NCBI RefSeq assembly: GCF_000739715.2
Contig: NZ_BBJC02000006.1
Span: 1-64,000, forward strand
Direction: 5' to 3'
Source: Falsirhodobacter sp. alg1
GTDB taxonomy: Bacteria; Pseudomonadota; Alphaproteobacteria; Rhodobacterales; Rhodobacteraceae
DNA length: 64,000 nt
Positions 1 to 64,000 of this stretch are shown here, piece by piece. A program made the translations under genes and the position numbers. The notes beneath the pieces were generated by a model. It saw only the letters and a list, made by a program, of their open reading frames with translations. It was not told the DNA's origin and did no database searches. Each line of letters starts with the position of its first letter. Position 1 is the stretch's first letter.

Positions 1-77
1 GGGACATGCCGAATGAGGATTTCAACTTTGGCCCCGGCTCGCTAGGATCGCAGACCCTCATGCAAAGAAGAAATGCC

Positions 78-812
78 ATGGCCAAAATCCCCACCTCCCG
101 CGTTGACAGGCTGCTGTCCTCGATGGGCTACGGCTCTCGCAAGGATATGGCGCGGATGGCAAAGGCAGGGGGGATCACGCTGGACGGGGACGATCTGACG
201 GATGTGACAATGCGGATCCCCGTTACCCCCGATCTGCCCACCCGGATGGAGGTAGATGGAGAACCGCTGGACCCTGTGGCCGGAATGGTCATCCTGCTGA
301 ACAAACCCCTGGGCGTGACGTGTTCGCACAAGGAAGAAGGGGGGCTGGTCTATGACCTTCTGCCCAAGCGCTGGAAACTGCGCGATCCGGCACTGTCGAC
401 GGTGGGCCGGCTGGACAAGCAGACGTCGGGCCTGCTGCTGCTGACGGATGACGGGGATCTGCTGCACCGCGTGATCAGCCCCAAACGCCATGTGACAAAG
501 ACCTATCGGGCGAAACTGGCACGCCCGCTGGATGGCACCGAGGGCAGCCTGTTCGCTTCGGGCGAATTGATGCTGGAGGGGGAGGAAAAGCCGCTTGCCC
601 CCGCCCGACTGGAAGTGGTTTCCCCCACCGAAGCCCTGCTGAGTGTGACGGAAGGACGCTACCATCAGGTGCGCCGCATGTTCGCAGCCACCGGCAACCA
701 CGTGGAGGATCTGCACCGCGAACGTCAGGGCGGGCTTTCCCTGCCCGATGATCTGGCACCCGGCCAGTGGAAGCTGCTGTCAGCGGCTGAAATCGCCTCC
801 ATCTTCGCATAG
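78..812 (+). CDS. rsuA: 16S rRNA pseudouridine synthase (RsuA/RluB family)
   Basis: 244 residues. Members of this family isomerise a uridine in rRNA to pseudouridine in the cytoplasm; RsuA itself acts on 16S U516. An N-terminal S4-like RNA-binding segment (RVDRLLSSMGYGSRKD) is followed by the catalytic domain. The signature GRLDKQTSGLLLLTDDG carries the catalytic Asp, and YHQVRRMFAATGNHV is the usual C-terminal family motif. I chose the ATG at 78 because an AAGAAG-like ribosome site sits just upstream and the S4 domain begins there; the open frame runs further back to 6 but the extra residues look like leader sequence. RsuA is preferred over RluB/RluE from the S4 domain plus short length, but the exact target base is inferred. 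Confidence 0.9.
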   Translation: MAKIPTSRVDRLLSSMGYGSRKDMARMAKAGGITLDGDDLTDVTMRIPVTPDLPTRMEVDGEPLDPVAGMVILLNKPLGVTCSHKEEGGLVYDLLPKRWKLRDPALSTVGRLDKQTSGLLLLTDDGDLLHRVISPKRHVTKTYRAKLARPLDGTEGSLFASGELMLEGEEKPLAPARLEVVSPTEALLSVTEGRYHQVRRMFAATGNHVEDLHRERQGGLSLPDDLAPGQWKLLSAAEIASIFA

Positions 813-1100
813 CGTGCATGTGCAGGCGCGCTGTCAGCCCTGCACATTCCGACGCGCTTCCTGCCGGTCCCGCCATTGGTTCAACGGCCCCCCGGAACCG
901 TTGCACGGCACAGCCCAGAACCCTTCGTGCATGAACGGTCGAGGGGGCCTTATGCGGCCAGTATCCAGCCCCCGTAGTCGGGCAGACAAGGGTTTCGGCA
1001 AAGCATTTCGACAGCGCGGCCGACGTAGGCACCCCGCGCCCCGACCACCCGGATAACGCCCATAACCCGTCATCGACGGAATAGACAGTTCCGGGATTGC

Positions 1101-2277
1101 ACCGGCGCCAAGATCATCAAATGCACCGCCCAGAACTTCGCCCCGATCGGCACAGGCCCATATGTCAGGCCCATATGTGGTGACGGACTTCCGGCCCAAC
1201 GACGTGGCGACCTATGCCATGAACCTGCTGTATCGTGACGCGGACAAGCCGCATTTCGCGAATGTCGTCATCAAGGGCGGTGGGGATGCGACATCGGCCG
1301 CGCGGGCGGTATTCGAGACTGGAGAGACGGATTTCGCGTGGAACCTCCAACTGGCGCCCGATGTGCTTGACCAGATGATGGCCAAGGGCAGGGGCGATCC
1401 GGTCACGGCATTCGGGTCAGCCGTTGAATATGTATTCCTGAACCAGACCGACCCCGATCCGGCACTGAACGCGCTACGCTCCACCGTGGAGGGAGGGGAA
1501 CATCCAATCTTGGCGGATATTGACGTTCGTCACGCGCTCTCGCTGGCGATTGACCGTCCCGTGCTGGCCGAGGCGCTTTACGGCCCCCTTGGCAAACCGA
1601 CATGCAACATCGTTCCCGCCCCCGCGCAATATGTGTCCACCGCGAATGACGAATGCCTGACTCAGGACGTGGATCGCGCAAAGGCCTTGCTGACCGAAGC
1701 CGGTTGGGTCGATACCGACGGCGACGGCATCCGTGACAAGGACGGGCGCAAGCTGTCCTTGCTGTTCACCACCACGACCAGCGGCGTGCGACAGGATACA
1801 CAAGGTATCCTGAAGCAATGGTGGCAGGATATCGGTGCCGAGGTGGAATTGCGCAACGTGGCGGGTTCCGTCTTCTTTGGCGGGGATGCGGGCAATCCGG
1901 ACACGCGGCAAAAGTTCTTTGCCGATATCGAGATGTACACAGACAATTCCAAAGGCACGGATCAGGAATCCTTTCTGGCAAAATGGACCTGTGCCAGCAT
2001 TCCGTCGCCTTCGAACCAGTGGCAGGGCAGCAATGTCCAGCGGTTCTGTTCGCCGGAATATGACGCGCTGGCGGAGAAACTGCGCGAGACCGACGGCCTG
2101 GAGGCGCGCACCGCCGTTGCGCGAGAGATGAACGATATCCTTGCGCAATCCTTCACGATGCTGCCCATCGTTCATCGCGGCAATATCTCGGGCAAGGCGA
2201 AATCGCTGGATGGCCCGCGGATGAACAACTGGGACAGCGAATTGTGGAACATCGCGGACTGGTCGCGGGTGGACTGA
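1101..2277 (+). pseudogene. Truncated family 5 (peptide/nickel-type) ABC substrate-binding protein
   Basis: The intact frame from 1162 encodes 371 residues matching the C-terminal two thirds of DppA/OppA-like periplasmic binding proteins, which are normally 500-560 residues. There is no signal peptide and no N-terminal lobe. Just before 1162 another frame reads TAQNFAPIGTGPY, the conserved PIGTGPY motif of this family, and it joins the downstream frame if a 13-bp perfect tandem duplication (1153-1165 and 1166-1178) is removed. The duplication therefore broke the gene. Upstream of about 1100 I see no recognisable N-terminal half; 813-1100 holds no supportable gene. No permease or ATPase genes remain beside it. 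Non-functional by inference. Confidence 0.82.
1153..1178 (+). repeat. 13-bp perfect tandem duplication
   Basis: CAGGCCCATATGT occurs twice without a gap (1153-1165, 1166-1178). Thirteen is not a multiple of three, so the second copy shifts the reading frame of the binding-protein gene between its PIGTGPY motif and the following VVTDFRPND segment. Confidence 0.95.
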
Positions 2278-2282
2278 CATTG

Positions 2283-2313
2283 CCCCCGGTTTGCCTGCAT
2301 GGCGATCCGGGGG
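2283..2313. terminator. Hairpin between convergent genes
   Basis: CCCCCGG (2283-2289) pairs with CCGGGGG (2307-2313) across a 17-base loop. It lies between the end of the binding-protein remnant and the end of the oppositely oriented hydrolase gene, where a bidirectional terminator is expected. No clear T tract. Confidence 0.45.
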
Positions 2314-2339
2314 AGGCAAGACGCGGGTCGGGCCCGGCG

Positions 2340-3632
2340 TCAGCGATCGTTCAGGATCATGCCGTGAAGACGGGTGAACACGCGGTCGCTTTCCCGCAGT
2401 CCGTCATGCTCATATTCGTTTGTGACCCATGCCTTCAGGCCACCGATGCGTCCGGCGGTTTCCAGTGACAGGCCCGCGTCCACGTACATATCATCATAAT
2501 ATACCGCAGCGGCCACCGGCACCTCGTTCGCGGCAAGGCGTGCCGGGTCATAAAGCATCCGATCCAGAGGGCGCCGGGCCAGGGCCTCAGCCGCGGATTG
2601 GAAGGGGCGCAGCGCACGGATTTCGGACAGCATCCACGGATACATCATCTCGCCGGTGAACAGCAGGGGGCGGGCCGTCTGCGCGAAATCGGGGTGCGCC
2701 GCGCGCTGCCGTTCGGCGGCCCAGTTGCTGGATTGCCCGTTCTGGCAATAGATCGATTCATGCAGCGCCATGAACAAGGGGTTCTCGGCAAAACCCGTTT
2801 CGGCCATCACGGCGGACAGAAAGGTTTCCGACAGACCGCAGGGCGAATGGGGATCAAAGGCTTCGTCCAGCATCCAGTGCAGATGTTCGAAACCCGGCCT
2901 TTGCCCGAATGACAGGCCCAGAAGCTGGAAACGGCGGACGGTCAGCCTGTCACCATCCGGCAGCACAGGTGCATGTTCCGCAATCAGATCGGCCACTCTG
3001 TTGGCCGCCGTGCGCGCGGCGGGGTAACGGGCGGCGAACTCCTCGTTCTTGGCACGAACGCGCGGATAGGTGCGGCGGTAGATATCGTCGGCCCCCGCAT
3101 CAAGTCCTGCCAGACCGCCCGTCACCAGACAGGCTTCCAGACCCTCGGGGGCCGTTGACAGATAGCATAGCGTGATCCAGCCGCCGTAGCTTTGGCCCAA
3201 GGTTGTCCATTTCACACCGGCATAGACCGTTTTGCGCAGATGCTCGCAATCACGCACGATGCTATCCGCGCCGAAATGCGCCAGGTAGGCACCCCCGGCC
3301 TCACCGCCCGGAAATTTCGCGATGCGCGCGCCGGTCACGGGGCTGGACCGTCCGGCTCCGCGCTGGTCAAGCAGGATCACGCGGTAGGATTTCAACGCCT
3401 CGGCAAACCAAGCATTCCGGCCCAGAACCGGGCGCGGCCCCTTGCACCCCGGACCCCCTTGCAGGAAAATCAGCAGCGGCAGGTCCTTTGTCGCGTGTTC
3501 CGCCAGCACCACCTCACGCGCGAACAGATCGATCGCCTCGCCGTCCGGGTTGGACCAGTCAAGCGGTACGGGCAGGCTGATATCACGGATGCAAAGCCCC
3601 GGAACCCTGTAGGATTGGATAGTCTGCTGCAT
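2340..3632 (-). CDS. Prolyl aminopeptidase-like alpha/beta hydrolase (peptidase S33 family)
   Basis: 430 residues. Alpha/beta hydrolase fold: the oxyanion region LIFLQGGPGCKGP, the DQRGAGRSSP turn typical of proline iminopeptidases, the nucleophile elbow GQSYGG, and a C-terminal His in EYEHDGLRE. The family removes N-terminal proline from peptides in the cytoplasm. No signal peptide. I chose the ATG at 3632, which has a GGAAG ribosome site five bases upstream; the frame also has an ATG at 3677. The gene is divergent from the M20 amidohydrolase at 3887, and the shared 250-bp region contains an inverted repeat, so co-regulation in peptide or acyl-amino-acid use is plausible. Exact substrate unknown. 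Confidence 0.85.
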   Translation of the reverse strand: MQQTIQSYRVPGLCIRDISLPVPLDWSNPDGEAIDLFAREVVLAEHATKDLPLLIFLQGGPGCKGPRPVLGRNAWFAEALKSYRVILLDQRGAGRSSPVTGARIAKFPGGEAGGAYLAHFGADSIVRDCEHLRKTVYAGVKWTTLGQSYGGWITLCYLSTAPEGLEACLVTGGLAGLDAGADDIYRRTYPRVRAKNEEFAARYPAARTAANRVADLIAEHAPVLPDGDRLTVRRFQLLGLSFGQRPGFEHLHWMLDEAFDPHSPCGLSETFLSAVMAETGFAENPLFMALHESIYCQNGQSSNWAAERQRAAHPDFAQTARPLLFTGEMMYPWMLSEIRALRPFQSAAEALARRPLDRMLYDPARLAANEVPVAAAVYYDDMYVDAGLSLETAGRIGGLKAWVTNEYEHDGLRESDRVFTRLHGMILNDR

Positions 3633-3779
3633 TTCGGCTTCCGTAGATAAAATGGTTTCTGGCAAGGCGCACGACATCGATCAACCGCTTCGTATGCTCA
3701 TGCAACGAAATGTCCAGCCCTTCGGAAACGGCGGCCCGTGTTGCCGGACCAGATTTGTGGCACACATGCGCAGACTTGC

Positions 3780-3815
3780 CCAATATACATGCGAAATATC
3801 AATAAAATATATTGG
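3780..3815. promoter_or_regulatory. Inverted repeat between divergent genes
   Basis: CCAATATA (3780-3787) and TATATTGG (3808-3815) form perfect 8-base arms separated by 20 bases, in the AT-rich region between the hydrolase (start 3632, minus) and the amidohydrolase (start 3887, plus). The arrangement looks like a regulator binding site or overlapping promoters. No regulator gene is adjacent, so the partner is unknown. Confidence 0.4.
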
Positions 3816-3886
3816 AAACATGGTGATAGGGGACTCGCATCCCGCGGCATACCGCGCAAGGATAGGCGCAAACTCCAGGAGATGAC

Positions 3887-5092
3887 ATGAGCACACACAC
3901 GCAGGATGTAGCACAGCACATTGCCCCCTATCTTCAGGAACTGGTCGATATCCGGCAGGACATCCACCGCCATCCCGAACTGGGGCTGAAAGAGGTTCGA
4001 ACATCACAGCTGGTGGCGGACAAGCTGCGGGAATGGGGTATCGAGACGGATGTGGGCATGGCCGGTACGGGGGTCGTCGGCATCATCCGGGGCAATCGTC
4101 CGGGGCAGCGGACCATCGGTTTGCGGGCGGATATGGATGCCCTGCCCATCATTGAGGAAACGGGCGTGCCCTATGCCTCGGAGACCCCCGGCATCATGCA
4201 CGCCTGCGGCCATGACGGGCACACCACCATGCTGCTGGGGGCCGCACGCTATCTGGCCGAAACGCGCGATTTTGCCGGGACCGTCATCCTGATTTTCCAA
4301 CCCGGTGAGGAAGGGTGCGGAGGGGCGCGCAAGATGGTCGAGGATGGTCTGTTCGAGAAATATCCCTGCGACGCCATCTACGGAATGCACAACCGCCCCG
4401 GAATGCCCCTAGGGCAGATCGGATGTCGCCCCGGCCCGATCATGGCTGCGGGATCATGGTGGCAGGTGAAGTTCAAGGGTACGGGCGGTCATGGCGGCGG
4501 TTGGGCCTATAAGGCAACCGATGTGACGGTGGCCGGTGGCAATTTTCTGGCGATGGTCCACAGCATCATCAGCCGGAATATCCCCTCCAGCGATACGGCG
4601 GTCGTATCGGTGGGGCATGTATCGTCGGGGGTTGTCACCTCACCCAATGTGATGCCCGCCGAATTCCTGATTGCAGGGATCGTGCGAACCTTCGACTCTG
4701 ACATCAACGAGACGATGAAACGGCGGATCACCGAAATCGCCAATGGGTGCGCGGCAATGCAGGGCTGCGAGGCCGAGGTGACCTATTGGCACAAGACCTA
4801 TGGCGTGACCAACGAGGCTGAACAGACCAAGGTCGCGACCGCTGCCGCACAGGCCGTGGTCGGCATCGAGAACGTCATGACCGATATTCCGCAGACCACT
4901 GGCGGAGAGGATTTTTCGGAAATGATGCGTGTGGTTCCCGGCACGTTTTCATGGATCGGAAACGGAACGGCGCCCGACGGCTCTGTCCATATCGTGCATA
5001 CCCCGAAGTACAATTTCAACGATGAGGCCATCCCCTTCGGAATCCGGTTCTGGGCCGAGATCGTCCATACCGAGATGGGCATGCCCGCCTGA
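3887..5092 (+). CDS. M20 family amidohydrolase (N-acyl-amino-acid / hippurate hydrolase type)
   Basis: 401 residues, normal length for the family. These cytoplasmic metalloenzymes cleave N-acyl or N-aroyl amino acids into the acid and the amino acid. Metal-site motifs are clear: RADMDALPI, HACGHDGHTTML, FQPGEEGCGGA and a C-terminal TTGGEDFSEM; the GMHNRPG segment matches the dimerisation-side loop. An AGGAG ribosome site sits a few bases upstream of the ATG at 3887. The closest named relatives are hippurate hydrolase (HipO) and IAA-amino acid hydrolase; the sequence does not decide the acyl group. It is followed by a permease fragment of a glycine-betaine-type importer that may once have belonged to the same uptake operon. 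Confidence 0.88.
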   Translation: MSTHTQDVAQHIAPYLQELVDIRQDIHRHPELGLKEVRTSQLVADKLREWGIETDVGMAGTGVVGIIRGNRPGQRTIGLRADMDALPIIEETGVPYASETPGIMHACGHDGHTTMLLGAARYLAETRDFAGTVILIFQPGEEGCGGARKMVEDGLFEKYPCDAIYGMHNRPGMPLGQIGCRPGPIMAAGSWWQVKFKGTGGHGGGWAYKATDVTVAGGNFLAMVHSIISRNIPSSDTAVVSVGHVSSGVVTSPNVMPAEFLIAGIVRTFDSDINETMKRRITEIANGCAAMQGCEAEVTYWHKTYGVTNEAEQTKVATAAAQAVVGIENVMTDIPQTTGGEDFSEMMRVVPGTFSWIGNGTAPDGSVHIVHTPKYNFNDEAIPFGIRFWAEIVHTEMGMPA

Positions 5093-5186
5093 AGACAATT
5101 GCTCTGATGGATGGCGCAGGCAGTGTTTGCGCGGTCTATCGGGGCATTGCCCCCCAAGTGCCCCATGGCAAACGGCGGGAACGGAT

Positions 5187-5480
5187 CGGGGGAGGGTGTC
5201 CGGTACGACGCGGATGCAGAAACTGTGGTTCGTACAGTTGCCTCTGGCCTTGCCCACCATGGCGGTGGAGTTCAATCAGGCCATCATGTTCGCATTCTTC
5301 ATGGTCATCATTGCCGCCTTTATCGGCACGCAGGATCAGGGGCAGGAGCTTCAGCGTACGCTTGCAGGCGCAGATCTGGGCAAGAACTTTGTTCTCGGAA
5401 CCTGTGTTTTCCTGATGGCGCTGAGCTTCGACATGATCATCATGAAATGGAGAAACGACAGAAAACGCCGGCTGGCATGA
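5187..5480 (+). pseudogene. C-terminal fragment of a ProW-like ABC permease
   Basis: The open frame from about 5187 reads the conserved end of glycine betaine/proline-type permeases: GTTRMQKLWFVQLPLALP, then NQAIMFAFFMVIIAAFIG and GQELQRTLAGADLGK, followed by a final membrane helix and a basic tail. This corresponds to the EAA loop and last two helices of ProW. The preceding four or more helices are missing, and 5093-5186 between the amidohydrolase and this fragment shows no coding sequence. Only about 95 residues remain of a protein normally near 280-340 or more, so it cannot form a transporter. A remnant of a deletion. Confidence 0.78.
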
Positions 5481-5491
5481 TGCAGCCGGCG
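5466..5491. terminator. Perfect 9-bp hairpin at the end of the permease fragment
   Basis: CGCCGGCTG (5466-5474) and CAGCCGGCG (5483-5491) are perfect inverted arms around an 8-base loop, spanning the stop codon of the permease fragment and lying just before the convergent nucleosidase gene. Probably a bidirectional terminator, though there is no T run. Confidence 0.5.
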
Positions 5492-5522
5492 CCAGCCTCG
5501 GATGTTCGTTATCCGTAATGGA

Positions 5523-6413
5523 TCACCGCGGCAGTGCCGTCAGAAATGCCTTCACAAGCGTTGCAGAGTTTTCCGAGGCGAGAGACATGAACACGCCCAT
5601 CTCGTTTTCCCCCTCACCACCACCGGCAAGGTCGGACAAGGAGCGGAAGGCGATAAAGGGCACCTGATTGGACCATGCCACCTGTGCCACGGCGGCGGAT
5701 TCCATATCGACGACCTGCGCGTCAAACGTATTGAAGATCCATTCCCGAAGTTCGGCGTTGTCCATAAAGGATGACCCCGACACTCCATGCCCGCCAACAT
5801 GGATTTGCGGCGGTTCGGCCAGGCATTTGTTCTCGGCGTTGCAATCGGCCAGATGGGCATCGGCCGCCACCTTGCGGGCAACCTCAAGCAGATCGGCATC
5901 GGCATCGAACCAGAATCGTTGCTCCGGTTCGCCACGATCGGAGGCGACGGTCGTCTCGGTGGTGAAGAACATCTCGTGGTTCGGGAAGGGCGAGGAGATG
6001 AAGCCCGGCAGTTCGTACCCATCCTCACCCCGGCGGGCCATGACGGTTTCCAGCCATTGGCCCCATTCGGCCGCCACCACCACATCACCGATGTGCAGAT
6101 CAGGGTTCACGCCGCCTGCGATGCCGGAAAAGACAATCGACCGGATATCGAAATGATCCAGCGCAAGCTGCGTGGTCATTGCTGCGTTCACCATCGACAC
6201 GCCGGAAAGGAACAGGACCACATCCTGCCCGGACAGTTGGCCCGTGATGAACCGCTGCCCGTTGATCACCTGGGTTTCCGCATCCGTCATATCGGCCTGA
6301 AGGCTGATCCATTCCGGCTCGAACGCCGACATGACGGCAATCCGTGGTGTATCGGCAAAGGCGGGAACAGCGGACAGCATAAGCGCGGCAAGTGCAGGAC
6401 GGACAATGGACAT
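5523..6413 (-). CDS. Exported MTA/SAH nucleosidase-like (phosphorylase superfamily) protein
   Basis: 296 residues. After a Sec signal peptide (MSIVRPALAALMLSAVPAFA, cleavage after AFA) comes a purine nucleosidase/phosphorylase fold. PRIAVMSAFEPEW is the family start, FSGIAGGVNPDLHIGDVVV the nucleotide-site strand-loop, VVDMESAAVAQVAW the Met-x-Glu ribose-binding motif, and FRSLSDLAGG carries the Asp that protonates the purine in MTAN. Cytoplasmic MTAN is about 230 residues; this one is longer, with a Cys pair in DCNAENKC that could form a disulfide, consistent with a periplasmic protein. It would split purine nucleosides or methylthioadenosine outside the cytoplasm. Exact substrate not determined. 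The next gene upstream on this strand is far enough away that it is likely monocistronic. Confidence 0.82.
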   Translation of the reverse strand: MSIVRPALAALMLSAVPAFADTPRIAVMSAFEPEWISLQADMTDAETQVINGQRFITGQLSGQDVVLFLSGVSMVNAAMTTQLALDHFDIRSIVFSGIAGGVNPDLHIGDVVVAAEWGQWLETVMARRGEDGYELPGFISSPFPNHEMFFTTETTVASDRGEPEQRFWFDADADLLEVARKVAADAHLADCNAENKCLAEPPQIHVGGHGVSGSSFMDNAELREWIFNTFDAQVVDMESAAVAQVAWSNQVPFIAFRSLSDLAGGGEGENEMGVFMSLASENSATLVKAFLTALPR

Positions 6414-6584
6414 GAAAGGAACCTATAAGCGTTTGTTTCCAAAACCATAAAGTCAGGACCGACGAATGCATAGCGGTTATTTCGGACATGACGTAACGCG
6501 CACTGCCTTTATATCACATAAGATATACTATCTGATAATCGTTACGGTCTGGCAGCCACCAAAGCATTCTATTCCATGCCCGCC

Positions 6585-7808
6585 TCAGGGGCGATGCAAT
6601 TGCGGCAGCGGGTGGGTAAAACTGCGACGGCCGCGTTTGTAACCCATGATCGGCTGCGCGATCTCTGCCACCGCCGATGCCGGGCTGAACGCATCAAGCG
6701 CCACAAAATCCGCGGGCCTCCCGACCTCCAGCCCATAATCCGGCAGGTTCAACAGCTTTGCCGAGCGGTTAGTGATCATCGCCATACATTCGGCCATCTG
6801 CTCCGCCACGCCGATTTGCGCGATATTAGCATAGAGGTTCGCCATACGCACAAGCGAACAATCGCCATAGGGCGTAAACGGGTTCATCACATTGTTCGTA
6901 GAGAGCGAGCAATTCACGCCATAGGTCAACAGCTCATGCGCGGGGACCACGCCGCGCGGCACGGCATGATCATGATCACGCCCCATCAGGAACAGATCGG
7001 TAGAAGGCAGCACGGTCACCGCCACCCCGCAATCGGCCAGCCGTTTTGCAAGCATAGCCAGCTGCGCCCGCGGCAGATAGCTGAACTTGGTAACATGGCC
7101 GATGGTGACGCGCCCACCCCAACCGTATTCCTCGGTGCGGCGGCACACATGGTCCACATCCATCATGCTGGTGTCCGAACCGAAATCGAGGTGCATGTCG
7201 ATATCGACATCGAATTCGCGCGCCGTGTCGAATGTCCAGTCGATCTGCCCCTTTGAATCGGTATCGACATAGGGCGCGGCACCCAGCACCTCTGCCCCCT
7301 CCTCCAACGCCTGCCGCAACAGCGCATCGGTGCCAGGGTTGTTCAACAGGCCCTCTTGCGGGAACACGCAGATCTCGGCATCCATCGCCCATTTGTAATC
7401 AGCAATGGCACGGCGCACCCCGTGAAAACCGCGAAGGCCGATGACGGGATCGATCTCTACATGCGTGCGCATGCGCATGGTGCCACGCGCCACGCTCTTG
7501 GCCAATGTATCGCTGGCACGCCGGTATACGTCATCCTCGGTGAAACCCGCCTTGACCGAGGCGACCTGCTGGATTGCCTCCTGGATGTCGCCGCGGCAGA
7601 TGGTGCAGCGATCAAGGATGCAGGCCTTGTCCAGATGAATATGGGTTTCGACAAAACCGGGTACGATCAGCCGCCCGCCAAGATCGATATCCTCCTCGGC
7701 CGGGGTCAGGTTCGTGCCGACTGCCGCAATGCGCCCGTTGGTGATTGCCAGATCAAGGCGCGTATCCGGCGCCTCGGCCAGAACAGCGTTGCGTATTGTG
7801 ATGGACAT
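6585..7808 (-). CDS. Cytosine deaminase-like metal-dependent amidohydrolase
   Basis: 407 residues from the ATG at 7808, which overlaps the stop codon of the upstream amidohydrolase (TGATG), so the two are translationally coupled. TIM-barrel amidohydrolase of the CodA/AtzC group: VETHIHLDKACIL gives the first metal ligands, MHLDFGSD and TIGHVTK further His ligands, and VLPSTDLFLMGR is shared with cytosine deaminases. At the position where CodA has the metal-binding Asp (GHDDVMDPW), this protein reads STNNVMNPFTP, that is Asn. That may mark a distinct subfamily with another substrate. Acts in the cytoplasm on a cyclic amide or amino-heterocycle; substrate unknown. Confidence 0.8.
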   Translation of the reverse strand: MSITIRNAVLAEAPDTRLDLAITNGRIAAVGTNLTPAEEDIDLGGRLIVPGFVETHIHLDKACILDRCTICRGDIQEAIQQVASVKAGFTEDDVYRRASDTLAKSVARGTMRMRTHVEIDPVIGLRGFHGVRRAIADYKWAMDAEICVFPQEGLLNNPGTDALLRQALEEGAEVLGAAPYVDTDSKGQIDWTFDTAREFDVDIDMHLDFGSDTSMMDVDHVCRRTEEYGWGGRVTIGHVTKFSYLPRAQLAMLAKRLADCGVAVTVLPSTDLFLMGRDHDHAVPRGVVPAHELLTYGVNCSLSTNNVMNPFTPYGDCSLVRMANLYANIAQIGVAEQMAECMAMITNRSAKLLNLPDYGLEVGRPADFVALDAFSPASAVAEIAQPIMGYKRGRRSFTHPLPQLHRP

Positions 7809-9361
7809 CAAGGCCGCCCCGCGTTGAAAGATGAGTAACGATACGGTTCGTATCCGCGATCCAGATCGCTGCGCCGCAGATCCGCGATGATGTGCGGCAT
7901 CAGGTCGGCCACCATTGCGCGGTTGACGGCCTCTCCTTTGGTCTGCGGTGCGGCCATACGGTCACGGATTTCGGCCATCACGGCATCGCGGTCAATTCTC
8001 GTGACGCGTCCACCGTCGACAACCAGTTCGCCATCCACGAACACCTGCGCGATTGCGGATCTGGTCAGCCGATGCAGCACGGTATCAACGATCGGTGTAC
8101 GCGGATCAACAAAGGGGCGTTCCAGCCTGCCCCGGTCCAGCAGCACGATATCGGCCCGCAACCCGGGTTCAAGGCGGCCGACCTCCCCCCCGAAGCCCGC
8201 GCTTTGTGCGCCATGCTCGGTTGCCGATTGCAGCACCTGCGCTGCATCCAGCCGGTCATTGAACAGGCCCGTTTCCCGGTGCAACGCCCAGACCAGCTTC
8301 ATTTCGACGGTCATGTCCCTGTCATCCAGAATATTGGACTGGTCGATGCCAAGCGCCACCGGAATGCCGCGTTTCACCATTTCGTTCACAGGGGCAATAC
8401 CGCTACCAAGGCGCAGACCCGAGCTGGCATTGTGGCAGACCATGCAGCCGCAGCCGGCCAGAAGGTCCAGATCGCGTGCCGTTGTCCAGTTGCCATGCCC
8501 GATCGTCAGATGCGACCCGAGGCAGCCAAGGCGGTGCAGATGCTCCACCGCCGAACAGCCGTAGTATTCATGCGCGAACCGCGCCTGACGTTCGGTTTCC
8601 GCCAGATGCATGTGGATGTTGGACCCGACTTCGCGCGCTGTCCCGAATATCATCTGCAGGCTTTCGTCGCTGCACCAATGGATATTGGCGGGGGCCAGAT
8701 GCATGCGAACGCGGTCCGGCGCACGATCCGACCATCGTGTTCGCATGGCGCGGAAAAAGGCCATGTAGTCAGCCGTCGGTGTGCGCGTTGCGGCAAGCTG
8801 TTCGTACAGCCATCCCCGCAGCGGCGCGGGCAACCCTGCCAGAAAACCGGCATCCGGCCCGTATCCCATGACGTTCTGGTCGCGCATCATGAAAGAATAA
8901 CCGGCACGCATCCCGATATCGCCATAGGCCCCCAGAATGGCATCGGTCGCATCGGCCCATTGATCCGGCCCGCCGACCAGCCCCGAGTGGATATGATGGA
9001 CCGTGGTCGTGCCGCTTTCCAGCATCTCGATCGCGGAATACAGCGTATCAAGCCGCGGGCCGATCTGGCGCATCCCGCGGAACTGCGGCAGCCACATTTC
9101 CAGCGGAGCAAAGGGAACACCGCTCATCAAGGGCGTGATGCCGAAATGGTGGTGGCTGTTCACCAGCCCCGGCATCGCGATCATTCCCTGTCCGCCGAAA
9201 CGCGGCAAATGGTCGTTTTCTTTTTCAATTTCGGCCAGCGGCCCGATCCGGGCAATCACGCCATTCTGCACCCGGATGCCCGCGTCATGATGCACTTCGG
9301 CCAGACCATCGGCACCGCGCCCGCAGATCACGGCTCCGGCTTCGATAATGCAGTCCTTCAT
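7808..9361 (-). CDS. ATZ/TRZ-type amidohydrolase (guanine/cytosine deaminase superfamily)
   Basis: 517 residues. COG0402-type amidohydrolase: VNSHHHFGITPL has the first HxH pair, HMHLAETERQARF and TIGHGNWTT the next His ligands, and ALGIDQSNILDDRDM carries the metal/catalytic Asp. NASSGLRLGSGIAPV matches the active-site loop of 8-oxoguanine and hydroxyatrazine deaminases. A GAGGG ribosome site precedes the ATG. It is the first gene of a two-gene operon with the cytosine-deaminase-like enzyme at 6585; together they could remove successive amino groups from a heterocycle such as a purine, pyrimidine or triazine. No transporter gene is adjacent. Substrate is inferred only to the superfamily level. 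Confidence 0.83.
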   Translation of the reverse strand: MKDCIIEAGAVICGRGADGLAEVHHDAGIRVQNGVIARIGPLAEIEKENDHLPRFGGQGMIAMPGLVNSHHHFGITPLMSGVPFAPLEMWLPQFRGMRQIGPRLDTLYSAIEMLESGTTTVHHIHSGLVGGPDQWADATDAILGAYGDIGMRAGYSFMMRDQNVMGYGPDAGFLAGLPAPLRGWLYEQLAATRTPTADYMAFFRAMRTRWSDRAPDRVRMHLAPANIHWCSDESLQMIFGTAREVGSNIHMHLAETERQARFAHEYYGCSAVEHLHRLGCLGSHLTIGHGNWTTARDLDLLAGCGCMVCHNASSGLRLGSGIAPVNEMVKRGIPVALGIDQSNILDDRDMTVEMKLVWALHRETGLFNDRLDAAQVLQSATEHGAQSAGFGGEVGRLEPGLRADIVLLDRGRLERPFVDPRTPIVDTVLHRLTRSAIAQVFVDGELVVDGGRVTRIDRDAVMAEIRDRMAAPQTKGEAVNRAMVADLMPHIIADLRRSDLDRGYEPYRYSSFNAGRP

Positions 9362-9538
9362 GAAACCCTCGTGCAGTCCGGGATGAGGCCGGGAGGGCCG
9401 CGCGGTATGTACCTGCGATCATTTATACCCGACCGGAAAAGACAATGCCGGGTCCGCATACCGTTCGGCCCACAGCCCAGCTTCGGCTATAAAATGGTCA
9501 CTTTCCGGCCAAACCGCACCGGACAGGGCAAAACCTGC

Positions 9539-10105
9539 CTATTCCAGATTGGTGTGATTGGCCCGCATTGCCATGGGTGTGATTTCCAGCCGGTCCCGCA
9601 GATCCAGCACCACCAGTTCGAAGAACAGGAACATGAGAGCCTCGAACAAGGAACCCATGGGGAGAATGGACGTGGCCCTGCTTCCCTGATCCGCCGCCAT
9701 GGTCTGGGCGGGCAGGTGCACCACATGATCAGCCCCCTGCGGAACCGGCCCGTCCGGCTCGGCGGTAAAGCAGACAACCTTTGCCCCGGCTGTCCGCGCA
9801 ATGCCGCAAAGGGTGGCGATGGTCGCGATATCACCCGGCCCCGCGCTGACCAGAAAGACATCACCGGCCCCGACTGGCGGCAGGGTCATGTCGCCCACCA
9901 CATGGACATCGCAGCCCAGATGGAACAGCCGCATGGCAAGCGCGCGCATCATCAGCCCCTCGCGGCCGACGCCATGGCAAACGATACGCCGTGCCGTGGC
10001 CAATAGCTGGCCCAAAGGCTCGATCTGTTGCAACACATCGACCCCCAGGCCCGGACGCAATTCGTCCAGCAGCCGGTCGGCGGTTTCCAATGAGATAAGG
10101 GTCAT
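9539..10105 (-). CDS. SIS-domain sugar-phosphate isomerase (6-phospho-3-hexuloisomerase-like)
   Basis: 188 residues, the size of HxlB/PHI proteins, which interconvert 3-hexulose-6-phosphate and fructose-6-phosphate. A single SIS domain: RRIVCHGVGREGLMMRALAM corresponds to the phosphosugar-binding loop and helix of PHI, GCDVHVVGDMTLPPVGAGDVF to the following strand, and the usual SGSGET loop is here VSAGPGDIAT. The ATG at 10105 has an AGGAG site upstream; the frame runs further back to 10213 but the extension overlaps the kinase end and lacks family similarity. It is the last gene of the sugar operon, 65 bp after the FGGY kinase, so it probably isomerises the kinase product. The altered phosphate loop suggests a non-standard substrate. 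Confidence 0.78.
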   Translation of the reverse strand: MTLISLETADRLLDELRPGLGVDVLQQIEPLGQLLATARRIVCHGVGREGLMMRALAMRLFHLGCDVHVVGDMTLPPVGAGDVFLVSAGPGDIATIATLCGIARTAGAKVVCFTAEPDGPVPQGADHVVHLPAQTMAADQGSRATSILPMGSLFEALMFLFFELVVLDLRDRLEITPMAMRANHTNLE

Positions 10106-10170
10106 GTCCGGTATTCTCCTGATTATGGTATTGCGGCACGGCACGGGGCCATGCCGCCGGTACGGGGCGG

Positions 10171-11727
10171 CTATGCCCCGATGCCCAGACCCCTGCGCGC
10201 ATACTCCCCGCACCAGCGGGCATAGCGGTCGTTGTGCATTTCCGCGGATCGGGGGTTCGGGGCCACCACGCGCGCCGCGCGGGCGCTGACGCTTCTGGCG
10301 ATATCCATTTCGCCGTCCAGCGTTTTGCAGGCTGCCACCGCCGCGCCCAACAGGACGGGTTCGGCCGTTTCCGACAGCAGAACCTCACACCCCGTCGCAT
10401 CGGCATAAAGCCGGACCAGCAACGCTGATTTGGCATGTCCCCCGCTCAGGTGGATCTTGCGGATCGGGACCCCTTTGGCGCGCATCGCATCGATGATCTG
10501 CCGCGTGCCGTAGGCGATGCTGACACAGGCAGCCCAATAGACACGTAGAAAGGTTTCCTCCGGATCCTCCAGCGTCAGCCCAAGGATGGCCCCCCGCAGG
10601 GTCGGATCCGCAAAGGGCGCACGATTGCCCAGAAAATCGGGCAGCACCATGATGTCACCGGCTTGATCCGGCTCCCGCTCCATCCGTGACAGCAGCTTGG
10701 TCGCCAGCGGACCGTGCGGGGCATCGCCATAATGCTGCGCTGCCGCGAACAGGGAAACGATCTGGTCCAGCATGGCACCCGTGGTGCTCTGCCCGCCTTC
10801 CAGCGCATAGATGCTATCCAGCACCGCCCCCTGATACGGCCCCCAGATGCCCGGCACCTCTACCCGCTGTTTCGTCAGCGCGATATGGCAGTTCGACGTG
10901 CCCGCGATTAATGCCAGCCGCGTATCCAGCGCATCATCGGCATAAAGCCCGGATGTGCCCAAGGCCCCGGCGTGGGCATCAACCAGCCCCACCGCCACCC
11001 TGCAACCGGTTGTCAGTCCCAACTCTGCCGCCGCCTGCGCGGTAAGGGGGCCGGCAAATGCGCCGACGGCTGATGCTACCTCGGGCAGCTGCGCCTTTTC
11101 GCGCAGATCCGCCAAACCAATCTGGTCGAAGAAGGACGAAACCCATCGCCCTGCATCCGCATCATAGGTCCATTTGCACCCCAACGTGCAGACCGAACGC
11201 AGGTTCGTGCCCGTGGCCCGCCAGCCCAGAAAATCCGCCAGATCTGCGGCATAGCCCAGCCGGTCCCACAGATCGGGACGGTTTCGCTTCAGCCACAGAA
11301 GCTTGGGGATCTGCATCTCTACCGAAATGGAGCCGCCCAGGTTCCTCAGCACTTCGGAGCCGGTGGCGTTGCAGATCCGCGCCTCCTCATGCGCGCGCTG
11401 GTCCATCCACATGAACATGTCCCAGCCTGCCGCACCCTCGCTCAGGCACAGGGGTTCATGGGACCGATCCAGCAGGACCAGCGAACATGTCGCGCTGAAG
11501 GACAGGGCCCGCACCTTGGCCGCATCGATATCCGCAGCGGCAACGGCCCCTTTGGTGGCAGTACAGACCGCCTGCCAGATATCCTGCGAAGATTGCTCTA
11601 CACACCGGGCCTGCGGGCGGTGGGCCCGGATCGGGTGCTGCACCGTGGCCAGCAATTGCCCTGCCCCGTCGAACACCCCGCACCGCGCACTGCCCGATCC
11701 CACATCAATTCCAAGAACATATGCCAT
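10171..11727 (-). CDS. FGGY-family carbohydrate kinase (ribulokinase-like)
   Basis: 518 residues from the ATG at 11727, which has a GGGAGGGGCG site upstream. Cytoplasmic sugar kinase with two FGGY domains: the N-terminal phosphate motif VLGIDVGSGSARCGVFD, WMDQRAHEEA in the sugar-binding loop, the central LIAGTSNCHIAL, and the C-terminal ATP-site signature IRKIHLSGGHAKSALL. Closest in style to the D-ribulose/uncharacterised carbohydrate-kinase branch rather than xylulokinase or glycerol kinase. It sits between the ABC importer genes and the SIS isomerase, so it likely phosphorylates the imported sugar (a ketose or polyol-derived ketose) before isomerisation. The sugar is unknown. Confidence 0.85.
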   Translation of the reverse strand: MAYVLGIDVGSGSARCGVFDGAGQLLATVQHPIRAHRPQARCVEQSSQDIWQAVCTATKGAVAAADIDAAKVRALSFSATCSLVLLDRSHEPLCLSEGAAGWDMFMWMDQRAHEEARICNATGSEVLRNLGGSISVEMQIPKLLWLKRNRPDLWDRLGYAADLADFLGWRATGTNLRSVCTLGCKWTYDADAGRWVSSFFDQIGLADLREKAQLPEVASAVGAFAGPLTAQAAAELGLTTGCRVAVGLVDAHAGALGTSGLYADDALDTRLALIAGTSNCHIALTKQRVEVPGIWGPYQGAVLDSIYALEGGQSTTGAMLDQIVSLFAAAQHYGDAPHGPLATKLLSRMEREPDQAGDIMVLPDFLGNRAPFADPTLRGAILGLTLEDPEETFLRVYWAACVSIAYGTRQIIDAMRAKGVPIRKIHLSGGHAKSALLVRLYADATGCEVLLSETAEPVLLGAAVAACKTLDGEMDIARSVSARAARVVAPNPRSAEMHNDRYARWCGEYARRGLGIGA

Positions 11728-11740
11728 TTTCGCCCCTCCC

Positions 11741-12709
11741 TCAGGATTTCGTCTGGAACGGGGCACGAACCGCCATCACGACGATCAGAAATGCGCCCCA
11801 TGCCACCGTGGCCAGATGCTGGCTTGCCCCCATCAGGTTCATACCCGATGCGATGACCTGCAGGCTGATCAGCCCGACGGCCAGCGGCAGGACCCGGCCG
11901 AATCCGCCGAACGGGTTCGCCCCCGCAAGGAAACAGGCAAGGATCGTGATCAGCAGATAGCTTTCACCGTGGCCGACCCGAACCGAATTGAAACGGGTCA
12001 GCATCAGAAAGCCCGCCAGTCCCGAAAGTGCACCCGACAGACCGTACACCCAGACCAGAACACGGTTGACGTTGATCCCCGAAAACAGGGCCGCCTTGGG
12101 GTTCGACCCGACCATATGGATGGAAAAGCCCAGTTTGGTGAACTGCATGATGTAGAAGCACAGCCCGACCGCGGCGAGGAAGATGATCATCGGCACGGGA
12201 ATGCCAAACAGGCTGCCATGGCCGATCACCTCGAACACATCCGGCATGCCAGAAATATCGCCGCCCCGCGTAACCGTCTCACCGATGCCGCGCAGCAGGA
12301 TCATTGCCCCCAGCGTGACCAGGATCGGATGCGCGCCGACATAGGCCACCATCGCGCCGATCAGCATTCCGATGACCAGCCCGGTAAAGATGCTGATCAG
12401 CAGCGCTGCCGGAATGGCCACGATCCCGTGGTTCATCAGCGCCGATTGCACCACGAAGGCTGCGGCCAGCCCGCAGATATTGGCCGAGAACGTAACGGCC
12501 AGATTCAGACCGCCCGCGATGATCGGGATGAACATGGCCAGCGTCAGCAGCCCCAGTTCAGGCAACTGGAACGCCATGGACCGGAATATTCCCAGCGACA
12601 GGAAGTTCGGCGCGGCGATGGAGAAGAACAGGATGACGGCAGCAAGGAACGCGAACATTGCAGCCAGTTCGATCCGGTCACCGGACCATTTAGCGGACAG
12701 ATTACGCAT
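11741..12709 (-). CDS. Sugar ABC transporter permease (RbsC/LsrD type)
   Basis: 322 residues with about ten predicted hydrophobic segments, an inner-membrane permease of the carbohydrate CUT2 class. The glycine-rich segments IIAGGLNLAVTFSANICGL, VTLGAMILLRGI and GLSGALSGLAGFLMLTRF are typical of RbsC-like proteins. I prefer the ATG at 12709, whose ATGCGTAA overlaps the stop of the upstream permease by eight bases; an alternative ATG lies at 12727. It would form the channel with the neighbouring permease, powered by the two-domain ATPase, for the sugar delivered by the binding protein at 15311. Confidence 0.88.
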   Translation of the reverse strand: MRNLSAKWSGDRIELAAMFAFLAAVILFFSIAAPNFLSLGIFRSMAFQLPELGLLTLAMFIPIIAGGLNLAVTFSANICGLAAAFVVQSALMNHGIVAIPAALLISIFTGLVIGMLIGAMVAYVGAHPILVTLGAMILLRGIGETVTRGGDISGMPDVFEVIGHGSLFGIPVPMIIFLAAVGLCFYIMQFTKLGFSIHMVGSNPKAALFSGINVNRVLVWVYGLSGALSGLAGFLMLTRFNSVRVGHGESYLLITILACFLAGANPFGGFGRVLPLAVGLISLQVIASGMNLMGASQHLATVAWGAFLIVVMAVRAPFQTKS

Positions 12710-13700
12710 CGGCTTCACCTTTGCCATTCACGGAAGAAAGTTTGGGAAGAAGGCGGTCAAGGTTGCGCACCGTGATGGCGGACAGGATGATGACCCCGAC
12801 AACAACCTTGAAGACAAAGGGCGAAATCCCCAGCAGGTTCAGCCCGTTCTGGATCAGCGCCAGCAGCATGACCCCCAGCACCGCACCGGTAACGGTGCCA
12901 CGGCCACCGCCCAGAACCGCACCGCCCAGCACCACGGCGGCCAGAATATCCAGCTCGCGGCCATAAAGCGCGTTGGGCACAACCTCCCGCACGATATGGG
13001 CCTGCATCAGCCCGGCGATACCAGCGCACAGCCCCAGCCAGCCATAGGCAAACGCCTGGACGAAGGCGACATTCACCCCCGACCGTTTGGCCGCATCCGG
13101 GTTGGACCCGAAGCCGTAGATCTGCCGGCCAAGGCCCGTGCGGGACAGGATGAACCCGGTCAGAACCACCATGACCGCCATGACCAGCACCGGCAGATAA
13201 AGCGTGGCCGACCCCCGCTCCAGTTCATAGCTGAATACGGGAATGCGGGAATACAGCCAGTCGGGAATGGAATAGATGGACCGCCCGCCGGACAGATACA
13301 TCAGCAGTCCGAAGAACAGGTTGAATGTCCCGATCGTGACGATGATGGAAACGATACGGAACCTGTGGATCAGCAGCGCATTCAGCAGCCCCAGCGAAAT
13401 GCCGACCACGCAGGTCAGCAGCGCCGCGATGGCCCAGTTCCCGCCGTCGATCGTCAGCAGGTAGCTGATGACGACATATTGCACCACAGAGGCTGCGACG
13501 GAAAAGGAAATGTCGATCCCGCCGGACACCAGCACGACCACCAGCCCCACGGCAAAGATGATGTTCACCGACTGGTTGTTCAGCAGGTCGAACATGTTCT
13601 GGACGGTGGCAAAGCCCTGTGTGGCAACACTCAGATAGGCCGACACCACGGCGATCAGGACAACCAGTATGCCCTCGGGCGACAGCAGGGCCTTACGCAT
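12702..13700 (-). CDS. Sugar ABC transporter permease (RbsC/LsrC type)
   Basis: 332 residues, strongly hydrophobic CUT2 permease. Visible family segments include VVVLVSGGIDISFSVAAS near the first third, RQIYGFGSNPDAAKRSGVN (the cytoplasmic EAA-like loop) and DILAAVVLGGAVLGGGRGT near the C-terminus. The start overlaps the end of the ATPase gene (13693) by eight bases, and its stop overlaps the next permease, so the set is translationally coupled. Two unequal permeases with one fused ATPase matches the LsrACD-type arrangement, unlike ribose systems with a single RbsC. Confidence 0.9.
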   Translation of the reverse strand: MRKALLSPEGILVVLIAVVSAYLSVATQGFATVQNMFDLLNNQSVNIIFAVGLVVVLVSGGIDISFSVAASVVQYVVISYLLTIDGGNWAIAALLTCVVGISLGLLNALLIHRFRIVSIIVTIGTFNLFFGLLMYLSGGRSIYSIPDWLYSRIPVFSYELERGSATLYLPVLVMAVMVVLTGFILSRTGLGRQIYGFGSNPDAAKRSGVNVAFVQAFAYGWLGLCAGIAGLMQAHIVREVVPNALYGRELDILAAVVLGGAVLGGGRGTVTGAVLGVMLLALIQNGLNLLGISPFVFKVVVGVIILSAITVRNLDRLLPKLSSVNGKGEADA

Positions 13701-15183
13701 TGATCAGCTCCTCAAGTTTTTCTTCGTCGACATCTGCGGGATCAAGCTGCTGGTGGATGCGGCCGTTGCGCAGGATCAGGCACCTGTCGGCATGGGTGTG
13801 GATCTCGCTCGCCTCGTCGCTGATCAGGATGATCGACATGCCGGTGGCCGCCAGATCGCGGACGATCTCGAAAATGCCCGCTTTGGCCCCGACATCGACA
13901 CCAACCGTTGGCGCATCCAGGATCAGGACCTTGGGGTTCGTTGCCAGCCATTTGGCCAGAACGATCCGTTGCTGGTTCCCCCCTGACAGGACAGATACCG
14001 GCAGACGCGGATCGCTGACCTTGGTCTTCAACCGGGCAATCCAGCTTGTGCAAAGCTGCGAAAGCCGCGAGGGCGCCAGAAACACCGGCGGATCCGCCAG
14101 ATCGTCCAGAACCGTGATGGCGGTGTTGTTGATGATCGACTGGTTCTGGATCAGGCCGAGGTTCAGGCGATCTTCGGACACATAGGCAATGCCTGCCGCA
14201 ATCGCATCCTTGTTGCTGCCAAAGCTGACAGGCTTGCCTTCCAGCAGGATCTGTCCGGCATCCGCCTTGTTCATCCCGAACAGCGTCAGCGCAATCTCGG
14301 TCCGGCCGGACCCCATCAGGCCCGTCAGCCCCAGGATTTCGCCGCGCCGCACGGCAAAGGACACATCTGCAAATTCACCACGGCGGGTCAGGCCCTTCAC
14401 CTCGATCGCGGTTTCACCAAATGTCTGGGGGCCACGCGGTTCCTCGTGGACGTCCATGCCCGTCATCAGCTTGGACAGTTTCTTCTGGCTCATCCCCTCG
14501 GTGGGGTAAGTACCGACCAGATTGCCGTCGCGCAGAACCGTTACCCGTTCGCAGACATCCAGCACCTCGGCCAGGCGGTGGCTGACGAAAACCACCGATA
14601 TGCCCGCAGCCGACAAACGGCGGACAATCCGCAGCAGGGATTCCGTTTCCTTGCGCGTCAATGACGCCGTCGGTTCATCCATGAAGATGATTTTGGCATC
14701 GGCGTCCAGCACGCGGCAGATCGCGACCAGCTGGCGTTTCGCAATGCTCAGGTTACCGACCAGCTCGTCGGGGTCCAGATCGATGTCCAGGCGGGCGATG
14801 ATCTCGTTCACCCGCCTTTTCCTGTCCCGCGATCCTACGGGCTTCAACGGAGAGGCCACAAAACTGTCGAAGGTGATGTTTTCGGCCACGGTCAGATCGG
14901 GAAAGACCGCCAGATCCTGCCAGATGACATGCACGCCGTTGCGTTTGGCATCCGACGGGGTGATGTGGCCAGCGGACTGCCCGCTGCCAAAACCGATGCG
15001 TGCGCCCGGTTCCGGACGGTGGACACCGTTGATGACCTTGATCAGGGTGCTTTTGCCACAACCATTCTCACCGGCCAGACAATGCACCTCCCCGACCTTC
15101 AGATCGAACGAGACATTCTTGAGCGCCGAGAAAGCGCCAAATTTTTGTGTAATATTTTCGGCTTTTAATGCGTAATCTGTCAT
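13693..15183 (-). CDS. Sugar ABC transporter ATPase, two fused ATP-binding domains (RbsA/MglA type)
   Basis: 496 residues, the usual length for CUT2 ATPases. First domain: Walker A GENGCGKST near residue 39, signature region LSIAKRQLV, Walker B IIFMDEPTAS. Second domain (from about residue 250): degenerate Walker A GLMGSGRTE, signature LSGGNQQRIVLAKWL, Walker B LILDAPTVGVDVG. The weak second Walker A is normal in this family. Peripheral to the inner membrane, it energises the two permeases that follow directly. A 127-bp gap separates it from the upstream binding-protein gene. Confidence 0.92.
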   Translation of the reverse strand: MTDYALKAENITQKFGAFSALKNVSFDLKVGEVHCLAGENGCGKSTLIKVINGVHRPEPGARIGFGSGQSAGHITPSDAKRNGVHVIWQDLAVFPDLTVAENITFDSFVASPLKPVGSRDRKRRVNEIIARLDIDLDPDELVGNLSIAKRQLVAICRVLDADAKIIFMDEPTASLTRKETESLLRIVRRLSAAGISVVFVSHRLAEVLDVCERVTVLRDGNLVGTYPTEGMSQKKLSKLMTGMDVHEEPRGPQTFGETAIEVKGLTRRGEFADVSFAVRRGEILGLTGLMGSGRTEIALTLFGMNKADAGQILLEGKPVSFGSNKDAIAAGIAYVSEDRLNLGLIQNQSIINNTAITVLDDLADPPVFLAPSRLSQLCTSWIARLKTKVSDPRLPVSVLSGGNQQRIVLAKWLATNPKVLILDAPTVGVDVGAKAGIFEIVRDLAATGMSIILISDEASEIHTHADRCLILRNGRIHQQLDPADVDEEKLEELINA

Positions 15184-15260
15184 TTCGGCGCCCCATCACG
15201 ACTGGTCGCTCCGCCGCCGGTACAAGGCGCAGACCCAGAATTTGCGAAATTTCGGAAATC

Positions 15261-15276
15261 GGCGTGGCGGCACGCC
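15261..15276 (-). promoter_or_regulatory. Small hairpin between binding-protein and ATPase genes
   Basis: GGCGTG (15261-15266) and CACGCC (15271-15276) are perfect inverted arms around a four-base loop, in the only sizeable gap of the sugar operon, after the binding-protein gene. Such hairpins often reduce read-through or stabilise the upstream message so the binding protein is made in excess. Short, so tentative. Confidence 0.3.
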
Positions 15277-15310
15277 CGCAAGCGCACCACCACTCTGGCA
15301 GGCGGCGGGG

Positions 15311-16294
15311 TTACAGCCCCAGCTCGGCCAGCCCGTCAACACTCTCTTCGGTCAGGGCCAAAGGTTTGTTGGCATAGATGTTGTTGCCCTCCAGCTTGAT
15401 CTGGCCCAGCAGGGGCAGATCTTCGCCGTCGGTAATTTCCTTACCCTCGACCAGCATCTGACCCAGCTGGACAAAGACCTTGCCTGCTTCCAGCGGGCTC
15501 CAGACAAAACCACCCGTGATAGCCCCCTCATGGACAAGGCGGCGGCCCTGCCCTGCGGAAAACAGGCCGACGACCGCGACATCACCCGACAGGCCGCGTT
15601 CCTGCACGGCGCGCGCGGCACCGATCGGTCCCTGGCTGCCAAACGCCAGAATGCCGGACAGATCGGGATGTGCGCGGATCAGGTCCAATGTGGTATTGCG
15701 GCTGTCATCCACGCTTTCGGCAACACCGAACCGCTCGGACACCTGCTTCATGTCGGGGCAATGCTCTGTCAGATAATCGACCGCCGCATCGGCCCATGCG
15801 TTCTGCGCAGGCACCGTCAGGCCCCCGACGTAAACGGCATAGCTGCCCTTGCATTCCGTGGCATTGGCAAACAGTTCTCCGTGGGCAATGCCCAGATCCT
15901 CGGTAGAGACGAGTTCGAAGTTGTAGTCGTTGTTCACGGTATCCGGCGATTCATGGGTAATCACCTTGATTCCGGCGGCACGCGCCCGCTCCAGAACCGG
16001 CTCCAGAACCTGTGCGTCATTCGGCACGACACCGATGACATCCACGCCGCGGGCGATCAGATCCTCGATCGCCCGGACCTGAAGCGCGGGGTCGTTACTG
16101 GTCGGCCCGACCATGAAAGCGTTGACGCCAAGCGCCTCTGCCTCTTGGTCGATGCCCATTTCCATCGCGTTGAACCACGGGCTGCCGCCCTGTTTCACCA
16201 CGACGCCGATCGTGGTTTCAGCCGCAGCCAGAACCGGTGCGGATGCAAGCAATGCGGCAGCGATGCCGATATTGATCTTCGTGAAAGCCTTCAT
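15311..16294 (-). CDS. Periplasmic sugar-binding protein (LsrB/RhaS-like, type 1 fold)
   Basis: 327 residues from the ATG at 16294, with a GGGAGG ribosome site. A signal peptide (MKAFTKINIGIAAALLASAP, ending near LAAAE) exports it. The mature part begins TTIGVVVKQGGSPWFNAME and continues with RAIEDLIARGVDVIGVVPND and ITHESPDTVNNDYNF, matching the LsrB/rhamnose-binding branch of periplasmic binding proteins. First gene of the operon that continues with ATPase, two permeases, FGGY kinase and SIS isomerase. An operator-like palindrome lies 39 bp upstream of the start. The ligand is not identifiable from sequence; LsrB relationship alone does not prove AI-2 binding because LsrF/LsrG-type genes are absent. 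Confidence 0.88.
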   Translation of the reverse strand: MKAFTKINIGIAAALLASAPVLAAAETTIGVVVKQGGSPWFNAMEMGIDQEAEALGVNAFMVGPTSNDPALQVRAIEDLIARGVDVIGVVPNDAQVLEPVLERARAAGIKVITHESPDTVNNDYNFELVSTEDLGIAHGELFANATECKGSYAVYVGGLTVPAQNAWADAAVDYLTEHCPDMKQVSERFGVAESVDDSRNTTLDLIRAHPDLSGILAFGSQGPIGAARAVQERGLSGDVAVVGLFSAGQGRRLVHEGAITGGFVWSPLEAGKVFVQLGQMLVEGKEITDGEDLPLLGQIKLEGNNIYANKPLALTEESVDGLAELGL

Positions 16295-16332
16295 GGTATC
16301 CTCCCTGGATGTCCCCCCGATGCGCAGGCTAT

Positions 16333-16348
16333 GCACAATCGATTGCGC
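16333..16348. promoter_or_regulatory. LacI-type operator palindrome
   Basis: GCACAATCGATTGCGC contains the perfect 10-base palindrome CAATCGATTG with a central CG step, the classic shape of LacI/GalR operators, and is nearly symmetric over 16 bases. It lies between the binding-protein start (16294, minus) and the divergent LacI-family regulator (16415, plus), placed to control both. Confidence 0.7.
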
Positions 16349-16414
16349 TAAATTTGCATAGAGAGCATAACGGTGTCAATATCATCCTCGGAATTTCAGG
16401 GTCACCGCCGAAAT

Positions 16415-17413
16415 ATGAACGATACGTCAAGAAAAACAACGATCTACGATCTTGCTCAGCTTGCTGGAACTTCGGCGGGAACGGTTAGCGCGGTTCTGAA
16501 CGGCAGCTGGAAAAAACGCAGGATCAGCGAGCAGATGGCCAATAAGGTGCGCCGTCTGGCCAAGGAGCGGGGCTATGCCGTCAACATGCAGGCCAGCGCC
16601 CTTCGCAAGGAACGGTCCGGCATCATCGGCATGATCCTTCCGATCTACGACAACCGCTTCTTCAGCTCCATCACCCAGAATTTCGAACGGCTGGCACGGG
16701 AAATGGGCTACTTCCCGATCACCACCTGCACCCACCGCGACCCCGCGCTGGAACTGCAGGCCGTGCGGACGATGTTGCTGTATCAGGCCGAGTACATCAT
16801 CTGCACCGGTTCTACCGATCCCGACCAGCTTTATGACCTGTGTGCCAAGGTGGGCGTCCCCACGCTCAACATCGACCTGCCCGGCAACAAATCCGTTTCG
16901 GTCATATCCGACAACTATTCCGGCGCGCTGCAGCTGACGCACAAGCTGATCGATGATGTGCAGGGAACGTGCCGGATGCTGTTCATCGGCGGCCAGCCGA
17001 CGGACCACAACACCAAGGAACGTATCCGCGGGTTCCGGCAGGCCCATATCGAACGCGGCCTGCCGATTGACGAAAGCCAGATCATCCCCTGCGGATATGA
17101 GGCGCCCAAAGCAAAAGAGGCCATAAAGGCCCTGTTCGGCAACGGCTTCGAATCCTACAACGCGATGTTCATCAATTCGACCATCTCGCTTGAAGGGGTG
17201 ACCCAAGCCCTCAGCGACGCCGGCAACCTGCATTCACCTGATATGGCCGTGGGCTGCTTTGACTGGGACCCTCTGGTGGCCGTGCTGAAACCCGAGATCA
17301 CGATGGTAAAGCAGGATGTGGAAAAGATGCTGTCGGAACTGTTTGCCTTGATCCGCAGCGGCACACATCAGGGCGCACGCATCATCCAGATTCCCCCGAT
17401 CCTCGGGCACTGA
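16415..17413 (+). CDS. LacI-family transcriptional regulator of the sugar locus
   Basis: 332 residues. N-terminal helix-turn-helix TTIYDLAQLAGTSAGTVSA and the hinge helix preceding SGIIGMILPIYDNRFFSSI, where the periplasmic-binding-protein-like effector domain starts. I chose the ATG at 16415 because the HTH should begin near the N-terminus; a GTG at 16373 would add 14 residues. Divergent from the ABC operon, with the operator palindrome between, so it most likely represses that operon until the imported sugar or its phosphate binds. The spacing and location make autoregulation likely too. Confidence 0.9.
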   Translation: MNDTSRKTTIYDLAQLAGTSAGTVSAVLNGSWKKRRISEQMANKVRRLAKERGYAVNMQASALRKERSGIIGMILPIYDNRFFSSITQNFERLAREMGYFPITTCTHRDPALELQAVRTMLLYQAEYIICTGSTDPDQLYDLCAKVGVPTLNIDLPGNKSVSVISDNYSGALQLTHKLIDDVQGTCRMLFIGGQPTDHNTKERIRGFRQAHIERGLPIDESQIIPCGYEAPKAKEAIKALFGNGFESYNAMFINSTISLEGVTQALSDAGNLHSPDMAVGCFDWDPLVAVLKPEITMVKQDVEKMLSELFALIRSGTHQGARIIQIPPILGH

Positions 17414-17510
17414 CCACGGCACATATCGCGCCCCGGCCCGCCCGCGATCGGCTTCACGGCTTTGGCACCGACGGAAAATCCGGGCTGCCCCGTGAAAGCA
17501 CATGATCCTC

Positions 17511-17538
17511 CTGCACGGCCATATGTCCGGCCGTGCAG
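17511..17538. terminator. Perfect 10-bp hairpin upstream of the small secreted protein
   Basis: CTGCACGGCC (17511-17520) and GGCCGTGCAG (17529-17538) form perfect arms around an 8-base loop, 97 bp after the LacI-regulator stop and 51 bp before the next start. It could terminate the regulator transcript or shape the leader of the next gene. No T run follows. Confidence 0.45.
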
Positions 17539-17589
17539 GGCGCGCAGAATAGGACTGCGGATCACCCAGAAAGATAGAAAGATTTTCAT

Positions 17590-17901
17590 ATGCTCAGCAT
17601 CCGTAAATTTCCTACGATTGCCACCGCATTGCTGGCGGGGGGCCTGATCCTCAATGCAGGCGCAACCCTGGCCCAGGAACAAAAGCGCCCTCCGCCGCCC
17701 GATCTGTCCGTGGTGTCCAGCACGCTGGACGTGCCGCAGAATGTCCTGCGCACCTGCCTTGGTGAACCGCCTGCAGCCGATGATCACCCCCAACCGCCGG
17801 ACATGGCCGCACTGAGCGATTGCCTGAACAAATCCGGCCATACCGTCTCCGCCTCCGATGTAGAGGCTGCGTTCCGGGCCGCGGTGCCACCGCGCCAATG
17901 A
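17590..17901 (+). CDS. Small secreted protein of unknown function
   Basis: 103 residues. An N-terminal signal peptide (MLSIRKFPTIATALLAGGLI, ending NAGATLAQ) is followed by a Pro-rich linker (EQKRPPPPD) and a short domain with two cysteines, in RTCLGEP and ALSDCLNKSGH, which could pair in the periplasm. The end, TVSASDVEAAFRAAVPP, looks helical. I do not recognise a family. It stands alone between the LacI regulator and aspartate dehydrogenase and is flanked by perfect hairpins on both sides, which suggests an independent transcript. Confidence 0.62.
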   Translation: MLSIRKFPTIATALLAGGLILNAGATLAQEQKRPPPPDLSVVSSTLDVPQNVLRTCLGEPPAADDHPQPPDMAALSDCLNKSGHTVSASDVEAAFRAAVPPRQ

Positions 17902-17917
17902 CCAATAGGGCCGCAGG

Positions 17918-17946
17918 ATTCCGGGTTCTGCGGCCCACCCTGCAAG
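17918..17946. terminator. Hairpin after the small secreted protein
   Basis: GGGCCGCAG (17918-17926) and CTGCGGCCC (17938-17946) form a perfect 9-bp stem with an 11-base loop starting 16 bases after the stop codon at 17901. Probable terminator, although the T tract is weak. Confidence 0.55.
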
Positions 17947-18007
17947 ACCTGTGTTTTCTTTGCGCCCGAACGGGGTACACTGTGCAGGAAAACCATAGGA
18001 CTGCGGA

Positions 18008-18808
18008 ATGACACGCCCCATCGCGCTCATCGGTTTTGGGGCTATTGCCCAGGACCTTATGAAGAAAGCGGATCACGATCCGCAGATCAACGTCACCCAG
18101 ATACTTGTCAGGCCCGCCCGCAAGGCGCTGATCCAGTCCACCTTTGGCGGCCGGATACAGGCGATCACGGATGTCTCGGATCTGTCGGATGATACGGATT
18201 TCGTGCTGGAATGCGCAGGACATGAGGCATTGCACAGCTTGGGGCCGCAGGTTCTGCTGCGCGGCGTCGATCTGGGCATCCTGTCGGTGGGCGCATTGTC
18301 GGATATGGCGCTGGAACGCGGGCTGAAGGACGCGGCCACCAAAGGGGGCGCACAGGCCACACTGCTGCCGGGGGCGATCGGCGGGATCGATGCCCTTGCC
18401 GCCGCGGGTTCCGTGGGGCTGGACCATGTGATCTACACCGGAACCAAGGCCCCCCGAAGCTGGCGCGGCACGCCCGCCGAAGACAGGTTCGATCTGGACA
18501 GGCTTGGGTGTGCCACCGAGATATTCGCCGGTTCCGCACGGGAGGCCGCGCGCCTTTTCCCGAAGAACGCCAATGTGGTTGCCACCGTTGCCCTCGCCGG
18601 TCTGGGGTTTGATGATACGCAGGTGCGGCTGATTGCCGATCCCGCCGTCACGCGCAACACCCACCGCATTCAGGCAACCGGCCCCCTGCTCGATCTGGAT
18701 CTCACGACGACGGCAGGCACATTGCCCGACAATCCGAAAACCTCGGCCCTGACATCCGCCAGTGCCTATCGTGCATTGAAATCGCGCAACTGCGCCTTTG
18801 TCCTGTAG
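18008..18808 (+). CDS. nadX: L-aspartate dehydrogenase
   Basis: 266 residues, the family length. Oxidises L-aspartate to iminoaspartate with NAD(P), feeding quinolinate and NAD synthesis in the cytoplasm. The Rossmann motif ALIGFGAIAQDL is at the N-terminus; ECAGHEALHSLGP, LLPGAIGGIDALAA and FPKNANVVATVALAG are the conserved aspartate-dehydrogenase segments that contain the substrate site. The C-terminal NPKTSALTSASAYRAL also fits. No nadA or nadC lies nearby, so it may serve a catabolic rather than NAD-biosynthetic role; some family members use other amino acids. Separate from the upstream gene by a terminator-like hairpin. Confidence 0.88.
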   Translation: MTRPIALIGFGAIAQDLMKKADHDPQINVTQILVRPARKALIQSTFGGRIQAITDVSDLSDDTDFVLECAGHEALHSLGPQVLLRGVDLGILSVGALSDMALERGLKDAATKGGAQATLLPGAIGGIDALAAAGSVGLDHVIYTGTKAPRSWRGTPAEDRFDLDRLGCATEIFAGSAREAARLFPKNANVVATVALAGLGFDDTQVRLIADPAVTRNTHRIQATGPLLDLDLTTTAGTLPDNPKTSALTSASAYRALKSRNCAFVL

Positions 18809-19073
18809 GGGCCAGCGTCATTGCCCCGCTGCCGGAAAATGTGAGCCGTCGTGAGCACCTGTCGGCCACAGTCACCCATCTGCCCCGCCCGTTTCATGCC
18901 ACGCACCAGCGGGCACCACACTTGGGCGTGAACCGGATCATGACGGTGCATAACATCGGCCCGCGCCCGCCAGAAGCCCGGGGCGATATCAGGCACATTG
19001 CTTGTCATGAGAGCGCCCTCCCCTTACGCATTGCAAACACAGACGTTTTACCGACCCGAAAAGGATGACCTGC

Positions 19074-19580
19074 ATGTCGATGGAAATAACCAAAGTCCGC
19101 ACCAGCGATGACATTGCAGCCGTGCGGACCCTTGTCTGGGAATTTTTCGATGTGATCAAACAGCGCTACCCCGAAATGCACAGCGAGATCGATACCTACA
19201 TCAGCAAGCAGAACGTCGCGGGAGAGCTGGAGAATTTCAGCGCCTACTATCTGCCCCCGAAGGGTGAAGCGTTCATGGCGTGGCTGGATGGCGAACCCGT
19301 GGGGATTGTCATGCTCAAACCTCGCGGCACGTCGGATGGAGAGATGAACCGCATGTATGTGCGCGAAACCGCACGTGGCCACGGCTTGGGCCGCAAGCTG
19401 GGGCAGGCGCTTGTGGCCGAGGCGCGGGTATTGGGATATGGTGCCGTATGGCTGGATGCGATTGACCGGCATGTAGAGGCCTTGCCCCTGTACGAAAGCC
19501 TGGGCTTCGAGCGCTACACCGACCCGGATGCCTTTGGCGGCGAGGATGCGCGGTTCGTCCATATGAAGCTGGCACTATGA
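19074..19580 (+). CDS. GNAT-family N-acetyltransferase
   Basis: 168 residues. The acetyl-CoA binding motif is clear: MNRMYVRETARGHGLGRKLG, with the Arg/Gln-x-x-Gly-x-Gly/Ala pattern as RGHGLG, followed by ALVAEARVLGYGAVWLDAID and the C-terminal LPLYESLGFERYT. The ATG at 19074 has AAGGA eight bases upstream; an earlier in-frame ATG at 19065 overlaps that site. The acceptor amine is unknown. The 265 bases between aspartate dehydrogenase and this gene contain no feature I can support. Confidence 0.85.
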   Translation: MSMEITKVRTSDDIAAVRTLVWEFFDVIKQRYPEMHSEIDTYISKQNVAGELENFSAYYLPPKGEAFMAWLDGEPVGIVMLKPRGTSDGEMNRMYVRETARGHGLGRKLGQALVAEARVLGYGAVWLDAIDRHVEALPLYESLGFERYTDPDAFGGEDARFVHMKLAL

Positions 19581-19592
19581 CAGGGGGCTGGG

Positions 19593-19901
19593 TCACAGGC
19601 AGGTGGACAGGATCGTCACCGGAAACAGCGTAAAGGCAGAGCTGACCAGCCCGATCCACGCCCCCGCCACGATCAGCCACCGCCTGATCCCCTGATCGCA
19701 GGGCATTGTCCGGACCAGCATCACATGGCCCGCCAAACCTGCGCCCCACAGAGCCCATAGCGCCATGTGATGCAGATCACCCCACAACACGGGCTGCTGC
19801 TGCCACCCCCGCGCGCAGCCCAGACCATGCAATGCATAGACCCCGGAAAACAGCGTGGCCCATAGGACGGGCCCGGCCAGAGCGCGCACCATCCATGCCA
19901 T
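19593..19901 (-). CDS. Small membrane protein of the quinol oxidase operon
   Basis: 102 residues with about three hydrophobic segments: AGPVLWATLFSGVYALHGLG, the HHMALWALWGAGLAGHVMLV stretch, and a C-terminal segment from WLIVAGAWIGLVSSAFTLFP. The ATG at 19901 overlaps the TGA of the fused oxidase subunit (TGATG), so it is translationally coupled and likely a fourth subunit or assembly partner in the inner membrane. It does not resemble CyoD/CoxIV closely enough for me to name it. His residues in the second segment could be functional. Confidence 0.7.
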   Translation of the reverse strand: MAWMVRALAGPVLWATLFSGVYALHGLGCARGWQQQPVLWGDLHHMALWALWGAGLAGHVMLVRTMPCDQGIRRWLIVAGAWIGLVSSAFTLFPVTILSTCL

Positions 19902-22399
19902 CAAAGCACCTCCTGGGCCAGCACGATCCCGACCCCGGTTGCCGTGACGGTCAGCCAGAACTGGTGAAACAGCCGCCATGCCGGTATCGCGCCCCGCCGT
20001 TCGGCCCCCAGCCGGTTCGTGCGGGCATCCCTGTCGGCACGAAGCGCAAGCATCGTGGCGACGATGCCATGCACAGCGGCATACCCCAGCAAAGCGGCGC
20101 GCAGCGCATCCCGGGAATGGCGCCGCGGATCATCCAGCCCCGCCGCCAACCCGCACATGCAAATCAGGGCAAGGACCGAGGCACAAAGCCCCGCGCGCGT
20201 CCAGATGGCAGCATCAGGCGCTCCGCGGCACCCCTCAGCCCTACGCGCGGCATATACGACAAATGCCGATGACAGCAGGGCCGCTGCTGTGGCAAACAGC
20301 ATCGGCACGGCCCTGTAGCCCGCGCCGGGTGCAGGCCATTCAGGGGCGATGACGCTCAGGAATCCGACCGCGAACAGCAACGATGCGAAAACAGTCCCGT
20401 CCGCCACAAGAAAGGCGATGCAGCCGGTATAGGCCAGCGTCTGCCGTTTATGAAAATGCGGCGGCAGGTTCAGGCCGGGGGCAACATCGATCGGCGGCAG
20501 ATCCCGCTCCACCCCCATGATCGCGCCCCACCGCCAGACCATCACCAGCGTCGCGACGATCCCAAGGGGTGCCAGCCAGTACAGACCTGCCAGCATCAAC
20601 CCGAAGAAACTGCCGATGGCCACCGCCGTCCACACCGGCAATGCCGTGCTTCGGGCCAATACGGCAACATGGTCCGGCCTGCCGCTTGCCGCATCCACCA
20701 CCAGCGTTTCGCGATGGCCCCGCGGGGCGCCGGGCAACAGCCCCTGCCCCTTGGCCAACGGCAGAACCGCATTTGCATCACCATGAAGCGGTGTGGGCAA
20801 GGAGGCGAAATTATAGGACGGGGCGGGCAGCGGCATGGCCCAGTCCAGCGTCGGTGCGTGCCACGGATTGCGCCAGCTGCGCCGCCCGAACAGCCATTGC
20901 ATGACCATGTCAAAGGCGAACAGCGCAAACCCCATCGCCTGCACCATGCCGAACACGGACGAGATCAGGTTTGGAATTTCCCATTCAGGATTGCCGGGAT
21001 AGGCATCGACCCTGCGGGGCATCCCCAACAGGCCCGTCAGATGCATGATCAGGAACGTGCCGTGGAATCCGATGAAGATCAGCCAGAATGCGGTCTCTCC
21101 CAATCCGGAAATCCGCCACCGCCCGCTGATCATGGGCATCCACCAGGTCACGGCGGCAAGCATGGGAAACACGAACCCGCCAACCAGCACGTAATGCAGA
21201 TGCGCCGTTACAAATGCCGTATCATGTGCCTGCCAGTTGAACGGAACCATCGCCAGCATCACGCCCGTCAGACCGCCCAGAACGAAGGTGCCGAAGAACC
21301 CCATGATATACAGCATCGGCAGCCGGAATTGCACCTGTCCCCCGTACATGGTGCCGATCCAGGCGAATATCTGCACCGCCGTAGGCACCGCCACCAGCGC
21401 AGATGCCGCAGAAAAGAACGCCAGCGCCATATGCGGAATGCCCACGGTGAACATGTGATGCACCCACAGCCCGAACGACAGGAACACCAGCCCCAGAATG
21501 GCCGCCACAATCGCACCATAGCCAAGGATCGTCGTACGGCTCAGCACCGGAATGATCGTGGATAGCGCCCCGGCAGCGGGCAGAAAGATGATGTAAACCT
21601 CGGGGTGGCCGAACAGCCAGAACAGGTGCTGCCACAGCAGCGGATCGCCACCGCGCGATACATCGAAAAACGGCCAGTCGAAGGCACGTTGCAGCTCCAG
21701 CAGGATTGACCCCAGGATCAGAGGCGGAAAGCCGATCAGCATCATCGCGGCTGTGCCCAGCAGATACCAGGCCATCAGCGGCATGCGGGTCAGCGGCATA
21801 TGGGCGGCCCTGCAACGCAGGATGGTCACGGTGATTTCCACCGCAGCGGCCATTGCCGAAATCTCTACGAAGGTGACGCCAAGCAGCCAGACATCGGCAT
21901 TCACGCCGGGGGTATGCACCTTGTCCGACAGCGGCACATACATGAACCAGCCGCCGTCAGGGGCCACGCCGAACACCAATGACAGAACGATGGTCGTCCC
22001 GCCGAACAGATAGCAGAAATACCCCAATGCGCTGAGCCGTGGAAACGCCATGTCCCGTGCGCCCAGTATCTTGGGCAGCAACCACAGCGCCAACCCTTCC
22101 AGCAGGGGAATGGCGAACAGGAACATCATGATGCTGCCATGCATCGTGAAAACCTGGTTATAAAGCTCGCTGTCCAGAAATGCCCCCTTGCGGGTGGCAA
22201 GCTGCGCGCGGATCAGCATGGCCAGAACGCCGCCGATGGCAAAGAACACGAAGGCCGTCGCCATGAACCGCAGCCCGATCGTACCGTGATTGACCGAGGT
22301 GAAAAACCCGCGCAATCCCGGATCATCGGCCCAGACCCTGTCCAGTTCACGGTGCAGATGCAACGCGCGCTGCGCCTTGTTCGGGGGAATGTCGGTCAT
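19901..22399 (-). CDS. Fused heme-copper oxidase subunit I + III
   Basis: 832 residues, inner membrane. Residues 1 to about 560 are subunit I: His87 in FTMHGSIM and His402 as low-spin heme ligands, His400 in TAHLHYV for the oxygen-reducing heme, GHPEVY (His265, Glu267, Tyr269) with the Tyr-His pair and the proton-channel Glu, and His314/His315 in WVHHMF for CuB. All redox ligands of an A-type oxidase are present. From about residue 600 the chain continues with subunit III-like helices. It reduces oxygen to water and pumps protons. The start overlaps the end of the subunit II gene. Because subunit II lacks CuA, the electron donor is probably quinol rather than cytochrome c. Confidence 0.92.
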   Translation of the reverse strand: MTDIPPNKAQRALHLHRELDRVWADDPGLRGFFTSVNHGTIGLRFMATAFVFFAIGGVLAMLIRAQLATRKGAFLDSELYNQVFTMHGSIMMFLFAIPLLEGLALWLLPKILGARDMAFPRLSALGYFCYLFGGTTIVLSLVFGVAPDGGWFMYVPLSDKVHTPGVNADVWLLGVTFVEISAMAAAVEITVTILRCRAAHMPLTRMPLMAWYLLGTAAMMLIGFPPLILGSILLELQRAFDWPFFDVSRGGDPLLWQHLFWLFGHPEVYIIFLPAAGALSTIIPVLSRTTILGYGAIVAAILGLVFLSFGLWVHHMFTVGIPHMALAFFSAASALVAVPTAVQIFAWIGTMYGGQVQFRLPMLYIMGFFGTFVLGGLTGVMLAMVPFNWQAHDTAFVTAHLHYVLVGGFVFPMLAAVTWWMPMISGRWRISGLGETAFWLIFIGFHGTFLIMHLTGLLGMPRRVDAYPGNPEWEIPNLISSVFGMVQAMGFALFAFDMVMQWLFGRRSWRNPWHAPTLDWAMPLPAPSYNFASLPTPLHGDANAVLPLAKGQGLLPGAPRGHRETLVVDAASGRPDHVAVLARSTALPVWTAVAIGSFFGLMLAGLYWLAPLGIVATLVMVWRWGAIMGVERDLPPIDVAPGLNLPPHFHKRQTLAYTGCIAFLVADGTVFASLLFAVGFLSVIAPEWPAPGAGYRAVPMLFATAAALLSSAFVVYAARRAEGCRGAPDAAIWTRAGLCASVLALICMCGLAAGLDDPRRHSRDALRAALLGYAAVHGIVATMLALRADRDARTNRLGAERRGAIPAWRLFHQFWLTVTATGVGIVLAQEVL

Positions 22400-23163
22400 G
22401 GCAGGGCTTTCTCGGCGGGGGCATCGATCAACGCCGACGGCGGGTTGGCAGGATCATAGGCGATCAGGGTAAAACGCATCTTTCGATAGCCCGGACCCGA
22501 GAATTCGGCGGATTGCCCGGCATATTCACCGGGGCGGTCGGCCTGCAGGCGATGCAGGTTCACATGCCCCGGAATGGCATCCATCTTGCCGCCAAGGCGG
22601 GGCACCCAGAAACTGTGGATCACGTCCGAAGACCGTATCTCCACCTCGAACGGCTGTCCCGCAGGAACATACAGCACGTTCCGTGTCGTGACAGGCCAGC
22701 CCCCCGGCGCGGGTTGCACGAAATCCCATTTGTAGCGGCTGGCATGGGCCTGCACCCGCACCACGGAATCGCCCCTGGCAATTATACGTTCCCCGGTCCA
22801 CAGGGCGCTTGCCAGAAGGACGCCCAGCACGGTCATGGTGAACACCAGTCCCCAACCGACAATCCACACCCGGAAAGAGGCTTTGCGCGGCGCGCCCCGT
22901 ATGGCCCCCCACAGCATTGCCAGCACGAATGCGGTGATCAGCCCCGCGCCGGTTGCCATGACCCACCATAGTCTGGCAACCTCGGCCGCAGCGGGACCGG
23001 CAGGGGATAGCACGCTCAACGGGGCATCGCAGGCAGATAAAAGCGGAACTGCCAGCAGGATAGCACGCTTGTAGGAAAAGGCCGCCGTCAGGAGAGACCG
23101 CAGATGCGACAGAGATACAGCTGGAAACAGCGCCGCCGTCTGGCCGATCCGATCGAGGAACAT
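22396..23163 (-). CDS. Heme-copper oxidase subunit II without CuA ligands (quinol oxidase type)
   Basis: About 255 residues. A lipobox (AVPLLSAC) suggests a lipoprotein N-terminus, as in CyoA. Two membrane helices follow, then the periplasmic cupredoxin domain with DVIHSFWVPRLGGKMDAIPG. Where cytochrome c oxidases have the CuA motif CxExCxxxHxxM, this reads GQSAEFSGPGYRKM: both Cys are Ser and the His is Tyr, as in bo3-type subunit II. The start is uncertain: the only ATG upstream of the signal peptide in frame is at 23163, giving an unusually long leader that overlaps the divergent gene by 60 bases; a non-ATG start nearer the lipobox is possible. Stop overlaps the subunit I start. Confidence 0.85.
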   Translation of the reverse strand: MFLDRIGQTAALFPAVSLSHLRSLLTAAFSYKRAILLAVPLLSACDAPLSVLSPAGPAAAEVARLWWVMATGAGLITAFVLAMLWGAIRGAPRKASFRVWIVGWGLVFTMTVLGVLLASALWTGERIIARGDSVVRVQAHASRYKWDFVQPAPGGWPVTTRNVLYVPAGQPFEVEIRSSDVIHSFWVPRLGGKMDAIPGHVNLHRLQADRPGEYAGQSAEFSGPGYRKMRFTLIAYDPANPPSALIDAPAEKALP

Positions 23164-23616
23164 GCCACTTTCGACGATACGGAAACCAACGTCGCCATTG
23201 CCGGGCACCCCCTGCATGCGATGATGGTCGCCTTTCCGATCGCGTTGGCCTTTCTCACATTTGCCGCGGACGGCATGTACTGGTTCACCGCCGATGCATT
23301 CTGGCCGCGTGTGGCCCTTTGGGCCTCGGGAACGGCCTTCATGATCGGCATGGCCGCCGGTGTCACAGGCACGATAGAGCTGTTGATGACACCGGGCATC
23401 CGCATCCGGTCCGCCAGCTGGACGCATTTCATCCTGGCCGTCATGCTGCTGTCCATCCTCGGGTTGAACTGGGGCTTTCGCCTGCCCGACCCGGAGGCGG
23501 CAGTGCTGCCGTTCGGCGCCATGATTTCGGCACTTGGCGCCATGCTGACGGGCATCACCGGCTGGCACGGCGGCAAGCTTGTGTTCGATTACCGGATCGG
23601 AACCAAGCCCGATTAG
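23104..23616 (+). CDS. DUF2231-type membrane protein
   Basis: 170 residues with four hydrophobic segments. The AIAGHPLHAMMVAFPIALAF stretch is the hallmark start of DUF2231 proteins, followed by a second His/Trp-containing helix pair (WTHFILAVMLLSILGLNWGF) and GITGWHGGKLVFDYRIG at the end. Conserved His residues suggest heme or metal binding, but function is unknown. An AGGAG site precedes the ATG at 23104. Oriented opposite to the oxidase genes and wedged between subunit II and the CopD-like/CtaG pair, so a role linked to respiration is plausible but only contextual. Confidence 0.8.
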   Translation: MRQRYSWKQRRRLADPIEEHATFDDTETNVAIAGHPLHAMMVAFPIALAFLTFAADGMYWFTADAFWPRVALWASGTAFMIGMAAGVTGTIELLMTPGIRIRSASWTHFILAVMLLSILGLNWGFRLPDPEAAVLPFGAMISALGAMLTGITGWHGGKLVFDYRIGTKPD

Positions 23617-23633
23617 GGGATATGCCGCCATGT

Positions 23634-24131
23634 TCATGTCTGCTCCCGCGGTTCCAGAAAGATGGCGGGCATGTAATCGGTTATGCCCCCCAGCTCCGGT
23701 TTGGCCAGAACAAGCCACAGCACCCCGAGGATCAGCGGCAGAACCAGCGCCAACCCGAACAGAGGCGAGAAATTCCGCTGCAACCCCCGCTCCTCGGCCG
23801 AGGAGACGACCAGATGGCCCAACCACGCATGGACCAGTGCCATCCCCGCAACCAGCGCCAGCTTGGCCACCAGCCACAGATCGAAAACACCGGCGGCAAA
23901 GATCAGCCCCGTTCCCGCCGCCACCGCGATGATTGCCGCAGGTGTCGCAAACCCGACATAGCCATAATGCGTGATCAGCCGGAATTCGGCATAGCGTGAC
24001 TGGCGGCTGCCCTGCAAAGGCTTCTGCTTGCGGCTATCGCCATAGATCGTCATCAGAACCGGCAGCGCGATCAATGCGGCGCACCAGCACAGCATTGCCG
24101 CCAGATGCAGGAATTTGAGCGCCACGATCAC
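23634..24131 (-). CDS. CopD-like four-helix membrane protein
   Basis: 165 residues from a GTG at 24131 that overlaps the stop of the CtaG gene (GTGA), which decides the start; the longer open frame upstream is only the shadow of ctaG. Segments: ALKFLHLAAMLCWCAALIAL, a central YGYVGFATPAAIIAVAAGTG, LWLVAKLALVAGMALVHAWL and a C-terminal FGLALVLPLILGVLWLVL. The His in the first and third helices and overall plan resemble the CopD/hopene-unrelated DUF2269-like membrane proteins found beside oxidase assembly genes. Likely inner membrane, in copper or heme handling for the oxidase, by context. Confidence 0.65.
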   Translation of the reverse strand: MIVALKFLHLAAMLCWCAALIALPVLMTIYGDSRKQKPLQGSRQSRYAEFRLITHYGYVGFATPAAIIAVAAGTGLIFAAGVFDLWLVAKLALVAGMALVHAWLGHLVVSSAEERGLQRNFSPLFGLALVLPLILGVLWLVLAKPELGGITDYMPAIFLEPREQT

Positions 24132-24883
24132 GCGGGGGCACCCTGCATCCAGCCACGGCGCAACAGCATTGCTGCCATAAAGGCAAGGGGCACAAAGCCG
24201 GGCACCCACATCGCCAGCCCTGCCAGCTGCTGGTCGGCCAAAGGATCCATTCCCCAAATGGCAGCCCCATAGATATGTTCGAAATAGAGCAGTGTCGGGG
24301 CAAAGGTCAGAATGGCACCGATGAACCCCATCACCCCCGCAAACCCCGCAATGCCCAGCACACCGCGGAATAGTCCTGCAGCATCATCGGTCGGGACCAG
24401 AACGGTGGACCAGAACGCCCACGCCGCGCCCAGCATCGCGATCTGCATCATCCAGTACGCCAGATCGGACTGCCATATCCACGAATAGATGACCGGCACA
24501 TGCCATGCCACCATGATGACCGACAGGGCGGCCAACCATCCCCCCACCGACCCCCGGCGTGCGATTGGCAGGGCCGTGGCAAGTGCGGGCGCGGCAAGCG
24601 TCATGATCACAAGATGGTGGAATGCACGGGCAGTGAACAGCCCCGCCGTCAGCGCGCAAAGGGGCGAGACAAAGGCCAGAAACAACGCCAGCCAACCGAT
24701 GCAGGCCGCAGGCAAAGTCCCCTGCGTCCGCCTGCGCCACAGCACGAACCCGAAAACCGCAAGGCCCAGCAGAACCAGCGGATCAAAATTCCACGATCCG
24801 GCCAATGCTGCGGGCGTCGGCGCCGGGCCGCAATAGACCGTCGCCTCGCCGGTCGGGTTCAGAGCAGGCCATTCCCGTGCCAT
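24128..24883 (-). CDS. ctaG: Cytochrome oxidase assembly factor, CtaG (caa3 type)
   Basis: 251 residues with six to seven hydrophobic segments, the pattern of the Bacillus-type CtaG family rather than the single-helix Cox11 type. Recognisable pieces are TARAFHHLVIMTLAAPALAT with its His pair, SVIMVAWHVPVIYSWIWQ, and DPLADQQLAGLAMWVPGF near the C-terminus, which is highly typical. The family is required for active heme-copper oxidase, probably in copper delivery. It is coupled to the CopD-like gene and lies 1 kb from the oxidase subunits on the same strand, separated by the opposing DUF2231 gene. The 207 bases upstream show nothing I can name. Confidence 0.85.
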   Translation of the reverse strand: MAREWPALNPTGEATVYCGPAPTPAALAGSWNFDPLVLLGLAVFGFVLWRRRTQGTLPAACIGWLALFLAFVSPLCALTAGLFTARAFHHLVIMTLAAPALATALPIARRGSVGGWLAALSVIMVAWHVPVIYSWIWQSDLAYWMMQIAMLGAAWAFWSTVLVPTDDAAGLFRGVLGIAGFAGVMGFIGAILTFAPTLLYFEHIYGAAIWGMDPLADQQLAGLAMWVPGFVPLAFMAAMLLRRGWMQGAPA

Positions 24884-25090
24884 TCAATCTCCCGGTTTTG
24901 TTCCATCATTTCAACAGGCATACCGATGATCTGTTTCCCGCATTCCATCAGGCCAGAAGATACCGGCATGTTTTCGACCCCGGTCCGGTATTATGCGCCT
25001 ATCGGATGCATCCGTCCTGCGGCCATTTGCCCATGTGCCGGAAAATATGGCGCAATACGCACCATTTCCAACCGTATCCGGGTCGGTATC

Positions 25091-25618
25091 TCAAATGTCG
25101 CCAGATCCCTGTCGTATTTCCTCGGCATGCAGGATACTGCCCACGCCACCACTCGTGGTACCGATCACGCTCAGGCTGCCATCGGTTTCCAGAATGACGG
25201 CAGAAACCTCCGTTTCATTTGCATATCCCGAGGACCGCACGGCTGCGCGCACCTCATCCTCGCGGACGCGCTGTTGGCGCAATGCCTGCTGCAAAAAGCG
25301 TCCCTCCCGCAGCAGAAGGGTGGGTTCGGACCTGACAAGATCGGCAACACCATCAGATCGAACCGACAGCCAAGCGATGATCCACTGCAACCCAGCCAGC
25401 ACGACCAGCGCGGTAATCCCTTCTGCCAGGGCCACCGTTTTGGAAAGAAGCACGGTTGCAAGGGTGGACCCGAGGGCGACGGTCACGACCAGATCGAATG
25501 CGTTCAGCTTTGCCAATGTTCGTTTGCCAGTGATCCGCAACAGCAGCACAAGAATGACATAGGCAAGCGGACCGACCACCAGAATACGCAATATTCCGGA
25601 CCAGTTTTCAAAGAACAT
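25091..25618 (-). CDS. DUF421/YetF-type membrane protein
   Basis: 175 residues. Three N-terminal membrane helices (starting ILRILVVGPLAYVILVLLLR), then a cytoplasmic domain. LRITGKRTLAKLNAFDLVVT is the diagnostic DUF421 motif, and REGRFLQQALRQQRVREDEV followed by VILETDGSLSVI matches the C-terminal YetF domain. Function unknown in the family; some members link to spore or stress physiology. It lies downstream of the catalase gene on the same strand but two strong hairpins intervene, so it probably has its own promoter. Confidence 0.85.
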   Translation of the reverse strand: MFFENWSGILRILVVGPLAYVILVLLLRITGKRTLAKLNAFDLVVTVALGSTLATVLLSKTVALAEGITALVVLAGLQWIIAWLSVRSDGVADLVRSEPTLLLREGRFLQQALRQQRVREDEVRAAVRSSGYANETEVSAVILETDGSLSVIGTTSGGVGSILHAEEIRQGSGDI

Positions 25619-25715
25619 TCAGCCTACTCCTTTGCGGATCGAAAATTCTGCCTGCACGGAAAAACGATGCAGACCGTTTGACGGGGAAACCATAACCCGG
25701 CCTGTGAAATGACAT

Positions 25716-25740
25716 CGCCGCACCTTCATGCGGTGCGGCG
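25716..25740 (-). terminator. Hairpin downstream of catalase (distal)
   Basis: CGCCGCACC (25716-25724) and GGTGCGGCG (25732-25740) form a perfect 9-bp stem with a 7-base loop, about 72 bp beyond the catalase stop and before the next gene on the same strand. Second of two tandem hairpins. Confidence 0.5.
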
Positions 25741-25767
25741 TCCGGGGCATTCACAAGAAAGGTAACG

Positions 25768-25797
25768 GATTGCCAGCGGCAGCTACCGCTGGCAATC
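25768..25797 (-). terminator. Hairpin directly after catalase
   Basis: GATTGCCAGCGG (25768-25779) and CCGCTGGCAATC (25786-25797) form a perfect 12-bp stem with a 6-base loop, 15 bases past the catalase stop codon. Followed on the minus strand by a pyrimidine-rich stretch. Likely the main catalase terminator. Confidence 0.7.
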
Positions 25798-25811
25798 AGG
25801 ACAGCCCCCGA

Positions 25812-27878
25812 TCAGGCCGCCATTGCGCGCGGCCAGAACCGCAGCTTGCGGCAGGCTGCGATGAAATCATCCGCCTGTTCAGCCGCGACAAAGCCGCTGT
25901 CCAATCCGTCGGGCAGGCCAGCCTTGGTGAACAGCGTCTTGGCCGCATCATTATGCGCGCAGAACTTGTAATGCGCCCATGTGGTTGCCGCAAAATCACG
26001 CGCAGCAGGCATCTTTGCCAGCATTTCCACCTGATCTGCCGCAGGCAGAATTGCGACGGCATCGAAAATCGCCGAAGGTGCGCCTTCGACCATTTCATCC
26101 AGAACCAGTTCGGTGCCATCGGACAGCGTGACACTGCCAGCCAGCGGGCCAACGAATTGCACCATGGCCCCTTCGGCCTTGGCGGCGTCGGCAATGCCCG
26201 AGACCAGCGCCACATCCGACCCTTCGGTGACAAGGATACCAACCTTGCGACCGGCAAAGCTGGCCGGACCGTTCTTCAGGATCGACAGTGCCGGGCTTTC
26301 GACCAGATCGGTGCGCGTCGGCAAAGCAGCCTTGGCGGGTGCCGGCATTTCCTTGATCCCCAGCCCCTTGGCCACGGCCGATGCCAGATCATCGTGGATG
26401 TTCAGCAAATGCGACAGCATGCGAACGCGAATGGCCTTCGTCTTAACCTTCGAAAGCTCGAAGATCAGCGCATCGGCCATATGCTCACGCTCCACCTCGG
26501 TCTGGCTGATGTAGAACTGGCGCGCCTGCGAGTAATGGTCGGCAAAGGTTTCGGAGCGGATACGCTCCTTTTTGCCCTCGACGGCAACAGGCGTAGTCTT
26601 GAACCCTTCGGGCGTCTCGCGCGGACCGCCCTCGGTGCCACCCCAGCCGTTCGGTTCGTAATTGGCACGACCCTTCGGATTGTGCATGGCCATATGGCCA
26701 TCCTGCTGGAAATGGTGGAACGGGCAGCGCGGCGCGTTGATCGGAATGTGGTTGAAATTCGGGCCACCCAACCGCTTCAACTGCGTATCGAGATAGCTGA
26801 AGTTGCGCCCTTGAAGCAGCGGGTCCTCGGAAAAATCGATCCCCGGTACGACGTTGCCGGTCTGGAACGCCACCTGTTCCGTTTCGGCAAAGAAGTTGTC
26901 GGGCATCCGATTCAAGACCATACGGCCGATGGGGCGGACAGGCAGGATTTCTTCGGGGATGATTTTTGTCGCGTCCAGCACGTCGAAATCGAACTGTTCG
27001 GCAAAAGCGTCGTCGAACACCTGAACGCCCAGCTCCCATTCGGGGAAATCACCGGACTGGATCGCCGTCCACATGTCGCGGCGGTGGAAATCGGGATCGG
27101 CACCATTGATGCGCAATGCTTCGTCCCAGATCACCGACTGCAGGCCCTGCTTCGGTTTCCAGTGGAACTTGACGAACTGTGATTTCCCCTCGGCGGTAAC
27201 AAAACGGAACGAGTGGACACCGAAGCCTTCCATGAACCGGAAGCTGCGCGGGATGGCCCGGTCGGACATGATCCACATGACCATATGCATCGATTCCGGC
27301 ATCAACGAGATGAAATCCCAGAAATTGTCATGCGCCGTTTGAGCTTGCGGAATATCGGCGTCAGGTTCCGGTTTGGCGGCATGGATAAGGTCGGGAAACT
27401 TGATCGCATCCTGAATGAAGAACACCGGAATGTTGTTGCCCACCAGATCCCAGTTGCCCTGCTTTGTATAGAACTTCACCGCAAAGCCGCGCACGTCACG
27501 CGCCAGATCCATGGAGCCCTTGCTGCCTGCCACGGTGGAAAAACGGACGAAAACCTCGGTCTTTTCCCCTGCGCGCTGGAACAGATCGGCGCAGGTCAGA
27601 TCGGAGATGTTCTCATAGGTCTCGAAATATCCGTGCGCACCATAGCCGCGGGCGTGGACAACCCGCTCCGGGATACGTTCATGATCGAAGTGGAAGATCT
27701 TTTCACGGAATGCCTGATCCTCGATCAGGGTGGGGCCACGCCGCCCGGCCTTCAGACTGTTCTGGTCATCCGATACCGGGGCGCCGACCTGTGTGGTCAT
27801 CGCCGGTACATCCCCGCCGGACTGCTGATGGATTTCGCCACCTGCGCCGGTGGTCGATGTCTGGTCCTTAACTGTCAT
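25812..27878 (-). CDS. katE: Large-subunit catalase (HPII/KatE type)
   Basis: 688 residues, the size of clade 2 catalases. Decomposes hydrogen peroxide to water and oxygen in the cytoplasm. The distal His is in [15 protein letters not shown], the distal Asn in [18 protein letters not shown], and the proximal heme Tyr region reads [16 protein letters not shown]. The last 160 residues (from [16 protein letters not shown]) form the extra flavodoxin-like domain found only in the large catalases. I chose the ATG at 27878, with AGGTG six bases upstream, over a TTG at 27908. Divergent from the glycosyltransferase operon; the short shared region suggests both may respond to stress. Two hairpins follow the gene. 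Confidence 0.95.
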
Positions 27879-28030
27879 GATGCACACCTGTTCGTTGTGT
27901 TCGGTCAACCGCAGGTATGCCGGACATCGATATCGTCAAACGATTTTCAATCAATCATCTTATATCTTTTTCAGCGGGGAACCCGAATGTCGGATCACGC
28001 ATTAGTGTGTGCTCGGCAAAGGAAATATTT

Positions 28031-30004
28031 ATGCATATCATGCACATCGCTATTGGCGGTTGCCTTCGCACGCCGCCAATTCAATACGGGCTGACCGAAG
28101 ATACAGGGGGGCATATCGCCTATATCCTGGGTGCCGCCCACGGTCAGGCAGCCCGCAAGGATGTGTCACGTGTCGATATTGTTACACGCAGTTTCAATAC
28201 CTTCGGCAGCGATTACATGCAGCCTGTCGAGGCAGTGACGGACAGGCTCCGTATTCTCCGGCTGTCAACGGACAGGCAGGATTACCTGACCAAGGATGCG
28301 CTGTGGGCCGAGGTGCCGGAACTTGCCGATGCGCTTTCGGAATTATTGCGGACAACGTCAAAGCCCGATGTATTGCATGCCCATTTTGCCGATGCGGCAG
28401 AGATTGCCTTTGCCGTGGGTGCCAAATTCGGGATTCCGGTCGTCTATACCCCGCATTCGCTGGCGCTTGGCAAACAGGGCGGGCAGCAGGAACACCGGCG
28501 CCTTGCGGCAGAGCATAAGGCCATTGCGCAGGCAGATGCCATCATCGCCTCCAGCCGGGATGAAATAGAGGCACAGATACCGGCCTATGATCCTGCGGCG
28601 ATCACCCGCTGTCACCGGATTGCCCCCGGTGCCTCTACCTTTGCCTCTACATCCGATACCGCAGCGGCGGACCATCTGCTTCACGGGCTGCTGGATGATC
28701 CGCAGAAACCGATCATCCTTGCCATCGCCCGCCCTGTCACAAAGAAAAATCTGCGCGCCTTGGCGCTGGCCTATGCCGGCAATCCCCGCCTGCGGGACGC
28801 GGCCAATCTGGTCATCCTTGCCGGTCAGCATGCCACCGCCGAGCCGGAGGCAAAGGCCATTCTGCATGAGCTGCGTGATATTGCCGCCAGCCTGCCCGGA
28901 ACATTCGCCCTTCCGCCCTCGCATAATACGCAGCAGGTGGCTGCGCTGTACCGGCGGGCTGCCGAAACAGGCGGCGTCTTTGTGAACCCCGCGCTGTTCG
29001 AACCCTTTGGCCTGACGTTGCTGGAGGCAGCACAGGCGGGCCTGCCCGTGGTCGCTACCCGCCACGGCGGGCCATCAACGATCCTTGAACAGCTGGACCA
29101 CGGTATTCTGGTAGAGCCGAAGGATACCGATGCCATTGCGGACGCATGCCTGACGCTGGTTGATGATCGTGATGCATGGCATCGCGCCTCTGCCAATGCA
29201 CTGCGCGGGATCAAGGAGTTTGATTGGACCCGCTATGCCGAGGACAGTGTGCTGGTTTACCGTGGCCTGCGCCGCGCCGCACGGCCGGTCCCGCATCAGG
29301 CGAAGCGCCTGCTGGCCTGCGATATCGATAACACCTTGACCGGCTGCGCGCCCTCGGCCCGCCGGTTCGCGGCATGGGCCGAAAGCGCGCATATCCCCTT
29401 TGCCGTGGCCACGGGCCGGTCGCTGCCCGAGGCGCGCGCCGTGCTGCGTCGGTGGAACCTGCCCGAGCCTGATGCCTTCATCACCTCGGTCGGGACCGAG
29501 ATCTTTCTGCGCGGTACCAAAGGGCTGCACCTGTGCCCTGAATATGATGCCGCACTGGCGACAAGCTGGGACAGGGGGGCGATACAGGATGTGATTGCAG
29601 CCCTGCATCCGGAATGGCAGGCGCAAGTGGATCAGCGCGCGCATAAGATCAGCCTGTTCGGCAGCACCGATATGGCAGCGCGGGTCAGAACGGCCCTGCG
29701 TATGGCAGGGCATCGCGCGCATGTCGTCCATTCACACGGCAGGCTGATCGATATCCTGCCGCCCGCGGGGGGCAAGGCGAATGCCATTGCCCATCTGGCG
29801 GGCCGTTTCAATCTGACACTGGCCGACTGCATTGCCGCCGGCGACAGCGGCAATGATCTGGACATGCTGACCCGCTGTGGCACCGCCATCGTTGTGGCAA
29901 ATGCCAGCGAGGAACTGACGGGACTGCGGCCACGTCCGGGGCTGGTGCGGACACGACAGCCCTTTGCCCGTGGCGTCCTTGAAGGGTTGGAGGGCGTGCT
30001 ATGA
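28031..30004 (+). CDS. Fused sucrose-phosphate synthase-like glycosyltransferase and HAD phosphatase
   Basis: 657 residues from the ATG at 28031, preceded by AAGGA. Residues 1 to about 415 form a GT4/GT-B glycosyltransferase like sucrose- and mannosylfructose-phosphate synthases: IQYGLTEDTGGHIAYILGAA is the acceptor-side loop, YTPHSLALGKQG follows, and NPALFEPFGLTLLEAAQAG is the nucleotide-sugar Glu-x7-Glu motif. From about residue 425 comes a HAD phosphatase: LLACDIDNTLTG (nucleophile Asp), VATGRSLPEA and CIAAGDSGNDLDML. The fusion would make a sugar-6-phosphate disaccharide and dephosphorylate it in one protein. Product could be sucrose, mannosylfructose or another glycoside; not decidable here. 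First of four coupled glycosyltransferase genes. Confidence 0.87.
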   Translation: MHIMHIAIGGCLRTPPIQYGLTEDTGGHIAYILGAAHGQAARKDVSRVDIVTRSFNTFGSDYMQPVEAVTDRLRILRLSTDRQDYLTKDALWAEVPELADALSELLRTTSKPDVLHAHFADAAEIAFAVGAKFGIPVVYTPHSLALGKQGGQQEHRRLAAEHKAIAQADAIIASSRDEIEAQIPAYDPAAITRCHRIAPGASTFASTSDTAAADHLLHGLLDDPQKPIILAIARPVTKKNLRALALAYAGNPRLRDAANLVILAGQHATAEPEAKAILHELRDIAASLPGTFALPPSHNTQQVAALYRRAAETGGVFVNPALFEPFGLTLLEAAQAGLPVVATRHGGPSTILEQLDHGILVEPKDTDAIADACLTLVDDRDAWHRASANALRGIKEFDWTRYAEDSVLVYRGLRRAARPVPHQAKRLLACDIDNTLTGCAPSARRFAAWAESAHIPFAVATGRSLPEARAVLRRWNLPEPDAFITSVGTEIFLRGTKGLHLCPEYDAALATSWDRGAIQDVIAALHPEWQAQVDQRAHKISLFGSTDMAARVRTALRMAGHRAHVVHSHGRLIDILPPAGGKANAIAHLAGRFNLTLADCIAAGDSGNDLDMLTRCGTAIVVANASEELTGLRPRPGLVRTRQPFARGVLEGLEGVL

Positions 30005-31137
30005 CCGCACCCATCGGATATTTCGTGCACCATCAGGGCCGGGGCCATGTCGAGCGTTGCGCCGCATTGGTCAACGCCCTGCCCGACAGCCGTCCCGTCA
30101 CGATCTTCTGTGCGCGCGATGATATATTCCCCGCCCTGCGCCCGAATGTCGGCATCATCCGCATCCCGTCATTGTTCGAACCGACAGGGGCCGAACCCGT
30201 GATGGACTGGGTGCCCACCCCTGCCACGCTCCATTGCGCCCCGCTGGGTTGGCACGGCATCCGTACCGCCATGACACGCATCACCTCATGGTTCGCCGAG
30301 GCAAATCCGGCCCTGATGGTTTGCGATGTATCGGCCGAGGTGGCGCAACTGGCCCGTATCTGTTCGGTGCCGCATATCAAGGTGCTGCAGCACGGGGACA
30401 GGCGCGATCCGGGTCACCGCGCCGCCTATGACGGTGCCGCCGGAATATTGGCCCCGTTCCATTCCGCATTGGCACAACCGGACTGGAATGCGGACATGTT
30501 GCAACGGACATATTTCGCGCCCGGTCTGGGGTGCCCCTCGGGGCCTGTCGCAACGCGGGCGGCGGCGCGTGAACGTCTGGCACTGGATCCCGCGCGCCCT
30601 GTGGTTCTGGTCATGTCGGGCAAGGGGGGCAATGGGTTCGCGCAGGCCCCCATCGCGGTCGGCGCGCGTGCAATGCCCGATGCACAGTGGATCACCGTGG
30701 GCCAGGTGGCCCGTGACTGGCATGCGACAGAGCCTGCCAACCTGCAACATCTGGGCTGGGTCGATGGCGTCGAGGATCACATCGCGGCGGCAGATCTGAT
30801 TGTCGCTTCCACCGGAAATACCACCTGTCAGCAAATCCTGAACGCGGGGCGCCCGTGGATCGCCGTGCCCGAATGGCGCTATTTCGATGAACAGGTTCTG
30901 AAGGCCCGCGCCCTCCATGCTGCCGGGGTGGCGCTGCATCTGCCCTCCCTGCCCTCCTCGGCCCACGCATGGCAAGAGGCTGTCGCCACGGCCCGGTCCA
31001 CGCATGATCCGGCCCGCCAGCAATCCCTTGCGGGTACAAACCCTGCCCCCGAGGCCGCAATGTGGCTGGAAGGCGTGATCACCCGCCTGTGGGGCAATGC
31101 TGCCGACAATGTCATTTCCCTCTCAACCGCTTCCTGA
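30001..31137 (+). CDS. MurG/GT28-like glycosyltransferase
   Basis: 378 residues; the start ATG overlaps the preceding stop (ATGA). GT-B fold: the N-terminal GYFVHHQGRGHVERCAALV is the glycine-rich loop of this class with an acidic-basic pair, ARPVVLVMSGKGGNGFAQAP begins the C-terminal nucleotide domain, and DLIVASTGNTTCQQILNAGRP matches the donor-site region where MurG-like enzymes have GGxxTxxE-like segments. Soluble, cytoplasmic or peripheral. Sits between the synthase/phosphatase fusion and a GT2 enzyme, so it probably adds a further sugar to the same product. Donor and acceptor unknown. Confidence 0.78.
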   Translation: MTAPIGYFVHHQGRGHVERCAALVNALPDSRPVTIFCARDDIFPALRPNVGIIRIPSLFEPTGAEPVMDWVPTPATLHCAPLGWHGIRTAMTRITSWFAEANPALMVCDVSAEVAQLARICSVPHIKVLQHGDRRDPGHRAAYDGAAGILAPFHSALAQPDWNADMLQRTYFAPGLGCPSGPVATRAAARERLALDPARPVVLVMSGKGGNGFAQAPIAVGARAMPDAQWITVGQVARDWHATEPANLQHLGWVDGVEDHIAAADLIVASTGNTTCQQILNAGRPWIAVPEWRYFDEQVLKARALHAAGVALHLPSLPSSAHAWQEAVATARSTHDPARQQSLAGTNPAPEAAMWLEGVITRLWGNAADNVISLSTAS

Positions 31138-31146
31138 GGTTTGCCC

Positions 31147-32103
31147 ATGATCCCTTCGACCGCATCCGTTCTGACCATTGCCAAGGGCCGTGACGCACAT
31201 CTGCGCAATGTGATGCTGGGCCTGTCGCGCCAGACCGTCCTTCCGGCAGAGCTTGTGATTGCCCGTATGCAGGAGGCCCCCTATCAGGACCTGCCGGAAA
31301 TGCCCTTTCCGGTGCGGCAGATCGCCGTCACGGGGCCTGAACTGCCCTTGGCGCGCGCACGTAATGCGGCAGCAGGTCTGGCCACGGGTGATCTGCTTGT
31401 CTTTCTGGATGTGGATTGCATTCCCGCCCCGACATTGGTGCAGGATTATCTGGACGCGGGGTTTGACGGCCTGATGATGGGAGAGGTGATGTATCTGCCC
31501 GGAGGTGCCAACGCAGCCGGATGGACATGCACCGGTTTCGACACCGTGGCCGTGCGCCATTCCGACAGGCAAGGCCCTCCCGCCGACGGGGTGGAGATCT
31601 GCACCGATTACCGTTGCTTCTGGTCGCTGAACTTTGCCCTTCCAGCGCATGTTTTCGCCAAGGTGGGCGGCTTTGACGAACGGTTCACCGGATACGGCGG
31701 CGAGGATACGGACTTCGGCAAGACACTCAGCATGGCGGGGCAACGCATCGGCTGGATTGCCGGGGCAAAAGTCTACCATCAGTACCATCCCCACCATATG
31801 CCCCCCGTGCATCATCTGCACAGCGTGGTCCGGAATGCCGAGCTGTTTGCCGAAAAATGGGGGTACCGCACGATGGAGCATTGGCTCTACGCCTTCATGC
31901 TGATGGGTTTGATCGACAATTCCGGCCCGACCATCCGTATTCTGAAAGAACCGGACGAGGCCGACATCGCGTTGACACGCCAAAGCCCGGACATGCCCTA
32001 TGCCAATACCGCCTCGGTCATCCGGCTGTTGAAGGCGCGGCTGGCAGCGGTGGATGCCGCAGGGCAGAAATCGCTTCTGCGCCCGGCCATCGCGGCGGAA
32101 TGA
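31147..32103 (+). CDS. Family 2 glycosyltransferase (GT-A fold)
   Basis: 318 residues. GT-A fold: VLTIAKGRDAHLRNVMLGLS starts the nucleotide-binding domain, LARARNAAAGLATGDLLVFL ends in the metal-binding Asp-x-Asp (LDVDCIP), and VGGFDERFTGYGGEDTDFGK is the acceptor/catalytic Glu-Asp (ED) motif of GT2/GT27 enzymes. No membrane helices, unlike polymerising synthases. The ATG at 31147 has GAGG seven bases upstream and follows the previous stop by nine bases. The stop overlaps the next start (ATGATG). The His-rich QYHPHHMPPVHHLHS segment after the ED motif may coordinate metal. Confidence 0.82.
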   Translation: MIPSTASVLTIAKGRDAHLRNVMLGLSRQTVLPAELVIARMQEAPYQDLPEMPFPVRQIAVTGPELPLARARNAAAGLATGDLLVFLDVDCIPAPTLVQDYLDAGFDGLMMGEVMYLPGGANAAGWTCTGFDTVAVRHSDRQGPPADGVEICTDYRCFWSLNFALPAHVFAKVGGFDERFTGYGGEDTDFGKTLSMAGQRIGWIAGAKVYHQYHPHHMPPVHHLHSVVRNAELFAEKWGYRTMEHWLYAFMLMGLIDNSGPTIRILKEPDEADIALTRQSPDMPYANTASVIRLLKARLAAVDAAGQKSLLRPAIAAE

Positions 32104-33287
32104 TGCGGATTGCGGTCATTTCGCATGTGCGCCATCCGATCGCGCCGCCGTTTATGGGCGGGATGGAGGCGCATTCCTGGGCGCTGACCCATGCACTGAT
32201 GGCGCGGGGGCATGATGTGACGCTGTTCGCGGCAGCGGATAGCGACCCTGAGTTCAACATCCACCCCATTCTGCCCGAACACTACGATCTGAAATATCCG
32301 TGGAACGATTATATCGAGACGCGGGTCCTGCATGATTATCTGGATGCAGGGTTTGCCCGTGCCATGCAGGGGATGGTGGACGGCGCATTCGACGTGGTCC
32401 ACAACAACTCGCTGCATCGCTATCCGCCGCGCCTGGCACGTCAGCACAGGGTTCCTACCGTTACCTCGCTGCATATTCCGCCCTTTGACGCGATCCACCG
32501 CGCCGTACGTGAGAGCTGCGCGCCATGGTCGCTGTTCACCGTTACATCAGCCAAGCAGATCGAGTGCTGGTGGCCCGAAGGCCCCCCACCCGAGGCGCAT
32601 ATCGCCCATAACGGTATCGATCTGGGGCAATGGCCGTTTTCACCACAGGGTAATGGAAGTGCGGTCTGGTCAGGGCGCATCTCGCGGACCAAGGGACCGC
32701 ATCTGGCGGTGCAGGCGGCGCTGCGACTGGACCTGCCGCTGACCCTGTTCGGCGTTATCGAGGATGCGGAGTATTACGAGGCCGAGATCAAGCCGCATCT
32801 GGGCACGCTGATCCGCTACGGGGGCCATCTGCGGACACATGCCTTGGCCCATGAGATGGGCCGCGCCTCTGTCCTGCTGTTCACGCCGCTTTGGGATGAA
32901 CCCTTTGGCCTGGTCGCGGTAGAGGCGATGGCCTGCGGAGTGCCGGTTGCCGCGCTGGATATGGGGGCCGCTCGCGAAATCATCGGTGAGGCCGGATATT
33001 TTGCCCACCCCGAAGATACCGTCGGTTATGACACGGCAATCCGGCGCGCGATGGACATCCCGCGCACCATCCCCCGCAACAGGGTAGAGCGGCTGTTTAC
33101 CATCGACCGCATGGTGGACCGGTACGAAGGATTGTACCAGTCCGCAATGCAGGGGCTGGCCGCCGAATTGCCATCCGTAACATTTCCCCCCATCGAACTG
33201 CCGGAAATGGATCGGCCCATGGCCCACCCCGCCCCGACCGCTCAGGGGAATGGTTTCAGCCTCGGGGGTCCCAGCCTTCGGGCGTGA
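32100..33287 (+). CDS. Family 4 glycosyltransferase
   Basis: 395 residues from an ATG that overlaps the stop of the GT2 gene; the next codon is also ATG (32103). GT-B fold: FMGGMEAHSWALTHALMARG is the N-terminal GG-loop, SGRISRTKGPHLAVQAA the start of the donor domain, and FTPLWDEPFGLVAVEAMACG the Glu-x7-Glu signature. DMGAAREIIGEAGYF is also standard. The last 30 residues are low-complexity and Pro-rich, and the end overlaps the convergent phytase gene by 32 bp. Last gene of the four-gene glycosyltransferase operon. Confidence 0.85.
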   Translation: MMRIAVISHVRHPIAPPFMGGMEAHSWALTHALMARGHDVTLFAAADSDPEFNIHPILPEHYDLKYPWNDYIETRVLHDYLDAGFARAMQGMVDGAFDVVHNNSLHRYPPRLARQHRVPTVTSLHIPPFDAIHRAVRESCAPWSLFTVTSAKQIECWWPEGPPPEAHIAHNGIDLGQWPFSPQGNGSAVWSGRISRTKGPHLAVQAALRLDLPLTLFGVIEDAEYYEAEIKPHLGTLIRYGGHLRTHALAHEMGRASVLLFTPLWDEPFGLVAVEAMACGVPVAALDMGAAREIIGEAGYFAHPEDTVGYDTAIRRAMDIPRTIPRNRVERLFTIDRMVDRYEGLYQSAMQGLAAELPSVTFPPIELPEMDRPMAHPAPTAQGNGFSLGGPSLRA

Positions 33288-34569
33288 CCATCAGGGGCGG
33301 ATCGAAGGTTGCGGCAATTTCGGCCCAATCCACCATCTTGAAATTGGTGGCAGCCGTTTCACCATCCAGACCGTTCAGGTCACCGGCGTAACCGTCCTGC
33401 GTGATGAACACGCCATTCGGATACCCGGGCAGCGCCACGGAAATAACGTCATCGCCATCGCTTTCCTGCACCCCGTCGATGCCGTCCGAACCGCCGACCC
33501 TGAAGGAGCCAAGAAGGTCCAGCCCCTCATCCACCGAGAATACGGCAAAGCTGTCATCATAGGGGGCGTCGGCATATGTGGGTGCGCCGCCATGCGCACC
33601 GCCCTGACTGGAGGCAATCAGATAGCGCGCACCGCCGGCGGCATAATACAGTGACAATCCCTCTACATCGCGGGTGACGACACTATCGGGATTGAAGAAG
33701 GACGACCCCTTGGCACCCCGCGTCTGGTACAACAGCTCTGCCGTGCCGCCTGCCACGGGAACGCGCCAGATACCCACATCCTCCTGCCCGGCATAAAGCA
33801 TCCCCGTTGTCCGGTCGATGACCATGCCTTCGAACTGCGGGCTGAAATCATGGGCGGCGTCATCGTCGCTTTCCTCCCACAGGTCCTGCCCCATATGTGT
33901 GGTCGGAACGGCGAATTCATGATCCTTTACCGCGCGAACGCCGTTCTCGGTCGCTTCCAGCCGGAACAGGCCCACCACGGGCTGATGCCTCTGGGTGCCT
34001 GCAACCCAGATGGTGCCGCTGTTCCGGTCATGCCATGTGGTCAGCCCGTAGATCGTTGCCTGATCATCCACCGGATTGTCCTCGGCCCCTTCGGCATTGC
34101 GCAGCGGGCGCGTCGGAAAGGCCCGTTCTTCTGCCGGATCGGTGATTTCGGTCAAAAGCTCCGCCCCGTCGCGGTCAATCCGGTAGGCGCGCACATAATC
34201 CAGCCCCCGGTCAGAGGCGATGGCAAGATCCGCAACCGTGCCGTCGGCCATCGTCATGCCATAGACCACATCGACGTTGTTGATCCGGCTGTCCTTATGC
34301 GGGGCAATCGTCTGGATTAGGGTGCCGTCCAATCCGTACACCCGCATGCCGCCATTCTTGACCGCCGTGATGACAAGGCTTTGCGCCCGGTCCGTTCCGG
34401 ACAGCCAGATCGCGGGATCATCGGCATCCGCCCCCATGTCGTCCTTGGTCAGCACCGGCGTTTGCGCCATGGCGGTAACGGTATTCACCGCCCAGTCCTG
34501 CGCGTGGACCGTCGGCGGGCACATCATCACGGCTGTCAGGCACAGGGCCGCATGTGTGGGTATCTTCAT
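33256..34569 (-). CDS. Beta-propeller phytase
   Basis: 437 residues with a signal peptide (MKIPTHAALCLTAVMMCPPT, ending VHAQ). Beta-propeller (BPP) phytases hydrolyse phytate and need calcium, acting in the periplasm or outside. Key segments: DADDPAIWLSGTD (the D-A-D-D-P-A-I-W motif of the calcium/phosphate site), RINNVDVVYGMT, RGLDYVRAYRID, FEGMVIDRTTGMLYAGQEDV and DVEGLSLYYAAGGARYLIASSQG, all typical. The gene would supply phosphate, and perhaps inositol. It converges on and overlaps the GT4 gene by 32 bp. The AT-rich 218 bp upstream separates it from the divergent DMT exporter and likely holds its promoter. Confidence 0.92.
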   Translation of the reverse strand: MKIPTHAALCLTAVMMCPPTVHAQDWAVNTVTAMAQTPVLTKDDMGADADDPAIWLSGTDRAQSLVITAVKNGGMRVYGLDGTLIQTIAPHKDSRINNVDVVYGMTMADGTVADLAIASDRGLDYVRAYRIDRDGAELLTEITDPAEERAFPTRPLRNAEGAEDNPVDDQATIYGLTTWHDRNSGTIWVAGTQRHQPVVGLFRLEATENGVRAVKDHEFAVPTTHMGQDLWEESDDDAAHDFSPQFEGMVIDRTTGMLYAGQEDVGIWRVPVAGGTAELLYQTRGAKGSSFFNPDSVVTRDVEGLSLYYAAGGARYLIASSQGGAHGGAPTYADAPYDDSFAVFSVDEGLDLLGSFRVGGSDGIDGVQESDGDDVISVALPGYPNGVFITQDGYAGDLNGLDGETAATNFKMVDWAEIAATFDPPLMVTPEGWDPRG

Positions 34570-34787
34570 GGTAAATTCGTCCCGAAATTATATTTTCAGG
34601 CTTTATGTGCCGAATATAAAACGGTTTTATGACACCCATCAGCCTAATCTGTAAATCACGAGGCGCCCGCACCTTGCCGGAATGACCGTTTGCGGACACT
34701 TCGGGAAATGCCGATCCGCATTGCCTTCCGTGCGAAAAAAACCATGATGCGCGCACAGCCTATGGGCAGACAGAGAGAGGGCAGGAT

Positions 34788-35723
34788 TTGAACGGAGCAT
34801 ACACCCGGGGCGTGGCCGCCATCCTGTTTGCCGCCTTTGTCTGGGGGACCACCGGAACAGCCGCGACCTTTGCGCCCGATGTCGGCGCCCTTGCGATCGG
34901 CGCGGCGGCAATGGGCATCGGCGGGCTGGCACAGGCGCTGATGGCCGCGGGGGGCATTCTGCGCTCCCGTCAGCTTCTGCGCGCCCGATGGCCTCTGTTA
35001 TGGGCCGGGGCCATTTCCGTGATGATCTACCCCCTGGCGTTCTATGCGTCGATGCGAATGGCCGGCGTTACGGTCGGGACGGTCATCAGTATCGGTTCCG
35101 CCCCGCTGTTTTCGGCGCTGATCGAATATGTTCTGGACCGCACAGGGCTGACACGGCGATGGGCCATCGGCGCGGGCATCGGGCTGACCGGTATCGTCAT
35201 GATTTGCATGGCCGAACGCGGGTTCGAGGCGGGGATCGGAAGTGATACCTCCATCAGCCTTGGCGTGAGCCTCGGGCTGATTGCCGGGCTGACATACGCG
35301 CTTTATTCATGGTCGGCACGAAAGCTGATGATGGGCGGGCTCCGGTCATCGGTGGCGATGGGTGCCACCTTTGGCCTGGGCGGTCTGTTGCTGTTGCCGG
35401 TGCTGCTGATCACGGGCGGGCCGTTTCTGGCGTCCTGGACGAATGCCGCAGTCGGTCTCTATATGGCCGCAATTCCGATGTTTCTGGGATATGTCTGTTT
35501 CGGTTATGGCCTGGCCCGCGTTCCTGCCAGCATGGCCACGGTGATTACCCTGCTGGAACCGGTTGTGGCCGCAATTCTGGGCGTTCTGATCGTGGGAGAG
35601 CGTTTGCCCCCCGCAGGATGGATCGGCGTGGGCATGGTCGTCGGCTGCCTGATGATCATCACCATGCCCGCGGTGCGGCGAAAACCGCCGCATGGCAAAG
35701 GTGGCCTGCGGCTGAATCCCTGA
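34788..35723 (+). CDS. EamA/DMT-family transporter
   Basis: 311 residues with ten hydrophobic segments arranged as two EamA repeats, the standard drug/metabolite transporter plan. The first repeat starts ILFAAFVWGTTGTAATFAPD, and the second contains the conserved ATVITLLEPVVAAILGVLIVGE motif near the end. The start is a TTG at 34788, preceded by a GAGAGGGCAGGA purine-rich site; no ATG is available before the first helix. Inner-membrane exporter of small metabolites such as amino acids; substrate unknown. A hairpin terminator follows. Confidence 0.87.
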   Translation: MNGAYTRGVAAILFAAFVWGTTGTAATFAPDVGALAIGAAAMGIGGLAQALMAAGGILRSRQLLRARWPLLWAGAISVMIYPLAFYASMRMAGVTVGTVISIGSAPLFSALIEYVLDRTGLTRRWAIGAGIGLTGIVMICMAERGFEAGIGSDTSISLGVSLGLIAGLTYALYSWSARKLMMGGLRSSVAMGATFGLGGLLLLPVLLITGGPFLASWTNAAVGLYMAAIPMFLGYVCFGYGLARVPASMATVITLLEPVVAAILGVLIVGERLPPAGWIGVGMVVGCLMIITMPAVRRKPPHGKGGLRLNP

Positions 35724-35738
35724 CGGCAGAAGTGAAAA

Positions 35739-35762
35739 GGGGCCCGACATATGTCAGGCCCC
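35739..35762. terminator. Bidirectional hairpin terminator
   Basis: GGGGCC (35739-35744) and GGCCCC (35757-35762) enclose the palindrome GACATATGTC, forming one long interrupted stem. It sits between the convergent DMT exporter and Hint-domain genes, with AAAA just before it on the plus strand, which reads as a T tract on the minus strand. Confidence 0.65.
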
Positions 35763-35783
35763 CGATCAGGTCATCCTGTCGCG

Positions 35784-36911
35784 TCAGCTGACAAGCGAAC
35801 GCAGGTTCTGCTTGTGACGCATGGCAAGCTTGCGCCCCTGACGCCCCCCGACGAGGTGGCGGGCAGGCGAAGGTTCGTAAGCGGCATCGCGCAATTCGGG
35901 GAACAGCAGAAGGATCTCTTCCAGCGCGGCATTCCCGATACCCTTCAGTGCTTCGGGGCCGGTAAACAGCGATTCTGTTTCCGCACCATTGGCAAAGATC
36001 ACCTCGTGGTTTTCGAACAGCATGTGGAAGTATTCCACGCTTTGCACATCCGGTGCGATATCGATACCGTCTGTCGAGCAGAGTTGTTTTGCCGCCACCA
36101 ACACCTCGTTGATGGAGAACATGTTCATCGCGATCTTGGACCGCACAAGCATGCGGTGCTGCGGAGATACGATCAGATCCGCGGTTGGCAGACCGACGCC
36201 CAATGCGCCCGCGCGGATACGGATGGGCTGCACGTTCGGCATCGCGGCCAGCTCGGCGGCCGATAGCTTGCGCGATCCGATCCAGCGGATGGCCTGCATC
36301 CCGTTATCACGGGTTTCGACCATATCCCCTGCGGTCAGATGCTCGATCGCAACCTCTCCGCGCGCGGTCCGGACCATCGTGCCGGCCGCCAGACAGGGAA
36401 TGAAGCTGATGTTCGGCCGATCCTGCAAGAACGCGACCTCTGTCGAATTCAGCACCGAGTTCAGCGTGATGGTTTCGATCGGCGCCGCTTCCAGCGTAGC
36501 GATATCCGTTCCGTCAATTGACGGGGCAAGAAAGAGGTTGCCATCCGTTGTCTGAACAATGCGCGCATCGAACGTGCTTGAAGGCGTACCGTCGGTATAG
36601 GTGATGGTTGCCGAATAATATACGGCGGCGTCATGCACCAGTGTCAGCGGTGCACCGTTGCGAAGTGTAAAGTTGTACTCATCATTGGATAGATTGTTAT
36701 CATTATCCATGATGGGGGTGTTATTGGCCGAAAGCGCCCCGCCGTTATCAACCGTTTCCGCGAAATAGATACGGTCCTTCAGCGGCAAATCGGCGGAGCC
36801 GAATGTCACACCCTCAAAAAGTGCCGCATTTTCACTGGTATTGTTGCCCTCTACTGGATCGAGGGCTGTTTCCGAAGATCCGAGATAAATAACATTCCAA
36901 CTCGTTGGCAT
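35784..36911 (-). CDS. Hint-domain (Hedgehog/intein-like) protein
   Basis: 375 residues from the ATG at 36911, with a GGGGTTGG purine-rich stretch upstream; a longer frame to 36995 is open but lacks support. Residues 1-170 are an acidic, Thr/Asn-rich beta domain with no recognisable family. Cys173 in IPCLAAGTMVRTARG begins a Hint domain, followed by EHLTAGDMVETRDNGMQAIRWIGSR and LIVSPQHRMLV (the block F-like His). HMLFENHEVIFANGAETES matches the end of the Hint_2 class common in Rhodobacterales. These proteins may self-cleave at the Cys and are often secreted by type I systems. No C-terminal intein splice residue is seen, so splicing is not expected. Faces an AT-rich gene-free region. Confidence 0.8.
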   Translation of the reverse strand: MPTSWNVIYLGSSETALDPVEGNNTSENAALFEGVTFGSADLPLKDRIYFAETVDNGGALSANNTPIMDNDNNLSNDEYNFTLRNGAPLTLVHDAAVYYSATITYTDGTPSSTFDARIVQTTDGNLFLAPSIDGTDIATLEAAPIETITLNSVLNSTEVAFLQDRPNISFIPCLAAGTMVRTARGEVAIEHLTAGDMVETRDNGMQAIRWIGSRKLSAAELAAMPNVQPIRIRAGALGVGLPTADLIVSPQHRMLVRSKIAMNMFSINEVLVAAKQLCSTDGIDIAPDVQSVEYFHMLFENHEVIFANGAETESLFTGPEALKGIGNAALEEILLLFPELRDAAYEPSPARHLVGGRQGRKLAMRHKQNLRSLVS

Positions 36912-38045
36912 CAACCAACCCCTTATATGAAGTGGGCAAAGCGATTCAATCGCCCGCGCAATTTCCGGAATTAGGCACACATGCACCCACTCCAAAGGTT
37001 CAGCAGTACTGATATATTATCAACAAAATTATTAATTAATTTTTTGGCCTTATACGTATATACATATTCGCCAGATTAACAATTCAAATTAATGTTGATA
37101 ATACGAATATGCGGTAATTAAGGAACTCCGGTTTACTACGGATTTATCCGGCATAAACGCCTGACACCGAGCAGCAGAATAAACGATACATGGGTATCGT
37201 TCTGCATATCTCCCTATATTTCATGCACTTGAACAGGTTGTACCTGATGGGATCTGCATCAACCCCATGTATAATCATGATATCTGGAACTGTGGCCTAT
37301 ATGCCGTGCCATTTGATTCGTCTGTATCTCGCACCGTCACTTCAAGGGCGCCGGCAAGCGTGTGGGGCACCTGAGGAATAGGAACGCCAGCCGCTAGTTT
37401 ATTTCACATATTTGATATCACGGGCTGAGGCTCTATCCATCGGAACACATGCCACGCGAATTGATAACGCGCTTCGTAATTAATTTGGAAACAAGGGGCG
37501 GGCGTCGTTCCAGGATCTGAACAGACACAACCGAATACAACTTCAGGTGGTTGTCGCATGATATATAAGGGACTGTCATTAGTATCACCGAAGGTATGAA
37601 AGACGTACCTCATGATGCCAACCTGCGGGGTTAGAAATATTGCAGACATCGAAAACCGCAAAGCCGGCCGAAGTCATGCGCCTAAGGACATGGCGGCGGC
37701 ACAACCAATTCCCCAAGATACAACCGGGGATTGAGCCGCCCACCCATGCGTCACTACAGCGCAGGTGGCGTAAAATAGCCCTTCCCGCGTGTCATCCGGT
37801 GTAATTAATTTCCAAAACGAGAATACGAATATCATTATATTCCGGATATTTACGTGCGACCGTGGTACAATCCATTTCCACTCGCCCCCCTCGCAGCAAC
37901 TTGCAGACACCACCCCCACCCAGGCTGATCGCGGATACCCGCGCCATTTCATCACTTGCATGTGACTGGGGCGCACGAACATATTACCGCGCAGCCAAGG
38001 CAACGCCTGAGCCAGATCCGCCATACAGATCAAGGCTCGCGTTCC
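36912..38045. other. AT-rich region without recognisable genes
   Basis: A stretch of about 1.1 kb between the divergent Hint protein and TonB receptor. Its base composition is far from the rest: 45 of the 60 bases 37021-37080 are A or T. Short open frames here (for example 37190-37381 and 37404-37661) have no family similarity that I recognise and no ribosome sites. It probably holds the two divergent promoters, and may be the scar of acquired DNA. Several direct TTAAT/AATTAAT motifs occur near 37030. Confidence 0.6.
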
Positions 38046-39974
38046 ATGATGTTATCCCGTCGCTTCCTCTCCAGCACTGCAATTGTCGGTGCGATGGCAC
38101 TGCCCGCTTCGGCGCAGGATATTCCGCTGGACCCCATCATCGTGGAACAGCGCGATGTCCAGTCTGGCGCAGCCGATCGGGCCACGGCCGTTTACGTGTC
38201 CGATGCCGAGCTGGAGCGCGCGCGGGTGGGCGATCTCAAGGATGTGTTTGCCGGAATCGCCTCGGTATCCGTCGGGGGGGCACTGCCCGTTGCACAGAAG
38301 ATATTCGTCAACGGCATCGACATGCTCAACCTGTCCGTCACGATCGACGGCGTTGCCCAGAACAACAGGGCCTTTCACCACGTAACCGCGAATGCCATCG
38401 ACCCCGGCCTGTTGAAACAGGTGCGTGTTGATGCGGGTGTTGCAGCGGCGGATACCGGCCCGAATGCACTGGCCGGTGCTGTGGTGATGGAAACGGTGGA
38501 TACCGCCGACATCCTGCAGCAGGAAAAGAACTTTGGTGGCAACCTGCGGCTGTCCTATTCGGACAACGGGGGCACTTGGCAAAGTGCGCTGACCATGGCC
38601 GGCAGGCAGGACGGCTTCGAATGGCTGGGGTACATCAAGCGGGCCACCGGCGACGATTACGAAGACGGCAATGGTGACGAAGTTGCGGGCAGCGGCGCGA
38701 ACCTGACCAGCTATCTGCTGAAAGGCGCTTTCGAGACGACCGAGGGCGACCGGTTCGAGTTTTCGGCCCAACAGCTGGACGACAGCGAATACCGCCCCTA
38801 CCGCGCCAATATCGGCTCGGTCGGTCGCGCCCTGCCCACACGGTTCTACGATACAACGCGCAAGAACTATGCCTTCAGCTATGAAAATACGATGGATACC
38901 GGCATGTGGGATCCGAAGCTGACCATTGGCTGGTCCGAAAGCGTTGTCGACATTCCCGATCCCGAAGGCAGCCAGGGTACATCGTCATCGCTGTCGGGTA
39001 CGGCGCAGAATACATTCACCTTTTCACCGGGAAATACGGTTGTTGCGGGTCTGGACTTCTATGACCGCATGGGGCGGTACGAAGATATCTACGGCACCGA
39101 TCTGGAAGAGAATGCGCAAAATATCGGCCTGTTCGCCCAAGCGCGGCTGCAACCCATCGATCGCCTGAAATTGAGCTTCGGGGCCCGTGCGGATTTTGAA
39201 GATTTCGAGGGCACATCCGGCGACGAGGAAACCTACGACGGAATGTCGGGCAACATGTCTGCCGCCTATGACGTGACGGACGAGCTGACATTGCGCGCCG
39301 GTTATTCCAACGTCTTCGGCGGCGTGTCGATCGAGGACAACTACCTGTTCTACCGCATCGACGACTATGATGCCCTGCGTGCGGCGCGGGCCGAAAACTT
39401 CATGGCCGGTTTCGACTGGGCCCGTGGCAACCTTCGCATCGGCGGCGAACTGTTCAAAACGCAGGTTTCGAATGCGCGGGTCGAAGAAGGCAACTTCGGC
39501 TTTGAAAGCACCGGCTTCAATCTGGGCACGACCTATGGCTGGAACGGCGGATTTGCCCGCCTGACATATTCCAACAGCGAGGTGACCGTGGATGGCGATC
39601 CGGCCTCCAGCTATGAAGGCGTGGATTTCGGCGCCCCCATCGGAGAGATCATCGCCTTTGAGGTGGAGCAACGCCTGACACCCGGCCTGACCGTCGGTGG
39701 CGGCATAGATATGGCGCTGGATTATGACCACAGCGACAGCTCCGACCCCGATGATTCCGCCATTCCGGGATATACGGTCGTGAATGTATTCGCCGAATAT
39801 GTTCCGCGCGCCATTCCTGCAATGACCGTCCGCACCGGTGTGGCCAACCTGTTCGACCAGCAGTATTCGGACCGCGCGACATATGGCGTGGATTATGCCG
39901 ACAGCGGATTCGGGTTTATCCCCCTGCGGGAACCGGGCCGTACGATCACCCTTGAGGCGACAATGCGGTTCTAA
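38046..39974 (+). CDS. TonB-dependent outer-membrane receptor
   Basis: 642 residues from ATG 38046 (another ATG follows at 38049). Signal peptide MMLSRRFLSSTAIVGAMALP, cleaved after ASA, then the plug domain (LDPIIVEQRDVQSG, DAELERARVGDLKDVFAGIA, NAIDPGLLKQVRVDAG) and a beta-barrel ending GRTITLEATMRF with the C-terminal Phe. NLFDQQYSDRATYGVDYADS is the usual pre-terminal motif. Similar to receptors for siderophores or heme; the plug resembles the heme/hemoglobin group but the FRAP/NPNL motif is not visible. Ligand unknown. Upstream, AT-rich sequence at 37830-37860 could hold an iron regulator site. Confidence 0.88.
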   Translation: MMLSRRFLSSTAIVGAMALPASAQDIPLDPIIVEQRDVQSGAADRATAVYVSDAELERARVGDLKDVFAGIASVSVGGALPVAQKIFVNGIDMLNLSVTIDGVAQNNRAFHHVTANAIDPGLLKQVRVDAGVAAADTGPNALAGAVVMETVDTADILQQEKNFGGNLRLSYSDNGGTWQSALTMAGRQDGFEWLGYIKRATGDDYEDGNGDEVAGSGANLTSYLLKGAFETTEGDRFEFSAQQLDDSEYRPYRANIGSVGRALPTRFYDTTRKNYAFSYENTMDTGMWDPKLTIGWSESVVDIPDPEGSQGTSSSLSGTAQNTFTFSPGNTVVAGLDFYDRMGRYEDIYGTDLEENAQNIGLFAQARLQPIDRLKLSFGARADFEDFEGTSGDEETYDGMSGNMSAAYDVTDELTLRAGYSNVFGGVSIEDNYLFYRIDDYDALRAARAENFMAGFDWARGNLRIGGELFKTQVSNARVEEGNFGFESTGFNLGTTYGWNGGFARLTYSNSEVTVDGDPASSYEGVDFGAPIGEIIAFEVEQRLTPGLTVGGGIDMALDYDHSDSSDPDDSAIPGYTVVNVFAEYVPRAIPAMTVRTGVANLFDQQYSDRATYGVDYADSGFGFIPLREPGRTITLEATMRF

Positions 39975-40003
39975 GGCATCCGCACCTGCACGGATCACGA
40001 TAG

Positions 40004-40031
40004 AAGGCCCTTCCGGAAACGGATGGGCCTT
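40004..40031 (+). terminator. Terminator after the TonB receptor
   Basis: AAGGCCC (40004-40010) and GGGCCTT (40025-40031) form a perfect 7-bp stem, extended inside by CCG/CGG pairing, 29 bp after the receptor stop and followed by T residues. Good intrinsic terminator shape. Confidence 0.7.
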
Positions 40032-40163
40032 TGGCATGACCCCGGCAATGGACGCGAATTGGGAATGGATAGGCCAAGCGGCAATGCCGTAAACTCCGCG
40101 CGCCGCCAGCCCTTAGTCGGATAACGCACGATTGGGACGGAAAGATGATCGACGTCTAGGACG

Positions 40164-40770
40164 CGCAATTTCCCAAACTCCACCATCCTGCATGCGGTCT
40201 TTTTCCACGTCCGGCACCGCGTGTCATACCGTGATCTGCACCAATTCATGGCCAACCGCAGTGTCAGCGTAAATCACTGAGCATCGAACCGATGGGGCGG
40301 CAAAAACGTGCCCCTGATCGCGGCAAATCCCCAAGCCATCAAACGACCAACTGCCCTCTTGCGGCGCGCGAACGAAATGTATCTGAATGTTGAGTGCAAG
40401 TGGACATATCTGTATCTGGCTGTCGTCCGCGACAAGAATACCCTCGATTTTACGCTATCAACAGCCGGTCGATGCGAACGGTGTGCCGATCCGGGGGCAT
40501 CATCGACAAAAGCTGTGCCAACCTCGCCGAGTTAGAGCGTGTCTATGTGATCCTCAAGTTTACCATAGCTGGAAAGACCATCACGGTTCTGCAGCTCGCA
40601 TACTTCGGTAATATCATTGCTCCATAAAACAGATTACCGGCCTGACGAAGAGGCCCAAAACGTTTCATTTTGCGGATGCCACGGTCAAGACGGCCTACAT
40701 GATCAGGGAAGGGCAGTTCAGCCTCAACGGCCTCACCACCGCACAACAGTTTGCTGCACCAGCAGCATAA
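40164..40770 (+). pseudogene. IS6-family transposase remnant
   Basis: Pieces of an IS6/IS26-type transposase appear in order across frames. At about 40170: FPNSTILHAVFFHVRHRVSY and RDLHQFMANRSVSVNH, then a stop. At about 40380: EMYLNVECKWTYLYLAVVRD, the first catalytic-domain strand. At about 40497: GGIIDKSCANLAELERVYVI and ILKFTIAGKTITVLQLAYFG. At about 40640: KRPKTFHFADATVKTAYMIR and EGQFSLNGLTTAQQFAAPAA followed by TAA at 40768-40770. At least one internal stop and two frameshifts separate these, and the catalytic DDE set is broken. It abuts the galactonolactonase gene. Confidence 0.87.
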
Positions 40771-40809
40771 TTGTGCCGTGGCTGCGGGCACCATCGGATT
40801 GCCTGAACG

Positions 40810-40823
40810 TTTGCGACAAGACC
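40810..40823. repeat. Right terminal inverted repeat of the IS6 remnant
   Basis: TTTGCGACAAGACC matches the IS6-family end TTTGCAACAGAACC at 11 of 14 positions and lies 40 bases after the transposase stop, where the right end is expected. I could not find a matching left end in 39975-40163, so the left part is probably deleted. Confidence 0.6.
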
Positions 40824-40877
40824 TTTCGTGTCAAGAACGGGCAGACCCCCGCCCCCCGGTCAGACCCCGAGATCTCT

Positions 40878-41729
40878 TCACAGCAAAACGATATGTTCTT
40901 CCTGCCCCTTGCCAACACCTTCGGCGACAAATACCGCGCCGTCCTGCTCCCCCGGCTGTGCCATCCCCTCGGCGGCAGAGGTTGCAAACAACGTCGTCAG
41001 CCCCGCGCCGCCGAAGGCAGGGCAGCTGATCTGCACAGCCGGAAAAGCCACCGCATCGGTGAATTTTCCGTTCGTATCGTAGCGCGCCACACGGCCCGCA
41101 CCCCATTGTGCGCACCATAAGGCCCCCTCTGCATCCACCACCGAACCATCGGGATTCAGCCCTTCGGCACGCAGATCGGCAAACACCTCCGGCTCACCCA
41201 TTGGCCAGCCTTGGGGATCAAGGCGCACTTTGTGGATGATCGACAGGGCCGTATCAGAAAAATACGCATGCCCGCCATCGGGCGCAAAGCAGATCGAATT
41301 GGGAATCCTGATGCCGTGAAAAAGACGGCGCAATTCCCCCTTGTAATAGCGCCATATTGCCCCGGCCCCCTGTTCGGCCGCGATCCCCATCGTCCCGATC
41401 CAGAAACCACCCTGCGGATCGGCGCGCCCGTCATTGGATCGGGTCAGCGGGTTTTCGGCGTCCAGCGGCACCAGCACCTCATGCGCGCCCGTCCGCAGAT
41501 CAAGGAGGTTCAGCGCATTCTGCGATGCAAGGATCACGCTGTCGGGGGTGACACGCCCCGCCGCCGAGACATATTGGTCGAACTGGAACTGTCGCGCCGC
41601 CCCCGACTGTCCGCGCTGGAACATGCGGCGCCCGAGGATGTCGAACCAGATCAGGCTCTGGCTGTCGGGGTGCCACAAGGCACCCTCTCCCAGCACGCAG
41701 GGCGTCGGATCAAAGACCGCCGCCGTCAT
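40878..41729 (-). CDS. SMP-30/gluconolactonase-family lactonase (galactonolactonase)
   Basis: 283 residues from the ATG at 41729, which overlaps the stop of the aldolase gene (ATGA). Six-bladed propeller lactonase: CVLGEGALWHPDSQSLIWFD with the metal Glu, NDGRADPQGGFWIGTM with Asn/Asp ligands, PNSICFAPDGGHAYFSDTAL, and NPDGSVVDAEGALWCAQWG. It would hydrolyse galactono-lactone from galactose dehydrogenase to galactonate. Last gene of the leftward galactose operon. An IS6 remnant ends only about 55 bp past its stop. Confidence 0.88.
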   Translation of the reverse strand: MTAAVFDPTPCVLGEGALWHPDSQSLIWFDILGRRMFQRGQSGAARQFQFDQYVSAAGRVTPDSVILASQNALNLLDLRTGAHEVLVPLDAENPLTRSNDGRADPQGGFWIGTMGIAAEQGAGAIWRYYKGELRRLFHGIRIPNSICFAPDGGHAYFSDTALSIIHKVRLDPQGWPMGEPEVFADLRAEGLNPDGSVVDAEGALWCAQWGAGRVARYDTNGKFTDAVAFPAVQISCPAFGGAGLTTLFATSAAEGMAQPGEQDGAVFVAEGVGKGQEEHIVLL

Positions 41730-42322
41730 TGCGCGTTCTTCCATGCGGCCACCAGCGCCTCGGCCTTGCCCGCCACGACCTCGGCGCTGTCCCCCGGTTT
41801 GTAAATCGACGAGCCGATGCCGAAGCCTGTGGCGCCTGCCCCCAGCCAGTCGGCCATGTTCGCGGGCGTCACGCCCCCCACGGCATAAAGCGGCATGTCG
41901 GGCGGCAGCACCGCCTTCATCGCCCGCAGGCCTATGGGGCCAATCAGATCGCCCGGAAACAGCTTCAGCGCATCCGCCCCCGCGTCGATGGCGGCAAAGG
42001 CCTCGGTCGGTGTCATCACGCCCGGAAAGCTTTCCATGCCACGCGTCTTGGATGCGCGGATCACCTCCACGTTGCAATTGGGGGACACGATCAGCCGCGC
42101 CCCGGTTTCGGCCACCTGCGACACCTGCGCCACTGTCAGCACCGTACCTGCACCGATCGCGGCCCGATCCCCGAACCGTGCCTGAAGGGCGGCGATGCTG
42201 TCCAGCGGATTGGGCGAGTTCATCGGAACCTCGATCCGAGTGATCCCGGCCCCGACAAGGGCCGCCCCAATGTCCACGGCCTCGGCGGGGGTCAGCCCGC
42301 GCAGGATTGCTACCAGATTCAT
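41726..42322 (-). CDS. dgoA: 2-dehydro-3-deoxy-6-phosphogalactonate aldolase
   Basis: 198 residues. Splits KDPGal into pyruvate and glyceraldehyde-3-phosphate in the cytoplasm. Class I TIM barrel: VAILRGLTPAEAVDIG, the Glu in ITRIEVPMNSPNPLDSI (the NSP form is typical of DgoA rather than KDPG aldolase), AIGAGTVLTVAQV, VSPNCNVEVI and the Schiff-base Lys in DALKLFPGDLIGP. Start at 42322 overlaps the end of the kinase gene. In order with dgoK and the lactonase it completes the last step of oxidative galactose catabolism. Confidence 0.92.
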   Translation of the reverse strand: MNLVAILRGLTPAEAVDIGAALVGAGITRIEVPMNSPNPLDSIAALQARFGDRAAIGAGTVLTVAQVSQVAETGARLIVSPNCNVEVIRASKTRGMESFPGVMTPTEAFAAIDAGADALKLFPGDLIGPIGLRAMKAVLPPDMPLYAVGGVTPANMADWLGAGATGFGIGSSIYKPGDSAEVVAGKAEALVAAWKNAQ

Positions 42323-43206
42323 GCCGTTTCTCCGATCCGTTTCCATGCGCGGTGCAACCCCGCAAGGGTTGCCGCCTCTGCATCCGCCTCGCTGACCTGA
42401 ACGCCCTGATGTCGCAGCGCGCGCGCATAAAGGGCCGCCAGCGCGGGCGCGCCGATCAGGGCAACCTCCTGGCCAAGCCAGTAGGGTTTGGCCCCCGCCA
42501 GTTCCCATCCGATCAGCAGCCCCGACAGCGTCGACCGTGCCGTTTCGGGCGACAGATCACCGATCAACGCCCCTGCACGCAGCTGGAATAGGCGCCCATA
42601 GGCCCGGTGCGGCTGTGCCAGCGCATCGTTCACCGCGGCATCGAAGGCTTCCTCCTCCGTGGCGCAAGAGGATGCAACCGTATGCCGCAGAACCGATTTT
42701 CCGGCCAACAGCTCGAACACCTCACCGGTCATGAAGCTTTGGAACGAGCAGATCTCTCCGGCAGAGATATGCGCCCATTTGGTATGGGTGCCGGGCAGGC
42801 AGACCACGCCCTCGAAATCGGCGCGCGCCGCCAGCAGGCCCGCGATCTGCGTCTCCTCGCCGCGCATCACATCCGCCGGATCGTCCTGCGATACGCCGCA
42901 GGTGATCCAGACTCTGGTGCCCGGCACGTTGGCCAAGGGCGTCTGCGCCAAGGTGGGGGCCTTGGCATAGGGGGCCTCGTGCCAGCCCTGACGGGAACCG
43001 ACCATCCCGCAGGCCACGATTGCGGCCCCGGCCCATTCGGCCCAATCGGCGGTTTCATCCGCAAGGACCTGCGCGAACTCGGTCCGGTTCAAGCCGCCCA
43101 TCCCCCGAGCCGAGGCGCGCTGATGCACCATCTCTGCGCCGCGCATCGCCCAAAGCCGCAGGTTCGTCGTTCCCCAATCGGCGGCGATCCAATGATCGGA
43201 TGTCAT
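42319..43206 (-). CDS. dgoK: 2-dehydro-3-deoxygalactonokinase
   Basis: 295 residues from the ATG at 43206, which overlaps the stop of the alpha-galactosidase gene (ATGA). Phosphorylates KDGal with ATP. The N-terminal phosphate loop IAADWGTTNLRLWAMRG, CGMVGSRQGWHEAPYA, the CLPGTHTKWAHISAGEICSF segment and EVALIGAPALAALYARAL match the DgoK family. Cytoplasmic. The kinase lies between alpha-galactosidase and aldolase in one translationally coupled chain. Confidence 0.92.
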   Translation of the reverse strand: MTSDHWIAADWGTTNLRLWAMRGAEMVHQRASARGMGGLNRTEFAQVLADETADWAEWAGAAIVACGMVGSRQGWHEAPYAKAPTLAQTPLANVPGTRVWITCGVSQDDPADVMRGEETQIAGLLAARADFEGVVCLPGTHTKWAHISAGEICSFQSFMTGEVFELLAGKSVLRHTVASSCATEEEAFDAAVNDALAQPHRAYGRLFQLRAGALIGDLSPETARSTLSGLLIGWELAGAKPYWLGQEVALIGAPALAALYARALRHQGVQVSEADAEAATLAGLHRAWKRIGETA

Positions 43207-45274
43207 AGCCTTTCTCCCTCGCAAACCCACATCGTCAGCGGGAAACTCCAAGGCAGGTTGATCCCCTGCCCCATCAAATACTGACCCGTCAGGATCAGAT
43301 CGCCCGTTTTCAGCGCCGGTGCCCCGCGCGACAGGCCCACCGCATCGGCGCGGTTGCGCAGGGTGATACGGTATCGTGCCTCTGGGTCAAGCTGCGTCAG
43401 GCGCAGGGGCCGGGGCAGGATCTGTTCCGAACTCTCCGCCCGGCCCGCGAACACGACGAACCGCGCCCCGTCTTCGGCCAGCTGCTGTTCGGCGATCACC
43501 GCCGGGTCCGCGCTTTCCAGCCGCAGGATATCGGCGCGGCGCATCCAGTCGCGGTTGGCCTTCCACCACGCGGTCACATCGCGCAGCACCGCCGCCTCGT
43601 CCTCTGTCAATTCGCGCGGGTCCATTTCGAACCCCATATGCCGGGCCGCCGCGACCCATGCGCGCATCCGGATGTCGATCACCCGCCCCGAGGTATGGCA
43701 ATGGCGCGGGCCGACATGGCTGCCGGTCACCGCCATCGGCAGGAACAGCGCGGCATCGTGCTGGATACGCAGCCGCTCCAGCGCGTCATTGCTGTCCGAC
43801 AGCCAGACGCGTTGGGTGCGGGCCATGATCCCGAAATCGATCCGCCCCCGCCCGAGGCACAGCTTTCGATCTCCACCCCCGGAAAATCGGCGCGCAGGCA
43901 ATCCAGCAGCGCATAGGTGCCGCGCGTTTGGGCCGCATCGGCATAGGGCAGGACGCGGTTGTGATCCCATTTGATATAATCGATGTCATGGGCCTCCAGA
44001 ACCGCCGCGATCCGGCCATGAAGATAGGCGCGGACATCCGGCTGCGACATGTCCAGCACCATCTGCTGCCGCCCCAGCCCCTGATCCGCCGGGCCAAGCG
44101 CCCAATCGGGATGGGCGCGGTAGATGTCGCTGTCGGGGTTGACCATTTCCGGCTCGAACCAGATCCCGAACGTCATTCCCAGCCCGTGGACATGGTCGAT
44201 CAGCGGGCCAAGCCCTTCGGGATATTTGCGCGGATCGATCGTCCAGTCCCCCAGGGACGAGGTATCGTCATCACGGCGCCCGAACCAGCCGTCATCCAGC
44301 ACGAACCGCTCGGCCCCCAGATCGGCGGCGCGGGTCGCGATGTCGCGAAGCGCGGTCAGCGAATGGTCGAAATAGATCGCCTCCCAGCAGTTGTAATGCA
44401 CGGGGCGCGGACGTTCGGGGTGCGGCCACGTCACGATCTCGTCGCGCAGGTGGCGCTGATACGCGGTGGCGCAGCCGTTCAGACCATGGGCCGAATAGGC
44501 GGCATAGAGCGGCGCTGTTTGGAACGCGGTGGCGGCCCCATGCTCGGTCTGCGGGGCATGGCCGAACTGGATCTGGCGGCGGCCATCGGGCAATTCCTCG
44601 GCCATCATGCCATGGCCGCCGGACCATCCGTAATGCAGCGCCCAAACCTCGCCGCCGGTATTGGTCGCGCCCCGGCCGGGCAGCAGGATCGCTGGGAAAT
44701 GTTCGTGCCCCGTCCGGCCCGTCCGGTTGTCGCGCGCATGGATGCCCGCGCGCCAGCGATGCCGCTGCATCCGGAACTCACCGATCCAGCGGCCCGAGAA
44801 ATCGATCATCTCATCCGCAAGCTGCGGCGCGGGAAAGACCGGCGCGGCCAGCCAGTCCAGATGAATCGGGCGGTCCGACACCACCGATGCCTGCGCCGTC
44901 AGGACATGCGTGCGGGGGTTGATGCCGAAGGTTGCGACATAGCGCAGCCCCCCGTCGCGATAGCTGAGGGTCAGGGTGTTCTCCCCCTCCTCCGCCCCCT
45001 CGAACCCGAAGCGCGGCAAAAGGATCGCCCCGTCCTGCGACCGCGCCCGAAGGCCCGCCTGCCCCGGAAAGCTGCGCACAGCCTCCGGGCAGATCGACAG
45101 GTCCGGGTTCCGGTCCAGCATCCCACCGGTCACATCCATCCGGTGCGCGCCTGCGGGATACGCGCCGATCAGCGGCGCCCCCCAATAGACGATCTGCGGC
45201 AGCTCGTGGTTTTCGGCCAGAAGGACAAGGCTCTGGCAGGCATCACCCAGATGCCAGATCTGTGGCTGGCTCAC
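43203..45274 (-). pseudogene. Alpha-galactosidase (GH36) with a single-base frameshift
   Basis: Starts at a GTG (45274) overlapping the permease stop (GTGA). A frame to about 43850 and a second frame from there to 43203 together give a full GH36 of about 690 residues. The N-terminal beta domain (IWHLGDACQSLVLLAENHEL), the barrel with nucleophile Asp in DIDYIKWDHNR and ESCASGGG are in the first frame; GRIDFGIMARTQRVWLSDSN and the C-terminal domain are in the second. In-frame coding needs one more G in the run (C run at 43845-43849 on the plus strand). The shift falls just before the acid/base Asp, so the translated product would be inactive. Real mutation, phase-variable site or sequencing error are all possible. 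Confidence 0.88.
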
Positions 45275-46116
45275 TTCACGGCCCCCAAGGTCAAACCTGC
45301 GATGAAATGGCGCTGCATCGCAAAGAACATCAGAACGGGCGGCAGGGCGGCAAGGATGGACCCCGCGGACACCAGATTCCACGCCGCGATCCACTGGCCG
45401 TTCAGACTGTTGAGCCCGGCGGTGATCGGCTGCGTATCCGCGCCCGTGGTCAGCACCATCGCCCAGAAATAGTCGTTCCAGATGAAGGTGAACACCAAGA
45501 CCGACAGCGCCGCGATGGCCGGACGCATCAGCGGCATCACCACATGGCGGAAGATCTGCCATTCGGTGACCCCCTCCACCCGCGCGACCTCGATCAGATC
45601 GAAGGGCAGACCCTTGATGAAATTGCGCATGAACAGCGTGCAGAACCCCGTCTGGAACGCGATATGAAACAGGGCGAGGCCGGAAATGGAATTGTAGAGG
45701 CCGAGGCTGACCGTCAGATCGCGCACGGGCACCATCAGGATCTGGAACGGCACGAAGTTGCCCGCCACGAACATGAAGAACAGCAGGTGATTGGCCCGGA
45801 ACTTGTAGATGGCCAGCGCGAACCCCGTCAGACACGACAGGCCCACGGCCCCGATCACCGTGGGAATCGTGACCTTGAAACTGTTGAGCAGGTATTTATC
45901 GAGCGCGGTGTTCTTGAAAACGGTCAGGTAGTTGTCGAACGCCAGCGCCGAGGGCCAGCCGAAATAATTGCCGGCCGCCAGATCGGATGACGGGCGCACC
46001 GAGGTCATGGCGACGCCCAGCAAGGGCAGAAGCCACAGGATCAGCATCACCGGCAGCGCGATCTTGTAGGCGCGCTGCGCGGTCGGCGACAGGCTCTGGA
46101 TTGGACGCGGGAACAT
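45271..46116 (-). CDS. Galactoside ABC transporter permease (MalG/CUT1 type)
   Basis: 281 residues, six membrane helices. The cytoplasmic EAA loop reads EVARVEGVTEWQIFRHVVMP, the MalG-type signature, and the C-terminus MQRHFIAGLTLGAVK is standard for this family. The ATG at 46116 has AAAGGAGCG upstream and overlaps the TGA of the preceding permease. Inner membrane, partner of the MalF-like permease at 46116 and probably driven by the ATPase encoded divergently at 49358. The stop overlaps the alpha-galactosidase start. Confidence 0.92.
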   Translation of the reverse strand: MFPRPIQSLSPTAQRAYKIALPVMLILWLLPLLGVAMTSVRPSSDLAAGNYFGWPSALAFDNYLTVFKNTALDKYLLNSFKVTIPTVIGAVGLSCLTGFALAIYKFRANHLLFFMFVAGNFVPFQILMVPVRDLTVSLGLYNSISGLALFHIAFQTGFCTLFMRNFIKGLPFDLIEVARVEGVTEWQIFRHVVMPLMRPAIAALSVLVFTFIWNDYFWAMVLTTGADTQPITAGLNSLNGQWIAAWNLVSAGSILAALPPVLMFFAMQRHFIAGLTLGAVK

Positions 46117-47033
46117 CAGCGCGCTCCTTTTTCGTCGCGCCACATCTTCCAGATGAAGCCCGAGATGAAGATCATCATGATTGCGAACAGCACCACGGCA
46201 ATCGCCGCGCCATAGCCCATCCTGTAGCCGTATTCCGACAGCGCCTGTTCATACATGTAGTAGGACAGAACCCGACTGGAGCCGTAGGGGCCGCCCGATG
46301 TCATGATCGAGACGAGATCGAAACTGCGCAGCGCGCCGATCACCGTGACCACCAGCGCGATGAAGGTGGCCGGGCGAAGCTGTGGCAGCACCACATACCA
46401 CAGCATCTTCATCCCCTTCGCACCATCAAGGCGGGCCGCTTCGATCTGGTCGGGGGCCACTGCGTTCAGGCCAGTGAGGTAGAGGATCATGCAATAGGCG
46501 ATCTGCGGCCACAGCCCGGCAATGATGATGCCGTAGGTCACCAGATTCTCATCCGCCAGAATGGCTACCTGCGATCCCGTGATCCATTCGATCAGCTTGT
46601 AGAACAGGCCGAAATCAGGCGCGTAGAACCACGAGAAGATCAGCCCGACGACCACCTGCGAGATCACGAACGGAAAGAAGAACAGCGATTTGTAGATGCG
46701 GATGCCGCGGACCGTCTGGTTCAGGAACAGCGCGATCATCAGCCCCGCCGGCACCGCCAGCATATAGAGCGCGAGCCAGATCACGTTATTCTTGAGCGAG
46801 GTGTAGAACGCCTCGTCGTCGAACAGCTCGACATAGTTGCCAAGGCCTATCCAGATCTTGGGGCTCAGCCCGTCCCATTCGAAGAAGGACACCCACATCG
46901 ACTGGAATACGGGAATGATCACATAGACCAGAAACATCGCAAAACCCGGTGCGAGGAACAGCCAGGGCGCCAAGGATTGCCGTGATCTGCGCTTGCGCGG
47001 CGTTAAGGTGTGTTTTGCAGTTGATGGCACCAT
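46116..47033 (-). CDS. Galactoside ABC transporter permease (MalF/CUT1 type)
   Basis: 305 residues with six membrane helices (first at LAPWLFLAPGFAMFLVYVII). The EAA loop is IEAARLDGAKGMKMLWYVVL, and the SIMTSGGPYGSSRVLSYYMY stretch is the usual segment after helix five. The start at 47033 is decided by GGGGGGAG eight bases upstream; the frame also runs to 47075. Follows the binding-protein gene after a 74-bp gap that contains a strong hairpin. Confidence 0.92.
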   Translation of the reverse strand: MVPSTAKHTLTPRKRRSRQSLAPWLFLAPGFAMFLVYVIIPVFQSMWVSFFEWDGLSPKIWIGLGNYVELFDDEAFYTSLKNNVIWLALYMLAVPAGLMIALFLNQTVRGIRIYKSLFFFPFVISQVVVGLIFSWFYAPDFGLFYKLIEWITGSQVAILADENLVTYGIIIAGLWPQIAYCMILYLTGLNAVAPDQIEAARLDGAKGMKMLWYVVLPQLRPATFIALVVTVIGALRSFDLVSIMTSGGPYGSSRVLSYYMYEQALSEYGYRMGYGAAIAVVLFAIMMIFISGFIWKMWRDEKGAR

Positions 47034-47065
47034 GGCCAAGGCTCCCCCCTCGGATCTGTCGTCGG

Positions 47066-47092
47066 TCGGGGGCAAGGCAGCCCTGCCCCCGA
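47066..47092 (-). promoter_or_regulatory. Intercistronic hairpin between binding-protein and permease genes
   Basis: TCGGGGGCA (47066-47074) and TGCCCCCGA (47084-47092) form a perfect 9-bp GC-rich stem with a 9-base loop, between the binding-protein stop (47108) and the permease start (47033). As in mal-type operons, it likely attenuates read-through or protects the upstream message, raising binding-protein levels. Confidence 0.6.
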
Positions 47093-47107
47093 TGGTTTCG
47101 GTCGCGC

Positions 47108-48340
47108 TTAACGGGCGCTGCGGGCGCGGGTTTTCTCAAGCCGCTCCAGGATCGCATCGACACGGTCCGGCTTGACCATGAATTCTTGGAAGCCCTCCAT
47201 GCCGACCTTGGCCATTTCCGGCGAGGCATCGCGGTCGAAGAACTGGGCGATGCCGCCATCGGCGGTGCTCAGCAGGTCGAACCCGGCCTGAAGGAACGGA
47301 TCGTCGCCCACCGTCGAATCCTTGTTGATCGGCAGCTGCCCCAGCGTCTCGTTCATCTTGGTCTGCTCTTCGGCGCTGGCGATGAAGGCAAGGAAGGCCT
47401 TGGCATCGGCCACGTTCTTCGCGCCTGCGGGGATGTGCATCGTGTCGGTCGGCGCCTCTTCGGCGCGGGGCAGACCGGGCGTGATTTCCGGGAACGGCAT
47501 GAAGCCAAGCGTGTCATCGGTCATGCCGCCATCCTTGAAGGTGGCCACGGCAAAGTTCCCGATGACGTAATTGGCCGCCTTGCCCTGCACCAGAAGCGCG
47601 GCCGCGTCCTGCCAATCCAGCGCCGCGTGGTTTGCGGTCGTATAGGGCAGCACCTTGGCCCATTCGGCAAAGACGGCCTTCACACGGTCATCCGTCCACG
47701 GGATGTCGCCACTGGTCAGCTGCTGGTGGAACTCGTAGCCGTTCGTGCGCAGATCCAGATAATCGAAGATCCCCGCCGTCGGCCACAGCGCCTTTGATCC
47801 GGTGGTCAGGCAATCGATCCCTGCTGCCTGGAACTGCTGGCAATTGGCAACGAACTCGTCCCAAGTCTTGGGCACCTCGACGCCCGCAGCCCGGTACACG
47901 TCCTTGTTATAATAGATGCCCCATTGGTAGTAGGTATAGGGAACGCCCCACTGCTTGCCGTCGATCGTCATGGATGACGCGGCCGAGCCGAGGCTCTCGT
48001 TCAGACCGTTTTCCGCCCAGACATCCGATACATCCATGAACTGCCCCGAGTTCACGAAGGGGGCCATCCGGTTGCCCGCGTACCAGTTGGCGATATCGGG
48101 GCTGTCGGCAGTCAGAAAGTTGCGGATCGCGGTTTTGTAACCCTCATGGTCGAACAGGTTCAGCACCACGTTCACATCAGGGTTCGCCGCTTCGAAATCG
48201 GCGATCAACGCGTCGATAGCCGCCTTCGGCGCCGGATCGGACGCATCGCTGTTGATCGTCAATGTGCGCTGCTGCGCCATGGCGGGCATGGCCACACCCA
48301 GCATCAACACGCCCAACAAGGCTGATTTGCTAAATTTCAT
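47108..48340 (-). CDS. Periplasmic galactoside-binding protein (family 1 ABC solute binder)
   Basis: 410 residues from the ATG at 48340 with a perfect GGGAGGAG site. Signal peptide MKFSKSALLGVLMLGVAMPA, cleaved after AMA. Mature features: IDALIADFEAANPDVNVVLN, GVPYTYYQWGIYYNKDVYRA (typical sugar-binding signature) and GMEGFQEFMVKPD near the end. First gene of the leftward operon, so delivering an oligosaccharide to the MalFG-type permeases. Context with alpha- and beta-galactosidase suggests galactosides such as melibiose, raffinose or lactose. Confidence 0.92.
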   Translation of the reverse strand: MKFSKSALLGVLMLGVAMPAMAQQRTLTINSDASDPAPKAAIDALIADFEAANPDVNVVLNLFDHEGYKTAIRNFLTADSPDIANWYAGNRMAPFVNSGQFMDVSDVWAENGLNESLGSAASSMTIDGKQWGVPYTYYQWGIYYNKDVYRAAGVEVPKTWDEFVANCQQFQAAGIDCLTTGSKALWPTAGIFDYLDLRTNGYEFHQQLTSGDIPWTDDRVKAVFAEWAKVLPYTTANHAALDWQDAAALLVQGKAANYVIGNFAVATFKDGGMTDDTLGFMPFPEITPGLPRAEEAPTDTMHIPAGAKNVADAKAFLAFIASAEEQTKMNETLGQLPINKDSTVGDDPFLQAGFDLLSTADGGIAQFFDRDASPEMAKVGMEGFQEFMVKPDRVDAILERLEKTRARSAR

Positions 48341-48365
48341 TTGCTCCTCCCAAAGCAATTCCGGT

Positions 48366-48399
48366 CAATATTAGTTCCGCATGTTGGAACATGATATTG
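48366..48399. promoter_or_regulatory. Composite dyad, probable IclR operator
   Basis: Nested inverted repeats: CAATAT (48366-48371) with ATATTG (48394-48399), and GTTCC (48374-48378) with GGAAC (48386-48390). The two pairs share a centre near 48382. It lies between the binding-protein start (48340) and the divergent regulator (48472), in the right place to control both arms of the galactose regulon. Confidence 0.6.
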
Positions 48400-48471
48400 T
48401 ATATTGAAACACTCTGCCGAATCGTCCAGTCTGTCAATATCGAACGGAGCGGGCTGAGGAGGGAGGAACCG

Positions 48472-49281
48472 ATGACCGAGCACCAGAACCCTGCCGCCCT
48501 GCAGGGCGACAAGGCAAAAGAGGACGGAACGGTCGGGCGGACATTGGCCGTGCTGGATCTGGTGGCCGGATTCGCCCGTCCGGTGAAATTCGCCGAGATC
48601 CTGCAGGCGGCGGCACTGCCGAAGGCAACGCTCCATCGGTTCCTGCAGGCACTGACCAATCAGGACATGCTGGCCTTCGACGCGGACCGGCAAACCTATG
48701 CGCCGGGCCTGCGCCTTGTGCGCCTTGCGCATTCGGCATGGGCGCAAAGCAGCCTTGCGCCGGTGGCGGCGCCCTTTCTTGATGCGCTGTCCACCGAAAC
48801 CGGAGAGACGATTCACCTGGCCCAGCTGGAACGCGGCATGGTGCTTTATGTCGACAAACGGAACGCGGCCCGCCCGGTGGAGATGTTCTCGCAATCGGGC
48901 AAGGTCGGACCCAGCTATTGCACCGGCGTGGGCAAGGCGATGCTGGCCTATCTGCCCGAGGACAAGCTGGCGGATGCCATCGCACGCACCTCCTTTCATG
49001 CCTTCACGCCCACGACGCTGGCGAATGAACAGATGCTGCGGGCGGAATTGACGGCCATCAGGGCGCGCGGGTTCGCGTGGGACAACGAGGAGCATGAACC
49101 CGGCATCGTCTGCATCGCCGCCCCGATCCTGTCACAGACGAACCGCGTGCTTGGCGCGCTATCGATCACCACGGCCAATGCACACGATCGGGCAAAACTG
49201 GAGGGATATGCCCCCCGTGTGCTGCAGACCGCGCGGAACATCGCAGAGGCGGCGAATGCCTGGCGCTTTCCCGAACAATAA
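48472..49281 (+). CDS. IclR-family transcriptional regulator of galactoside use
   Basis: 269 residues from the ATG at 48472 with GGAGGGAGGA upstream; the frame runs back to 48391 through the dyad. N-terminal winged helix GRTLAVLDLVAGFARPVKFA then LQAAALPKATLHRFLQALTN, and the IclR effector domain beginning LAPVAAPFLDALSTETGET with GVGKAMLAYLP and the EHEPGIVCIAAPIL effector loop. Likely senses galactose, galactonate or KDGal. The gene heads the rightward operon (ATPase, galactose dehydrogenase, galactonate dehydratase, beta-galactosidase) though a 76-bp gap follows. Repressor or activator cannot be told from sequence. Confidence 0.9.
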   Translation: MTEHQNPAALQGDKAKEDGTVGRTLAVLDLVAGFARPVKFAEILQAAALPKATLHRFLQALTNQDMLAFDADRQTYAPGLRLVRLAHSAWAQSSLAPVAAPFLDALSTETGETIHLAQLERGMVLYVDKRNAARPVEMFSQSGKVGPSYCTGVGKAMLAYLPEDKLADAIARTSFHAFTPTTLANEQMLRAELTAIRARGFAWDNEEHEPGIVCIAAPILSQTNRVLGALSITTANAHDRAKLEGYAPRVLQTARNIAEAANAWRFPEQ

Positions 49282-49357
49282 CCGGCGCGTTCCGGAAGGC
49301 CGCTGAACAGGGGCCACCGGGAAAGCCGACATCACATCACCTGTGGGAGGAAATTAC

Positions 49358-50415
<1,058 letters not shown>

Positions 50416-50416
<1 letters not shown>

Positions 50417-51330
50417 TGCTGGATATCGGTTTGGTCGGGCTGGGCACCATCGCCCGCGCCCAGCATCTGCCCGCGATCGCGGCGAACCCGGGAATGCAGC
50501 TTGCGGCCATCGCCTCGCGGAATGCCCGGCTGGACGGGGTTGCGAGCTATCCCGATCTGCCATCGCTTTTGACGGCGGAACCCGCGATTGCGGCCATCTC
50601 GCTCTGCACCCCTCCGCAGGGGCGGTTCGATCTGGCGATGGCGGCCCTGCAGGCCGGGCGGCATCTGATGCTGGAAAAGCCGCCGGGGGCCACGCTGTCG
50701 GAAATCGGGGCGCTGCGGGATGCGGCGCAGGCCCGCGGGCTGACTCTTTTCGCCACTTGGCATTCGAGAGAGGCCGCCGCGGTGGGGGCGGCGCGCGCGT
50801 GGCTGTCGGGCAAAACCCTTAGATCCGTCACGATCGAATGGCGCGAGGATGTGCGCAAATGGCATCCGGGGCAGGAGTGGATCTGGAAGGCAGGGGGGCT
50901 CGGTGTGTTCGATCCCGGCATCAATGCGCTGTCGATCCTGACGGCGCTTGTGCCCGATGTCGTGCTGCTGCGCGCCGATCTGCACATCCCGCAGGGCCGC
51001 GAAACGCCCATCGCGGCGGATCTGCACCTGTCGGCGCAGGGCGTTCCGATCACGGCCACCTTCGACTGGCGGCTGGCGAAGGACGAAATCTGGCGCATCC
51101 GGTTCGAAACCGATCAGGGCACGCTGATGCTGGATGATGGCGGCGCACAGGCCAGCATCGACGGGACCGTGCTGCATTCCGGCGAGAACCGGGAATACAC
51201 GCGCCTCTATGCCCGCTTTGCGCAGCTGGTCGCCGCAGGGCAAAGCGATGTCGATCTGGCGCCGCTGCGCCTTGTCGCGGATGCCTTCCTGATCGGGACG
51301 CATCATTCCACCCACCCTTTCACGCCCTGA
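50416..51330 (+). CDS. gal: D-galactose 1-dehydrogenase (Gfo/Idh/MocA family)
   Basis: 304 residues, the length of bacterial galactose dehydrogenases. Start ATG overlaps the ATPase stop (TGATG). Rossmann motif GLVGLGTIARAQHLPAI, then SLCTPPQGRFDLAMAALQAG and the conserved LMLEKPPGATLSE (the EKP motif). FATWHSREAAAVGAARAWL and EWIWKAGGLGVFDPGINALS match the substrate domain of galactose/arabinose dehydrogenases. Oxidises D-galactose to the lactone with NAD(P) in the cytoplasm. Neighbours (lactonase, galactonate dehydratase, DgoK, DgoA) support the assignment strongly. Confidence 0.9.
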
Positions 51331-51337
51331 GGCCAAT

Positions 51338-52486
<1,149 letters not shown>

Positions 52487-52487
52487 G

Positions 52488-54746
52488 ATGCGTAACAACC
52501 AGAAACTGAATACGGAATGGTCCTTCAGAGACGGGTTCGATCCTGACTGGATCAAGGCCGATCTGGGCGGTGTGGCGGTTACATTGCCGCATAATGCCGT
52601 CGATTTGCCGCTGAACTATTTCGACGAAACCGCCTATCAGCACGCTTTCACCTATCAGCGGGATCTGCACTGGTGCGCGGAATGGGAGGGCGCAGAGGTC
52701 GAACTGCGGTTCGACGCCGCGATGGCCGATGCCGTAGTGTGGTGCAACGGGACCGAGGTTATCCGGCATGCCGATGGCTACACGCCCTTTACCGCGCGCC
52801 TGACGCCGCATCTGACGCGCGGCGCCAACCGGATCACCGTGCGGATCGACGGGACGGAGAACCCGCAGATCCCGCCCTTCGGCGGGCGGATCGACTATCT
52901 GACCTATGCCGGGATCTACCGCGATGTCTGGCTGCGGGTGCTGCCCAAGGCCCATATCCGCAACGTGAAGATCGAAACCCCCGAGGTTCTGGCAGCGCGG
53001 AAAACGGTCGTGCTGAACCTGTGGACCGAAGGGGCACAGGGCACGGCAACCGCGGTCATCTTCGACGCCAGCGGCACCGAGGTCGGTCGCGGCACGGCCG
53101 AGATCGCGGATGATCGTGCCAAGGTCACGATTGCGGATCTGACCGGCATCACCCTGTGGTCCTGCGACACGCCCGCGATGTATACGGCCGACATCACGCT
53201 GCAAAGCGGGGACCGGACGCTGACCCGCTTCGGGTTCCGGCAGGTGGACTGGACGCCCGAAGGCTTCAAGCTCAACGGCGAGGCGCTGAAGCTGCGCGGG
53301 CTTAACCGGCACCAGAGCTTTCCCTATTCCGGCTATGCGCAGGGCAAACGCGCACAGGAACGCGACGCCGAGATCCTGCGCTTCGATCTGGGCTGCAACA
53401 TCGCGCGCACATCGCATTATCCGCAAAGCACGTATTTTCTGGACCGCTGTGATGACATCGGGCTTCTGGTCTTTGAGGAGATTCCCGGCTGGCAGCATAT
53501 CGGCGGGGCCGCGTGGCAGGACGAATCCGTGCAGAACGTCGCCCGGATGATCGAACGGGACTGGAACCACCCCTCCATCATCATCTGGGGTGTGCGGATC
53601 AACGAAAGTTTCGACAATCGCGATTTCTACCTGCGCACCAACGCCACGGCCCGCGAACTGGACAGCACCCGCCCGACGGGGGGCGTGCGGTACATCACCG
53701 AAAGCGAACTGCTGGAGGATGTGTACACGATGAACGATTTCGTGCTGGGCGAATTCGAGATACCGGGCACCAACCGCCCCCGCACGGCGCTACGCACGCA
53801 GCCCGAGGTGACGGGCCTGCCGCACCCTGTGCCCTATCTCATCACCGAATATAACGGCCATATGTTCCCGACCAAGGCGGGCGATCCCGAGGCGCATCAG
53901 TCCGAACATGCGATCCGGCATCTGGAGGTGCTCAACGCCGCCTATGCCGATCCAAGCATCTCGGGCTGCATCGGCTGGTGCATGTACGATTACAACACGC
54001 ACAAGGATTTCGGCGCGGGCGACCGCATCTGCCACCACGGCGTCATGACGATTTTCCGCGAACCGAAATTCGCAGCCTATGCCTATTCCAGCCAGAAGCC
54101 CGCCAGCGAAGGGATCGTCATGGAACCCGTCACGGTCTGGGCGCGCGGAGAGCGCAATATCGGGGGGGTTCTGCCGCTGGTCATCCTGACGAACTGCGAC
54201 GAGGTCGAACTGGTCTTTGCCGATGTGGTCAAACGTGTGGGGCCGGATCGCGAACGCTTCGGCCACCTGCCCAATCCGCCCATCATCATCGACGACCGGC
54301 ACTTCTCGGCGGATGAGCTGGGCCACTGGGGCCAAAGCTGGCACGGCGGGCGCATCACCGGATATCTGGACGGAGAGAAGGTCGCGGAACGGATCTTCCC
54401 CGGCGACAGCACGCCAACCACATTGGAGATCGTCCCCGATGTATGGACCGCCGAGGCCGATGCAAGCGAGGATATCCGCGTGATCTTCCGCGCGCTGGAT
54501 CAGGCGGGAAACAAGATGCTGTTCCTGAACGATCCGCTGACGCTGCACGTCGAGGGTCCGGCCACTTTGATCGGGCCCGAAATGACGGTGCTGGCGGGCG
54601 GCACCTCGGGCGCGTGGCTGCGGCTGACCGGAGAGGTCGGGACCATCACGCTGACGGTCACATCGCCACGGTTCGGAAGCCACAAGATCACCCTGGATAT
54701 TACCGAGCCGGGACCGCAGGAAAATCTGGTAACCTTTGCCATCTGA
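52488..54746 (+). CDS. Beta-galactosidase (glycoside hydrolase family 2)
   Basis: 752 residues, starting two bases after the preceding stop. GH2 plan: sugar-binding domain (FDAAMADAVVWCNGTEVIRH), immunoglobulin-like domain, then the barrel with GLNRHQSFPYSGYAQGKRA, IARTSHYPQSTYFLDRCDD, the acid/base Glu in WGVRINES and the nucleophile Glu in YLITEYNGHMFP. C-terminal beta domains follow. No signal peptide, so cytoplasmic: acts on imported galactosides. GH2 also contains beta-glucuronidases, but galactose pathway context favours galactosidase. Ends the operon with a strong terminator. Confidence 0.87.
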   Translation: MRNNQKLNTEWSFRDGFDPDWIKADLGGVAVTLPHNAVDLPLNYFDETAYQHAFTYQRDLHWCAEWEGAEVELRFDAAMADAVVWCNGTEVIRHADGYTPFTARLTPHLTRGANRITVRIDGTENPQIPPFGGRIDYLTYAGIYRDVWLRVLPKAHIRNVKIETPEVLAARKTVVLNLWTEGAQGTATAVIFDASGTEVGRGTAEIADDRAKVTIADLTGITLWSCDTPAMYTADITLQSGDRTLTRFGFRQVDWTPEGFKLNGEALKLRGLNRHQSFPYSGYAQGKRAQERDAEILRFDLGCNIARTSHYPQSTYFLDRCDDIGLLVFEEIPGWQHIGGAAWQDESVQNVARMIERDWNHPSIIIWGVRINESFDNRDFYLRTNATARELDSTRPTGGVRYITESELLEDVYTMNDFVLGEFEIPGTNRPRTALRTQPEVTGLPHPVPYLITEYNGHMFPTKAGDPEAHQSEHAIRHLEVLNAAYADPSISGCIGWCMYDYNTHKDFGAGDRICHHGVMTIFREPKFAAYAYSSQKPASEGIVMEPVTVWARGERNIGGVLPLVILTNCDEVELVFADVVKRVGPDRERFGHLPNPPIIIDDRHFSADELGHWGQSWHGGRITGYLDGEKVAERIFPGDSTPTTLEIVPDVWTAEADASEDIRVIFRALDQAGNKMLFLNDPLTLHVEGPATLIGPEMTVLAGGTSGAWLRLTGEVGTITLTVTSPRFGSHKITLDITEPGPQENLVTFAI

Positions 54747-54752
54747 TTTGAA

Positions 54753-54785
54753 AAAGGGGGCGGTGCATCCTGCAACCGCCCCCTT
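54753..54785. terminator. Intrinsic terminator between beta-galactosidase and CbiM-like gene
   Basis: AAAGGGGGCGGT (54753-54764) pairs with ACCGCCCCCTTT around a short loop, flanked by A/T runs on both sides, so it can act in both directions for the convergent genes. Confidence 0.85.
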
Positions 54786-54833
54786 TCACGATAACCATCG
54801 GGGCGCGTAACCCCGTTCCGCGACCTGGCCGTA

Positions 54834-55511
54834 TCAGGCCGGGTTGTACAGCCGCTGCGTGAACAGCCCGCTTTGCCCGCTATTCCGCAGCAGCTTGGCC
54901 GCGGCCAGAATGGCCAGATCCGCAACCGGTTCGACAAGCACCACCAGAAGATAGGCGCTGCCGAAGCTTGCCACTGCGGACAGGTTTTCCGCCCCGAACC
55001 CCTGACCATAGATCGCCCAGAACGCCACCCAGGCCACAACGCCGCCCTGATAGGCGAACGACAGCTTCAGCACATCGCCATAGCTGCAGTCGACATAGGC
55101 CCTCTGTGCAGGAATGACGCGCCCTGCCAATGCGTGGATCGCGAACAGCGGGAACAACAGGGTCGTGACGTTGACAAAGTACATCGGCAGGTCGGTCGGT
55201 GAAAAGAACAGGCCCTGAACCAGAAGCCCGCCCGCCAGTCCGACCGCCGCAGGGCCTGTTCCCAACAGCAGCAGGATCGTTGTCCCAAGGATGAAATGCA
55301 CCTCGGATACGCCGACGGCGAAATGCGGAAGCACCTCAAAGAATACGAAAATGGCCGCAACAGCCAGAATGCTGCGCAGGCCGAATGACAGGATCGAATG
55401 TGACTTCAGATCCTCCGCCACGAGTTTGAGCGAGTAGCCGCCTGCCGCAGCAGCCGTACCATAGGCCAGAACCATTTTTGCGCCGTCCACGACGCCGGGT
55501 TCGATATGCAT
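54834..55511 (-). CDS. CbiM-like cobalt transporter membrane component
   Basis: 225 residues, about six membrane helices. MHIEPGVVDGAKMVLAYGTA is a variant of the CbiM start (MHIPDGFL), with the N-terminal His and acidic residue that bind cobalt; GVSEVHFILGTTILLLLGTG and LVQGLFFSPTDLPMYFVNVT match the CbiM family. A cobalamin riboswitch lies in its leader, so it is repressed when B12 is plentiful. No cbiN, cbiQ or cbiO genes are adjacent, so it may work alone or with components elsewhere. Inner membrane. Confidence 0.85.
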   Translation of the reverse strand: MHIEPGVVDGAKMVLAYGTAAAAGGYSLKLVAEDLKSHSILSFGLRSILAVAAIFVFFEVLPHFAVGVSEVHFILGTTILLLLGTGPAAVGLAGGLLVQGLFFSPTDLPMYFVNVTTLLFPLFAIHALAGRVIPAQRAYVDCSYGDVLKLSFAYQGGVVAWVAFWAIYGQGFGAENLSAVASFGSAYLLVVLVEPVADLAILAAAKLLRNSGQSGLFTQRLYNPA

Positions 55512-55571
55512 TCAAGTCTCCTTGCCGTCCGTCCTGACGGCATTTTTGCCGATACTCTCGGCGGTTGCATG

Positions 55572-55740
55572 GGCGGCAGGTCTCCTGGCTCGTGGCTCGA
55601 CACGCCCCCGGTACCTTCCCGGCACATGTGCCAGTGGTGTATTCCCGAGGTTGCTCCTCACTTACAGTTGCAGGGGCAGCCGGGGTTTCGCACCCCGTTC
55701 CCTTTTCAGCCGGACGCAATACGCACGGCCACCGCACCCC
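55572..55740 (-). ncRNA. Cobalamin riboswitch
   Basis: On the minus strand, in order: AAAAGGGAACGGGGTGCGAA, CCCTGCAACTGTAAGTGAGG, CACCACTGGCACATG, GCCGGGAAGGTACC and the B12 box AGCCAGGAGACCTGCC (55575-55590). These are the conserved core blocks of the adenosylcobalamin aptamer. It ends about 60 bases before the CbiM-like start, so it probably controls that gene by translation block or termination. Confidence 0.96.
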
Positions 55741-55781
55741 ATCTTAGGCCCGCAAATTCCGGGGCGGTCAATAGATGACGA

Positions 55782-55807
55782 AAAGGGGACGGAAAACCGC
55801 CCCCTTT
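55782..55807 (-). terminator. Intrinsic terminator of the Ugp-like operon
   Basis: Read on the minus strand, AAAGGGGGCGG pairs with CCGTCCCCTTT around a TTTT loop and is followed by TTTTCGTC. It lies about 43 bp past the stop of the phosphodiesterase, the last gene of the leftward operon. Confidence 0.85.
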
Positions 55808-55849
55808 ACCATCGGAACATGCCTGCCCGTGCCGCCTGTGCAGGTCCGG

Positions 55850-56650
55850 TTACGGGCCCGCGCAGATCCGGGCGCGGGTCATCGGACGTTCCCCCACCTC
55901 GGCGCCAAAGGCCCTGAAGCCCAGATCGTCAATCATGAGGATACGGTACACCGCATTGCCATCGGTCCACCACGGATCGGGCAGGTCGATATCGGTAATG
56001 AAGCGATGCGTGCAGGACTGGCCAGAGCTATACGGAATGCCCTCGGGGCTGGTTCCGACCATCGGCATATGGATATGGCCGAAGATGACATGGCGCACCC
56101 CTGCCGGATGGGCAGCAAGGCGTGACAGCAGTGCGCCATCGTCATGCAGGCTGATGTTGCGGAAATGGCGGATGCCGTCGTTGACGGGCGGATGGTGCAG
56201 GAACACAGTCACGGGCAGCGCGCCCGCCCCGGCCAGCGCCATCTCCAGCCAGTCAAGTCGGGGGGCATCATAAACGCCCCCGCTCATACCCTCGGCATGG
56301 GTATCCAGAAACAGCAACCGCCCGTGGTCCGTGTCCATGAAGGACTGGATATACCCGTTTCCGTCCTGCGGATGATCGGGAAACGCGGCGATGAATTCGG
56401 GGCGTCTGTCATGGTTGCCCAGCATCAGGCGCACCGGAAACGGAACCGGGGCAAGGATGTCGCGCAGCAGGGCATAGGCCTCGGCATCACCGTGGTTGCA
56501 AAGATCGCCGGTGATCACCAGCAGATCGGCATCGGAGTGGCGCGCGCAGATATCGGTGATTGCACTGCGCAGTTTCTGTTCGGGATCAATGCCGTTCGCC
56601 AGAATGCCGGACGGCATCAGATGCGTGTCGGTAAGGTGGATGATCTTCAT
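55850..56650 (-). CDS. Calcineurin-like phosphodiesterase (CpdA/GpdQ type)
   Basis: 266 residues from the ATG at 56650 with GGAGA upstream. Binuclear metallophosphoesterase: IHLTDTHLMPSG (D-x-H), ITGDLCNHGD (GD), MLGNHDRRPEF (GNHD), TVFLHHPPVNDG and VIFGHIHMPMVG (GHxH) are all present. Class III members hydrolyse cyclic nucleotides (CpdA) or glycerophosphodiesters (GpdQ). Being the last gene of a Ugp-like importer operon argues for a phosphodiester substrate that the importer brings in, but this is inference. Cytoplasmic, no signal peptide. Confidence 0.87.
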   Translation of the reverse strand: MKIIHLTDTHLMPSGILANGIDPEQKLRSAITDICARHSDADLLVITGDLCNHGDAEAYALLRDILAPVPFPVRLMLGNHDRRPEFIAAFPDHPQDGNGYIQSFMDTDHGRLLFLDTHAEGMSGGVYDAPRLDWLEMALAGAGALPVTVFLHHPPVNDGIRHFRNISLHDDGALLSRLAAHPAGVRHVIFGHIHMPMVGTSPEGIPYSSGQSCTHRFITDIDLPDPWWTDGNAVYRILMIDDLGFRAFGAEVGERPMTRARICAGP

Positions 56651-56709
56651 CGTTCTCTCCGCGCATGGCATGCGGGAAATTCACCCCCCCGCATGCCATG
56701 TCATTGGGC

Positions 56710-57993
56710 CTATTGCATCAGGGCGTTTGTCTGTTCGACCAGTTGGGCCAGCCCGTCCTCGGGCGTGATGTCCCCGCGCATCACATTGCCGATGATGTCA
56801 CGCTGTGTGCGCCAGATACGGACCGAGTCTCCGCCCGGATAGCCCGCCCATGGAAGCGAACGTTCCGCCTGTTTGGCCGCCGTGGCCACATTCGGATGCT
56901 CTGCATAATAGGGCGCAAGGTAATCCTCGCCCGTGGCGCGCAGGTTCGTGGGCAGATAGCCGGTGATCCGCACGATCGTGTTCTGGGCCTCGGGGCCGGT
57001 GACCCATTTGATGTAATCCCACGCGGCCTGCTGCTTGGCCGGATCCTGCGTCAGCATCACCGCCGAATTGCCGCCCGTCGGAACGCCGCCCTTTTCGGGG
57101 TCATCCAGCGGAAAGGTCGTGGTGGTCAGTTCGAACCGGTCACCGACCAGCCCTTCGATTGTCTGCACATGCGCGGGGGTCGTGAACAGGACACCTGTCA
57201 TGCCCGCACCGAACTGCTGGCGTGCCTGATCCCAGTCAAAGGTGGGGGCGCCGGCTTCGGCCGCCATCTGGCGGATCATGGTCAGGGCATTCAGCCCGAT
57301 CTCGTTGTCGAAGGCCACCTTGCCCGTTTCCTGATCGACCAGCGTGCCACCCTGCTGGTAGATCATGGCCTGCCACAGCCAGTCATCTGGCCATCCGGCG
57401 ATGTCATAGGACATGCCGGCGATGCTGTCGTCCATGGCGTGGATCCTTGTCGCCAGCTCGATCAGCTCGGGGAATGTTTTGGGCATATCCGCAGGATCGC
57501 CACCAGCCGCGCGAACCAGATCGGCGTTCACGAACATGATGGGCGAGGAGGCGTTGACCGGAAGGCCGTATTGCGTGCCGTCGATCCGGCCCAAAGCCGC
57601 CATGTTCGGCGAGAAGTTCTCATCCAGAAAGGCCTGCCCGCCTTCTGCCTCGATGAAGGGGGCAAGGTCCGTGATCTGGTTGCGCGGCGCCAGCGTATGC
57701 ACCAGTTCGGCGGTCAGGTTGTACCCCGAGAAATAGACATCGGGCAGGTTGTTGGTGACGGCGGCGCGCAATACCTGCTGCTGGCCCTCGTTGTACCCGG
57801 CTGCGGGCGCCAGGAAATTGATCTTAACGTCCGGATTGTTCTTCATGAACTCATCCGCCAGGGGCTGGTGGAATTTCGTGAAGCCGGGCAGGTTGTAGAG
57901 GACGTTCAACGTCACCTCTTGCGCCGCGGCCAGCCCGGGCAATGACAGGCCAACAAGGATCGTGCCTATGGCAAGGCGTCTGGTCAGGTTCAT
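56710..57993 (-). CDS. Periplasmic binding protein (UgpB-like, family 1)
   Basis: 427 residues with a signal peptide (MNLTRRLAIGTILVGLSLPG, cleaved near LAAAQE). Mature segments LAAYNEGQ-like region AAGYNEGQQQVLRAAVTNNL, DVYFSGYNLTAELVHTLAPR, YGLPVNASSPIMFVNADLVR and the C-terminal AERSLPWAGYPGGDSVRIWR are typical of the UgpB/maltose-type family. Likely binds a glycerol-3-phosphate or phosphodiester-like or sugar ligand; the Ugp comparison is based on operon layout. It precedes the phosphodiesterase and follows the two permeases. Confidence 0.86.
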   Translation of the reverse strand: MNLTRRLAIGTILVGLSLPGLAAAQEVTLNVLYNLPGFTKFHQPLADEFMKNNPDVKINFLAPAAGYNEGQQQVLRAAVTNNLPDVYFSGYNLTAELVHTLAPRNQITDLAPFIEAEGGQAFLDENFSPNMAALGRIDGTQYGLPVNASSPIMFVNADLVRAAGGDPADMPKTFPELIELATRIHAMDDSIAGMSYDIAGWPDDWLWQAMIYQQGGTLVDQETGKVAFDNEIGLNALTMIRQMAAEAGAPTFDWDQARQQFGAGMTGVLFTTPAHVQTIEGLVGDRFELTTTTFPLDDPEKGGVPTGGNSAVMLTQDPAKQQAAWDYIKWVTGPEAQNTIVRITGYLPTNLRATGEDYLAPYYAEHPNVATAAKQAERSLPWAGYPGGDSVRIWRTQRDIIGNVMRGDITPEDGLAQLVEQTNALMQ

Positions 57994-58015
57994 AACTGTC
58001 TCCGGTTAGCGGGGC

Positions 58016-58828
58016 CTATTTGACCCCGGTCATGGTGATGCCTGCGATGAAATGCCGTCGTGCCAGAACAAAGCAGACGATCATCGGGGCGGTGATCATT
58101 GTGGCCCCCGCCATCAGCGCACCGTAATTCGCGCCCGTTTCCGCATCCGAAAAAAGCAGCATACCCAGTGGCGGCGGGGCAAGCGCGGTGTCCGACACCA
58201 CGATCATCGGCCAGTACAGATCATTCCAATGCGCAACGACCGAGAAGATCGCAAAGGCCGCCAGCGATGGCAGGGAGCCGCGCAGAACCAGACCCCAGCA
58301 GATCTCCATTTCGGAAAACCCGTCCATGCGGGCCGCCTCGATGATCTCGTCAGGGTAGGAGCGGAACGATTGGCGAAACAGGAAGATGGCGAAAACCGAC
58401 AGGAAAAACGGCGCCATCTGTGCGAAATAGGTGTTCAGCAGATTTGCCTGTGCCAACCCTACGAACAGCGGCAACGCCAGGGCCTGCATCGGCACGCAAA
58501 GCGCCGCAATCACCAGCGCCATCAATATCCGGCGTCCGGGAAAGCGCAGCTTGGCAAGGGCATAGGCTGCGGGCACCGCGGTCAGAACCTGAACGAACAG
58601 GATGCCGGAACACACGATCACGCCGTTGAGCATGAAGCGGGCGATGGGCACGGAGGTGGCCGCCTGCCCGTAGTTCTCGACGCCGTTGAACCGGTCCGGA
58701 ACCGGCCACAGCGAAATATCGAAAATCTCGGCCGGGGTGCGGATCGATGTCAGGATCATCCAGTAGAACGGCAGCAGCATGACAGCAGCCCCTGCGGCCA
58801 GCAGGATATGGGGAATGAAGCGCCGCAT
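58016..58828 (-). CDS. ABC transporter permease (UgpE/CUT1 type)
   Basis: 270 residues, six membrane helices. The EAA loop IIEAARMDGFSEMEICWGLV and the C-terminal RRHFIAGITMTGVK are typical of the MalG/UgpE branch. Start ATG at 58828 overlaps the TGA of the preceding permease (TGATG). The longer open frame to 59083 upstream is only the antisense shadow of that permease. Inner membrane. Confidence 0.91.
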   Translation of the reverse strand: MRRFIPHILLAAGAAVMLLPFYWMILTSIRTPAEIFDISLWPVPDRFNGVENYGQAATSVPIARFMLNGVIVCSGILFVQVLTAVPAAYALAKLRFPGRRILMALVIAALCVPMQALALPLFVGLAQANLLNTYFAQMAPFFLSVFAIFLFRQSFRSYPDEIIEAARMDGFSEMEICWGLVLRGSLPSLAAFAIFSVVAHWNDLYWPMIVVSDTALAPPPLGMLLFSDAETGANYGALMAGATMITAPMIVCFVLARRHFIAGITMTGVK

Positions 58829-59718
58829 CAGTAATGCACCTTCCGGTCCATGCGCACCGTCTGCCCGATCGACAGGATCAAAACGATGGCCAGGAAAATC
58901 AGCGTCAGGGCCGCGGCATACCCCGTATTGGAATATTCGAACCCCTCCAGATACAGGGCATACAGCAGCGTCTCGGACCCCGATCGCCCCTTGGTCAGCA
59001 CGGCCACCGTCTCGAACACCTTGAATGCCGAGATGGAGGTGGTGACCACGACGAACAGCGTCGTCGGCCCCAACATCGGCCATGTCACCGTCAGGAAACG
59101 GTCAATGGGATTTCGGGCGCCGTCCATCCGGGCGGCCTCGTGCAGATCCTGCGGAATGGCCGTCAGCCCAGCCAGAAACAGGACCATGTTGAACCCGAGG
59201 ATCTGCCACACGCCGATCAGCGCCATCGTCGGGATCAGCAGGGCCGGATTGCCCAGAAAGGACACCGGATCGAAGCCGAACCATTTGATCGCCGCATTCA
59301 CCGGGCCAAGCGAGGGGTGCAGCAGGAATTGCCATACGGTTGCCATGGCCACCAGCGTGGCCGTTACCGGCAGGAAATAGGCAGTTTCCCAGAACCCCCG
59401 GGATGCCTTGCGGCCATGCACCAGAAGCGCGACCCCGAGGCCCAGGAACACGCCCGCAGGGATCACGATGGCCGCATAAAGCGCGGTATTCGTCAGGGAT
59501 CGCAGGAAAACCGGATCCTTGAAGGCAGCCACGAAATTCTGCAGCCCCACAAAGCGCCAGTTGAGCGCGCCAAGGCTGTAATCCGTCAGCGAGAACCCCA
59601 TCAGAACGATGACGGGAATGATGTAGATGACCGCCATCAGCAGGATCGCCGGCAGGGCAAACAACAGCCCGCGCGTAACGATCCGTGACCGTGCCGTATG
59701 TCCGATGGCGATGGTCAT
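58828..59718 (-). CDS. ABC transporter permease (UgpA/CUT1 type)
   Basis: 296 residues. Six helices; the EAA loop is LHEAARMDGARNPIDRFLTV and the stretch AVLTKGRSGSETLLYALYLE corresponds to the family's helix-five segment. Start overlaps the ATPase gene stop (ATGA). Pairs with the permease at 58016 in the inner membrane. Confidence 0.91.
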   Translation of the reverse strand: MTIAIGHTARSRIVTRGLLFALPAILLMAVIYIIPVIVLMGFSLTDYSLGALNWRFVGLQNFVAAFKDPVFLRSLTNTALYAAIVIPAGVFLGLGVALLVHGRKASRGFWETAYFLPVTATLVAMATVWQFLLHPSLGPVNAAIKWFGFDPVSFLGNPALLIPTMALIGVWQILGFNMVLFLAGLTAIPQDLHEAARMDGARNPIDRFLTVTWPMLGPTTLFVVVTTSISAFKVFETVAVLTKGRSGSETLLYALYLEGFEYSNTGYAAALTLIFLAIVLILSIGQTVRMDRKVHY

Positions 59719-60851
59719 GCGGCCACCATCCGGTGATGGCTGTGGTTGCGCCTGCGCCCGTCGGGACCGAAAACATGCGCGCTGCCCTCGGCAAAGCGCA
59801 GATGCACCTTATCCTGCGGATGGGCAGGGCGCGGGTCGGAGGCCCCCTGCCGCAGCACGATGGTCTGCCCGTCACCCGTTGCCAGCTGGCAGGTCAGATA
59901 GCGGTCGGCACCATGCGTTTCGGTCCGGATCAGGCGGGCGGGAATCCCCTCGGGGGCAAGATGGATATCCTCGGCCCGGATGCCCAGAGTGGCCGGCCCC
60001 GGTTCGGTTACCAGACCCGTCTCGATCCCCGCCACCTGCAACCGGCCCTCGGGGGACACCTCTGCCGGTAGAAGGTTGATCGTCGGAGAGCCGATGAACC
60101 GCGCCACGGCCAATGTGGCGGGCGTGCGGTACAATTCGTCCGGCGTGCCAAGCTGCTCTATCCGGCCCTCTATCATCAGGGCGATCCGGTCGGACATGGT
60201 CATCGCCTCTACCTGATCGTGGGTCACATAGATGAAGGTGGCCCCAAGACGGCGATGCAATGCGGCCAGTTCGTCGCGCATATGCGCCCGCAGTTTGGCA
60301 TCCAGGTTCGACAGCGGTTCATCCATCAGAAAGGCGGCGGGCTGGCGTACCAGGGCGCGCGCCAGGGCCACGCGCTGCCGCTGCCCGCCCGAAAGCTGCG
60401 CGGGCTTGCGATCCAGAAGATGCACGATCTGCAGCATCTCGGCCGCGTCATTCACCGCCTCGGCAATCCGGTTCCGCGCCTCTCGCGGGGCCAGCAGGCG
60501 CCCGACAAGCGGCAGGCGCGCCGGCAGCGACAGGGTCCGCATCCGCAGGGGCGTCGCGATGTTCTGCCGCACGGTCATATGCGGGTAAAGGGCGTAGGAC
60601 TGGAACACCATGGCAAGGTTCCGGTCTGACGGATCAAGCGCGGTCACATCATTCCCGCCGATGGCCACCTGCCCCCCATCCGGCATTTCCAAGCCGGCGA
60701 TGATCCGGAGCAACGTGGATTTACCGCATCCGGACATTCCGACCAGTGAAAGGAATTCCCCTTCGCGGACCTGCAGATCGATATCCGCCAACACCTGCGT
60801 CTGGCCGAAGCTTTTCCGGATACCCGAGAGATCGATAGATTTACGCGTCAT
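59715..60851 (-). CDS. ABC transporter ATP-binding protein (UgpC/MalK type)
   Basis: 378 residues from the ATG at 60851 with an AAGGAG site; the frame continues to 60899. Walker A VGMSGCGKST, Q-loop VFQSYALYPHMTV, signature LSGGQRQRVALARAL, Walker B FLMDEPLSNLDAK and His loop YVTHDQVEAMTM. A 20-residue insertion (MRTLSLPARLPLVGRLLAPR) after the Q-loop is longer than in MalK. C-terminal TOBE domain from ARFIGSPTINLLPAEV. First gene of the leftward operon: ATPase, two permeases, binding protein, phosphodiesterase. Confidence 0.93.
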   Translation of the reverse strand: MTRKSIDLSGIRKSFGQTQVLADIDLQVREGEFLSLVGMSGCGKSTLLRIIAGLEMPDGGQVAIGGNDVTALDPSDRNLAMVFQSYALYPHMTVRQNIATPLRMRTLSLPARLPLVGRLLAPREARNRIAEAVNDAAEMLQIVHLLDRKPAQLSGGQRQRVALARALVRQPAAFLMDEPLSNLDAKLRAHMRDELAALHRRLGATFIYVTHDQVEAMTMSDRIALMIEGRIEQLGTPDELYRTPATLAVARFIGSPTINLLPAEVSPEGRLQVAGIETGLVTEPGPATLGIRAEDIHLAPEGIPARLIRTETHGADRYLTCQLATGDGQTIVLRQGASDPRPAHPQDKVHLRFAEGSAHVFGPDGRRRNHSHHRMVAA

Positions 60852-61077
60852 ACACGCTCCTTTTCCGAAGCGTGTGTCAGTATTATATTTCAATAACATA
60901 ACATCTGTGCGAACCTTTTAAGACGGCAGGTGGCACCGCAGCAGGTTCTGCCCGCCATGTTCCCGCCCCAGCTGGACGCATCGCCATGGCCGCAGGCACC
61001 GGCCCCGTTGCGACGGAGGATCGACATTCTGCGCTGCCGATCTATCTGCCCCTTCATGTTTCCAAGGTGGGGTATGT

Positions 61078-61671
61078 ATGCGGGATGAGGACAAACACAG
61101 CCTGACGCAGGTGCTGGACCGGCTGGACGAGCTGACGGATCAGGACAAGGTTTCCGTCCAGCAGATCGTGGAGAAACTGGGCTCCAGCTCGTTCGCTTCG
61201 TTGATGCTGATATTCACCCTGATCTCCACATCGCCCGCCAGCGCCATTCCCGGCCTGACCGCGCTGATCGGCATCATCGTGGCTACACTGGTCCTGCAGA
61301 TGATCATCGGCAAGAAGACGGTCTGGCTGCCCGGTTTCCTGATGAAACGCCAGTTCGATGCCGCAAAGCTGCATACCGCCGTGGCGTGGCTGCGCAAACC
61401 CGTGGGCTGGGTGCAGCACATCCTGCGGCGCCGTCTGACATTCCTGCTGCACCGGCCGCTGTTTCTTGTGCCGCTGACGCTTATCCTGTGTCTGGCCCTG
61501 TTCATGCCCGCGATGGAACTTGTGCCGGCCTCCGGCTCCATCGCCTCGGCGGTGATCGCGCTGTTCGCGGCGGGGCTGCTGATGCGTGACGGGTTGCTGA
61601 TCATCCTGTCCATGGCGCTGATGTCGGCCATTCCGGTATTGATATGGCAGATCGGCTTCGGCGGGGTCTGA
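61078..61671 (+). CDS. exoD: ExoD family protein
   Basis: 197 residues. Exopolysaccharide synthesis ExoD domain: SLTQVLDRLDELTDQDKVSV at the N-terminus, ASLMLIFTLISTSPASAIPG in the first membrane segment, WLPGFLMKRQF, and FLVPLTLILCLALFMPAMEL with a further C-terminal helix (ALMSAIPVLIWQIGFGG). About four membrane segments, inner membrane. First found in Sinorhizobium exopolysaccharide mutants and alkali tolerance; the exact role is unknown. No other exopolysaccharide genes are near. The 226 bases after it contain nothing I can support. Confidence 0.88.
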   Translation: MRDEDKHSLTQVLDRLDELTDQDKVSVQQIVEKLGSSSFASLMLIFTLISTSPASAIPGLTALIGIIVATLVLQMIIGKKTVWLPGFLMKRQFDAAKLHTAVAWLRKPVGWVQHILRRRLTFLLHRPLFLVPLTLILCLALFMPAMELVPASGSIASAVIALFAAGLLMRDGLLIILSMALMSAIPVLIWQIGFGGV

Positions 61672-61897
61672 AGGGGTGATGGCGCGGCCTCGATCTCGCC
61701 GCACGGTGGTATCCCGCAGATCGAACTGAGGAATGGGGCGATCGCGGACGCGCTTGCCTTTCCGGTGATCCGGCGGAAAGTAGGAGTGGCCATATTCCGT
61801 GGCATCCTCGGGCTGAAGCCCATGGCAAAACCCGCTGCGGGCCGTTCGTCCGGCCCGCGCCAGTTTGTCATGGATAGCGCCCTATCGTTGCTATGCC

Positions 61898-63436
61898 TCA
61901 GCGGTTCCGGGCCGCCAGAACCGTATCGCTGTCATGTTCGGGAATATCGCCGATTTCGGCCATCTTCGCGTCCAGCCGGGCCAGCATATCGCGGAACACC
62001 GCATCATAGGCCGGGTCATCCGCCAGATTGCAAAGCTCGTTAGGATCGGTCTGGCAGTCGAACAATTCCCATTCGGGCGGTTCTGGCCCGTCATTCGCCC
62101 CGATCTGGCCAAGCGACGCGTTATACCAGTAGATCAGCTTGTAGCGCGCTCCGCGGATGCCGTAATGCGCAAAGGCATTGTGATGTTCGTCCTTGTGCAT
62201 CCAGTAGCGGTGATATGCGATGTCCTGCCAATCCGCACCGGCCTCGCCCTTCCAAAGGGGGGCAAGGCTGACACCCTGCATGTAGCTCGGGATCGTGACA
62301 CCCGCAAAATCCAGAAACGTCGGGGCAAAATCCACGTTGCACGCCACGCCTGTGCCGATGCTGCCTGCCTTGATGGCCCGGGGGTAGCGTACAAGAAACG
62401 GCATCTGCATGCTTTCTTCGTACATGAACCGCTTGTCGAACCACCCATGTTCCCCAAGGAAAAACCCCTGGTCGGATGTGTAGATCACGATCGTGTCGTC
62501 GGTCAGCCCGTTGCTGTCGAGATAGGCCAGAAGCCGTCCGACATTGTCATCAATTCCCGCAATCGTGCGCAGATACCGCTTGATGTAGCGTTGGTACTTG
62601 AACAGGTCGAGATCGCGTTTGGTGTCGAAGGTGAACTTCTCCCCCGTTGCCCGGTCCATCAGCTCCAGACCTTCATGACTGTCGGGGACCTTGCGCATGG
62701 TTGATCCGGGGCCGTCGGGTTCGCCCAGTTCGCCACCGCCTTCGGGCATGACGAGCCCCAGATCAAGGTAGCTCAGATCCTGACGCACGCGCATCCTGGC
62801 TGCCCCCGCCGCTGCCGCGCGGTTGGAATAATCGTCATCATAGGTTTCGGGAACGGGCAGATCATCCGTATACAGATCATTGTAGCGCGGATGCGGGACA
62901 AACGGACGGTGCGGCGCCTTGTGGTGGCACATCATGAAAAACGGCCGGGACGTATCGCGGTTTTCCAGAAACCCGATGCATTTGTCGGTGATGATATCCG
63001 TGGCATACCCCTTCTCCACGGTTTCCCCCTCTGGCCCGATCATCACCGGATCGAAATATTCGCCCTGACCCGGCACGACCGACCATTCGTCAAACCCCGT
63101 CGGCTGATGTGCGGCCCCCTCGCCCAGATGCCACTTGCCGAAGATCGCGGTTTGATACCCCGAACTGCGCAGCGCCTTCGCCACGTTCGGCAGGCGGTTG
63201 TCCAGATGGGTGTGAAGGGTCGTGACCATGTTCACATGGTTATGGGTGCCCGTCAGGATGGCCGCACGAGACGGGGTGCAGATCGAATTCGTCACGTAAC
63301 AATGATCCAGCCGCATTCCTTCCTGCGCCAGACGATCGATGTTCGGTGTCTTGTTCAGGCCGGAGCCATAGGCCGAGATCGCCGATGCTGCGTGATCATC
63401 GGACATGATAAAGATAATGTTGGGGCGGCTCATCAT
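61898..63436 (-). CDS. Sulfatase (arylsulfatase/choline-sulfatase type, formylglycine enzyme)
   Basis: 512 residues. IIFIMSDDHAASAISAYGSG supplies the metal Asp pair, TNSICTPSRAAILTG is the C-x-P-S-R sulfatase signature whose Cys becomes formylglycine, and IFGKWHLGEGAAHQP is the second sulfatase signature. FYTSDQGFFLGEHGWFDKRF-like region YTSDQGFFLGEHGWFDKRF carries further metal ligands. No obvious signal peptide, so probably cytoplasmic. ATG at 63436 or 63433. The neighbouring binding protein suggests uptake of the organosulfate or related sulfur source. Exact ester (choline sulfate, aryl sulfate or sugar sulfate) unknown. Confidence 0.88.
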   Translation of the reverse strand: MMSRPNIIFIMSDDHAASAISAYGSGLNKTPNIDRLAQEGMRLDHCYVTNSICTPSRAAILTGTHNHVNMVTTLHTHLDNRLPNVAKALRSSGYQTAIFGKWHLGEGAAHQPTGFDEWSVVPGQGEYFDPVMIGPEGETVEKGYATDIITDKCIGFLENRDTSRPFFMMCHHKAPHRPFVPHPRYNDLYTDDLPVPETYDDDYSNRAAAAGAARMRVRQDLSYLDLGLVMPEGGGELGEPDGPGSTMRKVPDSHEGLELMDRATGEKFTFDTKRDLDLFKYQRYIKRYLRTIAGIDDNVGRLLAYLDSNGLTDDTIVIYTSDQGFFLGEHGWFDKRFMYEESMQMPFLVRYPRAIKAGSIGTGVACNVDFAPTFLDFAGVTIPSYMQGVSLAPLWKGEAGADWQDIAYHRYWMHKDEHHNAFAHYGIRGARYKLIYWYNASLGQIGANDGPEPPEWELFDCQTDPNELCNLADDPAYDAVFRDMLARLDAKMAEIGDIPEHDSDTVLAARNR

Positions 63437-63499
63437 ATTCTCACTAAAAGGCGGAACGGGGGCCGCGCCGGAATGCGGCAGCACGGCCCATTTCGATTT

Positions 63500-64000
63500 T
63501 CACTCGGCGTAAAGCGCACCGAGATAGAATTCGGACGCGGGCAACGGATTCTCGATCTTGCCAAAGTCCGCATAAAGACCGGCCAGCGTATCGAACCACT
63601 GGTCCACGTGACCTTCCTTGGTCATTTCCACCAGTTCTTCGCTGGAGGGTTGCATCGCCAATGCGGATTCCGTCAGCAGCGGGCCTTTGGGAACATTGAG
63701 GAAAGACGCCGTGATGCCGACGGCCTCCTCGGTATTCTCGCGGCGGAAATCGCCCGCCTCTTTCAGGACGGCGTTCACCTTGCGGATCACCTCCATATTT
63801 TCGGCCATGTCATCGCTGACGATAAAGCTGGAAGGAAAGGCGATTTCAGGAAGGAAATCCTCGTTCTTCTTCAACTCGTTCAGATCGGGTACACGTTTCT
63901 TGATAATGTCCACGAAGGGGTACCACAGGCCCGCCGCATCAATCTGGCCCGAGGAGAATGCCGTCACGATCGTGGCCGGATCCATGTACACCACCTCGAC
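63500..64000 (-). CDS. NMT1/taurine-type ABC substrate-binding protein (C-terminal part)
   Basis: Partial: the frame runs off the window edge, so only the last 166 codons are seen. MDPATIVTAFSSGQIDAAGL plus WYPFVDIIKKRVPD is the core of NMT1/SsuA/TauA-like binding proteins for sulfonates and nitrogenous compounds. PSSFIVSDDMAENMEVIRKV and AVLKEAGDFRRENTEEAVGI match the helical lobe. Same strand as the sulfatase 63 bp downstream, so probably one operon for a sulfur- or nitrogen-containing solute. The missing N-terminus should hold the signal peptide. Confidence 0.8.
   Translation of the reverse strand, partial: VEVVYMDPATIVTAFSSGQIDAAGLWYPFVDIIKKRVPDLNELKKNEDFLPEIAFPSSFIVSDDMAENMEVIRKVNAVLKEAGDFRRENTEEAVGITASFLNVPKGPLLTESALAMQPSSEELVEMTKEGHVDQWFDTLAGLYADFGKIENPLPASEFYLGALYAE

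Follow-up and report, generated by a model that had tools for sequence, protein, structure and literature searches.

Fusions of sucrose-phosphate synthase (SPS) with sucrose-phosphate phosphatase (SPP) are, by themselves, a known route to sucrose. In Agrobacterium, a mannosylfructose-phosphate synthase and its phosphatase constitute a two-step disaccharide pathway with an osmolyte role. The general stress response follows an established mechanism, in which PhyR releases EcfG from NepR under stress. In cyanobacteria, an SPS gene adjoins that of a GT4 enzyme, the UDP-glucose:sucrose alpha-1,2-glucosyltransferase TeGSS (structure 7fg9), which extends sucrose (TeSPS tll1590 with TeGSS tll1591; Nostoc alr1000), and the glucosylsucrose pathway product increases under salt and heat (PMC9909042). 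Finally, the Sphingomonas melonis Fr1 genes #3505-#3509, an EcfG-dependent operon orthologous to the one described below, are called only glycosyltransferase/exopolysaccharide genes in the corresponding report (PMC6599016).

The window analysed here is a 64,000-nt stretch of the Falsirhodobacter sp. alg1 genome. Its plus strand carries four genes coupled by a 4-bp overlap, a 9-bp gap and another 4-bp overlap (Table 1), and both this layout and the original assignments of a synthase/phosphatase fusion, a GT2 and a GT4 agree with the ORF coordinates and Pfam profiles. As in Agrobacterium, an SPS-like glycosyltransferase is combined with a sucrose-phosphatase-like HAD domain in an alphaproteobacterium; by its description, the mannosylfructose system is set apart by lacking the three extra glycosyltransferases found here. 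As in cyanobacteria, the SPS-type start is accompanied by a homologous GT4 enzyme. Unlike the cyanobacterial pathway, however, the SPS has a fused phosphatase and two further glycosyltransferases (GT-B and GT-A), the acceptor contacts of SPS (Gln to His) and of glucosylsucrose synthase (Tyr18, Trp10) differ, and control appears to lie with EcfG. We propose that the operon is probably a general-stress-response pathway that makes a small, soluble, cytoplasmic and likely non-reducing oligosaccharide on a sucrose-like core. Gene order, domains, conserved catalytic residues, the conserved promoter element and the general-stress-response core genes were all established by computation.

Table 1. Features of the operon and its surroundings (window coordinates).
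Feature	Position	Strand	Description
Gene 1	28031..30004	+	657 aa; SPS-type GT4 (about residues 1-405) + SPP-type HAD-IIB phosphatase (425-654)
HAD / sucrose-6F-phosphate phosphohydrolase domain of gene 1	29303..29992	+	PF05116; alignment to 1s2o
Gene 2	30001..31137	+	378 aa; GT-B glycosyltransferase, GT28-C domain, predicted fold CalG3/OleD-type
Gene 3	31147..32103	+	318 aa; GT-A glycosyltransferase, GT2/GT7C type, fold nearest K4CP
Gene 4	32100..33287	+	395 aa; GT4 glycosyltransferase related to 7fg9, 5ze7
EcfG-type promoter element	27978..28003	+	GGAAC-N18-ATT; ends 27 nt 5' of gene 1 start codon
HPII-type (KatE) large catalase	25812..27908	-	divergent, context only; start codon uncertain
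Phytase-like gene	33256-34569		convergent with gene 4

ORF inspection indicated an alternative start for gene 3, the TTG at 31141, and gene 4 shares its final 32 bp with the convergent phytase-like gene.

With gene 2 as the query, we retrieved 215 relatives and compared the best 80 loci, a sample that is hence biased towards close relatives. All four genes were present together in 79 of these 80 loci and kept the compact same-strand order in 73 (related sequences, not independent and counted without tree-based correction), mainly in Rhodobacterales, Sphingomonadales and Acetobacterales. The set is thus not a chance assembly, and a unique local arrangement can be ruled out; homologues scattered through unrelated contexts, which would have spoken against the original prediction, were not what the neighbourhood search returned. 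Furthermore, in the 72 sets for which every alignment has a member, the four proteins diverge in step, with correlations of 0.86-0.92 between their pairwise distances, and genes 2 and 3 form a single fused ORF in loci L043, L054, L055 and L068. These observations bear on the reading in which gene 1 makes plain sucrose or mannosylfructose while its three partners, expressed from the same promoter, contribute to an unrelated glycan. Stand-alone SPS-SPP fusions are recognized sucrose makers, an Acidithiobacillus plasmid carries a related SPS-HAD gene that lacks the three partners and lies beside genes annotated as GH100 and PfkB kinase, and a three-glycosyltransferase set with no gene 1 match also exists, so that the tie of gene 1 to its partners is not absolute. 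However, the four genes travel together and diverge in a correlated manner, and four loci encode genes 2 and 3 as one ORF; a plain sucrose operon is therefore less likely, and we regard it as very improbable.

Residue conservation was scored in 79, 76, 80 and 79 sequences for genes 1-4, respectively, with ORFs of odd length left out. The C-terminal half of gene 1 matched PF05116 (S6PP; 155.4 bits against a gathering cut-off of 20.3, E=2.6e-45) and passed the HAD-IIB model TIGR01484 (67.9 bits, cut-off 41.8), and its motifs DIDNT (D431, D433) and GDSGND align with those of the Synechocystis SPP (1s2o). The equivalog cut-offs for SPP (TIGR02471, 134.7 against 209.75; TIGR01485, 95.9 against 183.65) and for SPS (TIGR02472, 299.2 bits against 576; NCBIfam) were missed. 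The HAD half is missing in at least 6 Acetobacterales loci and in Falsirhodobacter algicola. The closest solved relative of the glycosyltransferase half is the SPS of Halothermothrix orenii (2r60; profile E=2.2e-63), whose matched 499-residue chain, unlike gene 1, has no phosphatase part. In the alignment with TeSPS (6kih, whose chain numbering was read as native + 3), His158, Glu331, Arg105, Arg178 and Arg249 correspond to H142, E324, K88, R157 and R234 of gene 1, each in 79/79 sequences, and Arg253 corresponds to K238 (74 K, 5 R); by this alignment, the catalytic His and Glu and the basic phosphate-binding residues of SPS are present.

The acceptor side is different. The Gln of the SPS GGQ motif that contacts fructose hydroxyls (TeSPS Gln51) corresponds to His28 in all 79 sequences, an equivalence based on chain ranges and on 2r60, 4rbn and 3s27, in which the aligned residue is Gln; the H. 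orenii enzyme has GGQ, whereas the gene 1 family has GGH. The core of the gene 1 product may therefore not be sucrose: the residues for catalysis and phosphate binding speak for the sucrose- or mannosylfructose-like core originally put forward, but the replaced fructose contact makes it less certain. The same substitution would fit a gene 1 enzyme that uses another phosphorylated acceptor (inositol, glycerol, pentose or ketose phosphate) and yields an oligoglycoside nearer to glucosylglycerol or a mycothiol precursor than to sucrose, as would the clear relationship of gene 1 to MshA, which glycosylates inositol phosphate (TIGR03449, 117 bits; 3c4q, E=9e-37), and the closeness of a tetrahydrobiopterin glucosyltransferase to gene 4. 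Nevertheless, SPS is much nearer than MshA (299 bits with TIGR02472, and the 2r60 match above) and the fused phosphatase is of the sucrose-phosphatase type, which makes such an acceptor quite unlikely in our estimation.

Gene 4, carrying the Pfam domain Glycos_transf_1, found its best solved matches in 8x3q and 7fg9 (TeGSS) and is also related to the tetrahydrobiopterin glucosyltransferase 5ze7. With TeGSS residues numbered via the alignment to 8x3q and taken as native + 3, the donor-phosphate residues Arg179 and Lys184 correspond to R193 and K198 (79/79). The acceptor residue Trp10, by contrast, is Arg11 in gene 4 (78/79, one gap) and Tyr18 is Met19, with no Tyr at this column in the 79 sequences. 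Together with the altered Gln51 position of SPS, these changes imply that neither acceptor need match those of the characterised enzymes. The hydropathy of gene 4 peaks at 1.74 over 19 residues, which we read as the donor-site motif rather than a membrane segment.

Gene 2 matched Glyco_tran_28_C in Pfam (25.7 bits, cut-off 22). It had been called MurG-like, and a weak match to the MurG model does exist (TIGR01133, 19.7 bits against 250), but its predicted fold is closest, among the matches listed, to those of soluble enzymes that glycosylate small molecules, CalG3 and OleD for example; the 50 listed of 442 matches with E<=0.001 do not include MurG. We therefore rejected a peptidoglycan role for this protein. 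Gene 3 matched Glyco_transf_7C and Glyco_tranf_2_2, its fold is nearest to the chondroitin polymerase K4CP, and the residues D88, D90, E186, D187 and D189 of its motifs DVD and GGEDTD are conserved in 80/80 sequences. No clear transmembrane stretch was apparent by hydropathy.

The upstream regions of gene 1 and its relatives were searched for EcfG-type sites of the form GGAAC-N17-20-GTT, with RTT allowed; 78 of the 80 regions were usable (L061 and L107 were dropped), with start codons guessed from tblastn. Exact sites were found in 34 of the 78 regions, compared to a mean of 2.0 and a maximum of 9 in 200 shuffled sets; 29 of the 34 had GTT, and the sites end 14-64 nt 5' of the start codon. A site with one mismatch was present in 30 of the other 44 regions (shuffle mean 1.2, maximum 6, 100 sets). 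Thus, 64/78 relatives are preceded by an exact or one-mismatch element and 14/78 are not, and of 14 further loci, 9, for the most part distant, had no exact site. The window's own promoter has the weaker ATT form. A lone match is not evidence in itself, as the window contains 13 matches against 11.5 expected by chance, so that the site counts only through its conservation. The genome from which the window derives also encodes PhyR and NepR, together with a HisKA_2/HWE kinase and, at the place expected for EcfG, an ECF sigma factor.

Support for regulation by EcfG also comes from S. melonis Fr1, whose version belongs to the top 50 genes by dependence on EcfG: expression of #3506-#3509 falls by 3.3-4.3 log2 units when EcfG is missing, and the upstream region of #3505 drives EcfG-dependent lacZ, although its authors list #3505 as a putative indirect target (PMC6599016). 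We matched #3505-#3509 to the same operon through four published upstream sequences, which recur in S. aquatilis (L070) with 0-2 mismatches; #3505 was assigned by position only. EcfG-dependent transcription of the Falsirhodobacter operon would thus be expected by analogy with this orthologous cluster, where others have shown it. The S. melonis operon differs in having a pyruvyl-transferase-like gene downstream, which the window lacks. A malto-oligosyltrehalose/GlgX gene cluster is likewise EcfG-dependent in S. melonis, and the accessible part of the paper gives no product or phenotype for #3505-#3509 (PMC6599016). The main text of a paper on the general-stress-response regulon of Sphingopyxis granuli, a strain that may or may not carry the operon, contains no word beginning with 'glycosyl'.

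A stress role had originally been suggested on account of the divergent large catalase. The catalase is indeed present upstream, and its score of 925 bits is below the HPII equivalog cut-off of 1102. HPII-type catalases occur in the flanks of only 4/80 relatives (best 80 of 215), plus a single member of a second family, and a search of the catalase strand in 27801-28031 gave no exact EcfG-type site, which weakens the catalase as a key to function. What argues strongly for the stress role is instead the conservation of the EcfG-type promoter, together with the findings in S. melonis.

Other neighbours vary with lineage. Among the best 80 of 215 loci, PS_pyruv_trans and an extra GT2 lie downstream in 20 and 24 loci, respectively, in Sphingomonads, and a sulfotransferase adjoins the cluster in 24, in Rhodobacterales (lower bounds, from a heuristic ORF caller and one or two profiled representatives per group); in Acetobacterales, the cluster adjoins TreY and GlgB genes. 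The pyruvyl transferases and sulfotransferases would fit exported glycans too. Such neighbours are what one would expect if the operon made a stress-induced surface or envelope glycan (an exopolysaccharide side chain, a glycolipid or a glycoprotein glycan) with export and ligation genes elsewhere. Consistent with this, #3509 of S. melonis is annotated as an exopolysaccharide protein (PMC6599016), and the authors of PMC9123166 propose lipopolysaccharide or biofilm roles for leaf-induced glycosyltransferases, possibly but not certainly these genes; ASF14_08960/03660 of that paper could represent the present cluster. However, as the original prediction had it for polymerase, flippase and export genes, no priming phosphoglycosyltransferase, flippase, polymerase, ligase or exporter was found among the recurrent neighbours identified in the 80 loci, where part of the neighbours were profiled. 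Moreover, a phosphatase-coupled SPS start should yield a free dephosphorylated sugar rather than a lipid-linked one, no clear membrane segment was seen by hydropathy, and gene 2 has the fold of small-molecule glycosyltransferases. We therefore consider a surface glycan unlikely. The lack of clear transmembrane stretches, the predicted fold of gene 2 and the lack of an export gene among the recurrent neighbours identified together argue for a soluble product, probably the extended oligosaccharide originally suggested.

We infer the sugars, their linkages, the order of steps, the solubility and the protective role of the product as follows. Under stress, PhyR would free EcfG from NepR, and EcfG would initiate transcription 5' of gene 1. 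The synthase half of the fusion protein would take a hexose from a nucleotide sugar and attach it to a hexose-phosphate, e.g. fructose 6-phosphate, and the HAD half would strip the phosphate, rendering the step irreversible and leaving a sucrose-like disaccharide. Genes 2, 3 and 4 would lengthen this core to at most some five sugars, and the resulting oligosaccharide would build up as a protectant against drying, salt or oxidants; in relatives, the product may carry sulfate or pyruvate.

In the open literature, we found no paper that treats the four-gene operon as a pathway and no characterised sucrose or lipopolysaccharide cluster that it matches. The original prediction that no such pathway had been described holds to this extent, except that the S. 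melonis genes were already published as EcfG-dependent. Judging from sequence, these EcfG-dependent genes can be tied to an SPS/phosphatase start and a relative of glucosylsucrose synthase, so that four previously anonymous glycosyltransferases become members of a pathway that can be tested. If correct, the stress response by which leaf- and sea-dwelling alphaproteobacteria survive drying, salt and oxidants would include the synthesis of an unrecognised oligosaccharide, in some cases encoded on a plasmid and perhaps bearing sulfate or pyruvate. This would be relevant to desiccation tolerance, to oligosaccharide pools of marine and phyllosphere metabolomes that still lack an explanation, and to new protective sugars. 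Tentatively, and with less confidence than in the pathway itself, one may envisage an undescribed class of stress oligosaccharides built by a portable three-enzyme module (GT4, GT28/GT1-like GT-B and GT2/7C-type GT-A) with varied starters and decorations, each under the general stress control of its host.

Gene 1 relatives are present in 29 plasmid records, and PLSDB predicts 24/29 to be non-mobilizable; we therefore call these relatives plasmid-borne, not mobile. Variants of the three-glycosyltransferase set comprise the SPS-phosphatase start described here, putative sulfate decoration in Rhodobacterales and pyruvate in Sphingomonads, another branch with an acyl-CoA-dehydrogenase-like protein and a NodS-like methyltransferase as partners, and a Rhodococcus version with a SigB/SigF/SigG gene within 4 kb.

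The original prediction had described four tightly coupled or overlapping reading frames (genes 1-4) and their domains, all of which were borne out by a check of the open reading frames and by profile searches. Gene 1 encodes a 657-aa protein in which a GT4 domain is fused to a HAD-IIB domain; the nearest profile matches of the two halves are, respectively, the sucrose-phosphate synthase (SPS) of Halothermothrix orenii (2r60, E=2.2e-63) and the sucrose phosphatase of Synechocystis (1s2o). Gene 2 encodes a GT-B protein scoring just above the cut-off of the GT28-C profile and far under the MurG profile's own cut-off, and its AlphaFold2 model (pLDDT 91) most resembles, among the matches listed, glycosyltransferases that act on small molecules, such as CalG3 and OleD. 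The product of gene 3 is a GT-A protein carrying a GT7C domain, and its model (pLDDT 93) comes closest to polypeptide GalNAc transferases and to K4CP, a chondroitin polymerase. Gene 4 encodes a GT4 enzyme; among solved structures, 8x3q and 7fg9 match it best. The latter structure and 7fga are described as the Thermosynechococcus glucosylsucrose synthase (TeGSS); this UDP-glucose:sucrose alpha-1,2-glucosyltransferase is encoded next to an SPS gene (PMC9909042). Hydropathy revealed no clear transmembrane stretch in the four proteins, the top 19-residue mean (1.74) lying inside the donor-site motif of gene 4.

The catalytic and phosphate-binding residues given for Thermosynechococcus SPS (TeSPS; PMC7264703) have equivalents in gene 1 at H142, E324, K88, R157 and R234, each conserved in 79/79 sequences, and at K238 (74 Lys, 5 Arg). 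The sole exception among the mapped residues is Gln51, reported to hydrogen-bond fructose hydroxyls (PMC7264703), the equivalent of which is His28 in all 79 sequences. With these residues kept and Gln51 exchanged, the enzyme should still depend on a nucleotide sugar and on an acceptor that carries a phosphate; this acceptor is not assured to be fructose 6-phosphate and may be a different one. In gene 4, Arg179 and Lys184 of TeGSS are retained as R193 and K198 (79/79), and the positions of Trp10 and Tyr18, described as facing sucrose in TeGSS, are occupied by Arg11 (78 of 79 sequences) and Met19 (40 Met, 17 Ala, 10 Leu, 8 Lys and others; never Tyr). Gene 4 is related to glucosylsucrose synthase but is not demonstrably one itself.

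A search with gene 2, in which each species was represented by a single genome, yielded 215 stretches encoding relatives. In the best 80 of these 215, all four genes are present in 79 and the same compact order is found in 73; gene 4 is displaced in L073, L090, L094 and L110 and inverted in L100 and L111, and no match to it was found in L076. Going by record titles, most of the 80 loci belong to Rhodobacterales, Sphingomonadales and Acetobacterales; Pseudochelatococcus (L055), Microvirga (L049) and Arthrobacter (L067) are each named in one record, and the L049 and L067 records look Sphingomonad-like and may be wrongly named. For the 72 sets common to all four alignments, the pairwise distances of each protein track those of the other three (correlations of 0.86-0.92), a figure that is descriptive only, since related sequences do not count as independent. 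A single ORF of 707-722 aa joins genes 2 and 3 in L043, L054, L055 and L068. The phosphatase half is missing from gene 1 in several Acetobacterales loci (L065, L066, L079, L081, L104, L109) and in Falsirhodobacter algicola (L157:2232-3446), and is thus supplied from elsewhere or dispensable there; gene 1 of L072 is shorter still and possibly broken. The distribution of the operon is patchy: gene 2 occurs at >=55% identity in 8 of 101 sampled genomes and in 6/7 genomes of the window's genus, and its relatives were found in 4/385 genomes of an even class sample (E<=1e-30) and 16/398 of an even phylum sample (E<=1e-20), the window's own genome being counted in the 101-genome, class and phylum figures. 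Twenty-nine plasmid records carry relatives of gene 1 (10 from Paracoccus, 6 from Sulfitobacter, two from Acidithiobacillus), and 24 of the 29 are predicted to be non-mobilizable; genes 2-4 are absent from the one Acidithiobacillus record opened.

The 200 nt upstream of gene 1 (78 usable regions) were searched for GGAAC-N17-20-RTT, the pattern used for the general-stress sigma factor EcfG. It is present in 34 regions, 29 of them with GTT, compared with 1.4% of random segments from the same loci and a mean of 2.0 regions (maximum 9) in 200 sets of dinucleotide shuffles. A one-mismatch GGAAC followed by N16-19 and CGTT lies within 80 nt in 30 of the other 44 regions, versus 1.2 (maximum 6) in 100 shuffled sets. 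The exact sites end 14-64 nt ahead of the gene 1 start, and their spacers are unlike between genera and common to close Sphingomonas relatives. Among 14 further loci, the exact form is present in 5 and absent from 9, chiefly distant Methylobacterium-like and other arrangements. All six cluster-bearing members of the window's genus carry an exact site (the window, L150, L151, L152, L033 and L038). Taken alone, the match in the window would carry no meaning, the whole window holding 13 matches against 11.5 expected. In the same genome, genes for PhyR, NepR, an EcfG-type sigma factor and a HisKA_2 kinase lie side by side (L116); 28 of 200 shuffles reach the 3 matches of this 7-kb locus, and it is therefore the location of the sites, not their count, that is telling. 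Their position between phyR and nepR-ecfG would fit autoregulation, as expected.

Coordinates of features discussed in the text
Feature	Location	Remarks
YetF/DUF421 membrane protein gene	window 25091-25618	adjoins catalase gene
HPII-type large catalase	window 25812-27908	beside operon
EcfG-type element	window 27978-28003	upstream of gene 1; weaker ATT form
Phytase-like gene (PF02333)	window 33256-34569	convergent with gene 4, 32-bp overlap at its end
Overlapping GGAAC...GTT sites	L116:3378-3409	both strands; between phyR and nepR-ecfG
HPII-type catalase	L144:8350-10431	beside distant-family GT genes
Rhodococcus GT set	L158:3825-7843	relatives of genes 4, 2, 3
Related arrangement	L140:3891-9960; L141; L154:9001-15136	L154, Methylobacterium

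Table 1 of the Sphingomonas melonis Fr1 regulon study (PMC6599016) counts #3506-#3509 among the 50 genes that depend most on EcfG (log2 -3.3 to -4.3). The four are consecutive and are annotated as glycosyl transferases or, in one case, as an exopolysaccharide protein; the table also gives short upstream sequences with the distance to each start. Locus L070 of S. aquatilis contains these four published sequences (1, 2, 1 and 0 mismatches), placed such that the starts would coincide with, or lie no more than a few codons from, those of genes 2, 3 and 4 and of the pyruvyl-transferase gene that follows; L067 is the only other one of the 80 loci to contain all four within 3 mismatches. Thus, the S. 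melonis operon is the Sphingomonas form of the four-gene cluster, and from its position we infer that #3505 is gene 1. The same study reports EcfG-dependent beta-galactosidase activity for the #3505 upstream region and classes #3505 as a putative indirect EcfG target (PMC6599016).

The most economical reading of the operon is a cytosolic pathway, in which the SPS-type half of gene 1 would transfer a sugar to a hexose phosphate, the fused phosphatase domain would then dephosphorylate the product, the three further transferases (genes 2-4) would lengthen it, and EcfG would turn the pathway on. As families, GT4 enzymes are retaining, and GT28/GT1 and GT7-like enzymes inverting; a mixed alpha/beta hetero-oligosaccharide would therefore be expected. 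The main alternative, that the operon makes a stress-induced surface glycan, draws on the pyruvyl and sulfo groups suggested for relatives. As lower bounds, set by a heuristic ORF caller and one or two profiled representatives per group, a sulfotransferase gene (PF13469) flanks 24/80 loci, all with titles of Rhodobacterales type, PS_pyruv_trans (PF04230) and an extra GT2 occur in 20/80 and 24/80, in Sphingomonad-type loci, and TreY and GlgB lie near 7/80 and 5/80, mostly in Acetobacterales. No decorating genes lie beside the window's operon, other contigs of its genome holding one PF04230 and two PF13469 matches, and no flippase or polymerase was found among the part of the recurrent neighbours that was identified.

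Each part of the cytosolic pathway has been described before (SPS, sucrose phosphatase, glucosylsucrose synthase and the EcfG regulon); their combination as one pathway was not found in openly accessible literature, and the operon would fall among stress-induced sucrose-derived oligosaccharide systems. A related arrangement (L140, L141, L154) comprises an SPS-HAD gene, a second gene 3 paralogue, genes 2, 3 and 4 and a divergent second GT4, and the 200 nt preceding its gene 1 contain no exact EcfG-type site. More distant loci (L142-L147, L153 and Rhodococcus L158) keep GT4, GT-B and GT-A genes like genes 4, 2 and 3, with no match to gene 1 in the fetched stretches nor, in L142, to gene 3. In L143-L145, these are accompanied by acyl-CoA-dehydrogenase-like and NodS-like methyltransferase genes (the latter assigned by BLAST only in L143). 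The Rhodococcus set begins with a GT gene for which there was no Pfam match, and four other genes separate the set from a SigB/SigF/SigG gene <=4 kb away. The lack of a gene 1 match and the other partners in the distant loci suggest, as the boldest reading allowed, that GT4, GT-B and GT-A form a portable module with exchangeable starters.

The HPII-type large catalase recurs near both families of the GT module, including the flanks of at least 4/80 main loci (L090, L094, L107, L110). Eight Sphingomonas-type loci (L040, L059, L064, L069, L075, L080, L084, L087) carry a GH92 gene upstream of the cluster, an assignment Pfam-checked in L075 only, and a second conserved gene accompanies it in all eight.
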